Under the pieces are notes generated by a model. That model had not been told where the DNA came from. It ran no database searches and saw only the letters and a program-made list of their open reading frames with translations. From Gammaproteobacteria bacterium (lineage in GTDB: Bacteria; Pseudomonadota; Gammaproteobacteria; SZUA-152), in NCBI GenBank assembly GCA_032250735.1, contig JAVVEP010000021.1, positions 1 to 49,120 on the forward strand: a stretch of DNA of 49,120 nucleotides. The letters run 5' to 3'. Every line of letters begins with the position of its first letter. The first letter of the stretch is position 1. Both the position numbers and the translations under genes were made by a program. Below, piece by piece: positions 1 through 49,120 of the stretch.

Positions 1-151
1 GGTGGGGGACCTGTCGGGCTGGTTGGCGTGGGGCCTGTGGCAACGGGTGGGCTGGCTGACGGTGTGGGTGGTGGCGGGGAGTCTGGTCTATTTTGGGGTG
101 TTGCTGCTGCTGGGGGTCCGGCTGCGGACCCTGATGGGACGGGGGCTTTAA
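1..151 (+). CDS. murJ: Lipid II flippase MurJ, C-terminal end (partial)
   Basis: An open frame enters from the left edge (codons begin at base 2) and stops at TAA 149-151. It encodes about 49 residues: an amphipathic stretch, one hydrophobic helix rich in Val, Leu and Gly, and a short basic tail. This fits the last transmembrane helix of MurJ (MviN), the inner-membrane flippase that moves lipid II to the periplasm for peptidoglycan synthesis. The identification rests mainly on position, since murJ directly precedes ribF in many gammaproteobacteria, and ribF starts only 4 bases downstream. The fragment is too short for a motif-based call. Confidence 0.6.
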   Translation, partial: VGDLSGWLAWGLWQRVGWLTVWVVAGSLVYFGVLLLLGVRLRTLMGRGL

Positions 152-155
152 CTAA

Positions 156-1100
156 ATGCCCATGCAAATCATCCGCGGCACCTACAATTTAAAACCCGTA
201 CATCGTGGCTGCGTCGCCACCATCGGCAATTTTGACGGCGTCCATCTTGGCCATCAGGCCGTGTTGGGCCAGCTGGCGGAGCAGGCGGAAAAATTATGCC
301 TGCCGCTCACGGTGGTGACCTTCGAACCTCAGCCCCAGGAATATTTCCGGCCGGAACAGGCGCCACCCCGGCTGACTCGTTTTCGGGAAAAGGTCCAGGC
401 CCTGCGCCGATATGCGGTGGACCGTGTGGTGGCGCTGAGGTTTAACCGGGCCTTTTCCCAGCAGTCCCCCGAGGCGTTTATTCGGCGTCTGCTGGTCGAC
501 GGTCTGGGGGTGAAGTATCTGGTGATTGGCGATGATTTTCGCTTCGGCAAGGATCGCGCCGGTGATTTTGCGCAGTTGCAGGCGGCGGGTCGCAGGCACG
601 GCTTTGAGGTGGTGAACATGCACACCTTCGTGCTGGATGGTAAGCGGGTCAGCAGTACGCGGGTGCGTTCGGCGCTGGCGGAGGGGGATCTCAATGCGGC
701 GGAAAAGCTGCTGGGACGCATCTACCGCATGAGCGGCCGGGTGGCGCATGGTGACAAAAAGGGCCGCACCATCGGCTTTCCCACCGCCAATATCCATTTG
801 CACCGCATCAACACCCCCTTGCGTGGGGTGTTTGCGGTGCAGCTGTTTGGGTTGGAGGGCGAGCCGCTGTGCGGTGTCGCCAATCTCGGCACCCGGCCGA
901 CGGTGGGCGGCATGAAAACCCTGCTGGAGGTGCACCTGTTTGATTTCGAGGGTGATATCTACGGCCGCCATGTGCATGTGAATTTTCTGCACTGGCTGCG
1001 TGATGAGCGGCGTTTCGATTCGTTTGATGCCCTTCGGGCGCAGATCGGGCGTGATGCCGAACAGGCCCGGCAATTTTTTGCGCGGGGCCAGAAATTTTAG
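156..1100 (+). CDS. ribF: Bifunctional riboflavin kinase / FAD synthetase RibF
   Basis: A cytoplasmic enzyme that phosphorylates riboflavin to FMN and adenylylates FMN to FAD. At 314 residues it has the usual family length. The N-terminal FAD synthetase domain carries the nucleotidyltransferase signature GNFDGVHLGH (residues 24-33). The C-terminal flavokinase domain carries GRTIGFPTANI near residues 200-212. A second in-frame ATG lies two codons downstream (162), so the exact start is uncertain. It starts 4 bases after murJ and ends one base before the convergent psiE-like gene. The murJ-ribF-ileS-lspA order is conserved in gammaproteobacteria, although here psiE interrupts it before ileS. 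No FMN riboswitch was seen upstream. Confidence 0.97.
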   Translation: MPMQIIRGTYNLKPVHRGCVATIGNFDGVHLGHQAVLGQLAEQAEKLCLPLTVVTFEPQPQEYFRPEQAPPRLTRFREKVQALRRYAVDRVVALRFNRAFSQQSPEAFIRRLLVDGLGVKYLVIGDDFRFGKDRAGDFAQLQAAGRRHGFEVVNMHTFVLDGKRVSSTRVRSALAEGDLNAAEKLLGRIYRMSGRVAHGDKKGRTIGFPTANIHLHRINTPLRGVFAVQLFGLEGEPLCGVANLGTRPTVGGMKTLLEVHLFDFEGDIYGRHVHVNFLHWLRDERRFDSFDALRAQIGRDAEQARQFFARGQKF

Positions 1101-1101
1101 G

Positions 1102-1548
1102 CTAGTTTTTATCCTGAGCGGCGGGCGGTTTCTCGACCTGCGGTGCCTGATCGGAATCACACGGGGGATAGGGCAGGCGCAGGTTGCCGTAGCGGATCGC
1201 CAGGGTGGCCGCAGACAGGATCAGGATCGCGCCGGCCACGGCGAAGATTTCCCAGCTGTCGATGTGCTTGATATCCAGGGCCAGATAGCGGGCGAGGGCG
1301 ACGATGGCGATGTACAGCGGCATGCGCACCGGCAGCTTGCCGGAGTCGAGATAGACCCCCACCATGGCGATCACCTCCAGGAAGATGAACAGCATCAGCA
1401 GGTCGGCCAGGGTGACCCGACCGACGGATACCATGCTCAGGATTTCCTGGATGCCGGCAACGAGCGTGGCGATGGTGATGACAATCAGGCCGCCGTACTC
1501 GATCAGCTTGAGCGAACGTCGGCCAAATTTTCGTGTTTTATCCGTCAT
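1102..1548 (-). CDS. psiE: PsiE-family (phosphate-starvation-inducible) membrane protein
   Basis: A 148-residue integral membrane protein with four predicted hydrophobic helices (about residues 14-35, 45-70, 76-94 and 99-119), an N-terminal basic segment and a charged C-terminal tail rich in Pro and Gln. Length, helix pattern and the conserved LFxFLEVIAM-type segment match the PsiE family, whose E. coli member is induced by phosphate starvation and whose biochemical role is unknown. It is convergent with ribF (one base between the stops) and divergent from ileS. No clear Pho box was seen in the 148-base divergent region. Its placement between ribF and ileS breaks an otherwise conserved operon. 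Confidence 0.8.
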   Translation of the reverse strand: MTDKTRKFGRRSLKLIEYGGLIVITIATLVAGIQEILSMVSVGRVTLADLLMLFIFLEVIAMVGVYLDSGKLPVRMPLYIAIVALARYLALDIKHIDSWEIFAVAGAILILSAATLAIRYGNLRLPYPPCDSDQAPQVEKPPAAQDKN

Positions 1549-1696
1549 GCGGCGAAGGTTAGCACGAATGCCTGCAGGGAAAACCAGTCGCCCGGGTATT
1601 TCCTAGCCGTTGCCCCCCGCAAACAGGTAAAATGCCCATCCGCGGTGGCCTTATGGCATTCCCGCCACCGGCCCATACACAGAAATTTCTACGCGA

Positions 1697-4570
1697 GTGA
1701 CGATTGTGAGCAATGACATGAAGGATAAGGCCGATTACAAGGCGACGCTGAATCTGCCCGAGACGGATTTTCCCATGCGCGGCAATCTGGCCCAGCGAGA
1801 GCCGGAGCTGCTACAGCGCTGGCAGGAAAGCGATCTTTACGCCCGCTTGCGTCAGGCCGGCGCAGGCCGGAAGAAATTCATCCTGCACGACGGCCCCCCG
1901 TATGCGAACGGGGATATCCATATCGGCCATGCGGTCAACAAGGTGCTGAAGGACATCATCGTCAAATCCAAGACCCTCAGCGGTTTTGATGCGCCGTATG
2001 TGCCGGGCTGGGATTGCCATGGTCTGCCCATCGAATTGAATGTGGAGAAAAAGGTCGGCAAGGCCGGAGTGAAGGTGGATGCCGCTACTTTCCGTGAGGC
2101 CTGCCGCGACTATGCGCAGACGCAGGTGGATGGCCAGCGCGAGGATTTCAAACGGCTGGGCGTATTTGGCGATTGGGACAGACCCTATCTGACCATGGAT
2201 TTCCAGTTTGAGGCGGACATCATCCGCACACTGGGCAAGATTATCGAGGCGGGGCATCTGCACAAGGGTTCCAAACCGGTGCACTGGTGTACCGATTGCG
2301 GTTCGGCACTGGCCGAGGCCGAGGTGGAATATGAGGACAAGACCTCGCTGGCCATTGACGTGCGTTTCGCCGTGCTGGATGAAGAGGCCCTGTTTGCGCG
2401 GGTGCATCACGCCGAGGACGTGGAGAAAAGACACCGCGGTGAAGGCCCGCTCGCGGTGGTGATCTGGACCACCACCGCCTGGACCCTGCCCGCCAATCAG
2501 GCCGTGGCGCTGAACCCGGAGCTGGACTATGTCGTGGTGCAGACCGAAGGCGAGCACGGCCCGGAGCGCCTGCTGCTGGCCGAGGCCCTGCTGAAAGAGG
2601 CCATGGGCCGCTGGGGACGCGACAGTTATCGCGTCATCGCCTATTGCCGTGGCGCCGATCTCGAAGGCCTGAAGCTGGGCCACCCGTTCTATGCCCGCGA
2701 GGTGCCGGTGATCCTGGGTGATCACGTCACCACCGAGGCCGGTACTGGCTGCGTGCATACGGCGCCCGGTCATGGCCAGGAGGATTTTGTGGTGGGCATG
2801 AAATATCACCTGCCGGTGGAGAACCCGGTGGCGGGCAATGGCGTGTTCCTGCCCGACACCGAACTGTTCGCGGGCCAGCATGTGATGAAGGCCGGCCCGC
2901 AGGTGGTGGAGGTATTGAAGACGCGCGGCATGCTGGTGCATGAAGCGGCCCTGCGGCACAGCTATCCGCATTGCTGGCGGCACAAGACGCCGATCATCTT
3001 CCGTGCCACACCGCAGTGGTTTATCAGCATGACCCAAAACGGTCTGCGTGATGCAGCGATGCAGGAGATTGCGCAGACCCGGTGGATGCCGGACTGGGGC
3101 AAGGCCCGCATCGAGGGCATGGTCACCAACCGCCCCGACTGGTGTATCTCCCGGCAACGCACCTGGGGGGTGCCGATTCCGTTGTTTGTGCACCAGCAGA
3201 CCGGCAAGCTGCATCCCGATACCGCGGCCTTGATCGAGCAGGTTGCGCTACGGGTGGAAGAAAAGGGTATTGATGCCTGGTTCGAGTTAGACGCGAAAGC
3301 GCTGCTGGGTGATGCGGCAGGCGAGTATGACAAGGCGACGGATACCCTGGACGTGTGGTTTGACTCGGGCGTGACTCATGCCTGTGTGCTGGATCGACGC
3401 GCTGATCTGGCACGCCCGGCGGATCTGTATCTGGAGGGTTCCGATCAGCATCGGGGCTGGTTCCAGTCATCGTTGCTCACCTCGGTGGCGGCCTTCGGCA
3501 AGGCACCGTACAAGGCCGTGCTCACCCACGGCTTTACCGTGGACGCCAAGGGACAGAAGATGTCCAAGTCCAGGGGTAATGTGATGGCGCCGCAAAAGGT
3601 GGTCAACAACCTCGGGGCCGATATCCTGCGCCTGTGGGTCGCGGCCACGGATTACCGCAACGAGATGACCGTCTCCGACGAGATCCTCAAACGCTCGGCG
3701 GATGCCTATCGCCGGCTGCGCAACACGGCCCGTTTCCTGTTGTCGAATCTTAATGGTTTTGATCCGGCCCAACACAGCGTGGCCCCGGCGGAGATGCTGG
3801 CGTTGGATCGCTGGGCAGTGGCGCATGCCGCAAAACTGCAAGTAGATATTATTGCGGCGTACGACCGTTATGACTTTCATCACATTTATCAGAAGGTGCA
3901 CCACTTCTGTAACGGCGACATGGGCAGTTTCTACCTGGACGTGATCAAGGATCGCCAGTACACCACCCAGGCCGACAGCCTGGCGCGACGCTCCTGCCAG
4001 ACCGCCATGTACCATATCATCGAGGCCATGGTGCGCTGGTTTGCGCCGATCCTGAGTTTCACCGCGGAAGAGCTCTGGTCATTCATCCCGGGTGAACGCG
4101 GTGAGTCGGTTTTCCTCGAACAGTGGTACGCCTTCCCCGCGCTTGGGGATGAGCTGATGGGGCCGGGTTTCTGGCAGGAGGTGCTGGAGGTGCGTGAGGC
4201 CGTGGGCAAGGAGCTGGAAAACCTGCGTGTCGCCGGTGGTATCGGCTCATCGCTGGCGGCGGAGGTGGACCTCTACTGCGGCAGTGAGATTTATACGCGC
4301 CTGATGAGCCTTGAGGATGAACTGCGTTTTGTATTGATCACCTCTTACGCACGGCTGCATCGTGATACCGAGAAGACGGATGACGCGGTGCATGTCACGC
4401 TGAAAAATGGTGATGAGCTGTGGGTGGCGGTATTCCCTTCGGCGCACGCCAAGTGCAGCCGTTGCTGGCATCAGCGTGAGGATGTCGGCAGCAGTGACAA
4501 ACATCCGCAGCTCTGTGGTCGCTGCATCAGCAATGTCGATGGCGATGGCGAACAGCGGCGTTTTGCGTAA
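1697..4570 (+). CDS. ileS: Isoleucyl-tRNA synthetase
   Basis: Class I aminoacyl-tRNA synthetase charging tRNA-Ile. The protein shows the HIGH signature within [15 protein letters not shown] (about residues 64-78), the editing (CP1) domain, the KMSKS loop at 621-625, and a C-terminal zinc site formed by CSRCW and CGRC pairs near residues 920-945. At 957 residues from GTG 1697 it is slightly longer than typical. Alternative starts are GTG 1706 and ATG 1718; the last gives an N terminus ([14 protein letters not shown]) closest to E. coli IleS, and no convincing ribosome-binding site separates the options. It is followed without a gap by lspA, as in most gammaproteobacteria. Confidence 0.98.
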
Positions 4571-5107
4571 GTGGTCATGATGGGAAAAAACAGCATGTTG
4601 AAGTGGTTGTGGTTGTCTGCAGTGGTGGTGGTACTTGATCTTGCCAGCAAGGCCATTGCCACTCACTATTTGACGTTATACCAGCCGCTGCCGGTATTCC
4701 CCGGGTTTAACTGGACCCTGGCCCACAATGCCGGCGCGGCCTTCAGTTTTCTGGCCAGCGAATCCGGCTGGCAGCGCTGGTTTTTCAGCGTGCTTGCCCT
4801 GGCGGTGAGTATCGGCATCACCCTCTGGATCAGACGCCTGAACGCGACACAAACCCTGCTGGCGGTTGGCCTGGCCCTGGTGCTGGGTGGGGCGGTCGGC
4901 AATCTGTGGGATCGGGTCACGCTCGGTTACGTGGTGGATTTCATTGACCTGTATTACCAGCAATACCATTGGCCCGCCTTTAATATCGCCGATTCTGCCA
5001 TCAGTGTCGGCGCCGTGTTGCTGGTAATCGACAGTCTACGCGGTGACCGCAGTGTGGCTGCGACAACGGTGGATGCCAAACAACGCAACAAGCATAACGA
5101 GGTCTAA
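4571..5107 (+). CDS. lspA: Lipoprotein signal peptidase (signal peptidase II)
   Basis: Inner-membrane aspartic protease that removes the signal peptide of diacylglyceryl-modified prolipoproteins. Four hydrophobic helices are visible. Both catalytic motifs are present: GNLWDRV, giving Asp114, and FNIADSAI, giving Asp141 (numbered from GTG 4571). At 178 residues the length is normal, with a short polar tail. ATG codons at 4577, 4580 and 4595 are alternative starts; one of the first two is probably the true one. The frame begins directly after the ileS stop, implying translational coupling, and fkpB starts two bases after its stop. Confidence 0.96.
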   Translation: MVMMGKNSMLKWLWLSAVVVVLDLASKAIATHYLTLYQPLPVFPGFNWTLAHNAGAAFSFLASESGWQRWFFSVLALAVSIGITLWIRRLNATQTLLAVGLALVLGGAVGNLWDRVTLGYVVDFIDLYYQQYHWPAFNIADSAISVGAVLLVIDSLRGDRSVAATTVDAKQRNKHNEV

Positions 5108-5108
5108 G

Positions 5109-5576
5109 GTGACAGAGCAAAGCCCTAGCATTGGATACGGCAGCGATGTCGTCATGTATTTTTCCATCACCCTCGAAGACGGCACCGTGGCCGAGGCCAC
5201 CGAGCAGGGCGATCCCCTGCATTTTGTGATGGGCGATGAGACCCTGGTGGAAGGCCTGGAACTGGCCCTGTACGGCCTGAAGACGGGTGACAGGCAGAGC
5301 CTGAAGATCGGCCCGGAAAATGGTTACGGTTATCCTGATCCCAGCAATGTGCACGCCATGGATCGTGGTGATTTCCCCGAGGATATGCCGCTGGAGCGGG
5401 GGATGATCGTGAGTTTTGCGATGCCGGATGGTGAGGAATATCCCGGCATGATCAAGGAAGTGGGTAGCGCGCAGGTGACGGTGGATTTTAATCATCCACT
5501 GGCCGGTCATGAGATCCTGTTTGAGGTCGAGATCCTGGAAGTGACGGGCGGTGAGGATGTGCTCATCGTACAGTAG
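5109..5576 (+). CDS. fkpB: FKBP-type peptidyl-prolyl isomerase FkpB (SlpA-like)
   Basis: A 155-residue FKBP-fold prolyl isomerase of the SlpA/FkpB class. The FKBP core (FSITLEDGTVAE, then GLKTGDRQSLKIGPENGYG) is split by the IF chaperone insert. The signature VDFNHPLAGHE lies near the C terminus and introduces the last strand, FEVEILEV. The start chosen is GTG 5109, two bases after the lspA stop; the frame also extends upstream inside lspA, but that extension lacks family similarity. A predicted cytoplasmic folding helper, it is almost always found between lspA and ispH, as here. The 175-base gap to ispH carries a REP-like palindrome. Confidence 0.95.
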   Translation: MTEQSPSIGYGSDVVMYFSITLEDGTVAEATEQGDPLHFVMGDETLVEGLELALYGLKTGDRQSLKIGPENGYGYPDPSNVHAMDRGDFPEDMPLERGMIVSFAMPDGEEYPGMIKEVGSAQVTVDFNHPLAGHEILFEVEILEVTGGEDVLIVQ

Positions 5577-5588
5577 GATGTGGGCTAA

Positions 5589-5608
5589 GTGCTAAGCACT
5601 CAGCACTA
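5589..5608. repeat. Short AGCACT/CAGCACT repeat fragment
   Basis: The sequence GTGCTAAGCACTCAGCAC contains partial copies of the heptamer ACTCAGC, which also forms a cleaner tandem array at 20501-20527. In both places it lies close to a GGCGCAAT palindrome, so the two may belong to one composite intergenic repeat. Confidence 0.5.
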
Positions 5609-5613
5609 TCTCT

Positions 5614-5661
5614 CCCCCGTAGGGCGCAATAACCGCAGGGCATTGCGCCGTATGACGGGGG
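5614..5661. repeat. REP-like palindrome, GGCGCAAT family, copy 1
   Basis: A nested inverted repeat in the fkpB-ispH gap. The inner arms are GGCGCAAT (5623-5630) and ATTGCGCC (5642-5649) around an 11-base spacer. The outer arms are CCCCCGT (5614-5620) and ACGGGGG (5655-5661). The same inner element occurs at 20193-20219 and, inverted, at 20383-20409. Confidence 0.8.
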
Positions 5662-5751
5662 AAACGGCAATACAGGCTGTAATGAAGACGCCAACAGAAA
5701 ACCTCTGCGCGCGAGGTTCAAAAACACAGTGTTAAAGAGTGAAACCCTGAG

Positions 5752-6693
5752 ATGAAAATTTTATTAGCCAATCCCCGTGGCTTCTGTGCCGGCGTGAATC
5801 GCGCCATCGAGATCGTGGAGCGCGCGCTGGATCTGTTTGGCGCGCCGATCTATGTGCGTCACGAGGTGGTGCACAACCGCTTTGTGGTGGATGGTCTACG
5901 CGACAAGGGCGCGGTGTTTGTGGATGAGCTGACGGATGTGCCGGATAACGGCACGGTGATCTTCAGTGCCCACGGCGTATCGCAGGCCGTGCGCAAGCAG
6001 GCGGGGGATCGTGGTCTGCGCGTGTTTGACGCCACCTGCCCGCTGGTGACCAAGGTGCATATGGAGGTGGTGCGTCACGAAAAGGCGGCGGAAGAGGTGG
6101 TGCTGATCGGTCATGCTGGCCACCCGGAAGTGGAGGGCACGCTCGGGCAGTATGCGGGCCAGGGCATGTATCTGGTGGAGTCGCCGGCCGATGTCGCCAG
6201 GCTGGAGGTGAATAATGCCGAGGCGCTGGCCTATGTCACCCAGACCACCCTGTCGGTGGATGATACCCGGCAGGTGATCGACGCCCTGCGCGCGCGTTTC
6301 CCCAATATCCACGGCCCCAAAAAGGATGACATCTGCTACGCCACGCAGAACCGGCAGGATGCGGTAAAGCTGCTGGCCACGCGCTGTGCCCTTGTGCTGG
6401 TGGTCGGATCGGCCAATAGCTCCAACTCCAATCGCCTGCGTGAGCTGGCGCAGCGACTCGGGGCCCGCGCTTACCTGATCGATGACGCCACGCAGATACA
6501 GCCGGCGTGGCTGGTGGATCTGCAGCAGGACGATGTGATCGGCGTCACCGCAGGCGCCTCAGCGCCGGACGTGCTGGTGCATGAGGTGGTCGAGCACCTG
6601 CAGGCGCTCACCGACGCCACGGTAATGGAGTCAGAGGGCAGCGTGGAGAACGTGGTGTTTTCGTTGCCCAGGGCGTTGCAGGTAAAACGATAA
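5752..6693 (+). CDS. ispH: 4-hydroxy-3-methylbut-2-enyl diphosphate reductase IspH
   Basis: Last enzyme of the MEP (non-mevalonate) isoprenoid pathway. It reduces HMBPP to IPP and DMAPP with a [4Fe-4S] cluster in the cytoplasm. The three cluster-ligand cysteines are Cys12 ([14 protein letters not shown]), Cys96 ([11 protein letters not shown]) and Cys195 ([10 protein letters not shown]). The 313-residue length is normal. The gene ends the murJ-to-ispH housekeeping block and is separated from the convergent pilus genes by a strong hairpin at 6735-6770. The ribosome-binding site upstream of ATG 5752 is weak. Confidence 0.98.
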
Positions 6694-6734
6694 CCCGGTG
6701 TTGAGAGGCTGGTGTTTTAGTCTCGCGGATAGGC

Positions 6735-6770
6735 AAAGGCCCCTTTCTTCATGGGAAGAAAGGGGCCTTT
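6735..6770. terminator. Bidirectional intrinsic terminator between ispH and pilY1
   Basis: A perfect 15-bp inverted repeat (AAAGGCCCCTTTCTT at 6735-6749 and its complement at 6756-6770) encloses a 6-base loop. It ends in a T run on the plus strand and has matching A residues on the other side. It can therefore serve both ispH (plus) and the pilus operon ending in pilY1 (minus). Confidence 0.92.
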
Positions 6771-6797
6771 TTTCAGGCTGTCTGTTTGCGACAGCGG

Positions 6798-9653
6798 TTA
6801 ACTGCCATCCGTCCAGTAGGTCTCCTGCATCTGGATGGCATTGGGCATTTCTTCGCAGTCGGTGCCTACACACAGGCCAAGCTCGACTTTGCCACTGCTA
6901 TTTTTGTGGAACACGGCTGCGGGTGCAGGCGGTATGCCAGGGCGTGGCAGGTCGAGACTACGGTCAGTGAGATCATCGAGATCGCCGTCTGCGTTAACGT
7001 CGATAACTGGGCTGGCATTAAACAGGCTGACGCGATACAGGCTCCCGGTGCCGGGAGGTGGTGCGCAGCTGCTGAGGGCGACCGATGTCGGTGGCGTGTA
7101 GGTGGTGAAGAAGACCTCGCCATTGATGGTGATCGCCGGGGCCAGCACCTTTTCACCGTTGCCGCTACCCAGGGTGAGATACCAGCCGCTGGCACTGGCC
7201 AGGCTGGCAATGTCGGCAGGGCTGGTGACCAGACTGCTGGTGGCGTCAAACAGGTTGCCATGAGTAAGGCTGGTATAGGGGTCGGGTACGGGGCTGACCA
7301 CATAGGGATCACGCAGCGAATAGAAGCGGTCATTCACGCGTGGTCCGGCTGTGCCATTGGGGTTCAGCGGATTGAGCGGATGGGCGCGATATCCCGAGCC
7401 GATGTTGAGCGAAACATAGGTGCCCTGATGGCGGGTGACCACCGCGTCCGGGGGATAATAGAAACGGCGATTGTCGGCCTCGGTGTTGCCACCGAGGTTG
7501 GCCAGGCGCACGCCAGTGCCTGTCATGCTGCTAGCGGTAGCCGCAAGATCGAAGCGGAACAGCTGCCCGCGCATATCACCGACATAGAGGCGGTCGGTGT
7601 GACCATCGAGATTGCTGTCCAGCAGGCGCACTTCTGAGGGGATGCTGTTGGTGAGGGTCGCCAGTTCGACATCGGCTGCGCTGCCCGCGGGGCCGGCCCA
7701 CCACAGGCGACTGCCGGTATCCGCATCCACCACGAAGATGGCGCGGCCGATGCTGTCATCCGCATTCAGCGGATTGGCGTCCTGCGCGGTATCGTAGCCG
7801 CCGGCGAAGATCAGCACCTTTTTCGAGCTGGCACCGTACTGGATGCTGGTGAGTGTCGGCCTGGACCAGCTCTGTCCCAGTTCCTCAAAACCGGGAGTGC
7901 CGCCGGCGCCACCCTGGATCACCCACTTGAGTGTCGGCGCATCGCGGTTGGTCACGTCTAACGCATAATAGTTGTTTCCGCCGCGGCGCATGCCGACGTA
8001 GACAAAGACATGATCGCCTTCAGTGGCCTCGATCGTCTGGTCGTCATCATTGCTCTCTTTTACCCAGACGCTGATGTCGCCGTCCAGCCCGTGTGGGTGG
8101 CTGCCGGTGTTGCGGGTCAGGGTCGGCAGGTTGGGCAGCAGTTCCTTGGGGATAAAGGCAAACTGCTCGACGCCGCTGCCGGCATTGAGGGCATGCAGGA
8201 AACCGTCATTGGTGGCGACGAACAGGGTGAGGTCGGGGCTGGCTTCGGTGCCGCCGTAGGTGACCATGGCAGGTTGGGAGTGCAGTGGCGCACCGATTTT
8301 GCTGGCGCGAATGGTGTCGAGCACGCTGGTGAATTCGGCCTCCAGTGCCGTGGCGTCAGGGTTGCTGAGTCCCAGCATGGCGGCGGTCAGGTTGCTGGCA
8401 ATGTCGTTTTTCAGCGCATTGGTAGCGGCGCTGAGTGCCGGCACATCCGGCACGCCGCTGCTGCTATAGCCACTGGTGTAGGTATAGAGTTTGCGGCTGG
8501 CGGCGGCGGGGAGCTGGCCATTGGCGCCCCCGGCGGCAATGCTGTCGCCATCGTCACTATTCGACCAGAAGCTGCGTGAGGTGTCGACAAAGAAACCGCG
8601 GGTGTCGACGGCCGGCTGATTGTCGGCATCGACTAGCTGGAAGTTGTCATCTATGGCGTAGGGTTTGACGTTGCCGGGCCATTGCGGTGCGGCGGCCGGC
8701 TCGAACAGCGCAAAATGCAGCCGGTTGTGGTGCGAGACCCCGCTAAAGCTGTTGGCGGCCAGTGCGGGGGGCGAAAAACTGTCATTGGTGTCGGTGATGG
8801 TATCGAGGATCGTCGCGAAGGCAGCGGAGAGATCCTGGGCATTGTTGGCGGTGATATAGGCGCCACCGCCCGCAGTGGCGGTATCCTGCAACAGGGCCTG
8901 GTTGGTGGTGAAGCCGATGGTGTAGGTTTCCACGGTCTGGGTGTCCGGAATGGTGCTGTTCTGATCGGCGGTGTGCAGATAGCCGGCCACCTCGTCCAGG
9001 CAGTTGTTGGTGCAGGCCGTGCCATTGAGAAAATTATCGCGAATATTGTCGTTGGCATTAGTATCTGAGGTGGGTTCGCCATCAGTGAGCAACACTATGT
9101 AATTGGCCTGGCACTGTGAGGTGATGGGTGAGTCGTAATTGTTGCCGGAGAAGACATCGGCGTGATTGATACCAGGGGTGCTGCTGTCGCCGTAGTCGAC
9201 GGTTAGTCCACCGTAATAACGGGCGGCTTCATACAGGGTCTCGGACAGGGGGGTATTGCCACCATCACTTAAGTTATTTGATGCGGTGATGATGCTGCTA
9301 CGGGTGCTATCGTTCAGCTCCTGCATGGGGGTGACGAAATAGCCGCCGTTACCACTGGCATCGAAGCGCATCAGGGCAACATTGAAGCCGGAGTTGGTGT
9401 TCATCAGGTCGGCGAATACACCCTGTACGATGGACAGGCGTGATGGATCGGCGGCGGTGGCAACACCCCCGGCGATGTTGGTACCCATACTGCCCGAGGT
9501 GTCCATGATGAACAGCACGTTGGGTTTGGCCCAGGCCTGACCGCCGGGTCCAATGAGGACCTCGGTATCGTCGGCCAGTACGGGATGGCCGGCACAGAGC
9601 AGGACGAGCAGGGTGGCGCTCAGGCTACGAAGATGAAATGTTGGTCTGATCAT
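6798..9653 (-). CDS. pilY1: PilY1-family type IV pilus tip adhesin (second, shorter copy)
   Basis: A 951-residue exported protein. A signal peptide (about residues 1-27, ending HPVLA) is followed by a von Willebrand A domain with the MIDAS motif DTSGSMG (51-57) and a TDGEP element. A C-terminal PilY1/PilC beta-propeller region carries an EF-hand-like calcium loop, DSNLDGHTDRLYVGD, near residue 678. Another Dx[DN]xDG loop (DVNADGDLDD) lies closer to the C terminus. PilY1 proteins cap the minor-pilin tip complex and control adhesion, calcium-dependent retraction and surface sensing. It is the last gene of the downstream minor pilin set. It is about 290 residues shorter than the second PilY1 in this window, mostly through fewer insertions in the N-terminal half. 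Confidence 0.92.
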   Translation of the reverse strand: MIRPTFHLRSLSATLLVLLCAGHPVLADDTEVLIGPGGQAWAKPNVLFIMDTSGSMGTNIAGGVATAADPSRLSIVQGVFADLMNTNSGFNVALMRFDASGNGGYFVTPMQELNDSTRSSIITASNNLSDGGNTPLSETLYEAARYYGGLTVDYGDSSTPGINHADVFSGNNYDSPITSQCQANYIVLLTDGEPTSDTNANDNIRDNFLNGTACTNNCLDEVAGYLHTADQNSTIPDTQTVETYTIGFTTNQALLQDTATAGGGAYITANNAQDLSAAFATILDTITDTNDSFSPPALAANSFSGVSHHNRLHFALFEPAAAPQWPGNVKPYAIDDNFQLVDADNQPAVDTRGFFVDTSRSFWSNSDDGDSIAAGGANGQLPAAASRKLYTYTSGYSSSGVPDVPALSAATNALKNDIASNLTAAMLGLSNPDATALEAEFTSVLDTIRASKIGAPLHSQPAMVTYGGTEASPDLTLFVATNDGFLHALNAGSGVEQFAFIPKELLPNLPTLTRNTGSHPHGLDGDISVWVKESNDDDQTIEATEGDHVFVYVGMRRGGNNYYALDVTNRDAPTLKWVIQGGAGGTPGFEELGQSWSRPTLTSIQYGASSKKVLIFAGGYDTAQDANPLNADDSIGRAIFVVDADTGSRLWWAGPAGSAADVELATLTNSIPSEVRLLDSNLDGHTDRLYVGDMRGQLFRFDLAATASSMTGTGVRLANLGGNTEADNRRFYYPPDAVVTRHQGTYVSLNIGSGYRAHPLNPLNPNGTAGPRVNDRFYSLRDPYVVSPVPDPYTSLTHGNLFDATSSLVTSPADIASLASASGWYLTLGSGNGEKVLAPAITINGEVFFTTYTPPTSVALSSCAPPPGTGSLYRVSLFNASPVIDVNADGDLDDLTDRSLDLPRPGIPPAPAAVFHKNSSGKVELGLCVGTDCEEMPNAIQMQETYWTDGS

Positions 9654-9729
9654 GGCGGTTCTCTCGTTGGAGGTAACGTTGGCGATAGCGTTGTCGATAG
9701 GCAGGGGCGGCAGTCAGCGACAGGGCCGG

Positions 9730-10215
9730 TTATGAGCCCGGTAACATCGGGTAGATGCGATAGCCCTGCGTGTTACGGCTGTTGATGTCATCGATATTGG
9801 CCGTGCCGATAATTTCGATACTGCGCGCATCGAACAGGCCGGCACTACTGTTGTAAATCGGTGTCTTGATGATATTGGTCGGTATCGCCATCAGCGTGCC
9901 GGCGGTAATGTTGCGACTGGCGTCATCATAGTTTTCGGTATCGCCATTCTCTGCATTGATAAAGGCCCCAACCGGGTCGTTGCTCTCCTCAAAAAAGGTC
10001 TCGCGGATGGCGGACTCGGCCGTTTGGAAAGTCAGGCTCGAGGTCTGCGCATTGGCGGCCATCTTTTCTTCCATGATCGAGCCATCGAGGCTGCTGATGC
10101 CGAGCAGGGTCAGTACCAGCAGAATCAGCAGGCTCACCACCAGCACGACGCCGCGTTGTTGTGGGTGAGGGGTGATAGTGGGCAGGGGTGGCATGGTCGG
10201 GTTCTCCGTCATCAT
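9730..10215 (-). CDS. pilX: Type IV pilus minor pilin PilX-like (downstream set)
   Basis: A 161-residue protein. A short polar, Pro-rich leader ends in QQRG and is followed by the hydrophobic helix VVLVVSLLILLVLTLLGISS (about residues 23-43). The PilX signature SIMEEKMAANAQTSSLTFQTAESA follows, so this is the PilX N-terminal family. PilX is a minor pilin of the priming tip complex assembled with PilV, PilW, FimU/FimT and PilY1. The gene lies between pilW and pilY1 on the same strand. The C-terminal half (about residues 75-161) is variable and has no recognisable motif. Confidence 0.88.
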   Translation of the reverse strand: MMTENPTMPPLPTITPHPQQRGVVLVVSLLILLVLTLLGISSLDGSIMEEKMAANAQTSSLTFQTAESAIRETFFEESNDPVGAFINAENGDTENYDDASRNITAGTLMAIPTNIIKTPIYNSSAGLFDARSIEIIGTANIDDINSRNTQGYRIYPMLPGS

Positions 10216-10256
10216 TTGCTGGGTCTGTTGTTGTGTGTGATCCGCTATTGCCAGGA

Positions 10257-11066
10257 CTATGAGTCGTTACGCAGTGAGACCGTGGTGGTGATTTCCCGGC
10301 GCAGCAGACGGTCGTTGGCCGCAGGGATAAAGGGCGTGGCATCCAGCAAGGCATATTGATTGGTGCCAGCGGCCTGGCGCACGGCCTCGCGACTGATGAA
10401 ACGCATACCAATGCGCAGGCTGACCACGTTTGCCATGTTGGCCACCTGCTCGGGGCGCACGTAGCGGTTGGCGGAGCGGGGATCGTTGTCGGTGTTTTCG
10501 CCATAGAGGATCTGCAGGCTTTCCACACCCTCCACCAGGGGTTGGGCGGCGGCGCTGCCATTACCCCGGCACATCAGGCGTTGATTGGCGATGAAATAGT
10601 GGTTGATGGCAAAATTATTGCCGTTGGCATCAGCGGGGGTTGCCTGGCCGAGGCAGTCAAAATTACTTTCGCGGGTCAGGGTGATCTGGTCATTGTTGTT
10701 TGTGCCACCATCGGCGGTCAGCGGGGCCGTGGTCACGGTGGTGGCAGCGCTCACATTGATGAAGGGGGCCGGTGGCGTGAGAATGCGCCCTGCAGGATTG
10801 TTGTCGATGTAGTGGCCGGCCATGCGCACGTCTCTGGCGAGAAACTCCATGGCATTGCGGATGTTCTCCTGCACAAATCCCATATTGCGCTGCAGGCGGC
10901 TGGACTCTTTATTGGCCAGGGTGATTTGCAGGATGCCCGCCATCATCAGCAGCCCAATGGTCAGGGCCACCATGATTTCGACCAGGGTGAAACCCTGCTG
11001 CCGGCGGGGCCGGTGCGGGCGTGTCTGGAGGCTGGCAGGGCTTGTCTTGATCATCGGATGACTCAC
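10257..11066 (-). CDS. pilW: Type IV pilus minor pilin PilW-like (downstream set)
   Basis: A 269-residue prepilin. A long basic leader ends QQG and precedes the class III signal GFTLVEIMVALTIGLLMMAG (about residues 25-44), so cleavage by PilD is expected after the Gly. The RNMGFVQENIRNAMEFLARD segment and the later SLQILYGE element are typical of PilW. At 269 residues it is shorter than the PilW of the upstream set (347). It is co-directional with pilV upstream and pilX downstream and likely forms part of the tip initiation complex. Confidence 0.88.
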   Translation of the reverse strand: MSHPMIKTSPASLQTRPHRPRRQQGFTLVEIMVALTIGLLMMAGILQITLANKESSRLQRNMGFVQENIRNAMEFLARDVRMAGHYIDNNPAGRILTPPAPFINVSAATTVTTAPLTADGGTNNNDQITLTRESNFDCLGQATPADANGNNFAINHYFIANQRLMCRGNGSAAAQPLVEGVESLQILYGENTDNDPRSANRYVRPEQVANMANVVSLRIGMRFISREAVRQAAGTNQYALLDATPFIPAANDRLLRREITTTVSLRNDS

Positions 11067-11118
11067 TTGGCAGTATTTATGCTGCGGCTATTGAGAGGGC
11101 AATTAAGGCTGCGGCGCT

Positions 11119-11748
11119 TCAGGGAACGACCACCAGCGAGATGTTTTGCTGGGTGTTGGCACCGGAGGTGGCCGGGTCGGTGCTGTTGGGGTTGAGCTCG
11201 TTCCAGCTGACGTTGACGGTATAGGTGGAACCGGCTGAGCAGGGATCGGCATCCGTTGTGTCGCCGTCATTACAGGCCACATTGCCGGTTCCCTGATTTA
11301 ACTGGTTGGTGACCCCGCCGCGTAGGACGTCGGCATTGGCCTGCGGCAGGCCACAGGCCCAGATCCAGGCATCGAAGCTGGCCATTTCCGTGGGGGTGCA
11401 ACCTTCGGGTGCGGTGACGAGCGCGATGCCCCCGCTATTGTTGCTGCAAAATGGATCGGGCGCCGCACCGCAGCCGATGCCCGCGGTGTTGATGTTGGCA
11501 TAATCGTTATTGGCAACGCCCAGCGGGTTGGCGCGCATGCGCTCGATGATGTCGCTGGCCAGCAGGGTGGCCTTGCTGCGGGCCTCGGAGCTCAGGTTGG
11601 CGCGCAGGCCGTTGATCTGTAGCCCCGCCAGCCCCAGCAGGCCGATGGACACCACCACCACGGTGACCAGCACCTCGATGAGCGTGAAGCCTGAGTGATC
11701 CCGGCGGCTATGTGTGGTTGATCTGAATGGGTTTACGGTGTGGGACAT
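11119..11748 (-). CDS. pilV: Type IV pilus minor pilin PilV-like (downstream set)
   Basis: A 209-residue prepilin with leader ending DHSG and the class III N-terminal helix GFTLIEVLVTVVVVSIGLLG (about residues 20-39), then LAGLQINGLRANLSSEARSK, a PilV signature. Cysteines at several positions in the C-terminal half could form disulfides. The start overlaps the end of the upstream fimT by 16 bases, indicating translational coupling. The predicted role is a minor pilin of the tip complex. The downstream pilW begins 52 bases after its stop. Confidence 0.88.
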   Translation of the reverse strand: MSHTVNPFRSTTHSRRDHSGFTLIEVLVTVVVVSIGLLGLAGLQINGLRANLSSEARSKATLLASDIIERMRANPLGVANNDYANINTAGIGCGAAPDPFCSNNSGGIALVTAPEGCTPTEMASFDAWIWACGLPQANADVLRGGVTNQLNQGTGNVACNDGDTTDADPCSAGSTYTVNVSWNELNPNSTDPATSGANTQQNISLVVVP

Positions 11749-12311
11749 GTAACGTTTACTCCTTCTACGTCGACAATCGTGTCGCTATCACCGGGACTAT
11801 CGGTAGCATGTCGAACCTGCCCGCCTACGGAAATAACCAATGCGCTGGCGTCAGCGGCGCCGCGTGAATCGCAGTGCCTGATGGTGCCGTTGCTGCCGCG
11901 GGCCAGGCCCTGCGGCGAAAATGAGACGCTATTGACGACATTGTTATTGCCAACGAAGGTGGCGGTGCCGGCGAGCGCACTATGTACGCGCAGCAGGGTC
12001 TCCCCGGCATCCAGGGTGGCGTTGTTGTTGGCGTCGGTGAACACCATCCAGCCCTGTGACCAGTCGCCGGAACCTCCCCCGATGGGGCAGGTCGCGCCAT
12101 CACTGCTTTTGCACACGGTGGTCGTGACCCGCCGTGAAATGGCGGTGCTGCGGGCCAGCTGTAGGGCGGTGGCGAGATCGTTGACAGCGGTGGTGCGGCG
12201 ATTATTCTGCACCGAGGTCTGATAACTGGGGACGGCAATGGCGAGCACAATGGCGGCGATCGCCAGGGTGATGGCAAGTTCAATCAAGGTGAATCCATTC
12301 TGCCTGTTCAT
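11733..12311 (-). CDS. fimT: GspH/FimT-family minor pseudopilin (downstream set)
   Basis: A prepilin of 192 residues from ATG 12311 (MNRQNGFTLIELAITLAI). An in-frame upstream ATG at 12344 gives an unlikely longer leader. After the class III helix comes the GspH/FimT domain with NNRRTTAVNDLATALQLARS, a W-x-x-G-W motif, a DANNNATLDAGE loop and a C-terminal CDSRGAADA segment. FimT/FimU proteins form part of the tip complex, and FimT of some species binds DNA during natural transformation through a C-terminal GRxR motif. Here the equivalent position reads GGQVR, so DNA binding is uncertain. It is the first gene of the downstream set. Confidence 0.85.
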   Translation of the reverse strand: MNRQNGFTLIELAITLAIAAIVLAIAVPSYQTSVQNNRRTTAVNDLATALQLARSTAISRRVTTTVCKSSDGATCPIGGGSGDWSQGWMVFTDANNNATLDAGETLLRVHSALAGTATFVGNNNVVNSVSFSPQGLARGSNGTIRHCDSRGAADASALVISVGGQVRHATDSPGDSDTIVDVEGVNVTCPTP

Positions 12312-12413
12312 GGGCCGTAGTATACCGGCCTCGGCCTCCAGCACGAGGGGATTCGTGACCAGTGGTAGGGATCAGCCGATGGGCGGCCTAATGGAAGGGT
12401 GGGACTGGACGGG

Positions 12414-12438
12414 CCCTGCCCGCAGGGGGCGGGCAGGG
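12414..12438. other. GC-rich hairpin after pilE
   Basis: A perfect 10-bp stem (CCCTGCCCGC at 12414-12423 and its complement at 12429-12438) with a 5-base loop lies in the 200-base gap between the end of the upstream pilin set (pilE) and the first gene of the downstream set (fimT). There is no T tract in the minus direction, so a factor-independent terminator is doubtful. It may attenuate or stabilise mRNA. The remaining sequence of the gap presumably contains the promoter of the downstream set, but I cannot place it. Confidence 0.5.
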
Positions 12439-12511
12439 TCAATTATCGTGATATTGGGTCGTGATGTTAGCTGTTTTCTGCAAATCCGGCCGCCTGCCAG
12501 AGACCGGCGAT

Positions 12512-12946
12512 CTACCAGCACACCGCGGTATTTCCTCCGGTAGCGCCGCGCAGGCCCGCCTGGTTGATGGTCAGAGTGGTGCAATCGGCATCATTGACCT
12601 GGCTGGTGCCTGCAGCCGGGGTGGCGGTGATGGTGAAGGTTGACGCCGCGAGGTTGCTCAGCGCCAGGGTGTATTTGCCCTCGCTGGAGGTGGCCGGCAC
12701 GGCACAGGTGGCATAGGAATTGTTGTTGGTGGTGGCGCAGCGCTCCATCGCCTGGGCGGCGCTCAATAGCGAGCCCTTGCCATCGGCCCGCCCCGCCTTG
12801 ATCACCGAACTCTGGTAAGACGGATAGGCAACGGCGGCGAGGATGCCAAGGATGGCGATGACGATCATTAGCTCGATGAGGGTGAAACCCCGAGGCTGGA
12901 TCCCGCGCCAGGGCAGGGGTTGGGATGCTGTGAAAGGGTTATTCAT
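12512..12946 (-). CDS. pilE: PilE-like type IV minor pilin
   Basis: A 144-residue type IVa prepilin with leader MNNPFTASQPLPWRGIQPRG and class III signal GFTLIELMIVIAILGILAAV followed by AYPSYQSSVIKAGRADGKGS. Paired cysteines (RCATTNNNSYATC, and a second pair DC near 125 and CW at the end) suggest a C-terminal disulfide loop. The start at 12946 is preferred over ATG 12970 because AGGAG lies 11 bases upstream. It closes the upstream set, following pilY1 and the PilY2-like gene, as pilE does in Pseudomonas aeruginosa. It is more likely a minor pilin than the major pilin, given this context. Confidence 0.88.
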   Translation of the reverse strand: MNNPFTASQPLPWRGIQPRGFTLIELMIVIAILGILAAVAYPSYQSSVIKAGRADGKGSLLSAAQAMERCATTNNNSYATCAVPATSSEGKYTLALSNLAASTFTITATPAAGTSQVNDADCTTLTINQAGLRGATGGNTAVCW

Positions 12947-12995
12947 GTGTGACAAAGCTCCTGTGTTCAACGGTGTCTGCTATTTATATCACGAC

Positions 12996-13355
12996 CTAGC
13001 TGGGTTTGATGCTGCCCTGGGGCAGGATCCAGATCTCGGTGATGGTGCGCCGGTTATTGGCCTGGCGCTCAAACGAGAAGCCGATTTCGCTGCCGCTGCG
13101 TAAATCCAGTAGCGAGGCGCGGTCTCCCGACAGGGAATGCACCATTGCGCTGATCGCAACGCGGTAGCGCGTGCCATCGACCGTGAGGCTGGTGGAGCTC
13201 ACCTGTCCCACAATCCCCCTGGCCGGGAAGCTTAAGGGGTAGCCCGGTGCTAAGGGGGTGTTGTCGGGCATGGGCGGTTCTGCCGCGTGGACCATCGAGA
13301 TCGATAGCAGGGCGGTGAACACGGTGGCCAGTAGTTGTCGATATATCGTCTGCAT
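12996..13355 (-). CDS. Small exported protein in PilY2 position
   Basis: A 119-residue protein starting at ATG 13355, preceded by AAGGA at the right distance; the frame extends upstream to 13412 but lacks an RBS there. It has an N-terminal signal peptide (MQTIYRQLLATVFTALLSIS to about residue 24, cleavage near VHAA). The mature part is small and beta-rich: GIVGQVSSTSLTVDGTRYRV, then FSFERQANNRRTITEIWIL. It sits between pilY1 and pilE, exactly where P. aeruginosa carries pilY2, and has a similar size. I infer a PilY2-like accessory role in pilus assembly from position and topology. Sequence similarity could not be tested. Confidence 0.6.
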   Translation of the reverse strand: MQTIYRQLLATVFTALLSISMVHAAEPPMPDNTPLAPGYPLSFPARGIVGQVSSTSLTVDGTRYRVAISAMVHSLSGDRASLLDLRSGSEIGFSFERQANNRRTITEIWILPQGSIKPS

Positions 13356-13390
13356 AATGGTGTCCTTATGTGATCCTTGTATTGGCCCGT

Positions 13391-16300
13391 TTACTGGGTG
13401 ATTTCGCGCCATGAGGTGCGGCCGGTGTTCGGGGAGTCGCCGGTGTTGGTGTTGAAGCTGCGAATCTCATCACCCACCTGGGTCATGCGACGGCTGCCGA
13501 TGAAGGCGGCGTCGGACGGGGTGCCGCCGTCAAACTGAATACCGGTGACGATATTGGCATCCCCGGTGGTGTCGTTGACATTGTCTTCGTCACCGAAGTT
13601 GTTGTTGCCATCGAGGTCGAAGATCACCGTGCTGCCGGAGCCCCCAGTGGTGGGGTCGAAGGCCAGCTCGTAACCACCCACGCCCACACTGCAGGCGGCG
13701 GTGTCTTTGGGGATGATGGTGTTCACGAACAGGATGCCGCCGCGCAGTTGCAGATTGCGCGTGGCGCGTTCACCGGGGAACTCCACGCCGCTACCGACGG
13801 CGGGCGGCACATCCAGATCGATATACCAACCTTTGTCCCTGTCAGCCGGGGGACCCGAAGTCACCAGGTTCACATCGTTGTTGGTGAGGGTGCGTACCGT
13901 GAAACCGTGTTCCGCGCTGACGTGGTTGGTGAATACCTGTTCCTGTAATGCGCTGCTGAGAACTAGCGGGTTGGTTGACATGTCATCCCAGATGCCATAA
14001 ATGGACTGGATGTCGGTGCTGGTGGCGTCCTCGGTGGTCATCCAGCTGCCGGTGGCGGCGATCACCACGAACTCTCCTGGAGTGGTCGGGTGGGCCACCA
14101 CGATGGGGCTGGTGGTGATTGGTTGAAGGGTGCCACTATAACTTGCTGTGAAAAGGATTTTCGGCGCGCCGGCCCAGTCGCTTGCTGTGCCGCTGGTCAG
14201 GTCAAAGCGATACAGGTTGCCCTGCAGGTCACCCGCGTAGACATAATCCACGGTACCATCATCGTTGGTGTCGATGGCGCGCACGCCGCCGATGCCGTTG
14301 GGTGTATCGGTGCCGCTTTCGGTCCTGCCATAGCCGGTGCTGACCTTGATGAAATCGGTGCCGGATGTCCAGACGCCATCCTGGCCCCCCTCGATGCGCA
14401 GGATATACAGGGCGGAATCGCCATCCGTGCTGGTGCTGTTGTAGCCGTTGCCAAAGATCGCCACCCATTCCTTGTTACCGCTGCCATCGTCGGCATTGCT
14501 CATGGCGATGATAGGCTGGCTATAGCTGTAACCGAGATCGCTGCTACCAACGCCACCGTCATCCGCCTCGGTGAATTCCCAGAGCACGTTTTCCTTGGCC
14601 TCCGCCTCGGTATCAAGATCGCCGGGGTCGGTCACGTTGAGCGCGTAGTAGCCCTTGCCACCGGCCGCCAGGCCGCCGATCAATACGGTGTTCCAGCTCA
14701 GGGTGCCGCTGTTGGTGCCGCTGGACGGTGAGAAATAGATATCGTTAATGGCGGGGGAGAGATCCACATAGTAGCGGTGTGCATAGTCCGGGTCGGTTAA
14801 ATCGGACAGATTGCTCATCATGATATTCGGCACATAGGCAAACAGTTCCGAACCGTTCGTGGTGTTGAAGGCGTGCAACATGCCGTCATTGGCGCCGGTG
14901 TAGGTCACCTCTGGTCGCGTCTGTCGTGCGCTCACAAAATCGGCATAGAGATTGCCTGTGGTATTGGGGTAGGCGCCACCGCTGCGGCCCAGGAATTCGG
15001 GCTTGCCGACGAACACCGGCGTGGAATGCACGATGTCACCGAGCTTGCCGGCCACATCCGCACGTTCACGGAATTCGCCGCTGTCGTAATTGGTGCCTTC
15101 ATACTGGCTGTGGCCACGCAGGTGTTCCAGGCGCTCGTCACCAAAGGTGTTGGTTGCGGCGAGAACGTTGGCCGGCTGCGGGGCATTCAGCAGGGCCTGC
15201 TGCGCGGCGTTCAGGCTGGCCCACTGAAAGGGCACGCCGGTACTGGTGGAGTCACCGTTGTTTTGATAGGTGATGATGGTGCGTGTATCGGCATCGCTGG
15301 AGGTCTTGTTATCCAGTTGGGTGGCCGCACTCCAGACAATGGCGGGGTTAACCGTGCCATCAGGATTCACATGCTGGGCCACCAGATCGCCCTCGTTGGT
15401 CTTGGTGTTGAAGGAGGCGCGGAATACCAGGGTGCCGGACTCCACCTCCTGGGTATTGAAGGCGACCGCAGTGGCGGTGCCGGTTGCGGCCGCGATGTCG
15501 TTGAAGATGTTTTCCATCGCGGTGGCCAGCGCGACCGGGTCGTTGGCGCTGAGGAACTGACCACGCCCGTTGTAGGCGGCGTGACGCAGATCATCGATCT
15601 TTTCGGCATTGCCATCCGCAGGATTGGGCCAGACAAAGGTAGTCATATTCGGATCCGAGGGACTGGCGGTGAGGCTGCCTTCCACGCCAAAGCCGACCGT
15701 GTAGGTGGCCATGTGCTGGTGCATGGTCTCAAAGGGGCTGGTCGCCCCGCGGTAGCCGGCGATGTCCCGGGCCGAGGTCGGCACATTGTCTGCGGCGCTA
15801 TGCAGGTCGGTTTTGTAATAGTGCATGGCGATGTCGGCCAGGGTGTTTTCGTAGCTGTCTTCAAAGGCACCGCCGGCGAAGTCACCACCGTCGTCATCGA
15901 CATTGCCGACACCGGGGCTTCCTGGATTATAGAAACCATCGGTCATCAGGATGGTGTAGTTCTGCTGGCACTGGCCGACCGGCGCGGCCTCAACCGGGCA
16001 AGTACTGCTGCCAGGGGCGGAGCTGGCGGTAGAGCCGAAAATATCATACGCGGCACAGTCAAAATAACGGCCTGTATTGCGTAGGGCTATCTGCAGCGGT
16101 GTGCCCCCTGAGGGGGTGGTGGCGAATAGTTTGTCGAACAGCGACCTTTTGTTGCCGCTGGCGGGGGAGACATTCATGGAGGCAACACGCAGGTTATCGC
16201 TGCCACTGTTGTTGATGGTCGCATAGCCGATACGCACGTTATCCGCGGGCGTGATGGCCTGGCTGAAGGCCGCCTTGGCGGTGAGGTCGCGTTTGCGGTA

Positions 16301-17104
16301 ATAGCCAAACCAGTTGGCAAAGTTTTGCTGGGTGGTGGCGTCCTTGTCGCGGATTTTGTGCTCAGTTTCCTCGCCGTCATCGAACAGGCCGTTGCTGTTG
16401 GCGTCGGTCCAGGTGTAGTAGCGGAAGCCGTCAGGGTTACCGTCGCCGTCACGGTCGCTGGTGAAGCGTGCGCCAGTGCTGTCGTTTCGATCAGAGTTGT
16501 GCCGGGTCAGGTCGATCCACTCGTTAGGACTGTAGGGATTGTCGGGGGCATTGGTGATATCGATATCGGCATAGCTGTTGCCACTGGCATCGACGCCCTC
16601 CCAGGGCAGATAGGTCTTGGTGGGGTCAAAATACATGGGGTTGAAGTCGCTGTTGCGGATACGCCAGGCCTCGTCATCGGCGGTGTTGCAATCGAGACCA
16701 CTGTCGCTGTAGTTGTTGTTGCCGAACTCGACGATATAGAGATAACCGGTAGAGTAACCGTCGTTAAATCCGCAATCCGCGGTGCCGTCGTTATTATCGT
16801 CACGGTGTTTGACGCTGCCCGAGCCTGCCGGGCTGGAGCCGTCGGGCTGTGTGCCGGTAAAGCGGCCGCCGTTAGCATAATCCGTGGACATGATCTCCCA
16901 GTCCATACTGCCGGAGTCGTCGGTGACGATCATGATGTTGGGTTCCACTGCCGTCACCACTTCCAGGGCATTGTTGGAGAGGTTCAGGTCGGCCGCCATG
17001 GTGGTGGCGGCAGTCAGGCCCAGGACAACGGCAAGCGCGATTCGCGCGCGTTTTTGTAAATCACGCTTTTGAAGGTCGGCTTGCTGCTTAATGTGTTTAC
17101 TCAT
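13391..17104 (-). CDS. pilY1: PilY1-family type IV pilus tip adhesin (long copy)
   Basis: A 1237-residue exported protein. A basic N region (residues 1-20) is followed by a signal helix ending TTMAA (about residue 38), then a von Willebrand A domain with the MIDAS-like motif DDSGSMD (about residues 62-68) and a MTDGFYNPG element. The C-terminal PilY1 beta-propeller carries the calcium loop DTNDDGTVDYVYAGD near residue 943. Additional Dx[DN]xDG loops appear in the N-terminal half (DDNNDGTADCG, DRDGDGNPDGF, DANSNGLFDDGEE), making it unusually rich in predicted calcium sites. GGAG lies 7 bases before the ATG. It is the fifth gene of the upstream minor pilin set, and it is closer to classical PilY1 in length than the shorter copy. 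Confidence 0.93.
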   Translation of the reverse strand: MSKHIKQQADLQKRDLQKRARIALAVVLGLTAATTMAADLNLSNNALEVVTAVEPNIMIVTDDSGSMDWEIMSTDYANGGRFTGTQPDGSSPAGSGSVKHRDDNNDGTADCGFNDGYSTGYLYIVEFGNNNYSDSGLDCNTADDEAWRIRNSDFNPMYFDPTKTYLPWEGVDASGNSYADIDITNAPDNPYSPNEWIDLTRHNSDRNDSTGARFTSDRDGDGNPDGFRYYTWTDANSNGLFDDGEETEHKIRDKDATTQQNFANWFGYYRKRDLTAKAAFSQAITPADNVRIGYATINNSGSDNLRVASMNVSPASGNKRSLFDKLFATTPSGGTPLQIALRNTGRYFDCAAYDIFGSTASSAPGSSTCPVEAAPVGQCQQNYTILMTDGFYNPGSPGVGNVDDDGGDFAGGAFEDSYENTLADIAMHYYKTDLHSAADNVPTSARDIAGYRGATSPFETMHQHMATYTVGFGVEGSLTASPSDPNMTTFVWPNPADGNAEKIDDLRHAAYNGRGQFLSANDPVALATAMENIFNDIAAATGTATAVAFNTQEVESGTLVFRASFNTKTNEGDLVAQHVNPDGTVNPAIVWSAATQLDNKTSSDADTRTIITYQNNGDSTSTGVPFQWASLNAAQQALLNAPQPANVLAATNTFGDERLEHLRGHSQYEGTNYDSGEFRERADVAGKLGDIVHSTPVFVGKPEFLGRSGGAYPNTTGNLYADFVSARQTRPEVTYTGANDGMLHAFNTTNGSELFAYVPNIMMSNLSDLTDPDYAHRYYVDLSPAINDIYFSPSSGTNSGTLSWNTVLIGGLAAGGKGYYALNVTDPGDLDTEAEAKENVLWEFTEADDGGVGSSDLGYSYSQPIIAMSNADDGSGNKEWVAIFGNGYNSTSTDGDSALYILRIEGGQDGVWTSGTDFIKVSTGYGRTESGTDTPNGIGGVRAIDTNDDGTVDYVYAGDLQGNLYRFDLTSGTASDWAGAPKILFTASYSGTLQPITTSPIVVAHPTTPGEFVVIAATGSWMTTEDATSTDIQSIYGIWDDMSTNPLVLSSALQEQVFTNHVSAEHGFTVRTLTNNDVNLVTSGPPADRDKGWYIDLDVPPAVGSGVEFPGERATRNLQLRGGILFVNTIIPKDTAACSVGVGGYELAFDPTTGGSGSTVIFDLDGNNNFGDEDNVNDTTGDANIVTGIQFDGGTPSDAAFIGSRRMTQVGDEIRSFNTNTGDSPNTGRTSWREITQ

Positions 17105-17180
17105 GATCCGTCTCCGGTTACATCAATCATGTCGGCGACATGAAAAAAATTTCTGGGTTATTTGCTGGGTTAACAGGGTT

Positions 17181-17729
17181 TTACAGACGCTTGCCAAAAG
17201 TGGATTGCAGATAGACCACGGCGCTGTCCGAACCACCCGTGCCGCGCGCGGTAATGGTGAAGGTTTCCACCGTGCCGGCGCCGGTACCCTGACCGGCGTT
17301 GCCGAGATTGAGTTTGTCGGCTGCGCTGCCCACCGAGGCCAGGTGCTGAATCACATAGCGAGGTGGGGTAGTGATGCCTGCGGCGCCGGTATCGAAGGCG
17401 CTGTATTCCAGGCTGCTGCTGTCGGTCCAGTCGATGCTTTCCCAGATGCGACTGTCGGCGTTGTTGTAAAAACCATCCGCCCCATTGGCATCAAAGGCTG
17501 CGGTGGAGATGACGTTGGTCTGGATAAGGCTTTCGGCTGCCCGCAGGGCGGCCTCGGCGGCCTGAAAGGCGAGTTCGCTGTCGCGCATGTTGCCGGCCAT
17601 TTTTTCTTCCATCACCGAGGTGCGCATGCCGGACAGGCCCAGTAGGGTCATCACCACGAGGATGATGAGGCTAACCAGAAGTGCTGATCCCTGTTGGTGG
17701 TTTGCGATGTGAGTGTCTGTTCGTTTCAT
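17181..17729 (-). CDS. pilX: Type IV pilus minor pilin PilX-like (upstream set)
   Basis: A 182-residue protein with leader ending HQQG, hydrophobic helix SALLVSLIILVVMTLLGLSG (about residues 15-34), and the PilX signature VMEEKMAGNMRDSELAFQAA followed by EAALRAAE. It is the counterpart of the pilX of the downstream set: the N-terminal 60 residues are clearly similar, while the remainder differs. It lies between pilW and the long pilY1 and is predicted to join the minor pilin priming complex. Confidence 0.9.
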   Translation of the reverse strand: MKRTDTHIANHQQGSALLVSLIILVVMTLLGLSGMRTSVMEEKMAGNMRDSELAFQAAEAALRAAESLIQTNVISTAAFDANGADGFYNNADSRIWESIDWTDSSSLEYSAFDTGAAGITTPPRYVIQHLASVGSAADKLNLGNAGQGTGAGTVETFTITARGTGGSDSAVVYLQSTFGKRL

Positions 17730-17762
17730 AGTGAATTCCGGTGTTTTGGGTGTGGGTCTGGT

Positions 17763-18806
17763 CTATACCACGCGATTACGAATGGTGATGGTGGTGCTAA
17801 AGGTGCGGCGCAGCCGCCGGTCGTTATAGGTGGCGTCGGTGCTGGTGGCCACGTTGTCCTCGATACTGCGTACAATGAAGGAGAGCCGCACGCTGACCAC
17901 CTGGGTCATATCGGTGACGGCATTGGCGTCGACATAGACATTGGCGGTGCGATCACCATCGGTGTCTTCGCCATAGCTGATCTGCATGTCCTCGATGCCC
18001 TCAACCAGTTCCTGCTGCGCCAGTACCCCGGCGTTGCCCATCTCCTGACGGAACAGGGAGGGGACCCCATTGGCGTTGTTGCCGACGTAATACGCGGTGT
18101 TGATCATGCGCATGACCTCGGCGTCGGTGCCGTAGGTGGTGGCGAGGAAATTGCCGATATTCACTGCATTGGAATGAGCGATGGTGGTTGTGCCTGCACC
18201 GTTGGAAACATTATTGGCGGCAAAGATGTCCGCGTTTTCGCAGTCGGAGATCATCAGGATGTCACCGTCCGAGAACATGCCGTTGACCGTGGCGGTGAGC
18301 AGTTGCACGTTGGCATTGACCGTGGTCATGTTGCCGGTGAGGCGCACGCCGGTGTCCGAGGCGTGTTTGATGCTGATGACGTCGGTGCCGTCGAGCACCG
18401 TGCCAAGCGTGGTACCGACCGTCAGATTTTGGGTGTCGCTCAGGGCGACCGGTAACTGGCTGGTTTCCCAGCCCTGCAGGCCATTGCCGGTGAAGCCGGA
18501 GACGGCGTCCGCCACGCCGTCGTGCGGTGCTACGTCGGCCATGTTGGTGGGGACAATGCTGCTATTGATGCTGGCGCAGCCGTTGAAGCCGGCCATGCGG
18601 AGGTCCCTGGTGATAAAGCGCATGGCAAAGCGGCCGCTCTCCTGCAGGCGGGCCATGGCATCCTGCACGTTGTAGGTCTGTTTGTTGCCGATGAAGATCT
18701 GTAATACCCCGGCCAGCAGGATCAGGCTGAGGGTCATGGCGATCATCATCTCTACCAGGGTCATGCCCTGCTGCCGGCGGGCCGGGGTGGTCAAGGTGAT
18801 ATTCAT
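17763..18806 (-). CDS. pilW: Type IV pilus minor pilin PilW-like (upstream set)
   Basis: A 347-residue prepilin with leader ending RRQQG, then MTLVEMMIAMTLSLILLAGV. Met, rather than the usual Phe, occupies mature position 1. PilW family features follow: AMARLQESGRFAMRFITRDL, MAGFNGC, and the central ELVEGIEDMQISYGED. The start ATG overlaps the pilV stop in an ATGA arrangement (4 bases), so the two are translationally coupled. It is longer than the PilW of the downstream set (269), with an extended central region. Confidence 0.9.
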   Translation of the reverse strand: MNITLTTPARRQQGMTLVEMMIAMTLSLILLAGVLQIFIGNKQTYNVQDAMARLQESGRFAMRFITRDLRMAGFNGCASINSSIVPTNMADVAPHDGVADAVSGFTGNGLQGWETSQLPVALSDTQNLTVGTTLGTVLDGTDVISIKHASDTGVRLTGNMTTVNANVQLLTATVNGMFSDGDILMISDCENADIFAANNVSNGAGTTTIAHSNAVNIGNFLATTYGTDAEVMRMINTAYYVGNNANGVPSLFRQEMGNAGVLAQQELVEGIEDMQISYGEDTDGDRTANVYVDANAVTDMTQVVSVRLSFIVRSIEDNVATSTDATYNDRRLRRTFSTTITIRNRVV

Positions 18807-19306
18807 AGTGTTGTACTCATGACGAAACTGGTGTCGGCGCTGCCACTGCGGTTGTCATCCCAGCTGACGGTAATGGTGAAGATGGTGTTGACGCCGTTGC
18901 CGGTCACCGTACCGGTGCCCAGCGGCAGGCGGTCTGCCAGTTCCCCCGCCCACAAAAAGGCATCGTAATCGGCGATCTGTTGCACCGTGCAACCCGTGGT
19001 GAGGCAGTTGGGGTTGGTCGGGGGCGTGCCTGAAATGCTGCTGTAATATCCGAGCATCAGGCCGGCGCGATTGGCGCGGATGCGGTCTATCATCTCATTG
19101 GCCAGCAGGCTGGCCTGGGTGCGTTGATACGAGCTGTTGTTGCTTTTCAGGCCGTTCATCTGCAGGCCGGCCAGGCCCAGCAGGCCGATGGACAGCACGA
19201 TCAGTGAAATGAGCACCTCCAGCAGGGTGAAGCCGCGTTGCCGGCGCAGACAGGCTGGCCCTTGTGGGGCGGGGCGTGATTGCTGGTGTGTTGTTAAATT
19301 AACCAT
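18803..19306 (-). CDS. pilV: Type IV pilus minor pilin PilV-like (upstream set)
   Basis: A prepilin of 167 residues from ATG 19306; an upstream ATG at 19339 would add 11 residues, and neither start has a strong RBS. The basic leader ends RRQRG and is followed by FTLLEVLISLIVLSIGLLGL, then LAGLQMNGLKSNNSSYQRTQ, characteristic of PilV. The family usually keeps a short cysteine-bearing C-terminal domain, and here CLTTGC is visible mid-protein. It lies between fimT and pilW and is coupled to pilW by a 4-base overlap. Confidence 0.9.
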   Translation of the reverse strand: MVNLTTHQQSRPAPQGPACLRRQRGFTLLEVLISLIVLSIGLLGLAGLQMNGLKSNNSSYQRTQASLLANEMIDRIRANRAGLMLGYYSSISGTPPTNPNCLTTGCTVQQIADYDAFLWAGELADRLPLGTGTVTGNGVNTIFTITVSWDDNRSGSADTSFVMSTTL

Positions 19307-19369
19307 GCGGGTTCCCGTTATAAAATGGTGGGTTGTCATTCGTTGTATTCGTTGTCAGTAGCGGCCGCT

Positions 19370-19951
19370 TTACACCGCTGCCGGGGCGGTGCAGTTCAGG
19401 GTGACATTGGCATCGCTGCCTTTCACCAGTTGAGGACGGCCCATGGCATTGACCTGGATCTGGCGGCCATTGCCGGCGCCGCGGCTGTCGCAGAGGGTAA
19501 ATACCCCGGTGCCGCCGGCCGCATTGGTGGTGCCATCGCCGTTGTACTGGAGATTGCTGTTGGCAACGGCGTTGCTGATGATGGTGGTGCTGGTATTGAC
19601 GGACATGCCGACACGCACCAGGGTGTCGCCGGCGTTAAAGCTGCCATCGGCATCGGCATCGGCAAACACCAGCCAGCCGGTGCTCCAGGTGTTGGCGGTG
19701 CCGCCGCATGCGGGCGCTGCGGCGCTGGGGTCGGCGGTGCGGCACAGCACTACGCGGCTGCCACGTTTGACAGCCTCGCTACGGGCCAGGTTGATATCGC
19801 TGACCAGATCGTTGGTGTAGGTGATCAGGCGGTTGTTCTGCACCGTGGCCATAAAGCTCGGCACCCCCTGGGTCAGGACGATGGCGGCGATCACCAGGGT
19901 GATCATCAATTCGATGAGGGTAAAACCTGCTTGGCTATGCTGTTTCATCAT
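19370..19951 (-). CDS. fimT: GspH/FimT-family minor pseudopilin (upstream set)
   Basis: A 193-residue prepilin with short leader MMKQHSQAG and class III helix FTLIELMITLVIAAIVLTQG, then VPSFMATVQNNRLITYTNDL. The GspH/FimT domain includes SDINLARSEAVKRGSRVVLC, the W-S-T-G-W motif, the DADADGSFNAGD loop and the C-terminal CDSRGAGNGRQIQVN. Its final motif reads MGRPQ where DNA-binding FimT proteins carry GRxR. It is the first gene of the upstream set of seven, so the set's promoter should lie in the following 150 bases (19952-20100). Confidence 0.88.
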   Translation of the reverse strand: MMKQHSQAGFTLIELMITLVIAAIVLTQGVPSFMATVQNNRLITYTNDLVSDINLARSEAVKRGSRVVLCRTADPSAAAPACGGTANTWSTGWLVFADADADGSFNAGDTLVRVGMSVNTSTTIISNAVANSNLQYNGDGTTNAAGGTGVFTLCDSRGAGNGRQIQVNAMGRPQLVKGSDANVTLNCTAPAAV

Positions 19952-20192
19952 CTTTTCTCGTGGTGCTGCGTGATAAGGCTACGTTTCATTGTCTTTGGGC
20001 GGTTCTTGCTATTGCCTGAATCCGTTGTCTAAATCTGTTGCCTAGAGTCTATGCCCGGAAAGAGAACCTGGTGCCCGTCTTATCGACCGCTGGTCAGGAA
20101 TATGAAGCCACCGGTCCCGGCGGGAAGGGTGAGGGGAGGGAGGGCGGGGGAAAGTGTGACGTGGGTCGCTTTTTTAGTGCGGAGTTGCGTAC

Positions 20193-20219
20193 GGCGCAAT
20201 AACCGAAGGGCATTGCGCC
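20193..20219. repeat. REP-like palindrome, GGCGCAAT family, copy 2
   Basis: Arms GGCGCAAT (20193-20200) and ATTGCGCC (20212-20219) enclose AACCGAAGGGC. This differs from copy 1 at 5623-5649 by a single base in the spacer (A for C). It is in the same orientation as copy 1. Confidence 0.82.
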
Positions 20220-20382
20220 GAATGTAATATCTCCCAAAGTAGAATCGTGTTGAGTGACCGATGGGAAATGCCTGGCAGAGCAGTCTTTTAATCGTTGCCC
20301 TGGTGTCACTCGTTGGCTGGGGCGGGTGTAGGCTCCCGAAAAGGCGCGCTACGCTGTTGTTTTTCCGTGGCGGGTGTCATAC

Positions 20383-20409
20383 GGCGCAATGCCCTACGGT
20401 TATTGCGCG
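20383..20409. repeat. REP-like palindrome, GGCGCAAT family, copy 3 (inverted)
   Basis: Arms GGCGCAAT (20383-20390) and ATTGCGCG (20402-20409) enclose GCCCTACGGTT, which is the complement of the spacer in copies 1 and 2. The copy is therefore in the opposite orientation, with one arm mismatch. Confidence 0.8.
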
Positions 20410-20416
20410 CTACGGC

Positions 20417-20503
20417 ACTGTAGGGGCCGAGCCCTCTCGGCGATTCTCTCCCAACGATCGTGCCGCCTCGACCCATCGGCCAGAGGGCTGGCCTCCTACG
20501 GCA
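20417..20503. repeat. Inverted pair of GTAGG-type REP sequences (REPIN-like)
   Basis: The left copy begins CACTGTAGGGGCCGAGCCCT at 20417 and runs through CTCGGCGATT. The right copy (about 20474-20502) is its inverted counterpart, reading TGCCGTAGGAGGCCAGCCCT on the minus strand. Each copy is itself palindromic around AGCCCTCT. The layout, two short GTAGG-headed palindromes facing each other over about 30 bases, resembles REPIN/BIME elements mobilised by RAYT transposases in other gammaproteobacteria. No RAYT gene lies in this window. Confidence 0.65.
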
Positions 20504-20527
20504 CTCAGCACTCAGCACTCAGCACTC
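20501..20527. repeat. Heptamer tandem repeat ACTCAGC
   Basis: About 3.5 copies of ACTCAGC (GCACTCAGCACTCAGCAC and onward) run directly into the rsxE stop codon at 20528-20530. A degenerate version lies at 5589-5608, also beside a GGCGCAAT palindrome. Confidence 0.85.
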
Positions 20528-21217
20528 TCAGGAGGCGGGTTCGGTCTGGATCTGCACCGGTATCGTCTGTCGCGCGCGCTGCGCCAGGCGTTTGTCGATG
20601 ACATTCTTCACGGCGATCAGTAGCCCCAGTGCCAGGAAGGCGCCGGGGGGGAGGATGGCGAGCAGGTAGCCGCGGTAGTCGTCGATGAGGGTGATGGTGA
20701 GCCACTCGGAGCCGGGGCCAAACATCAGCTCGGCCTGGGCCAGCAGGGTGCCGTGGCCGAGGATTTCGCGGATGGCGCCGAGCAGCAGTAATACGGCGGT
20801 GAAGCCGATGCCCATGGCCAGGCCGTCGAGCAGCGAGCGCCAGACGTTGTTTTTGGAGGCGAAGGATTCGGCGCGGGCGATGATCACGCAGTTGGTGACG
20901 ATCAGCGGGATGAAGATACCCAGCACCAGGTACAGGTCGTAGAGGTAGGCCTGCATTAGCAGTTCCACCGCGGTCACGAATGACGCGATCACCAGCACGA
21001 AGCTGGGGATGCGCAATTCCGGGCGCACCAGGTTACGGATCAGCGACACGGTGACGTTGGAGCCGGCCAGCACCAGGGTGGTGGCGATGCCCAGCCCGAG
21101 CGCATTGATCACGGTGCCGGAGACCGCCAGTAGCGGACACAGCCCGAGCAACTGCACCAGTGCGGTGTTGTTGCGCCACAGGCCTTCGTTGATGATCTGT
21201 GCGTTTTCGCTTTTCAT
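20528..21217 (-). CDS. rsxE: Rnf electron transport complex subunit RsxE/RnfE
   Basis: A 229-residue integral membrane protein of the RnfA/RnfE family. Signature segments include [40 protein letters not shown] and [13 protein letters not shown]; about six transmembrane helices are visible. The conserved membrane cysteines in LGLCPLL and VTNCVI are the type that bind a [2Fe-2S] cluster between RnfA and RnfE. Rnf couples electron transfer between ferredoxin-like carriers and NAD to ion movement; as Rsx it also reduces SoxR. This is the last gene of rsxABCDGE. The usual downstream nth is absent; repeats follow instead. Confidence 0.96.
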
Positions 21218-21242
21218 AATGGGTGAGCGCCTGATTGAGCGG

Positions 21243-21905
21243 TTACTGGGTGATGGACTCGACGTTGGGGATCGCTTCCGCCTGGGCTGGCGTCTGCCGG
21301 AACAGGCGTTCCCGGTTCTGCTGATAGAATTTTAGCGCGTTATGCACCGCCTTGACGACGGCCCGCGGGGTGATGGTGGCGCCCGTGAACTGGTCGAACT
21401 CGCCACCGTCCCGGCGCACCCGCCAGCCCTTGCTCTCCGGGTTGCCCAGCGAGTGGCCGTTGAAGCCGAGGATCCAGTTCGAGCGTTTCGCCTCGATGGC
21501 ATCACCCAGCCCCGGTGTCTCGCGGTGGCTGAGCACCCGCACGCCCAACAGTGTGCCATCCACCCGGATGGCGACCAGCAACCTGATCGGTCCCACATAG
21601 CCCTCCGGGGCGATCGGGGTGAGCGCCACCGCCACCGGCTTACCGTCCTTGCGCGCCCGGAACACCGGTACGTCGGCCGTGGTGCCCAGCAGCTCGGGTG
21701 CGTTGACGGTGATCATGTCGCTGAAGATATCGTTGTCGTGCAGTTCCGCGGGGATGACCTCATGCAGGCTGCGCAACATAAAGGCGCGCTCGGCCTCGGC
21801 AATGCGTTCTTCGGTGCCGGTGAAAATCACCGCCACCACGCCCGTGCCCACCAGTGCAAACAGGCCCAGCAGTATGGCGCTGAGGCTCATGTGTCTGGCC
21901 AGCAT
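21243..21905 (-). CDS. rsxG: Rnf electron transport complex subunit RsxG/RnfG
   Basis: A 220-residue protein from ATG 21905: one N-terminal membrane anchor ([20 protein letters not shown]) and a periplasmic FMN-binding domain. The flavinylation motif FTGATIT places the covalently FMN-linked Thr at residue 177. The start overlaps the rsxD stop by one base (TGATG), and this fixes it; the same frame stays open upstream to 22346, but that part is a shadow of rsxD. RnfG passes electrons between RnfD and RnfC/RnfB partners on the periplasmic side. The ApbE flavin transferase needed for modification is not in this window. Confidence 0.95.
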
Positions 21906-22987
21906 CAGGGCTTGTCTCCATCGTCGCGGCGGGAGGGGTGGATGGTGTGATGAGCCTTCGGATGGCCATAGACCCGCGGCTGCGTGTAGTAGTCGATGGT
22001 GGGTGCGGCCATGTTCATTAACAGCACGGCAAACGCCACGCCATCGGGATAACCGCCCCAGGTGCGAATCACGTAGATGAGGACGCCGATGCCGATGCCG
22101 TAATAGATGCGCCCGCGGGGTGTGGTGCTGGCGCTGACCGGATCGGTGGCGATAAAAAAGGCCGCCAGCAGGGTCGCGCCGCTGAACAGGTGGAACATGG
22201 GTGAGGGGTAGGCGTCCGGGTCCAGCATGAAAAAGAAAAAAGAGATTATAACCAGGCTGCCCAGCAGGGCTACCGGTATGTGCCAGCTGATGATGTGTTT
22301 GTAGATCAGCCATATGCCGCCCAGCAGCACCCAGTTGCCCACCCACTCCCAGCCCACGCCGCCGAAGTCGCCAAAGATGGCATTGCCGCGAATGATTTCG
22401 GTGACGGTGACATTGAGGCCCAGCTCGGTTTTTATGGTGTCCAGCGGGGTGGCCATGGTGAGCGCATCGATGCTCAGCTGATAGGGAAAATTGCCGGTAA
22501 AGATGATGTTGAGTGTGTCAATAAAACCTATTTCAAGTTGGTTGACGATGTTCGGTGGCACCCATTGGGTCATCTCCAGGGGAAATGATATGAGCAGCAT
22601 CACATAACCGACCATGGCTGGATTAAACGGGTTGTAGCCCAGCCCGCCATACAATTGCTTGGCGACGATGATGGCGAAGGCTGCCCCCATCACGGTGATC
22701 CACCATGGTGCAAAGGGCGGGATGCAGAAGGCCAGCAGCAGGCCGGTGACCAGGGCGCTGCCGTCGGTGAGAAAGGGTGCGATGGGGCGCTGTCGGATCC
22801 GCAGCATCAGCGCCTCGGCACACAGCGCGGTTGCCACGGCCAGCAGGATGTTGATACACAGTCCCCAGCCAAAAAACCAGGTGTAGGCGATGATGGCCGG
22901 CACCAGCGCCAGGCATACCCGCAGCATCATGCTGTTGATGCGAACACCCGAATGGATGTGCGGTGACGACGGGGTATCCAGATTCAT
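21905..22987 (-). CDS. rsxD: Rnf electron transport complex subunit RsxD/RnfD
   Basis: A 360-residue integral membrane flavoprotein of the NqrB/RnfD family. Conserved blocks include APFLTDGSALVTGLLLAFCI, AKQLYGGLGYNPFNPAMVGY and GGYPDGVAFAVLLMNMAAP. The covalent FMN attachment Thr is in MATPLDT (Thr180), matching Thr187 of the E. coli protein. About nine to ten transmembrane helices are visible. The start overlaps the rsxC stop by four bases (ATGA) and the stop overlaps the rsxG start by one base, so translation of the three genes is coupled. Confidence 0.96.
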   Translation of the reverse strand: MNLDTPSSPHIHSGVRINSMMLRVCLALVPAIIAYTWFFGWGLCINILLAVATALCAEALMLRIRQRPIAPFLTDGSALVTGLLLAFCIPPFAPWWITVMGAAFAIIVAKQLYGGLGYNPFNPAMVGYVMLLISFPLEMTQWVPPNIVNQLEIGFIDTLNIIFTGNFPYQLSIDALTMATPLDTIKTELGLNVTVTEIIRGNAIFGDFGGVGWEWVGNWVLLGGIWLIYKHIISWHIPVALLGSLVIISFFFFMLDPDAYPSPMFHLFSGATLLAAFFIATDPVSASTTPRGRIYYGIGIGVLIYVIRTWGGYPDGVAFAVLLMNMAAPTIDYYTQPRVYGHPKAHHTIHPSRRDDGDKP

Positions 22988-24660
22988 TGTTCGCTGTCCT
23001 GTGCGGCGCCGACATCGGCCCGGGCTTCGAGCGCCTTGCGCCGGGCATTTGCCTCATCGATTTTTCGTTGCTGGTCGGGCGTGAGGTTGTCGATATTTCT
23101 GGGTTGGATGGTGTTGGCCTCGCGTTTGTTTTTTGCCCGCTCCATCGCCGCCTGGATGGCGGCCTTTTTGGCGGCATCGGCGCTGCTCCCGGCGTCGCCC
23201 TTCTGGGCATCCAGCGCCGCACGTTTTTGCTGGTGACGTTGCTGTTTCTCCAGCTTCTCGCGCTCCAGGCGTTGTTCGCGAAACTGGTGACGTTCGCGGG
23301 CGATGTTGGCCAGGGCTTTTTCGTGCTGTTGAGCCCAGATTTCCGTTTTCGCATAACGGAAATAGTGCACCAGCGGAATCTGGCTGGGACAGACATAGTC
23401 ACAGCAGCCGCACTCGATGCAATCGAACAGATGGTAATCCTGTATCTTGTCGAAATCCTTGGCGCGCGCATACCAGTACAGCTGTTGCGGCAGCAAGTCC
23501 ACCGGGCAGGCCTCTGCACAGTTGCCGCAGCGAATGCAGGGCATGGGCTGGCTGCCTTTGGATGCCAGCGGCACATCGCCGGTTTTGGCGAATGCCAGAA
23601 TGCAGTTGGTGGTTTTGGTAACGGGTACGGTTACGTCGTGCAAGGCGACGCCCATCATCGGGCCGCCCAGAATCACGCGGCTGAGTGTGTTGCGGTTGCC
23701 GCCGCATTCTTCGATAAGATCGATAACCGGCGTGCCGATCAGCACATCCAGATTGCGCGCCTTTGCGACACTGCCGGCCACCGTTACATAACGTGAAATA
23801 AGTGGCTCGCCAAATTCGATGGCACGGTAAACGGCATAGGCGGTGCCGACGTTGTGACAGACAACGCCGATGTCCAGCGGCAGTCCGCCGGAGGGAACTT
23901 CCATGCCGGTCAGTACCTGAATCAGCTGTTTTTCCCCGCCGGTGGGATACACAGTCGGCACCTGCACCACGTCGATGAAATCGGCGCCGGTATTGCGCAC
24001 CTGTTCGCGCAGGGCAAGGAAGGCCGCCTTCTTGTTGTTCTCTATGCCAATGATGCAGCGCCGGGCCTGCAGCGCATAGCGCATGATGCGCAGGCCGACG
24101 ATAACCTCCAGCGCGTGTTCACGCAGCAGCATCTCGTCGCAGGTAATGTACGGCTCGCATTCGGCACCGTTGAGAATCAGTGTGTCGACGGCATGCTGGC
24201 TAGGATCGAGTTTGACGTGGGCGGGAAAGCCCGCGCCACCCATGCCGACGATGCCGGCATCGCGAATGCGCGCGCGAATCGCTTCAGGCGGCAGCTGGTG
24301 GTAGTCGGCGACGGGCTGTCGGTCCTCGGTCCAGCGTTCCTCGCCATCGGTGTCGATGATGATGCAGGGTGCGCTCAGGTGCGAGGGATGTGATACCGCG
24401 TGCTTGGCAATGGCCACCACCGTGCCGGAGCTGGAGGCATGTACGGGTGCGCTGATCACGCCGACGGGTTTGGCGATCAGCTGGCCCTTGCGCACCTTGT
24501 CGCCTACCGCCACGATGGCCTCGGCGGGTGTGCCGATGTGCTGTTGCAGGGGCAGCACCAGTTGCCGGGGCAGCCGCGCGGCCTGCACCGGCTGCGCGGT
24601 GGCATCCCTCTTGTGTTCCTTGAGTTGAACACCACCGTGAAATTGAAACAGGCGTTGCAT
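22984..24660 (-). CDS. rsxC: Rnf electron transport complex subunit RsxC/RnfC
   Basis: A 558-residue soluble subunit from ATG 24660, one base overlapping the rsxB stop (TGATG). It has the NADH/FMN-binding Nqo1-like core, including GMGGAGFPAHVKL and LILNGAECEPYITCDE. Two [4Fe-4S] clusters follow: CIRCGNCAEACP and CIECGCCDYVCP. After the clusters comes a roughly 120-residue Lys/Glu/Gln/Ala-rich helical tail, with KKAAIQAAMERAKNKREA as an example. Long, variable tails of this type are common in proteobacterial RnfC and probably contact other subunits. It acts as the NADH-oxidising or NAD-reducing module at the cytoplasmic face. The frame is open upstream of ATG 24660, but that part is a shadow of rsxB. 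Confidence 0.96.
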   Translation of the reverse strand: MQRLFQFHGGVQLKEHKRDATAQPVQAARLPRQLVLPLQQHIGTPAEAIVAVGDKVRKGQLIAKPVGVISAPVHASSSGTVVAIAKHAVSHPSHLSAPCIIIDTDGEERWTEDRQPVADYHQLPPEAIRARIRDAGIVGMGGAGFPAHVKLDPSQHAVDTLILNGAECEPYITCDEMLLREHALEVIVGLRIMRYALQARRCIIGIENNKKAAFLALREQVRNTGADFIDVVQVPTVYPTGGEKQLIQVLTGMEVPSGGLPLDIGVVCHNVGTAYAVYRAIEFGEPLISRYVTVAGSVAKARNLDVLIGTPVIDLIEECGGNRNTLSRVILGGPMMGVALHDVTVPVTKTTNCILAFAKTGDVPLASKGSQPMPCIRCGNCAEACPVDLLPQQLYWYARAKDFDKIQDYHLFDCIECGCCDYVCPSQIPLVHYFRYAKTEIWAQQHEKALANIARERHQFREQRLEREKLEKQQRHQQKRAALDAQKGDAGSSADAAKKAAIQAAMERAKNKREANTIQPRNIDNLTPDQQRKIDEANARRKALEARADVGAAQDSEQ

Positions 24661-25232
24661 CAGCGGGTCTTTTCCGGTTGCGGCTGCTTCGGCACCGTGT
24701 CGTCGGGCTTGGGCCACTTCCAGTGATTGATGTCGGTGGCCACCGGCACCATCTCGATGCAATCCACCGGACAGGGTGGCAGGCACAGATCACAACCGGT
24801 GCATTCGGCGGCGATCACGGTGTGCATCTGTTTGGCGGCGCCCAGGATGGCATCCACCGGACAGGCCTGGATGCACAGGGTGCAGCCGATGCAGATCTGT
24901 TCATCGATCACGGCCACGGTTTTGATGTCTTCCTCAACGCCGTGCTCCGGGTTCAGCGGTTTGGGATCGCGGCCCAATAGATCCGCCAGGGCAATGATGG
25001 TGGTCTCGCCACCAGGAGGGCACTGGTTGATATCGGCCTCGCCCCTGGCGATGGCCTCGGCGTAGGGACGGCAGCCGGGATAGGTGCACTGGCCGCACTG
25101 GGTCTGTGGCAGCAGGGCATCAATCTTTTCCACCAGCGGATCACCTTCCACCTTGTAGCGGATGGCGGCATAACCCAGCAGCAGGCCAAAAATGGCCGCC
25201 AGGATGCATAAGGCGATGATTGCCGCTAGCAT
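24660..25232 (-). CDS. rsxB: Rnf electron transport complex subunit RsxB/RnfB
   Basis: A 190-residue iron-sulfur protein. An N-terminal membrane anchor ([20 protein letters not shown]) is followed by a Fe-S domain with the motif CGQCTYPGC and a downstream Cys in NQCPPGG. Two ferredoxin-type [4Fe-4S] motifs follow: [12 protein letters not shown] and [12 protein letters not shown]. The C-terminal tail is Pro/Lys-rich. RnfB is the likely entry point for ferredoxin electrons. The gap to rsxA is 60 bases and the gene is directly coupled to rsxC. Confidence 0.97.
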
Positions 25233-25293
25233 GGGCCCGCCTCTAGCAGGAGCCCGCCGCTGGCATGGTGTCTAACTTCTAACATGGAATAGA

Positions 25294-25875
25294 TTAACCT
25301 TTGACCAGCCCGGAAAAGCCCATAAAGGCCATCGACATCAGGCCGGCGGTGATCAGTGCGATGGCTGCGCCGCGAAAGCTCTCCGGCACATCGGCCACGG
25401 TGATGCGTTCACGCATGGCGGCAAATAAAATCAGCACCAGCGAAAAACCGACCGAGGCGCCAAACCCGTAAACGGCGGATTGCAGAAAGCCGTGATGTTG
25501 CTGCACGTTCAGCAGGGCGACACCCAGTACCGCACAGTTGGTGGTGATCAACGGTAAAAAGATACCCAGCACCTGATACAGCAGCGGGCTGGTTTTGTGC
25601 ACCACCATCTCGGTGAACTGCACCACCACCGCGATCACCAGAATAAAGGTGATCGTGCGCAGGTATTCCAGGCCCAGTGGTGCCAGCAGGTATTCGTTGA
25701 CCAGATAACTGGCGACCGAGGACAGGGTCAGCACAAAGGTCGTCGCCAGCGCCATGCCGGTGGCCGTTTCCAGTTTGCGCGATACGCCCATGAACGGGCA
25801 CAGGCCAAGAAACTTCACCAGCACGAAGTTGTTGACCAGCACGGTGCTGACGAGGATGAGGGCGTATTCTTGCAT
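25294..25875 (-). CDS. rsxA: Rnf electron transport complex subunit RsxA/RnfA
   Basis: A 193-residue integral membrane protein from ATG 25875, exactly the length of E. coli RsxA. A TTG at 25890 in frame would add five residues but lacks family support. The sequence is strongly conserved: [57 protein letters not shown] and [19 protein letters not shown]. The two membrane cysteines (LGLCPF and TTNCAV) pair with those of RsxE to hold a membrane [2Fe-2S] cluster. It is the first gene of the rsx operon. The 181-base gap to metG holds a large inverted repeat rather than an obvious promoter. Confidence 0.97.
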
Positions 25876-25894
25876 AGATAAAAGATACAAGATA

Positions 25895-26047
25895 AAAGAT
25901 AAAAGGGCGAGGAATGGCGGCTATCAGTTTTGTAGGGTGAGCAATGTCCACCATTCACGCATAATTACAATGCCTTTGGTGGGCGATGCCTTTATGCCCC
26001 AGAGGGTACACCCTGCCAAAACTTTTTCTCTTTACCCTTTTATCTTT
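25895..26047. repeat. 153-base nested inverted repeat between metG and rsxA
   Basis: The perfect 13-bp outer arms are AAAGATAAAAGGG (25895-25907) and CCCTTTTATCTTT (26035-26047). Inner imperfect arms AGTTTTGTAGGGTG (about 25926-25939) and CACCCTGCCAAAACT (26009-26023) flank a core with GTAGGGTGAGCAATGTCCAC at 25932 and GGTGGGCGATGCC at 25978. The element has no coding capacity and fits a MITE-like or REP-cluster structure. It occupies almost the whole metG-rsxA gap. Confidence 0.7.
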
Positions 26048-26056
26048 CCTCTGTAT

Positions 26057-28195
26057 TTATTTCACCCGCATTCCCGGCTGCGCCCCTTCATGGGGTTCCA
26101 GGATCCACAGATCCTTGCCGCCCGGTCCGGCGGCCAGCACCATGCCTTCGGAGACGCCGAAGCGCATCTTGCGTGGGGCGAGATTGGCGACCATCACCGT
26201 GAGTTTGCCTTCGAGGTCTTGCGGCGCGTAGGCGCTTTTGATGCCCGCGAAGACGTTACGGGCTTCGCCGCCGAGATCCAGGGTCAGTTGCAGCAGTTTG
26301 TCGGCGCCCTCGACGTGCTCGGCCTTGACGATGCGCGCGATGCGCAGGTCGATCCTGGCGAAGTCGTCGTAGTCAATCATTGGCGCAACAGGGTTGTCGG
26401 CGATGGGGTCCATGGTCTGCCCTTCGTTTGAGGTTGGTTTGTCAGTGGGTTTGGTAGAGGCTTTTCTCGCCTGTTTGCTGGTCGTCGAACTACTGGCCTG
26501 AGCCGGTTCTGCCGCCAGTGCCTTTTTGGCGTCTTCCAGCACCGCGTCGATTTTTTCCAGCTCGACGCGGGTCATCAGCGGTTGGAACGTTTTGATGGTG
26601 TGGTCACACAGCGGCTCCCGGCAGCTGTTCCAGTGCAGTAGGTCGATATCGAGAAAGGCCTCGACCTTTGCCGCCATCACCGGCAGCACCGGTTTGAGGT
26701 AGGTCATCAGCACGCGGAACAGGTTGACGCCCATGGAATACACGGCCTGCGCCTGCCCGGCGGTGGCCTCGTCTTTGGCCAGCACCCAGGGTTTTTGTTC
26801 GTCGATGTACTGATTGGCGAGATCCGCTAAAGCCATAATCTCGCGCATGGCCTGACTGAATTCGCGATTTTCGTACAGCTCGGCGATGGTCTCGCCGGCG
26901 TCGACGAAGCGTTGATACAGCGCCGGGTCGCTGCAGTTGGCGGACAATTTCCCACCGCACTTTTTGCTGATGAAACCGGCGCAACGGCTGGCGATGTTGA
27001 CCACCTTTCCGACCAGGTCGCTGTTCACCCGCGCGATGAAATCCTCGAAGTTGAGGTCGAGGTCGTCGATGCGGCTGGTGAGTTTGGCGGCGAAATAGTA
27101 GCGCAGGTATTCCGGGTCGAGGTGATCCAGATAGTTGCGGGCGTTGATAAAGGTGCCGCGGGACTTGGACATCTTCTGCCCGTTGATGGTCAGAAAGCCG
27201 TGTGCGTACACCGCGGTGGGGGTGCGCAGGTTCGCCCCCGCCAGCACCGCCGGCCAGAACAGGGCGTGGAAGCTGATGATGTCCTTGCCGATGAAATGGT
27301 AGAGCTCGGTGGTGGTGTCGGGCCTCAGGTACTCGTCAAAGTCCAGATCCTCGCGGCGCTCGCAGAGATTCTTGAAACTGGCGAAATAGCCCATGGGCGC
27401 GTCCAGCCACACGTAGAAATACTTTTTGTCACCGGAAGGGCCGGTCGCACCGGGAATCTCGAAGCCAAAATAGGGGCTGTCGCGGCTGATATCCCATTCG
27501 CGCAGCTCACCTTGCAGCCATTCGTCCAGCTTGTTGCTGACCTCGGCCTGCAGGTGGCCGGCGCGGGTCCACTCGGCGAGCATCTCCTGGAAATCGGCGA
27601 GTCTGAAAAACAGGTGCTCGGATTCCTTGCGGATCGGCGTGGCGCCGGACACTGCCGACACCGGATTGATCAGCTCGGTGGGGTCGTAGGTGGCGCCGCA
27701 GGCCTCGCAGTTGTCACCGTACTGGTCCTCGGCACCGCACTTGGGGCAGGTGCCGCGCACGAAGCGATCCGGCAGGAACATCTCCTTTTCCGGGTCGTAG
27801 GCCTGCTCGATGGTGTGGGTGCTGATGTGGCCGTTGGCCTTGAGGCGGCCATAGATCATCTCGGCCAGCTCGCGGTTTTCCGGCGAGTGGGTGCTGTGAT
27901 AATTGTCGAAGCCGATGTCGAAGGCGGCAAAATCGGCGCGGTGTTCCTCGCCGATGCGGGCCACCAACTGTTCCGGGGTGATGCCCTCGTTCTGCGCGCG
28001 CAGCATGATGGGCGTGCCGTGGGCGTCGTCCGCACACACGTAGGTGCAGCGGTGACCGCGCATTTTCTGGAAACGCACCCAGATATCGGTCTGGATGTAC
28101 TCGACCATGTGGCCCATGTGGATACTGCCATTGGCATAGGGCAGGGCGCTGGTGACGAGAATCTTGCGGGGCTGTGTGTGGGACGGAAGGCTCAT
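26057..28195 (-). CDS. metG: Methionyl-tRNA synthetase
   Basis: Class I synthetase charging tRNA-Met, 712 residues. It shows the HIGH-type motif HMGH (residues 26-29, in [13 protein letters not shown]), a zinc-binding connective-peptide site (CPKC and CEAC near residues 145-165), KMSKS at about 341-345, the anticodon-binding domain, and a C-terminal OB-fold tRNA-binding domain ([20 protein letters not shown]). The domains are joined by a low-complexity Ser/Thr/Lys linker near residues 565-590. The long dimeric form with the C-terminal domain is usual in this class. It is divergent from apbC and upstream of rsxABCDGE, a conserved arrangement. The RBS is weak. Confidence 0.97.
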
Positions 28196-28297
28196 GGCTG
28201 TTTTGGGGCTCTGTGGGATGTGGGCGGGTGAGGTCGCGTGAGGCCGGAAAACCCTGTAGGTACTATGAGTTACTGGCTATTTATGCAAAAGGTAATA

Positions 28298-28326
28298 TTA
28301 CGATAGGCTGATAAATTGTGTAAACT
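28298..28326 (+). promoter_or_regulatory. Candidate sigma-70 promoter of apbC
   Basis: TTACGA (28298-28303) and TAAACT (28321-28326) are separated by 17 bases in the AT-rich part of the metG-apbC divergent region. This would give a leader of about 87 bases before apbC. The -35 match is only 3 of 6 and the -10 is 4 of 6, so this is a tentative placement. Confidence 0.35.
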
Positions 28327-28419
28327 CGCGTCTCTGTTTTCAGGCCAGAGTGACGGGCCCGGCCGGCTGTCAGTCCCTGTGTCGTGAAACCCAATGAATA
28401 ATCCAAGGAGTTCTCTTAT

Positions 28420-29511
28420 ATGAGCAGCGTCACCCGCGAACAGGTTGAATCCGCTATCAAACAATACATTGATCCCTGTCTGCAGCTGGATCTGGTGAGC
28501 GCGAAGTGTATCAAAAACATCGCCATCGAGGGGGATAAAGCTACGGTGGATGTGCAGTTGGGCTTTCCCGCCAAGGGCCATGAGGCCGCCCTGATCAGCA
28601 AGCTGAAAGAGCAGATCACCGCTATCGACGGCATCAGCGACGCGATCATTAATGTCACCACCAAGGTGGAGGCGCACAGCGCGCAAAAGGGCGTGAAGCC
28701 GATCAAGGGCGTGAAGAACATTATCGCCATCGCCTCGGGCAAGGGCGGTGTCGGCAAGTCCACCACGGCGGTGAATCTGGCGCTGGCGCTGAAGGCCGAA
28801 GGCGCCACCGTCGGTATTCTGGATGCCGATATCTATGGCCCCAGTCAGCCGCGCATGTTGGGTGTCTCCGACAAACCCGAATCCCCTGATGGCAAATCCC
28901 TGTCGCCCTTGATGGGCCACGGCATCCAGTCCATGTCCATCGGTTATCTCATCGAAGAGGAAACTCCGATGATCTGGCGCGGCCCGATGGTCACCCAGGC
29001 CCTGGAGCAGTTGCTGAATGACACCAACTGGACTGACGTGGATTATCTGATCATCGACCTGCCGCCGGGTACCGGCGACATCCAGCTGACCCTGGCGCAG
29101 AAGGTGCCGGTGAGCGGCGCGATCATCGTCACCACGCCGCAGGACATCGCCCTGCTGGATGCGCGCAAGGCGCTGAAGATGTTCGAGAAGGTGGATGTGA
29201 CGGTGTTGGGCATCGTGGAAAACATGAGTATCCATATCTGCTCCAAGTGTGGTCACGAGGAGCATATCTTCGGTCAGGGCGGCGGACAGAGCATGTCCGA
29301 ACAATACGGTGTGGACCTCATCGGCGCCCTGCCGCTGGACATCCAGATTCGCCAGGAAGTGGATGCGGGTACGCCGACGGTGGCGGCGGATCCTGATGGT
29401 CGCATTGCCCAGATCTATCGGGAGATCGCCCGTCGTGTCGCGGCCAAGCTTTCCCTGAAGGCCAGGGAGTTCAGCGCCAAGTTCCCGAATATTGTGATTC
29501 AAAATAACTAA
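28420..29511 (+). CDS. apbC: Iron-sulfur cluster carrier protein ApbC (Mrp/NBP35 family)
   Basis: A 363-residue P-loop ATPase that binds and transfers [4Fe-4S] clusters. An N-terminal MIP18/DUF59 domain (about residues 1-85) precedes the deviant Walker A SGKGGVGKST (106-115). Switch segments ILDADIYGPSQPRMLG and LIIDLPPGTGDIQLTL follow, then the cluster-binding CSKC motif (Cys274 and Cys277). AAGGAG lies upstream of the ATG. Its position beside metG and the Fe-S-rich rsx operon is conserved in gammaproteobacteria. That is consistent with a role in maturing Fe-S proteins, though the Rnf link is only by neighbourhood. Confidence 0.96.
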   Translation: MSSVTREQVESAIKQYIDPCLQLDLVSAKCIKNIAIEGDKATVDVQLGFPAKGHEAALISKLKEQITAIDGISDAIINVTTKVEAHSAQKGVKPIKGVKNIIAIASGKGGVGKSTTAVNLALALKAEGATVGILDADIYGPSQPRMLGVSDKPESPDGKSLSPLMGHGIQSMSIGYLIEEETPMIWRGPMVTQALEQLLNDTNWTDVDYLIIDLPPGTGDIQLTLAQKVPVSGAIIVTTPQDIALLDARKALKMFEKVDVTVLGIVENMSIHICSKCGHEEHIFGQGGGQSMSEQYGVDLIGALPLDIQIRQEVDAGTPTVAADPDGRIAQIYREIARRVAAKLSLKAREFSAKFPNIVIQNN

Positions 29512-29526
29512 AACGGATTCAGGTTC

Positions 29527-29661
29527 TATAAAGATAAAAATCGCAAAGAACGCAAAGGCACGCGAAGCATTTAAAAACAAACCTTTGCGGGACTTTGCGA
29601 CCTTTGCGGTTAATAATTCATTGCATTAAAACCGGTGGGCAGTGTCCACCCTACTACGACT
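29527..29661. repeat. Intergenic repeat cluster between apbC and dcd
   Basis: The 177-base gap holds two repeat types. The first is an imperfect inverted repeat of CGCAAAG-rich sequence (ATCGCAAAGAACGCAAAGGC at about 29539, facing CCTTTGCGGGACTTTGCGAC at about 29582). The second is GGTGGGCAGTGTCCACCCTA at about 29634, which contains the palindrome GGTGG-N7-CCACC and matches in inverted orientation the GTAGGGTG element at 25932. No gene is present. The dcd promoter should lie near 29600-29660, but I cannot pinpoint it. Confidence 0.7.
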
Positions 29662-29688
29662 GCGATTTAAGCTGAGGGGGAAGTGGCA

Positions 29689-30255
29689 GTGGGTATCAAG
29701 TCAGACAAGTGGATTCGCCGCATGGCGGAACAGCAGGGCATGATCGAGCCCTTTGCATCGGGGCAGGTGCGTGAGGCCGACGGCAATCGCATCATTTCCT
29801 ACGGTACATCCAGTTATGGTTATGACGTGCGTTGCGCCGACGAATTCAAGATCTTCACCAATATCAATTCGGCGGTGGTCGATCCCAAGAACTTCGACGA
29901 CAACAGTTTTGTGGATGTGAAGGCCGACGTCTGCATCATCCCGCCGAACTCGTTTGCCCTTGCCCGTACCGTGGAATATTTCCGCATCCCGCGCGACACG
30001 CTCACTATCTGCCTGGGCAAATCCACTTATGCGCGTTGCGGCATCATTGTCAATGTCACGCCGCTGGAGCCGGAATGGGAAGGCCACGTGACTCTGGAAT
30101 TTTCCAACACCACCACCCTGCCGGCCAAGATCTACGCCAACGAGGGCGTGGCGCAGATGCTGTTCTTTACCGGTGACGAAGTGTGCGAGACCTCCTACAA
30201 GGACCGCGGTGGAAAGTACCAGGGACAGACTGGAGTCACCCTGCCAAAGACCTAG
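29689..30255 (+). CDS. dcd: dCTP deaminase
   Basis: Converts dCTP to dUTP, feeding dTMP synthesis in the cytoplasm. It is 188 residues from GTG 29689. This start gives [20 protein letters not shown], the family N terminus, and lies 8 bases after GAGGGG; the in-frame GTG 29683 is too close to that site. Conserved blocks include [40 protein letters not shown] and [19 protein letters not shown], where the catalytic Glu lies in TLEF. The C-terminal [18 protein letters not shown] is typical. It follows apbC on the same strand. Confidence 0.97.
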
Positions 30256-30265
30256 CTTTTTTGAT

Positions 30266-30306
30266 TATATATTCATGGTGAACAAATCTGGTTTGTTGAA
30301 TATATA
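30266..30306. other. AT-rich hairpin downstream of dcd
   Basis: The 10-bp outer arms are TATATATTCA (30266-30275) and TGAATATATA (30297-30306); the inner arms are AACAAA (30281-30286) and TTTGTT (30292-30297, sharing one base). It lies 11 bases after the dcd stop and is followed by a short T-rich run. It could end dcd transcription or belong to the control region of the next gene. Confidence 0.5.
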
Positions 30307-30371
30307 GTTTTGTGCACTAGTATTAGTTACATGGAGATTGTTATTTTTGTGTCCATTGTGGGCTTCAATTC

Positions 30372-30384
30372 CTGTAACAGTGTT
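30372..30384. promoter_or_regulatory. Palindrome CTGTAACAG plus TGTT, upstream of secreted protein gene
   Basis: A 9-base palindrome, CTGTAACAG (30372-30380), is followed by TGTT and lies 48 bases before the GTG start at 30428. Nearly the same 13 bases (CTGTTACAGTGTT) occur at 32049-32061, upstream of the PEP-CTERM gene. It may be a shared operator; the binding protein is unknown. Confidence 0.35.
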
Positions 30385-30427
30385 GTACCACTAATCACAC
30401 TAATCAGATGAAGAGGAGGGATTTCTC

Positions 30428-30817
30428 GTGGCTATTCAAAGAGTCGTTCTGTTTTTAGGTACCCTGATGTTGTTTGTCGCACCTGTGGTGTTGGCTGATT
30501 CTCCCAAGTCAATCGATCAGCCAGACAGTCATTCTGTTCCTGTCAAAGGGAAAGTGACTTTATACAGAGTGCAGACTGAAGGTATGAAGCTGGGTGAGGG
30601 TAAGAACCTAACGGATGCGGAATTATTTGTATCTCTAGATACTAATCCTAAGATGGTATATTCATTGCAACTGAAGTCTGGTTCGCCTGTATCGAACAGC
30701 GTAATGGCAGCAACCTTGCGGGATGCGTATGTGAATAAGCTGCCTGTCACCATTTATAGTCAAATAAATGTGAATAAAGATAATTATCGTAAGATCTTAA
30801 TGATTCAGCTTGATTAA
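30428..30817 (+). CDS. Unrecognised small secreted protein
   Basis: A 129-residue protein starting at GTG 30428, preceded by GGAGG 7 bases upstream. A clear signal peptide (MAIQRVVLFLGTLMLFVAPV to about residue 23, cleavage near VLA-DS) leads to a roughly 105-residue mature domain with no cysteines. It contains KVTLYRVQTEGMKLGEGKNL, LFVSLDTNPKMVYSLQLKSG and a C-terminal beta-like NYRKILMIQLD. I recognise no family. Codon use is visibly more AT-rich than in neighbouring genes, and so is the surrounding sequence, suggesting acquisition by transfer. It stands alone between dcd and a terminator. A CTGTAACAG palindrome upstream recurs at the PEP-CTERM gene. Confidence 0.8.
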   Translation: MAIQRVVLFLGTLMLFVAPVVLADSPKSIDQPDSHSVPVKGKVTLYRVQTEGMKLGEGKNLTDAELFVSLDTNPKMVYSLQLKSGSPVSNSVMAATLRDAYVNKLPVTIYSQINVNKDNYRKILMIQLD

Positions 30818-30995
30818 TTTCCATTAAGGTAAGGGGATGCTTGAAGGTTTGTGGATTGCGTATCATAGCCTGGTGCGCCTTGTTCCCTGGCGTGTATCAC
30901 TGAATATTTTTGGGTTCTGCGTGACGCGGTTGCATTTTTTCTGTAAATCCACCTAGTTCGCGTTTAAAGAAAGGCTCGCGAAAATTGGGCCAAAA

Positions 30996-31030
30996 AAAAC
31001 ATCCCTGCCAGTCACTGGCAGGGATGTTTT
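30996..31030. terminator. Bidirectional intrinsic terminator downstream of PEP-CTERM gene
   Basis: AAAACATCCCTGCCA (30996-31010) pairs perfectly with its complement at 31016-31030 around the loop GTCAC. A-rich sequence precedes and TTTT follows on the plus strand, giving a T run on the minus strand as well. It terminates the minus-strand PEP-CTERM gene and can also stop the plus-strand secreted-protein transcript. The rest of the 269-base gap (30818-31086) shows nothing recognisable. Confidence 0.9.
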
Positions 31031-31086
31031 GGTTTTAGCCGTCCAGTTTTTTGGGCTGAACGTTTAGTATTAACCAGTCCTGCCGA

Positions 31087-31899
31087 TTATGCGGCCTTTT
31101 TTCTGCGGCGCGCAGCACCCAGGCCGATCAGTCCCAGTCCCATCAGGGCCAGCGAGGCCGGTTCCGGCACATCAGTGATCTCTCTGCCCAGCTTGGTCTG
31201 GATAACACCAGCGAAGTCGTTAAAGTTGTTGGCCATCAGGAAGAAGCCGGTGGGGGTATCCGCCGGATTGATGCCCACCAGGGCCTGTAGGTAGTTTTGG
31301 TCGATACCGGACCCGACGCCCAGGGCATTGATGGTGATATTGGCGTCACGCGCGGCATTGGCGGCCAGTCTTGCATCCCCGTCAGCGGTCGTATTGCAGC
31401 TTGCTGAGGTATGGGGGTCTACACCGGCACAGGTTGTCGGATTGCCGTCGGTGGAGATGTCGATCACCGTTTTTGCCCCATCAATACCATTGGTGAGGAT
31501 ATCATTGGTGGCGACCTGTATAGCTCCTTCGGTGTTGGTAAGGCCACCGTTGTAAGACATGTTCGCCACGGTGAACATGTTGCCAAAGGTGGTGGCGGAG
31601 GCGTTGTCGGTAATCTGGAACCAGTTGGTCTCTTCCACCACGGAGGTGCCAAATTGATAGGCGCGCACCCACAGGCTGTCGTAGCTGCTGGGGGCGACAT
31701 AGGTGTCATAGAAGGTGCCGGAGGCGAAGGCGTTCTGGTAACCGGCGAGCTGCAGCGACCAGCCGGAAGCCCCAACGCTGCCGGAGCCGTCCATCACCAG
31801 GGCCAGTTCCAATGGTACGGCGGAGGCGGTGCCGGGTACCAGGCCGCCTAGCGCGAGCGCAAAGCTGGTAGAGATTGTCCACTTCTTGAAAACGTTCAT
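31087..31899 (-). CDS. PEP-CTERM sorted protein with von Willebrand A domain (DUF1194-like)
   Basis: A 270-residue exported protein from ATG 31899, preceded by GGAGAGG; the upstream in-frame extension lacks support. A signal peptide (about residues 1-27, ending TASA) is followed by a VWA domain with MIDAS-type DGSGSVGASGW, consistent with the DUF1194 group, spanning about residues 30-235. The C terminus carries the PEP-CTERM sorting signal VPEPASLALMGLGLIGLGAA followed by RRRKK. Such proteins are cleaved and anchored by exosortase (EpsH), usually in exopolysaccharide-producing bacteria; no exosortase gene is in this window. A candidate sigma-54 promoter lies 107 bases upstream of the ATG. It is monocistronic and ends at the hairpin 30996-31030. 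Confidence 0.9.
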   Translation of the reverse strand: MNVFKKWTISTSFALALGGLVPGTASAVPLELALVMDGSGSVGASGWSLQLAGYQNAFASGTFYDTYVAPSSYDSLWVRAYQFGTSVVEETNWFQITDNASATTFGNMFTVANMSYNGGLTNTEGAIQVATNDILTNGIDGAKTVIDISTDGNPTTCAGVDPHTSASCNTTADGDARLAANAARDANITINALGVGSGIDQNYLQALVGINPADTPTGFFLMANNFNDFAGVIQTKLGREITDVPEPASLALMGLGLIGLGAARRRKKAA

Positions 31900-32005
31900 T
31901 TTTCCTCTCCTTGAATAAACAACATTGGTTAAACAATTAATTGTCCTGTTGGACCAGGTAGCTATCCTCATTGCTCTGCACTGCGAGAATTCGGTGAGTA
32001 ATAAC

Positions 32006-32021
32006 TGCATGGAACATGCCA
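32006..32021 (-). promoter_or_regulatory. Candidate sigma-54 (RpoN) promoter of the PEP-CTERM gene
   Basis: On the minus strand the sequence is TGGCATGTTCCATGCA, which has the GG-N10-GC spacing and close similarity to the sigma-54 consensus TGGCACN5TTGCA. It would give a leader of roughly 95 bases. Control of PEP-CTERM genes by RpoN with the PrsK/PrsR two-component system has been described in floc-forming bacteria. The same bases form an inverted repeat GCATG-TTC-CATGC, so an operator is an alternative reading. Confidence 0.5.
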
Positions 32022-32048
32022 GAGGATACATTTTATATATTTATCAGT

Positions 32049-32061
32049 CTGTTACAGTGTT
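32049..32061. promoter_or_regulatory. Palindrome CTGTTACAG plus TGTT upstream of PEP-CTERM gene
   Basis: CTGTTACAG (32049-32057, plus strand) followed by TGTT lies 28 bases upstream of the candidate sigma-54 element. It matches 30372-30384 except for the central A/T, which is neutral in a palindrome. It is a possible activator or repressor site. Confidence 0.35.
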
Positions 32062-32199
32062 TTTGTGTTATAGAAAGCGAGCAGAAAGGGTGGAGTGTAA
32101 AATTTTTCGACGACCCTGATGCGGCGGTGGATCCGGATTTTCTATGAGCTATCTAGTGGTATATGTGGATGGTCGAGGGTGTTTTCACGGTATGCAGGT

Positions 32200-32949
32200 C
32201 TACAGGCCCCTGACCGAGGTCAGGACGGCGATGACTGGGCTGTCGTCATCCTTGCGTTGTTCAATGCGCACCGGCAGGTAGGCCAGCTCCCTGGCGCACC
32301 ACATCGTGGTCTTGCGACTGCCCTTGATATAGCGCAGACGCACGGTGTCAAAAGTTCCCAGCGCAGTCTTGATGCGTTCCTGGCCGAGGATCTCGATGTC
32401 GTAATATTTCAGTTTGCCGCCATCGGCCACCGGGTAGCGTAAGGTGGTGGCGGTGGTGGCGGTGGTGGAGAGGTCCTGCATGATGCGCAACTGATACAGC
32501 AGTTTGTCCGAGGTGTCGTGCTCCAGCGGCATCGTCCAGGGCTGGTTGTCGACGGTGTTGATGACCCGATTCTTTTCCCAGTCAAAATCCAGCTGTACGC
32601 GACGATCCTTTTTGCCGCCGCTGTTGAAGAGGGTGTACTGCAGGGGGCGTGGCTGGCCCTGGAAATAGGCCCAGTGGCTGCGTTCGATGACCTGTCCGCT
32701 GGTAAACAGCTTGGCGATGCCGACCGGGCGGGTAATGGATTCAAACAGGTACGCGTCGCCCTCACGCTGGAGTGTGCGTTGGGTCTCGCCGATGGTGACG
32801 CCCGACTTTTTGACGTCGTAGGTGGCGGAAAACTGCTCGGGCAGGGCGGCGGCATGGCTGCTTCCCAGGCCGATCAGCAGGGTGCCGAGGCAGCCGTATA
32901 CCGATAGCCTTGGCCGTTTCAGGCGATGAGAGGATGGTTGCTTATTCAT
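32200..32949 (-). CDS. DUF3108 exported protein
   Basis: A 249-residue protein with a basic N terminus, a signal helix (LSVYGCLGTLLIGLGSSHAA, about residues 15-34) and a beta-rich mature part. Typical DUF3108 features are FSATYDVKKSGVTIGETQRT, the RSHWAYFQGQPRPLQYTLFN segment, FDWEKNRVIN and a C-terminal KTTMWCARELAYLPVRIEQR. Function is not established; the fold is predicted to be an outer-membrane or periplasmic beta structure. In many gammaproteobacteria it neighbours purN-purM. Here three membrane-protein genes lie between. The upstream flippase-like gene overlaps its start by 8 bases, so the two are co-translated. Confidence 0.85.
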   Translation of the reverse strand: MNKQPSSHRLKRPRLSVYGCLGTLLIGLGSSHAAALPEQFSATYDVKKSGVTIGETQRTLQREGDAYLFESITRPVGIAKLFTSGQVIERSHWAYFQGQPRPLQYTLFNSGGKKDRRVQLDFDWEKNRVINTVDNQPWTMPLEHDTSDKLLYQLRIMQDLSTTATTATTLRYPVADGGKLKYYDIEILGQERIKTALGTFDTVRLRYIKGSRKTTMWCARELAYLPVRIEQRKDDDSPVIAVLTSVRGL

Positions 32950-33949
32950 GCGGGGTCACCGTGGTGGGCGTGGTTTTCGGGAGGGGCTGACCGGGCAGCA
33001 GCAGGCTCACCAGGCCAGACAGCAGGGTGCAGCCTAGCACGAACAGGTGCAGGTTCACGGCGGCCTGCAGGGCGGTGGTGGGTGGGATGCCGAACGGCGC
33101 CAGGCCGGCGACGACCCCGGCCTCGTAGGTGCCCGCACCGGCGATGCCGTGGATGGGCAATACGCTGGTGAAGTCCCCCAGGGTGGCGCCTATCCATGCG
33201 GTGCCCAGCGGGATGTCGGCAAACAGGGTGAGAATCCAGGCGAATACCGCCAGTTTGATCGCCCAGTTGAGCAGGGTCCACAGCCACGAGCGCCAGAACA
33301 GGCGGGGCTGTTGCGGCAGGCTCTCCAGCACCTGATGCAGGAATTTTCCGATGGTACCGGGGTGGTGTCTCAGACGTCGCTGCCAGGCGCCATAGAGTTG
33401 GAACCCCAGCCAGGGCAGGACCATCCAGGCGAGCCCCAGCAGGGCCCCGGCGGTCTGGCCGATGAAGCGTTCGCCGAGCACCAGCAGGGCAAAGGCGATG
33501 AGGGTGTGCAGGTCCAGCAGCCGAAACCACAGCAGGGCGGGCACGGAACGCATCGCGGGTATGGCGAAGCCGTGGGCCATCAGCAGGGGAAAGCTCAGTT
33601 CGCCGGAGCGCATGGGCAGGAGGTTGTTGAGCAGGTTGTGTTGCAGGGACAGCCGCAGGCACAGCGCAAACCGACCGCGGGTGTCGGCCAGAAAATAGTC
33701 GTAGACGCGCAGGGCACGCAGGCTGTAGCTCAAAAATACCAGTATAATGCCCGCGGCCAGGGCGCCGGGGGCCAGTGTCCGCCAGGGGCTCAGCAGGGTC
33801 GACCAGCCGATCCAGCGTTCCACTGCCAGGATCAGCCCCGCCAGCAGCAGTGCGCCGATGAGGTAGCGCAGGGCCGTGACCAGCGGGTGCTTTCGCGGGG
33901 CGCGGTCGCGGCCTGTGGTGGCTGCGGGGGGTGGGGATTTGTCGGTCAC
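32942..33949 (-). CDS. Lysylphosphatidylglycerol synthase TM-domain/flippase-like membrane protein (YbhN type)
   Basis: A 335-residue integral membrane protein with about eight hydrophobic helices and a Pro-rich, basic cytoplasmic N terminus (residues 1-22). Motifs of the UPF0104/LPG_synthase_TM family include LVFLSYSLRALRVYDYFLAD, LQHNLLNNLLPMRSGELSFP and IHGIAGAGTYEAGVVAGLAP. There is no soluble MprF-like aminoacyl transferase domain, so it is not a lysyl-PG synthase. Family members are linked to lipid or glycolipid translocation. It is divergent from the glycosyltransferase gene 196 bases away and co-translated with DUF3108. Confidence 0.88.
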   Translation of the reverse strand: MTDKSPPPAATTGRDRAPRKHPLVTALRYLIGALLLAGLILAVERWIGWSTLLSPWRTLAPGALAAGIILVFLSYSLRALRVYDYFLADTRGRFALCLRLSLQHNLLNNLLPMRSGELSFPLLMAHGFAIPAMRSVPALLWFRLLDLHTLIAFALLVLGERFIGQTAGALLGLAWMVLPWLGFQLYGAWQRRLRHHPGTIGKFLHQVLESLPQQPRLFWRSWLWTLLNWAIKLAVFAWILTLFADIPLGTAWIGATLGDFTSVLPIHGIAGAGTYEAGVVAGLAPFGIPPTTALQAAVNLHLFVLGCTLLSGLVSLLLPGQPLPKTTPTTVTPHE

Positions 33950-34145
33950 GGTTGAGAGGTCATGGATGGAAGAATGTAGCGCCTGTCCTGAGCGGGATGA
34001 ACAGGCCGTAGTCTATCTCATGCGACCACCTGAAACATCCGCGCCCAGAGCCGTTGTATGACACATGATTTTATTCCCGGCAGCTTAACGCGATGGTTGC
34101 TTCCGCGTCGCCGCCTTAAACCACCTAAAAGCCACCGAGAACGCC

Positions 34146-35759
34146 ATGTCCCCCATCCTGCCCATACCGCTCAGCCACTTTGTATTGCGGCTGTTGGCCC
34201 TGCTGGCCGTGGCGGTGAGTTTTTATCTGAACATTTACGCCGTCCCCCTGTTTGACCTGGACGAGGGCGCCTTCAGCGAGGCTACGCGCGAGATGCTGGT
34301 GCGCGGTGATTTTGTCTCCACCTATCTCGATGGCAATCCGCGCTACGACAAGCCGATCCTGATCTATTGGTTGCAGGCGGCCAGCGTGCTGGTGTTTGGG
34401 GTCAACGAGTTCGCCTTTCGGCTGCCCTCGGCGCTGGCGGCCACGCTGTGGGTGCTGGCGGTGTACGCCTTTGTGCGCCGCTTGCGCGATGAACGCAGCG
34501 CCCTGCTGGCGGCGATCATCACCGCCACGGCCTTTGAGGTCTCGGTGATGGCCAGCGCGGCCACGGCCGATGCCCTACTGAATCTGTTTATCGCCAGCGC
34601 GCTGTTTTGTGTCTACCTGTACTGGCGGGAGCGCGAACGCCGTTGGCTGCTGCTGGCCTTTGCCTGTATCGGGCTGGGCTTTCTGACCAAGGGCCCGGTG
34701 GCCGTGCTGGTGCCGCTGGCGGTCAGCCTGCTGTTTTTTGCCGTCAAAGGGCAGTGGCGGCTGTGGCTGAAGATGGTGTTCAACCCACTGGGCATCCTGA
34801 TTTTTCTGGCCATCGCCCTGCCCTGGTATGTGGTGCAGTACCTCAAGGAGGGGGATGCCTTTATTCAGGGCTTTTTCTTCAAACACAATCTCGACCGTTT
34901 CGGTGGCGCCATGGAGCAGCACGGCGGCGGCATTTTCTATTACCTGCCGGTGTTGCTGGTGGCAGTGCTGCCCTTTACCACGGTGTTTGTGAAGGCGCTG
35001 CTCAACGCCCGGCAGTTGCTGCGCGATGAGCTGGGCCTGTTCGGCCTGCTGTGGCTGGGGTTTGTGGTGGTCTTTTTTTCCCTCTCCGGCACCAAGCTGC
35101 CGCACTATGTGTTGTACGGACTGACCGGCATGTTCATCGTCATGGCGCTGTTCATCAACGAGGCGGGGATGAACCGGCTGGGCGACCGGCTGAGCGCGAG
35201 GCTGTGGCTGTACATGCCGCAGCTGGTGCTGTTTGTAGTGCTGCTGTTGTTGCCCGAGATCATCGACGGCGCCCTGCCCGGGATCAAGGACCAGTACCTG
35301 CGGGAGATGCTGGCTGAATACCCTTCCCACTTCTCGTTAGGCTACCGGCTGTTTTTTGTGGCGGCGATCATGTTCACCCTGTGGTGTATGGCAGAGCGCC
35401 GGTTTCTGCTGTCGGACAAACTGCTGATCAGCGGCGTGGTCAGCGCCCTGTCGATCTCGGCGTTCCTGCTGCCGGTGGTGGCCGGGCTGCATCAGGGGCC
35501 GGTAAAAGAGGCGGCTTTGCTGGTCAATAAGGAGGGCTATGCCGACAGCGGCACGCTGGTGCGCTGGCACCTGAATACCCCCAGCTTCAGCGTCTACATC
35601 CAGCGGGTGACCGAGACGCGCCGCCCGCAACGGGGCGAGATCGTGTTGACCAAATCCAAGTATCTGCCCGAGCTGGAACCCTACGAGTTGCTGTATCGCA
35701 AGGGTGGCGTGGCGCTGGCGCGCTTGACCGCAGCGGCTGAGGCCCCCGCCTCAAAATAG
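34146..35759 (+). CDS. GT39/ArnT-like membrane glycosyltransferase
   Basis: A 537-residue polytopic protein of the PMT/ArnT family (GT-C fold). The first periplasmic loop carries VPLFDLDEGAFSEATREML, where the acidic pair is the predicted catalytic or metal-binding site, and the segment YDKPILIYWLQA typical of ArnT-like enzymes. About ten to twelve helices follow, then a periplasmic C-terminal domain. The enzymes transfer a sugar from a polyprenyl-phosphate donor to lipid A or another acceptor at the outer face of the inner membrane. No aminoarabinose synthesis genes accompany it, so the donor sugar is unknown. It forms a putative module with the flippase-like and PAP2 genes. Confidence 0.9.
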   Translation: MSPILPIPLSHFVLRLLALLAVAVSFYLNIYAVPLFDLDEGAFSEATREMLVRGDFVSTYLDGNPRYDKPILIYWLQAASVLVFGVNEFAFRLPSALAATLWVLAVYAFVRRLRDERSALLAAIITATAFEVSVMASAATADALLNLFIASALFCVYLYWRERERRWLLLAFACIGLGFLTKGPVAVLVPLAVSLLFFAVKGQWRLWLKMVFNPLGILIFLAIALPWYVVQYLKEGDAFIQGFFFKHNLDRFGGAMEQHGGGIFYYLPVLLVAVLPFTTVFVKALLNARQLLRDELGLFGLLWLGFVVVFFSLSGTKLPHYVLYGLTGMFIVMALFINEAGMNRLGDRLSARLWLYMPQLVLFVVLLLLPEIIDGALPGIKDQYLREMLAEYPSHFSLGYRLFFVAAIMFTLWCMAERRFLLSDKLLISGVVSALSISAFLLPVVAGLHQGPVKEAALLVNKEGYADSGTLVRWHLNTPSFSVYIQRVTETRRPQRGEIVLTKSKYLPELEPYELLYRKGGVALARLTAAAEAPASK

Positions 35760-35778
35760 CCAGCTGTCGGCAGCCTTA

Positions 35779-35814
35779 GTTCAGTAAAGGGTTCAGTAAA
35801 AGGTTCAGTAAAGC
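35779..35814. repeat. Three 12-base tandem repeats (GTTCAGTAAAGG)
   Basis: Three consecutive copies, GTTCAGTAAAGG, GTTCAGTAAAAG and GTTCAGTAAAGC, begin 19 bases after the glycosyltransferase stop and lie in the convergent gap before PAP2. The unit length of 12 keeps frame, but no gene uses it. Confidence 0.85.
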
Positions 35815-35851
35815 CGATATCGGTTTGCAAGCGGCCAAGCCGATCGACGAC

Positions 35852-35876
35852 GGGGACAGACCTAAGGTCTGTCCCC
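35852..35876. repeat. Perfect palindrome containing the PAP2 stop codon
   Basis: The arms GGGGACAGACC (35852-35862) and GGTCTGTCCCC (35866-35876) flank TAA. The minus-strand PAP2 stop codon (35862-35864) sits at the centre and the last codons lie in the right arm. There is no T tract. Similar GGGGACAGACC palindromes are common mobile repeats in other genomes, so this is probably an inserted repeat that now forms the end of the gene. Confidence 0.75.
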
Positions 35877-36683
35877 TGATGATTTCTGTCTTGCGACCAA
35901 AAACATTTCCCAACCCGCCCAGAAAATGGCAACCAGGCTGATGCTGGCCAGGATCAGTTGCAACGGCCTTGCCAGTGGGTATCCGGAATCGTGGATCAGC
36001 AGCAGGCTGAGCGCACAGCCCAGCAGGATCAGGCCGATGATCAGGCGCGCCACGGGGCGGCCCGGTGCGGGCCAGCGGGCGTAGAGCCGTATGCCGATCA
36101 GCGCGCACAGCCAGCCGCCCAGGGCGCCGGCGAGGACGTCCAGCGGCCAGTGGGCCCCCACCATGATGCGCGAGATCCCGGCCAGGGTGGCCAGCAGCAG
36201 TGCGCCGACGGCCAGCGCCGGGTGTACGCCGCGCAGGCAGATCACCGCCGCCAGGGTGAAGGCGGTGGCGGTGTGGCCGGAGGGGAAGGAGTTCTTGTTG
36301 AGGGCCTCGCCGATCACATGCACCTGCTCCGCCCCCAGCACCGCCAGCGGGCGTAGTGAATCCAGCGCGTTTTTCAGGCCGTGTACCCACAGCGTGGTGA
36401 ACAGGGCGGTGAGCAGCACCGTCCAGACGATGTCGGGCCGTTTGCGCAGCAAGAGGGCCAGCAGAGAGAAGGCCGCCAGGGTGTCGCCCAGCAGGGTGGC
36501 GCTGGCCCAGAAGCGATCGCGGAGGGGGTGGCTGTCACTGTCCAGACCGAGCTGGTTGAGCCACAGAAACAGGCCCTGATTGAGATCCAGTACGCTGATG
36601 AGGGCCGCCGCCAGCAGGCACAGCGCGGGCACGGTCCACTGCCACCAGGGCGAGGGCCATGCGGAGCCGGCGGCGGGGGTCAC
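35862..36683 (-). CDS. PAP2-family phosphatase (membrane lipid phosphatase)
   Basis: A 273-residue integral membrane enzyme. The start is GTG 36683, overlapping the purN stop in a GTGA arrangement; the frame extends upstream inside purN, but that part is a shadow. The PAP2 tripartite signature is complete: KNALDSLRP (K-x6-RP), PSGH, and SRIMVGAHWPLDVLAG (SR-x5-H-x3-D). Six hydrophobic helices are visible. Members dephosphorylate phosphatidic acid, PGP or undecaprenyl diphosphate, and some transfer phosphate to lipid A. Beside an ArnT-like transferase, recycling of an undecaprenyl carrier is a reasonable inference. The last residues and the stop codon fall inside a perfect palindrome. Confidence 0.9.
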   Translation of the reverse strand: MTPAAGSAWPSPWWQWTVPALCLLAAALISVLDLNQGLFLWLNQLGLDSDSHPLRDRFWASATLLGDTLAAFSLLALLLRKRPDIVWTVLLTALFTTLWVHGLKNALDSLRPLAVLGAEQVHVIGEALNKNSFPSGHTATAFTLAAVICLRGVHPALAVGALLLATLAGISRIMVGAHWPLDVLAGALGGWLCALIGIRLYARWPAPGRPVARLIIGLILLGCALSLLLIHDSGYPLARPLQLILASISLVAIFWAGWEMFLVARQKSSGDRP

Positions 36684-37369
36684 TGCCCAGGCTCCCCTTG
36701 CCGGGCCATACCATCCTCGTCGGGCAGGGCCTCCAGTTGCAGTGGCTGGCTCAGCGCCGCGCCGTCGAACCAGACCTGCCCGTCGCGCAGTTGCAGGCGA
36801 CCTTCGGCAAACCATTGCACCACCCGCGGATAGAGTCTGTGCTCCTGGGTCAGCACCCGGGCCGCCAGGGTCTGGGCGTTATCGGTCGGCTGCACCGCGA
36901 CGGTGGCCTGCAGGATCACCGGCCCGCCATCCAGCTCGGCGGTGACGAAGTGCACGCTGGCGCCGTGTTGTTTGTCGCCTGCGTCCAGCACCCGTTGGTG
37001 GGTGTTGAGCCCGGTATAGGCCGGCAACAACGAGGGATGGATGTTGATCATGCGACCGGAATAATGCGCCACAAAGTCGTCGCTGAGCAGGCGCATGAAA
37101 CCGGCCAGTACCACCAGCTCCGGCGCATAGCGGTCGATGTGCGCCTGCAGGGCCTGATCAAAGGCCGCGCGGGATTCAAAGGCGGTGTGGTCCAGGGCCT
37201 CGGCGGGGATGCCGGCCGCGCGGGCGCGTTGCAGGCCCCCGGCGTCGGGTCGATTGCTGATCACGGCGTGGATCTCCGCGCTCAGTTCGCCCCGGGCAAT
37301 GGCGTTGATCAGCGCCTGCAGATTACTGCCGCTGCCGGAGATGAGGACGACGATGGGGAGTTTGGGCAT
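36680..37369 (-). CDS. purN: Phosphoribosylglycinamide formyltransferase
   Basis: Transfers a formyl group from 10-formyl-THF to GAR in de novo purine synthesis. It is 229 residues from ATG 37369 (MPKLPIVVLISGSGSNLQAL). The frame is open further upstream to 37468, but that part translates an intergenic repeat and is not coding. Active-site features are present: the phosphate loop SGSGSNLQ, the folate-site block INIHPSLLPAY with catalytic Asn and His, and HFVTAELDGGPVI with the catalytic Asp. It follows purM after a 183-base repeat-bearing gap and is coupled to the PAP2 gene by a 4-base overlap. Confidence 0.97.
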   Translation of the reverse strand: MPKLPIVVLISGSGSNLQALINAIARGELSAEIHAVISNRPDAGGLQRARAAGIPAEALDHTAFESRAAFDQALQAHIDRYAPELVVLAGFMRLLSDDFVAHYSGRMINIHPSLLPAYTGLNTHQRVLDAGDKQHGASVHFVTAELDGGPVILQATVAVQPTDNAQTLAARVLTQEHRLYPRVVQWFAEGRLQLRDGQVWFDGAALSQPLQLEALPDEDGMARQGEPGQ

Positions 37370-37395
37370 GGTGTGTGAGCGAGGGTGTTTTTTTA

Positions 37396-37502
37396 CCCCT
37401 TCTCCCCTCGAGGGGAGAAGGTTGGGATGAGGGGTGAGCTGCACGGAGTGTGCTTCATGAACCCTCACCCCAACCCTTTCCCAGTGTTGGGAGAGGGAGT
37501 TT
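37396..37502. repeat. Palindromic repeat pair between purM and purN
   Basis: A perfect 24-base palindrome (37398-37421, centred on CTCGAG) is followed by GTTGGGATGAGGGGTGAG. After a spacer of about 25 bases an inverted partner appears: CCCTCACCCCAACCCTTTCC, then GTGTTGGGAGAGGGAG. In translation it gives the PHPNLLPSRGEG-type peptide known from spurious open frames over intergenic repeats in many proteobacteria. It is non-coding. Confidence 0.8.
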
Positions 37503-37552
37503 AATAGCGCTATAAATGAGACTGCTTTTGGATGACGACGTCAGCATAGATC

Positions 37553-38626
<1,074 letters not shown>

Positions 38627-38804
38627 GGCAAGATACCTGTGTAATAAGGGTTTTGAGGGTCGCGTATTTTATCGGCAAGCTCCGTGCTCTGCAATGAAAG
38701 GGGTGAATTAAGCGGGCTACGGCGGCTGCATTCGGCCATGCCTTCGATCACACCATCGGCCGTACCTTCGGTCATACCTTCAAGTCATAGTTAAGCCGCC
38801 TTGC

Positions 38805-39986
38805 GTGTTGACTTGGCGGGGTGGCTCGCATAGCGTGCGTTTTATGTGCAAATCAGACCGTTGGATAAATCTTGTGGTGTCAGCGCGCTGGCTGCTGGCC
38901 GTGTTGTTGCTGCCCTCGGTGGGCCTGACGGCGGAGGTCAGCGGGCTGTACGAGGCGGAGGTGCAGGTGTTCAGCCAGCAGCGCAGTGAGCGGGCCACAG
39001 CGATGGCCGCGGCGCTGGCCGAGGTGCTGGTCAAGGTCAGCGGCCAGCCCGATGCGGCCCAGCTGCCGGACGTGGTGCAGGCGACCCGCAGCCCGGCTGC
39101 CTTCCTGCAGCGCTACCACTATCGTGCCCTGTCGGATCAGCGACGTGAGCAGGCCCTGCAGGAGGCCGCGGCGGCGGGCCTCACCGGTGCCGATCCGCAG
39201 CTGGTGCTGTTCCGCTTCGATAAGACTGCGGTGGACCGGGTATTGACCGATCACCAGCTGCCGGTGTGGGGGGCGACGCGGCCCGCCACCCTGGCCTGGC
39301 TGGCGGTGCAGGATGCCGAGCAGCGATACCTGCTGGCCGCTGATTCCATCCAGCCCGTTGCTGAGCTGCTGACCCGCGAGGCCCGGCGGCGCGGTCTGGC
39401 CCTGCTGCTGCCGCTGATGGACCTGGAGGATCAACGCAGCCTCTCCTTTGCCGATGTCTGGGCCGGTTTTCGCGATCCCATCCTGCAGGCGTCCACCCGC
39501 TATCGCACCGAGTCGGTGCTGGTGGGGCGCATGTTCCGCAATACCGGTGGCGACTGGCAGGCGCAGTGGACCCTGCTGGAGGGCCAGCAGACCCAATCCT
39601 GGGCCAGCGCCGGCGTGTTGCCGGTCGAGGTGATTGATGGGGGAGTCTCCGGCACCATCGAGGTGCTCGCCTCGCGTTATGCCCCGGTGGCGGGCGAGCT
39701 GGCGGGCCGCTTGCCGATGACGGTGGTGGCAGTACGCAGCCTGGGTGATTACGCGCGGGTGACGCAGTATCTGCGATCCCTGCAACAGGTCGGTCATGTG
39801 CAGGTCACGCGGGTCGATGCCGACCAGGTGAGCTTCGAGCTGGAGGTGGAGGGCGGCCCCGATGCCATCGCTCAGACCATTGCGCTGGGCCACGTCCTGC
39901 AACGCTACCAGCCGCGGTTGAGCGCCACCGGCGGGCCGGTGGAGTGGGCGGAGAGGAATACCCAGACCTATCAGCTGTTGCCGTAA
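38805..39986 (+). CDS. DUF2066 exported protein
   Basis: Up to 393 residues from GTG 38805. ATG 38844 (MCKSDRWINLVVSARW) or GTG 38874/38877 may be the real start, since the signal helix is WLLAVLLLPSVGLTAEVSGL. The DUF2066 region has an EVQVFSQQRSERATAMAAAL segment and EVLVKVSGQPDA at its N-terminal end, LPLMDLEDQRSLSFADVWAG in the middle, and a C-terminal beta domain. Function is unknown. In Pseudomonas and related genera it lies between purM and hda, as it does here apart from the phosphatidyltransferase and permease genes. Weak short repeats of TTCGG-CATACC type precede it at about 38728-38785. Confidence 0.85.
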   Translation: MLTWRGGSHSVRFMCKSDRWINLVVSARWLLAVLLLPSVGLTAEVSGLYEAEVQVFSQQRSERATAMAAALAEVLVKVSGQPDAAQLPDVVQATRSPAAFLQRYHYRALSDQRREQALQEAAAAGLTGADPQLVLFRFDKTAVDRVLTDHQLPVWGATRPATLAWLAVQDAEQRYLLAADSIQPVAELLTREARRRGLALLLPLMDLEDQRSLSFADVWAGFRDPILQASTRYRTESVLVGRMFRNTGGDWQAQWTLLEGQQTQSWASAGVLPVEVIDGGVSGTIEVLASRYAPVAGELAGRLPMTVVAVRSLGDYARVTQYLRSLQQVGHVQVTRVDADQVSFELEVEGGPDAIAQTIALGHVLQRYQPRLSATGGPVEWAERNTQTYQLLP

Positions 39987-40109
39987 ACGGAACGTGACGT
40001 CCCTCAATCGTAATGTGGCGGCGGGCGCTCATTCAGGTGGTTTTTGGCGGCGGCAGCATCCCGATGACCCGAATGCTGCCCGTGCCCGTCCACACCCGTC
40101 TGAAAGAGT

Positions 40110-40351
40110 GCTAGGAGGCTGTCGGACTATGGGAATCGTAGCAAGCATGGTGGGAAATCGAGTCCATATTTTCGATCATTTGAGGAAAATAGTGGGCCTA
40201 TTTAACGACCAATCCGCCGGGAGCGGATTGGGACCGCGCAAGCGACCCCGAAGGGGTGAAATACAGGACGTATTTCATCAAAATGATCGGAAAAATGGGC
40301 CGATTTCCCATCAGCGCAGTAGATTCTTCCATAGTCCGACAGGCTCCTAGC
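40110..40351. mobile_element. MITE-like element with long inverted arms
   Basis: A 242-base element bounded by about 24-base terminal inverted repeats, GCTAGGAGGCTGTCGGACTA at the left (40110) and the inverse ending TAGTCCGACAGGCTCCTAGC at the right (40351), with one substitution in the shared core. A second pair of imperfect arms lies inside: GGGAAATCGAGTCCATATTT near 40152, facing ATGATCGGAAAAATGGGCCG near 40280. The centre holds AATCCG-CCGGGAG-CGGATT and TGAAATAC-AGGAC-GTATTTCA hairpins. There is no transposase gene. No target duplication longer than two bases is evident. The right end lies three bases before the likely start codon of the following gene. Confidence 0.82.
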
Positions 40352-40354
40352 GTC

Positions 40355-40921
40355 ATGGAGATGAACCAGCTTCCCAATATCATCAGTGTGTTTCGCATGT
40401 TGCTGGTGCTGCCGGTGGTGTGGAGCCTGTTGCAGATGGAGTTCGGTGCGGCGCTGGTGTGGTTTGCGGTGGCCGGCCTGTCCGACGGCCTGGACGGTTT
40501 TCTGGCCAAGCATTATGGCTGGCAGAGTCGGCTGGGTTCCATCCTCGATCCGCTGGCCGACAAGCTGCTGCTGGTGTCGGTGTTCTGCACCCTCACCTGG
40601 CTGGCGATGATTCCGTTGTGGCTGCTGATTGCGGTGATGGCGCGGGATCTGCTGATCGTTATCGGCGGGGTGATTTTTCATTACAGCCTGGGCCGCTTCG
40701 ACATGGAGCCCTCGCGGATCAGCAAGGTGAATACCTTTGTGCAGATCGTGTTTGTGCTGGCGGTGGTTTTTTACCACGGCGATTTTGCACTGACCCCCTG
40801 GATTATCGAGGCGCTGGTCTATATCGTGCTCGCCACCACCGCGCTGAGTGGTCTGGACTACATCTGGACCTGGGGAAGGCGGGCGCTGGATATTCTGCGG
40901 CAGAAGGGCCCGAACGCATGA
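40355..40921 (+). CDS. CDP-alcohol phosphatidyltransferase family protein
   Basis: A 188-residue integral membrane enzyme from ATG 40355 (MEMNQLPNIISVFRMLLVLP); ATG 40361 is a close alternative. The in-frame ATG 40256 lies inside the MITE and its leader lacks family similarity. The catalytic CDP-AP motif is present as DGLDGFLAK followed by GSILDPLADK, with Lys in place of the usual Arg in D-G-x2-A-R. Enzymes of this family transfer a phosphatidyl group from CDP-diacylglycerol to an alcohol such as glycerol phosphate; the acceptor is not predictable here. It is similar to but distinct from PgsA. The MITE ends three bases upstream, so the native leader has been replaced. The permease gene follows 41 bases later. 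Confidence 0.9.
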   Translation: MEMNQLPNIISVFRMLLVLPVVWSLLQMEFGAALVWFAVAGLSDGLDGFLAKHYGWQSRLGSILDPLADKLLLVSVFCTLTWLAMIPLWLLIAVMARDLLIVIGGVIFHYSLGRFDMEPSRISKVNTFVQIVFVLAVVFYHGDFALTPWIIEALVYIVLATTALSGLDYIWTWGRRALDILRQKGPNA

Positions 40922-40962
40922 GCTATGCGGGCTGATAACCAACAAAAAGGTCAATAACTGAA

Positions 40963-42021
40963 ATGCTGAATGATTCGCAGAAGTGGTTACTACTCGCTGT
41001 TACACTGACGCTGGGTTTCCTGCTGTATCTGCTGGCGCCGGTGCTGACGCCGTTTCTGGCCGCCGCCTTGCTGGCGTATCTGGGCGATCCGCTGGTGGAT
41101 CGCATGGAAGCGAAAGGCATGCCGCGCGCTGCCGCGGTAACGGTGATCTTTGTGCTGCTCTTGTCCGCCATGGCGGGGCTGCTGTTGCTGCTGCTGCCCG
41201 CCCTGCAGCAACAGCTGGTTGCCCTGGCCAGGGCCGTGCTCGGCTATCTCGACTGGGCGCAGGAAAATCTGGCGCCGTGGCTGAGTCAACGCTTCGGTAT
41301 CGATGCCTCGGCGCTGGACTGGTCGAGCGTGAAGTCGAGCCTGCAACAACACTGGTCCCAGGTGGGTGGTGCGGCGGGGGGGGTGATGTCCTGGCTGTCT
41401 TCGTCGGGCATGGCGCTGGCGGCGGTTTTGGCAAATCTGGTGCTGATCCCGGTGGTGACCTTCTATCTGTTGCGTGACTGGGACCTCCTGCTGGCGCGTT
41501 TTCGCAGCCTGTTGCCACGCCGTTGGGAGGCCACGGTGGTGCGACTGGCGACAGATGCCGATACGGTGCTGGGCGCCTTCTTGCGCGGGCAGTTGCTGGT
41601 GATGCTGGTGCTTGGGATTGTCTATTCGCTGGGCCTGTGGTGGGTCGGTCTGGAGCTGGCGCTGATCATCGGCGTGGTGGCGGGGCTGGTAAGCTTTGTC
41701 CCCTATCTCGGCTTTATTATCGGTATCCTGCTGGCGGGTGTCGCCGCCTTCATGCAGTTTCACGAGCTTTACTATTTGCTGTTAGTCGCTGCGGTGTTTG
41801 GTGTGGGCCAGGCGCTGGAAGGCATGCTGTTAACGCCGCTACTGGTCGGTGACAAGATCGGCCTGCACCCGGTGGCGGTCATTTTTGCGGTGATGGCGGG
41901 CGGACAGTTGTTCGGCTTTATGGGGGTGATGCTGGCCCTGCCGGTGGCTGCGGTGATCATGGTGCTGGTGCGATACCTGCAGCAGCAGTATCAGCAAAGC
42001 GAGCTCTACGCGAATACGTGA
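40963..42021 (+). CDS. AI-2E family transporter (PerM-like)
   Basis: A 352-residue polytopic membrane protein with about eight helices. Family blocks are PVLTPFLAAALLAYLGDPLV at the N terminus, a periplasmic or soluble loop (about residues 80-150), LIPVVTFYLLRDWD, and the C-terminal LVSFVPYLGFIIGILLAGVA, EGMLLTPLLVGDKIGLHPVA and GFMGVMLALPVAAVIMV. The family includes the AI-2 exporter TqsA and sodium/proton antiporters, so substrate cannot be inferred. AAGG precedes the ATG. It lies directly upstream of hda, a neighbourhood also known in Pseudomonas. Confidence 0.92.
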   Translation: MLNDSQKWLLLAVTLTLGFLLYLLAPVLTPFLAAALLAYLGDPLVDRMEAKGMPRAAAVTVIFVLLLSAMAGLLLLLLPALQQQLVALARAVLGYLDWAQENLAPWLSQRFGIDASALDWSSVKSSLQQHWSQVGGAAGGVMSWLSSSGMALAAVLANLVLIPVVTFYLLRDWDLLLARFRSLLPRRWEATVVRLATDADTVLGAFLRGQLLVMLVLGIVYSLGLWWVGLELALIIGVVAGLVSFVPYLGFIIGILLAGVAAFMQFHELYYLLLVAAVFGVGQALEGMLLTPLLVGDKIGLHPVAVIFAVMAGGQLFGFMGVMLALPVAAVIMVLVRYLQQQYQQSELYANT

Positions 42022-42071
42022 TGCGGTTGGTTATCCCCCACCCATGGATGATTTTTCCGATTACTTTTCAG

Positions 42072-42110
42072 GGTAACTTTTTAAGGTAACTTTTTAAGGT
42101 AACTTTTTAG
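42072..42110. repeat. Three 13-base tandem repeats upstream of hda
   Basis: Three head-to-tail copies of GGTAACTTTTTAA (42072-42084, 42085-42097 and 42098-42110, the last ending TAG) lie immediately before the hda ribosome-binding site, with decayed flanking copies. The unit is AT-rich in a GC-rich genome. Confidence 0.9.
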
Positions 42111-42119
42111 GATAACTAC

Positions 42120-42815
42120 GTGGTAACAGAACAGATACCCCTGCGCTTTGGCTGGCGGGATGGCCGCTCCTTTGAGAACTATTTTACCGGCGCAAATGCC
42201 GAGGCGGTGCATCATGTGCAGCGCGCGGCGGCGGGCGACCCCGAGGCGGAGCAGTTTTTGCTGTTGTGGGGTGGCGCCAACGCCGGAAAGAGCCATCTGT
42301 TGCAGGCCGCCTGTCAGTCGGCCACCGAGCATCAGCGCAGCGTGGCCTATTTGCCGTTGACCGAACTGATCACCCTGTCCACGGAGATCTTTGAGGGGCT
42401 GGAGCAGATGTCGCTGGTGTGCGTGGATGATGTGCAGGTGATCGCCGCCCGGGCGGAGTGGGAGGAGGCGCTGTTGCATTTTTATAACCGCGTGCGGGCG
42501 GCGGGCGGCAGCCTGCTGGTGACGGCCGATGTGGCGCCCTCGGCGCTGGCTGTGCAACTGCCGGATCTGCACTCGCGTCTGTGCTGGGGGCCGGTGTTGC
42601 AGCTGGCCGGGCTGGACGATGCGGGAAAGATGGGCGCCCTGCAATTGCGCGCCCGGCGGCGGGGGTTTGAGCTGTCGGACGAGGTGGCGCAGTTTCTGAT
42701 GCGGCGCAGCAGTCGGGATATGGCATCGCTATTCGCCCTGCTGGACCGGCTGGATGAGGCCTCCCTGGTGCAGCAGAGAAAGCTGACGATTCCGTTTGTG
42801 CGTAACCTGATTTAG
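42120..42815 (+). CDS. hda: DnaA regulatory inactivator Hda
   Basis: A 231-residue AAA+ protein that, bound to the DNA-loaded sliding clamp, stimulates hydrolysis of DnaA-ATP and so limits re-initiation. The N-terminal clamp-binding motif is QIPLRF (about residues 5-10). It has a Walker A-like GGANAGKSHLLQ, Walker B VCVDDVQ, and a C-terminal lid. The start GTG 42120 is preceded by AGGAT 10 bases upstream. It follows the permease gene after a gap containing three 13-base repeats. Length is normal for the family. Confidence 0.95.
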   Translation: MVTEQIPLRFGWRDGRSFENYFTGANAEAVHHVQRAAAGDPEAEQFLLLWGGANAGKSHLLQAACQSATEHQRSVAYLPLTELITLSTEIFEGLEQMSLVCVDDVQVIAARAEWEEALLHFYNRVRAAGGSLLVTADVAPSALAVQLPDLHSRLCWGPVLQLAGLDDAGKMGALQLRARRRGFELSDEVAQFLMRRSSRDMASLFALLDRLDEASLVQQRKLTIPFVRNLI

Positions 42816-42935
42816 TCTGGCGCCGGCGCAGCTATTCAGCGGCAAATAGGCTAAGGTTGTTTTGCAGGGCGCGCGCGGGCCACTATCATGTCCAGCGTTA
42901 ACATTGAACGATCACTCATGTAGATATGTAATCCT

Positions 42936-44345
42936 ATGAGCAAAGAAAAACCCAAAATGATTGTTGGCGGTGAAGAGTGGTGCGCCTTCCCCGGTCTCGG
43001 TATACCGGCCATCAAGGCGCGGGTTGATTCCGGGGCAAAAACCTCTTCCCTGCACGCCTTTAATATCCAGCGCTTTCGACGTGAGGGTGAATCCTGGGTC
43101 AGTTTTGAGGTGCATCCGCTGCAAAATAACCGTCGCATCGTCATCCGTTGTGAGCGCCCGGTGGTGGATAAACGACTGGTCAAGAGTTCCAGCGGTATCT
43201 CCGAGACGCGCTATGTCATCAGCACCACCATGCGCCTGGGCGGCGATGCCTGGGAGATTGAGCTGACGCTGGCGAACCGCGATTCCATGGGTTACAGGAT
43301 GCTGCTGGGCCGGGAGGCGATGAGCGGTCGCATGCTGGTCGATCCTGCCGTGGGATTTTGCCACGGGGAGACGACCCCCCGGCAGCTGAATGATTTTTAC
43401 GGGAAAAAGGAATATACCCGCAGCGGCCTCAAGATCGGCCTGCTTGCCAGTAATCAGGAACTGTACAGTAACCAGCGTATTCTCGAGGCCGGTGATGAAC
43501 GCGGGCATGAGATGGTGTTCCTGAATATCAAGCAGTGCTACATGAAGTTAGATGCGGTCGAGCCAGAGACACATTACCGTGGCGGCAAGATCCTCAGTGA
43601 TCTGGATGCGGTCATTACCCGGATTCGGCCCAGCGTCACCTTTTACGGCTGTGCCCTTACCCGACAGTTTGAGAGCATGGGGGTGTATGCTCTCAATTCT
43701 TCAACCTCGGTGGCCCAATCCAGAGACAAGCTGTTCGCGCTGCAATTAATGCTCAAGCACGGCATCAGCATACCCACCACCGGTTTCGCCAATTCCCCGA
43801 TCGATACCCATGACCTGATTGAAATGGTGGGTGGTGCGCCACTGATCGTGAAGCTGCTGGAAGGGTCTCAGGGCGAGGGCGTGGTGCTGGCCGAAACCAA
43901 AAAGGCGGCAGAGAGTGTGATCAATGCCTTTAAGGCGCTGAATGCCAATCTGCTGGTGCAGGAGTTTATCAAGGAGGCGAACGGCAAGGATCTGCGCTGT
44001 TTCGTGATTGACGGCAAGGTGGTGGCCTCGATCCAGCGGGAGGCGGCGCCCGGTGAATTCCGCGCCAATCTTCATCAGGGCGGCAGCGCCTCGATCGTCA
44101 AGATCACCGCCGAGGAACGGGAGCTGGCCAAAAAGGCCGCCAAAACCCTCGGTCTCAAAGTGGCCGGTGTGGACATCATCCGCTCCAGGAACGGGCCGCT
44201 CTTGTTAGAGGTCAATTCCTCTCCCGGCCTGGAGGGTATCGAGGCGGCCACCGGCAAGGATATCGCCGGCATGATGATTTCCGCTATCGAGAAAAAGCTG
44301 GGCTGGAAACGCGAGCTCAGCGTGCCCAGCCAAGAAACAGACTGA
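42936..44345 (+). CDS. rimK: Fusion of RimB-like retropepsin/zinc-protease domain and RimK ATP-grasp ligase
   Basis: A 469-residue fusion. Residues about 8-150 are the RimB-type domain (PF05618 family) with [16 protein letters not shown], the aspartic-protease-like DSGAKTSS motif, and [20 protein letters not shown]. Residues about 165-455 are RimK, with the ATP-grasp signatures [35 protein letters not shown], and [14 protein letters not shown]. RimK adds glutamates to ribosomal protein S6; in Pseudomonas the protease RimB is separate and acts on RimK products. Here both are in one chain. It is convergent with wrbA, the 90-base gap between holding only a weak GC hairpin. Confidence 0.9.
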
Positions 44346-44435
44346 CCGGTATCGCGCGGGCCGTCGGGGCCGCGTCGTCGTTCGCAGTATCCGTACTGGA
44401 TTCGCCACTGTTGGCATCCCGCTGTGGCGGGCCTG

Positions 44436-45101
<666 letters not shown>

Positions 45102-45107
45102 CTAGCC

Positions 45108-45467
45108 CTAGAGGATATCCAGTACGGCCTCCGGCGGGCGGCCGATGGCGGCCCTGCGCTGTCCGTTGTGCTCGGTAATCACGATGGGACGTTCGATCAG
45201 TTTGGGGTGTGCCACCATGGCCGCAATGAGTTGTTCGCGGCTGAGGGTGGTGTCGTCGAGATGGTTGTCCCGGTATTCGGCCTCCTGCCGGCGCATCAGT
45301 GCGCGGGGTTCCAGTTTGAGCAGGGTGAGCAGCTGTTCGAGGGTGGCGGCATCCGGGGGTGTCTCAAGATATTCCACGACCCGGGGCTCGGCGCCGCGGG
45401 TGTTCAGCAGCTCCAGCGTCTGGCGGGATTTGGAACAGCGCGGGTTGTGATAGATGGTGGTCGACAT
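45108..45467 (-). CDS. arsC: ArsC-family arsenate reductase (glutaredoxin type)
   Basis: A 119-residue thioredoxin-fold protein. The catalytic cysteine is in the N-terminal YHNPRCSKSRQTLELL (Cys11), followed by ALMRRQEAEYRD and the conserved HPKLIERPIVIT block. These match the ArsC/YfgD class that uses glutathione and glutaredoxin. Not every member reduces arsenate, and no other ars genes are nearby, so the physiological role may differ. AGGAG precedes the ATG. It lies upstream of wrbA on the same strand, likely co-transcribed. Confidence 0.9.
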   Translation of the reverse strand: MSTTIYHNPRCSKSRQTLELLNTRGAEPRVVEYLETPPDAATLEQLLTLLKLEPRALMRRQEAEYRDNHLDDTTLSREQLIAAMVAHPKLIERPIVITEHNGQRRAAIGRPPEAVLDIL

Positions 45468-45625
45468 GCCGGTTTCTCCTCTACAAAGTGCCTGCCGGGC
45501 ATTGTATCGGTTGCCTGTATCGATTGTCGCCCCTGGGTAATTTTGTTGATAGTATCCGGGGCTGGTGCTACCTTGTTTTCAATTTTGATGCGTCACCGTT
45601 GTCCATAAACGCTAGCCTTGGTCCT

Positions 45626-45955
45626 ATGAATTCGATCCCTGTCGCGCGCACTGTCGCCCATACTAAACAAAGCCTTAAAAACCGTGTGAAGATCCCTTCC
45701 CTGGTGCTCTTGCTGGCCCTGTCCGCCTGTGCCGGCGTGCCGGTGCAGGAGATGAGCAATGCGCGCCAGGCACTGGAGGCGGCGCGTGAGGTGGGTGCCG
45801 AAACCCGCGCCACGGCAGAGTTGCAGTCGGCCGAGGCGCTGCTGCAGAGTGCCGAGCAGGCCCTGCAGGAGGGTGATTACAAGCAGGCGCGCAAGGCTGC
45901 CGAGGCGTCGCGTGCACAGGCCGTTCAGGCACAGGATAAATCGCTCAACCAATAA
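45626..45955 (+). CDS. DUF4398 lipoprotein
   Basis: A 109-residue protein from ATG 45626; the frame is open back to 45359, but that part overlaps arsC in antisense. The signal peptide ends in the lipobox LSAC, giving an acylated Cys near residue 34. The mature part is a predicted helical coiled coil rich in Ala, Glu and Gln (ARQALEAAREVGAETRATAE, then SAEALLQSAEQALQEGDYKQ) that fits DUF4398, a domain often found in outer-membrane-associated lipoproteins. It stands alone, with short GCATCAGT-like repeats after it at about 45988-46030. Confidence 0.8.
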   Translation: MNSIPVARTVAHTKQSLKNRVKIPSLVLLLALSACAGVPVQEMSNARQALEAAREVGAETRATAELQSAEALLQSAEQALQEGDYKQARKAAEASRAQAVQAQDKSLNQ

Positions 45956-46112
45956 CGGGGATGGCGTTTCGTGCGTTTGTAGCACCTGTATCAGTGCCGC
46001 ATCAGTACCATGTCAGTTCCGCATCAGTCAGCACTAGCAGCGCATTTGCTTTGACCCACAATATCCCCGTAGGTCACAATGCAGGCCCCAACCCTCACAC
46101 GTATCCTTAAAA

Positions 46113-46676
46113 ATGAATGAACTGGAAAAATGGTTTGAGAGCGCCCTCTGGAGTAGTCGCTTCGTGGTGTTGTTTGCGGTTATCTCCAGCCTGGCCATCG
46201 CCTTTGTGATGTTTTTCATTGCCACCGTTGATGCCTGGTTTCTGGTGACCCACTTGTTTGAATATACCTCGGCGGGGTTGGTGGGCGAGGCGCGTGAGGC
46301 CTTTCGTGGCGCGGCGGTGACCCATGTGGTGGAGATAGTCGATGGCTATCTGCTGGGTACCGTATTGCTGATTTTTGCCCTGGGTCTGTATGAGCTGTTC
46401 ATTAGCCGTATCGATAAGGCGGAGGATTCTGAAACCGCCTCCAGTGTGTTGATTATCCACAGCCTGGATGATCTCAAGGGACGCCTGGCCAAGGTGATCC
46501 TGATGATCCTGATCGTCAAATATTTCGAGCACGCGGTCGGCATGGAATTCGCCGGTCCCCTGGATCTGTTGTACCTGGCGGGTGGTATTGCGTTGCTGGG
46601 CCTGGCCCTGTATCTCACGCACGAGGGTGGCGCCCACGCCCATGCCGCGGGCGGTGCCAGGACCGAAAAGGCATAA
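46113..46676 (+). CDS. YqhA-family (UPF0114) membrane protein
   Basis: A 187-residue integral membrane protein with three to four helices: FVVLFAVISSLAIAFVMFFI (about 18-37), a helix near VEIVDGYLLGTVLLIFALGL, ILMILIVKYFEHAVGM and LLYLAGGIALLGLALYL. The YELFISRIDKAE and GRLAKVILMILIVKYFEH blocks are typical of UPF0114. Function is unknown. The C-terminal tail is His/Gly/Ala-rich (HEGGAHAHAAGG). It is convergent with the fumarase gene, with only 42 bases between and no clear terminator. Confidence 0.88.
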   Translation: MNELEKWFESALWSSRFVVLFAVISSLAIAFVMFFIATVDAWFLVTHLFEYTSAGLVGEAREAFRGAAVTHVVEIVDGYLLGTVLLIFALGLYELFISRIDKAEDSETASSVLIIHSLDDLKGRLAKVILMILIVKYFEHAVGMEFAGPLDLLYLAGGIALLGLALYLTHEGGAHAHAAGGARTEKA

Positions 46677-46718
46677 TAGGTTGGCCGCCCTTCTGTTTCA
46701 AATAACTCGCACAGTCTC

Positions 46719-48242
46719 CTAGACGACCCTCACCGGAATCCCGGCGATGTGCGCCCGCCACTCGGCGGGCCCCGTTTGATGCACGGAATGTCCCTGGGTG
46801 TCGACGGCCACGGTCACCGGCATCTCTTCGACCACAAATTCGTGAATCGCCTCCATGCCCAGCTCCGGGAAGGCAATGACCCTGGCCGAGCGGATCGCCC
46901 GGGAGACCAGGTAGGCGGCGCCGCCGGTGGCGATAAGGTACACGGCGCCATGACGTTTGATGGATTCAATGGCGGCAGGACCGCGCTCGGCCTTGCCGAT
47001 CATGCCGATCAGCCCGGTCTTCTCCAGAATGGTGTCGGTGAATTTGTCCATCCGGGTGGCGGTGGTGGGACCGGCGGGGCCGACGGCCTCGTCGCGTACC
47101 GCGTCCACCGGCCCGACGTAATAGATAAACCGGCCGCGCAGGTCGACGCCGTCGGGCAGCGGTTCACCGCGGTCGAGCAGGTCGATGAGGCGTTTATGGG
47201 CGGCGTCACGCCCGGTCAACAGTTTGCCCGACAGCAGCAGGGTTTCACCCGGTTGCCACTGGGCGATGTCGTTGCGGGTCAGCGTGTCGAGATCCACCCG
47301 GCGGGCCTGATCGCTGCCGCTGAGGGCGATCTCCGGCCAGTCGGCCAGTCGGGGGATAGGCAGTTGTGCGGGGCCGGTGCCGTCCAGGGTAAAGTGGATA
47401 TGCCGGGTGGCGGCGCAGTTGGGGATCAGGGCCACGGGTTTGGAGGCGGCGTGGGTGGGGTAGTCGCTGACCTTGATGTCCAGCACCGTGGTCAGTCCGC
47501 CGAGCCCCTGGGCGCCAATGCCGAGCGCGTTGACCTTGTCGTAGAGTTCCAGGCGTAATTGTTCGGCGGTGCTTTGCGCGCCGCGGGCCTTGAGTTGCTG
47601 GATGTTGATGGGCGCCATCATGCCCTCCTTGGCCAGCAGCATCGCCTTCTCGGGGGTGCCGCCGATGCCGAGGCTGAGTATGCCGGGCGGGCACCAGCCG
47701 GCGCCGAGGGTGGGCACGATGTCCAGCACCCAGTCGACGATGCTGTCGCTGGGGTTGAGTACGGTGAACCTGGCCTTGTTCTCCGAGCCGCCGCCCTTGG
47801 CGGCCACGATAACCTCCAGCCGGTTGCCGGGCACAAGCTCGGTGTGCACCACGGCAGGGGTATTGTCGCCGGTGTTTTGCCGTGCGCCGGCGGGGTCGCT
47901 GACCACCGAGGCGCGCAGTGGATTGTCGGCATCGGTGTAGGCGCGGCGCACACCTTCGTCGATCATCTCCTGTACCGATAGATTGCCTTCCCAGGAGATG
48001 CCCATGCCCACTTTCAGAAACACCACAACGATACCCGTGTCCTGGCAGATGGGGCGATGGCCCTCGGCGCAGAGGCGGGAATTCACCAATATTTGCGCTA
48101 TGGCGTCTTTGGCGGCGATGGATTCTTCGCGCGTATAGGCGCGGTGTAAGGCCTGGATAAAATCGCGGGAATGGTAGTACGAAATGTGCTGGCAGGCATC
48201 GGCGATGCTGGTAATCAGGTCTTGTTGACGGATTACCGTCAT
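46719..48242 (-). CDS. fum: Class I fumarate hydratase
   Basis: A 507-residue [4Fe-4S] fumarase of the TCA cycle, interconverting fumarate and malate. The start is ATG 48242, with GAGGAA upstream; the frame extends to 48323 without support. Class I landmarks are AEGHRPICQDTGIVVVFLKV, the SENKARF segment, GAGWCPPGILSLGIGGTPEK and IPNCAATRHIHF, where Cys residues ligate the cluster. The C-terminal beta domain contains the conserved GPTTATRMDKFT. It is a single-chain enzyme, oxygen-sensitive in characterised relatives. It is monocistronic as far as can be seen. Confidence 0.96.
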   Translation of the reverse strand: MTVIRQQDLITSIADACQHISYYHSRDFIQALHRAYTREESIAAKDAIAQILVNSRLCAEGHRPICQDTGIVVVFLKVGMGISWEGNLSVQEMIDEGVRRAYTDADNPLRASVVSDPAGARQNTGDNTPAVVHTELVPGNRLEVIVAAKGGGSENKARFTVLNPSDSIVDWVLDIVPTLGAGWCPPGILSLGIGGTPEKAMLLAKEGMMAPINIQQLKARGAQSTAEQLRLELYDKVNALGIGAQGLGGLTTVLDIKVSDYPTHAASKPVALIPNCAATRHIHFTLDGTGPAQLPIPRLADWPEIALSGSDQARRVDLDTLTRNDIAQWQPGETLLLSGKLLTGRDAAHKRLIDLLDRGEPLPDGVDLRGRFIYYVGPVDAVRDEAVGPAGPTTATRMDKFTDTILEKTGLIGMIGKAERGPAAIESIKRHGAVYLIATGGAAYLVSRAIRSARVIAFPELGMEAIHEFVVEEMPVTVAVDTQGHSVHQTGPAEWRAHIAGIPVRVV

Positions 48243-48393
48243 GGGGTATTCCTCGCTGTCGTTGCCGGTGTGGCGGGATCCGCTTCCAGGCCTGGTTGGG
48301 GGGTGAGGGTCACAGCTCGCCACGTCGCGGCTATCAGATGTCTCTGGATCGCGCGATCGCGGTGATTACCTGCAATATAAGCCAGCCAGGCGG

Positions 48394-48422
48394 TTGACAC
48401 AATGCGGTGTTTCAATCAGACT
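48394..48422 (+). promoter_or_regulatory. Candidate promoter of the tRNA-Tyr/Gly/Thr-tuf cluster
   Basis: A perfect -35 box TTGACA (48394-48399) is followed after 17 bases by CAGACT (48417-48422), a poor -10 match (3 of 6). The position is right for a transcript starting about 8-10 bases before tRNA-Tyr. Confidence is limited by the -10. Confidence 0.45.
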
Positions 48423-48438
48423 TACGCGCTCTTTTCGG

Positions 48439-48523
48439 GGAGGGGTTCCCGAGTGGCTAAAGGGATCAGACTGTAAATCTGACGGCTCCGCCTTCGGTGG
48501 TTCGAATCCACCCCCCTCCACCA
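48439..48523 (+). tRNA. tRNA-Tyr (anticodon GTA)
   Basis: An 85-base type II tRNA with long variable arm. The acceptor arm GGAGGGG pairs with CCCCTCC, the anticodon loop is CTGTAAA, the T-loop is GGTTCGAATCC, and CCA is encoded at the 3' end. It closely resembles E. coli tRNA-Tyr. It is first of three tRNA genes ahead of tuf. Confidence 0.97.
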
Positions 48524-48662
48524 TTAACAGAAGAGTTGCGGGCTGTCTCAGTCGGTATAAAAAATAGCACAAATTAAGGTATGAAAAGGCGTAGACGCTG
48601 ATTTTTACCGATGGTTTTATAGGTTCTGGTTCATAGAACGGGTTCTGGAAAATTGACTCTTT

Positions 48663-48736
48663 GCGGGTGTAGTTCAATGGTAGAACTTCAGCCTTCCAAG
48701 CTGACTATGTGGGTTCGATCCCCATCACCCGCTCCA
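48663..48736 (+). tRNA. tRNA-Gly (anticodon TCC)
   Basis: A 74-base tRNA. The acceptor stem GCGGGTG pairs with CACCCGC, the D-arm region contains AGTTCAATGGTAGAAC, the anticodon loop is CTTCCAA, the T-arm is GGTTCGATCCC, and 3' CCA is encoded. Confidence 0.97.
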
Positions 48737-48800
48737 GTTGGTTATGAAGTAGCAAGTCGTTGGCAGGTACCCCTGGGGGCCGGCAAGCAAGGTTAGAGCG

Positions 48801-48875
48801 GCTCATGTAGCTCAGGGGTAGAGCACATCCTTGGTAAGGATGAGGTCCTCGGTTCAATTCCGAGCATGAGCTCCA
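48801..48875 (+). tRNA. tRNA-Thr (anticodon GGT)
   Basis: A 75-base tRNA with acceptor stem GCTCATG/CATGAGC, D-arm AGCTCAGGGGTAGAGC, anticodon loop TTGGTAA, T-arm GGTTCAATTCC and encoded CCA. The Tyr-Gly-Thr-tuf order is the same as in E. coli tyrU-glyT-thrT-tufB. Confidence 0.97.
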
Positions 48876-49064
48876 GTCTTGTTTTTGGATGAGATTGGAA
48901 TGGTGGGTGTGTTTCAGCCAGCCATCTAAGACAGTCATCAAGAATTTGCAGGAAGTTTTTGTAGGTGGTTTTGTTATTTGCGCAGTAAGTGATTATTTAT
49001 TTTTGGCGTAACTGTGAATGCAGGCGTCATTAACAGAAACAGACGAAAAGAAGAGGGTCGGCCG

Positions 49065-49120
49065 ATGTCTAAGGAAAAATTTCAACGCAGTAAACCGCAT
49101 GTAAACGTCGGCACGATTGG
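49065..49120 (+). CDS. tuf: Elongation factor Tu, N-terminal end (partial)
   Basis: The first 18 codons are present before the window ends: MSKEKFQRSKPHVNVGTI, the invariant N terminus of EF-Tu just before its GTP-binding HVDHGKT loop. AAGAGGG lies about 10 bases upstream. EF-Tu delivers aminoacyl-tRNA to the ribosome. The 189-base leader after tRNA-Thr (48876-49064) has AT-rich tracts but no gene that I can identify; co-transcription with the tRNAs is expected from the conserved arrangement. Confidence 0.96.
   Translation, partial: MSKEKFQRSKPHVNVGTI

Follow-up and report, generated by a model that had tools for sequence, protein, structure and literature searches.

A mobile hairpin element directly precedes the PgsA-like gene in the 49,120-nt stretch analysed here (the window). 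We conclude that it was inserted at this locus because it is multicopy in its own genome and is absent from 23 of the 23 orthologous loci examined, eight of which are from the same genus. The element is a copy of R1, a widespread non-autonomous hairpin family that is found at CTAG sites, and it carries a second repeat, R2, in its loop (Table 1). The 23 orthologous loci are 24 of the 30 that were fetched, minus the window's own locus; L080-L085, at 45% identity or less, were excluded from the ortholog and spacer counts. The preliminary description of this DNA had recognized a MITE-like mobile element and a CDP-alcohol phosphatidyltransferase gene directly after it, and both identifications hold. 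It also named two observations that would speak against mobility, namely an element absent elsewhere in the genome or one fixed in relatives as an ordinary conserved leader. The genome search finds the element in many places and the comparison of the locus in relatives finds it in none of them, so that the conserved-leader reading is refuted and we give it next to no weight.

Table 1. Features of the locus, in positions of the window.
Feature	Positions	Strand	Evidence or remark
Upstream operon gene, DUF2066 protein	38805-39986	+	PF09839, E 2.6e-69; neighbour in 22/23 orthologous loci examined
Likely surviving start of ancestral spacer, ending TGACGTC	39987-40001	+	TGACGTC/TGACGTT before the start codon in the same genus
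Single-copy DNA, 109 bp	40002-40110		Single copy in own genome; no plasmid match
R1 element (mobile hairpin, 240-bp form)	40111-40350	structured strand +	R1 bit score; genome copies
Terminal CTAG, left	40111-40114		
AGGAGG, perfect Shine-Dalgarno core	40113-40118	+	Left arm, 10 nt before ATG 40129
73-codon frame inside element (hypothetical)	40129-40350	+	Stop is the right TAG, 40348-40350, 4 nt before ATG 40355
R2 module, 72 nt, in apical loop, three small hairpins	40209-40280	+	86.8 bits, E 6.6e-22
Terminal CTAG, right	40347-40350		
CDP-alcohol phosphatidyltransferase (PgsA-like)	40355-40921	+	PF01066, E 6.8e-31
Next cluster gene, AI-2E/PerM-type transporter	40963-42021	+	PF01594, E 1.9e-57

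A BLAST search of the element's own genome returned three complete 240-bp copies (contigs C21, C7 and C17), a fourth truncated where its contig (C4) ends, and three shorter, similar copies of 168 bp without the internal 72-bp stretch; five further contigs terminate in 54-55 bp of the element. With a covariance model, 15 distinct R1 places were found in this genome (26 rows, both strands). The element has several of the features by which MITEs are known: it is short and without a transposase gene (240 bp, its sole frame being 73 codons), it has terminal inverted repeats, and it is multicopy and present or absent at orthologous sites. A base-level empty site was sought at the thiE copy and none was found, the relatives being too divergent there; the CTAG at both ends of many copies is a possible target duplication.

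The preliminary description drew the element as 242 bases ending at 40351. The element itself stands, and the boundary common to other copies is 40111-40350, or 240 bp. The gap to ATG 40355 is four nucleotides (CGTC, 40351-40354) rather than the three first counted, and the in-frame codon at 40256, which had been read as an ATG, is GTG; in-frame ATGs within the element lie at 40283 and 40295. As RNA the element has a predicted folding energy of -137.4 kcal/mol, against a shuffle mean of -72.1 (z -13.6; 0 of 200 shuffles as stable). The R1 covariance model gives the window copy 143.1 bits on the + strand and 59.6 on the - strand, and the structured R1 strand is here the mRNA strand. A 16-base end motif (up to 3 mismatches) matches the window at the element's two ends only; at least two matches also occur in 15 of 100 shuffles, so the case for the element rests on the whole element together with its other copies and not on this motif.

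Comparison with the relatives indicates what the locus looked like before the insertion. In 21 of the 22 loci with a DUF2066 neighbour, the spacer between this gene and the PgsA-like gene measures -4 to 29 nt, some of the PgsA-like starts being extrapolated where the alignment does not cover the first residues; in the window it measures 368 nt. Such short spacers look like those of coupled operon genes, not like the upstream region of a gene with its own promoter, and without the insertion PgsA-like translation was probably coupled to that of DUF2066. The one exception, in a second species of the genus (G011, locus L058), has 389 nt between the two genes, with no R1 among them, and may represent another insertion or an expansion. 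Loss of close spacing is therefore not special to the element. In four of the eight same-genus loci, TGACGTC or TGACGTT directly precedes the start codon. The window's spacer opens with 15 nt whose last bases are TGACGTC, and CGTC appears again after the element, just ahead of the ATG, so that a 4-bp CGTC repeat flanks the 109 bp of single-copy DNA plus the element. Bases resembling the old spacer are thus found on both sides of the block, which indicates that DNA was added and not swapped; as judged from these flanks, the ancestral spacer looks interrupted rather than replaced. The preliminary description had argued that the element must have replaced the native leader, ribosome-binding site and perhaps promoter. 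Neither the short spacers in the relatives nor the flanking bases agree with this, and a sigma-70 consensus scan of 39900-40420 found no site in 39900-40354; we have rejected leader or promoter replacement on the basis of the spacers and the scan.

The inserted unit may have been 349 bp (the 109 bp plus the element) rather than 240 bp. A search for the origin of the 109 bp gave no plasmid match and no second copy in the own genome. This segment contains a 33-codon frame (40013-40114) that ends exactly in the element's left CTAG and is possibly a relic of the end of another gene.

R1 is not confined to this genome. Of 369 genomes sampled from its class, taken to be Gammaproteobacteria, 86 contain it by the covariance model at E 1e-8 or better, representing 68 of 271 genera; these counts, like those for R2 below, are lower bounds, because the filters were strict and few candidates were scored in each genome. 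The standard form is about 167 nt long, with 165-169 nt in 54 of 63 elements of one set and in 117 of 123 of another. Some copies (L051, L044, L135, L142 and L177) are lengthened to 180-242 nt by other inserts, which indicates that parts of the element tolerate passengers. An exact 24-base pattern recovered 27 stretches, from gammaproteobacterial MAGs, Candidatus Venteria ishoeyi, and records titled Geobacter, Desulfuromonadales and Deltaproteobacteria; R1 is also present in Desulfuromonadales MAGs. A single R1 copy used as query found no match in phages and, by blastn, none in an E. coli collection. Plasmids gave one weak R1 match, 20 nt downstream of a gene on a Pseudomonas plasmid, and viral contigs gave two pattern matches. 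Rfam holds no family for R1, the window stretch and five R1 loci having matched far below the gathering score. Literature searches by sequence string found no paper describing R1, and those by topic found known families only, in both cases among the matches listed. The family, with its clear covariation, seems to be undescribed and unnamed.

The fold of R1 is conserved as a structure. Of the 53 full-length elements listed, 45 were aligned. The predicted structure of these members has 62 pairs, 43 of which have changed on both sides; 95.0% of cells are paired, and none of 500 shuffles attains any of the five measures used. When the partner is shifted by one column, the covariation score falls to 0.147 or 0.122, from 0.462. 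Conserved unpaired stretches lie between the covarying stems. The two strands are not equivalent in these predictions: G-U occupies 286 cells and A-C 59, or 81 versus 46 when only pairs common to both strands' predictions are counted. The given strand is the more stable in 44 of the 45 aligned members and, in a separate set, in 55 of 57 unique elements (27 of 27 at one per genome), compared with 20 of 40 simulated decayed palindromes. The first set was oriented chiefly with a short core motif and without recourse to energy, the second with the model; a second alignment (A2) mixes both strands of the same elements, and its pair counts were not used. By these models the folding of R1 is strand-specific.

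R1 is frequently seated on the stop codon of a neighbouring gene. In 53 of 123 elements the terminal four bases supply the stop of a neighbour of at least 100 codons, as TAG (once TAA), and of the 163 ends into which a gene reads, 55 place the stop in the terminal four bases and 15 deeper in the element. The gene-side four bases of the 51 one-sided cases are CTAG in 43, TTAG in 4, ATAG in 3 and CTAA in 1, and at the far end they are CTAG in 34 and CCAG in 11. These counts omit 8 partial or degenerate of 69 elements and the duplicate set-B loci; they are not independent, as two genomes contribute 35 of the 62 set-B elements. In the window's own genome the genes seated on an R1 stop, as read by eye, include thiE, hscA and thiC, and solo element ends also adjoin gene ends, one of them at the yidC stop. 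CTAG is rare in the window (25 observed, 173.5 expected from base composition); of the 23 sites outside the element, 4 are stops, 9 are intergenic and 10 lie inside ORFs, with genes defined by ORF length. Because 4 of these 23 sites are already stops, we set aside a special targeting of stop codons. CTAG targeting together with selection against gene damage may be enough to explain the seating.

A strand that acted mainly in host mRNA should follow the direction of the neighbouring gene, yet the strand of R1 relative to the genes stopped by its terminal TAG is random (28 versus 27), which speaks against a conserved function in host mRNA. We infer instead that the folded strand may serve the element itself, for instance as a single-stranded intermediate or as an RNA of its own. 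Several details accompany these landing sites. Very-short-patch repair converts CTAGG to CCAGG, and CTAG to CCAG, the change that such repair would give, is the commonest at the far end. At C1:71063-71248 (L105) in the own genome, an R1 at a thiC-like stop is followed directly by a truncated second R1 end, in what we read as a nested or tandem insertion at a regenerated CTAG. On contig C1 of genome G378, perfect TAGGAG ends lie mostly on the - strand below about 0.8 Mb and mostly on the + strand above 1.2 Mb, a switch that probably follows gene direction.

The R2 module has a distribution of its own. Its model, built from nine sequences that include the window copy (L297 and L299 were left out), matches 66 of 369 genomes and 59 of 271 genera, and four genomes of the same family contain R2 copies that have no R1 match around them. 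The closest sister copies of the window element also carry R2 in the apical loop, and in two other genera R2 lies inside R1, in the same orientation in L306 and reversed, within a weaker partial R1 match, in L303. On the sequence comparisons, R2 is an independent repeat. In an alignment of 36 copies, all from 30 R2 loci, the stems covary in 19 of 21 pairs, and the predicted apical loop contains GGA in all 36 three-prime hairpins and in 35 of the 36 five-prime ones. In the window the GGA motifs at 40220 and 40266 are predicted to lie in the loops of the first and third hairpins. The copies also occur in other settings: three stand in tandem in L326, and in L309, L315 and L324 R2 lies between TTCG(A) and ATCC, as in the T-arm of a tRNA.

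The expression signals around the PgsA-like gene suggest how the insertion might act on it. Its ATG is preceded by TCCGACAGGCTCCTAGCGTC, which lacks a Shine-Dalgarno core, and the perfect AGGAGG core in the left arm of the element lies 10 nt before the ATG of the hypothetical 73-codon frame; once the right arm is made, this core is predicted to pair with it. None of the 17 other ATGG-type ends listed in the own genome (up to 2 mismatches) has the final G of AGGAGG, and the frame is open in six of the six own-genome copies translated (the window and five others). The frame could be a product of chance in a palindrome, with an ATG that belongs to this subfamily. A scan for intrinsic terminators found none on the + strand and one on the - strand (40315-40299; shuffles average 0.4), and a terminator acting on the + strand at the element is unlikely.

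The explanation that we favor, at a probability of about 0.6 for the whole, is as follows. The R1/R2 insertion in the operon would supply no promoter and would break the translational coupling between the DUF2066 and PgsA-like genes. Its very stable hairpin would enter the shared mRNA as a likely RNase substrate, and after processing the upstream and downstream parts of the message would be free to decay independently, by analogy with what sections of PMC10969869 and PMC2229807 report for ERIC and Correia elements. The PgsA-like gene would then be translated by restart after the 73-codon frame or by weak direct initiation. It is plausible that the element controls the lipid gene.

Other effects on the gene can be imagined, and each meets specific difficulties. 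Correia elements have been described as supplying promoters (in part of PMC4853749), and R1 might do the same here; the sole sigma-70-like match of the scan lies inside the gene (40356-40383; shuffles average 0.4) and the locus looks like an operon, which together make such a promoter improbable, at least one of the sigma-70 type that was scanned for. Still less probable is an N terminus derived from the element, which the preliminary description had raised. The frame is indeed open from GTG 40256 into the gene, and ATG 40283 or ATG 40295 could also start it, but no Shine-Dalgarno-like stretch is seen by eye before any of these codons, and same-genus orthologs align at ATG 40355, seven of eight from residue 1 and the eighth from residue 3. 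A more elaborate possibility, based on the predicted hairpins, is that CsrA/RsmA sets PgsA-like expression through the pair of R2 hairpins with GGA loops in the leader, or that the R2 copies act as decoys. Passages in PMC4347634 give the CsrA consensus as RUACARGGAUGU, with ACA and GGA invariant and GGA in a hairpin loop. R2 presents GGA in this way, keeping it in predicted loops while its stems covary, and both window hairpins are on the mRNA strand; 3 of 36 copies match the published consensus exactly. Against this, the R2 model was trained on such loops, which biases its matches, and the window copy lacks R between ACA and GGA and has GGACG for GGAUG. Its GGA motifs end about 87 and about 133 nt before the ATG, and R2 shows no clear orientation bias: 3 copies lie between two + genes, 2 between two - genes, 6 between convergent and 4 between divergent genes, 19 fall within a long ORF of either strand, and 2 have one flank unassigned. 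We consider Csr control unlikely, if less so than a promoter.

As to its kind, R1 could be an ordinary MITE, that is, an internally deleted DDE insertion sequence with CTAG/TA duplication, IS630-like or other, mobilised in trans, in which case the long palindrome would be merely its extended terminal repeats. IS630 prefers CTAG, and R1 is small and multicopy, with inverted ends and CTAG at both, the far end retaining it in two thirds of the one-sided cases (34/51). However, nine own-genome regions around solo or decayed ends contain ordinary genes, with no transposase domain (Pfam) in 20 of their ORFs, and a search for a parent by way of DUF772 in 11 genomes found none; the own genome's one DUF772 match has only chance-level end matches, with 3 mismatches in 12. 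A parent could have collapsed at six own-genome contig ends or could have other ends. Nearly all of the R1 matches listed span the whole model across 68 genera, the inner stem segments change in both arms together, and strand-specific folding is not something that terminal repeats recognised as duplex DNA would require. We regard an ordinary MITE as a real possibility, at less than even odds. More tentatively, and with the odds clearly against it as a complete proposal, R1 may be a distinct mobile class rather than a decayed insertion sequence. The selected unit would be the folded strand of about 167 nt, as RNA or single-stranded DNA, inserting at CTAG, surviving by the regenerated TAG stop, spreading in Gammaproteobacteria and into Desulfuromonadales, and taking up loop passengers that include a mobile CsrA-like GGA repeat; the lipid gene would then be under a new post-transcriptional input. 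Strand-specific folding, as predicted for R1, invites comparison with elements of the IS200/IS605 type, and the replacement of stem-loops by IS1272, reported in part of PMC5678879, is a lead for structure-directed insertion.

Among known systems, R1 by analogy works most like ERIC and Correia elements. With ERIC (IRU, RU-1) it shares a short, intergenic, imperfect palindrome that occurs in many genera and forms a stable RNA hairpin; we know of no enzyme that mobilises ERIC. The two differ in size, termini and hosts as far as the ERIC sources describe them: ERIC is a 127-bp unit with TA termini in enterobacteria and vibrios, and R1 is about 167 nt with CTAG ends. The length of R1 accordingly excludes identity with ERIC. 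Effects of ERIC on mRNA decay depend on its orientation, according to a section of PMC2229807. Correia/NEMIS elements are likewise hairpins that are co-transcribed with genes and processed by RNase III (as related in PMC10969869), and differ, in the accounts consulted, in being neisserial, with TA termini and an IHF site in one form. Similar in size are YPAL, or RU-2, elements of Yersinia, which insert downstream of stop codons. They are palindromic, intergenic and about 167-168 bp long (parts of PMC2229807 and PMC2759123), with termini that are described as lacking TA and target duplications of 3 to 26 bp. One published RU-2 sequence gave no match to the R1 profile at E 10 with nhmmer (positive control 7.7e-55), and identity with this family was rejected. 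Chunjie, a MITE of Geobacter uraniireducens that is 178-235 bp long and reported in an operon (part of PMC10969869), was compared by description only; one record that contains R1 is itself titled Geobacter sp. For R2, the three tandem copies downstream of a tRNA in L309 overlap sub-threshold matches to RtT RNA (RF00391), but the best R2 score is 36.9 bits against a gathering score of 45, and RtT is not listed for the window.

A hairpin family of this breadth offers a test case for the means by which a palindromic element with no known parent moves, why the fold of one strand is conserved while the orientation of insertion looks random, and how a mobile element lands harmlessly in stop codons. 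The locus itself serves as a natural experiment on what the loss of close coupling does to a membrane-lipid gene. Two further CDP-OH matches lie elsewhere in the genome. The window also contains another inverted repeat family, of the type GGCGCAATGCCCTACGGTTATTGCGC, at 5617-5674, 20183-20224 and 20358-20419.
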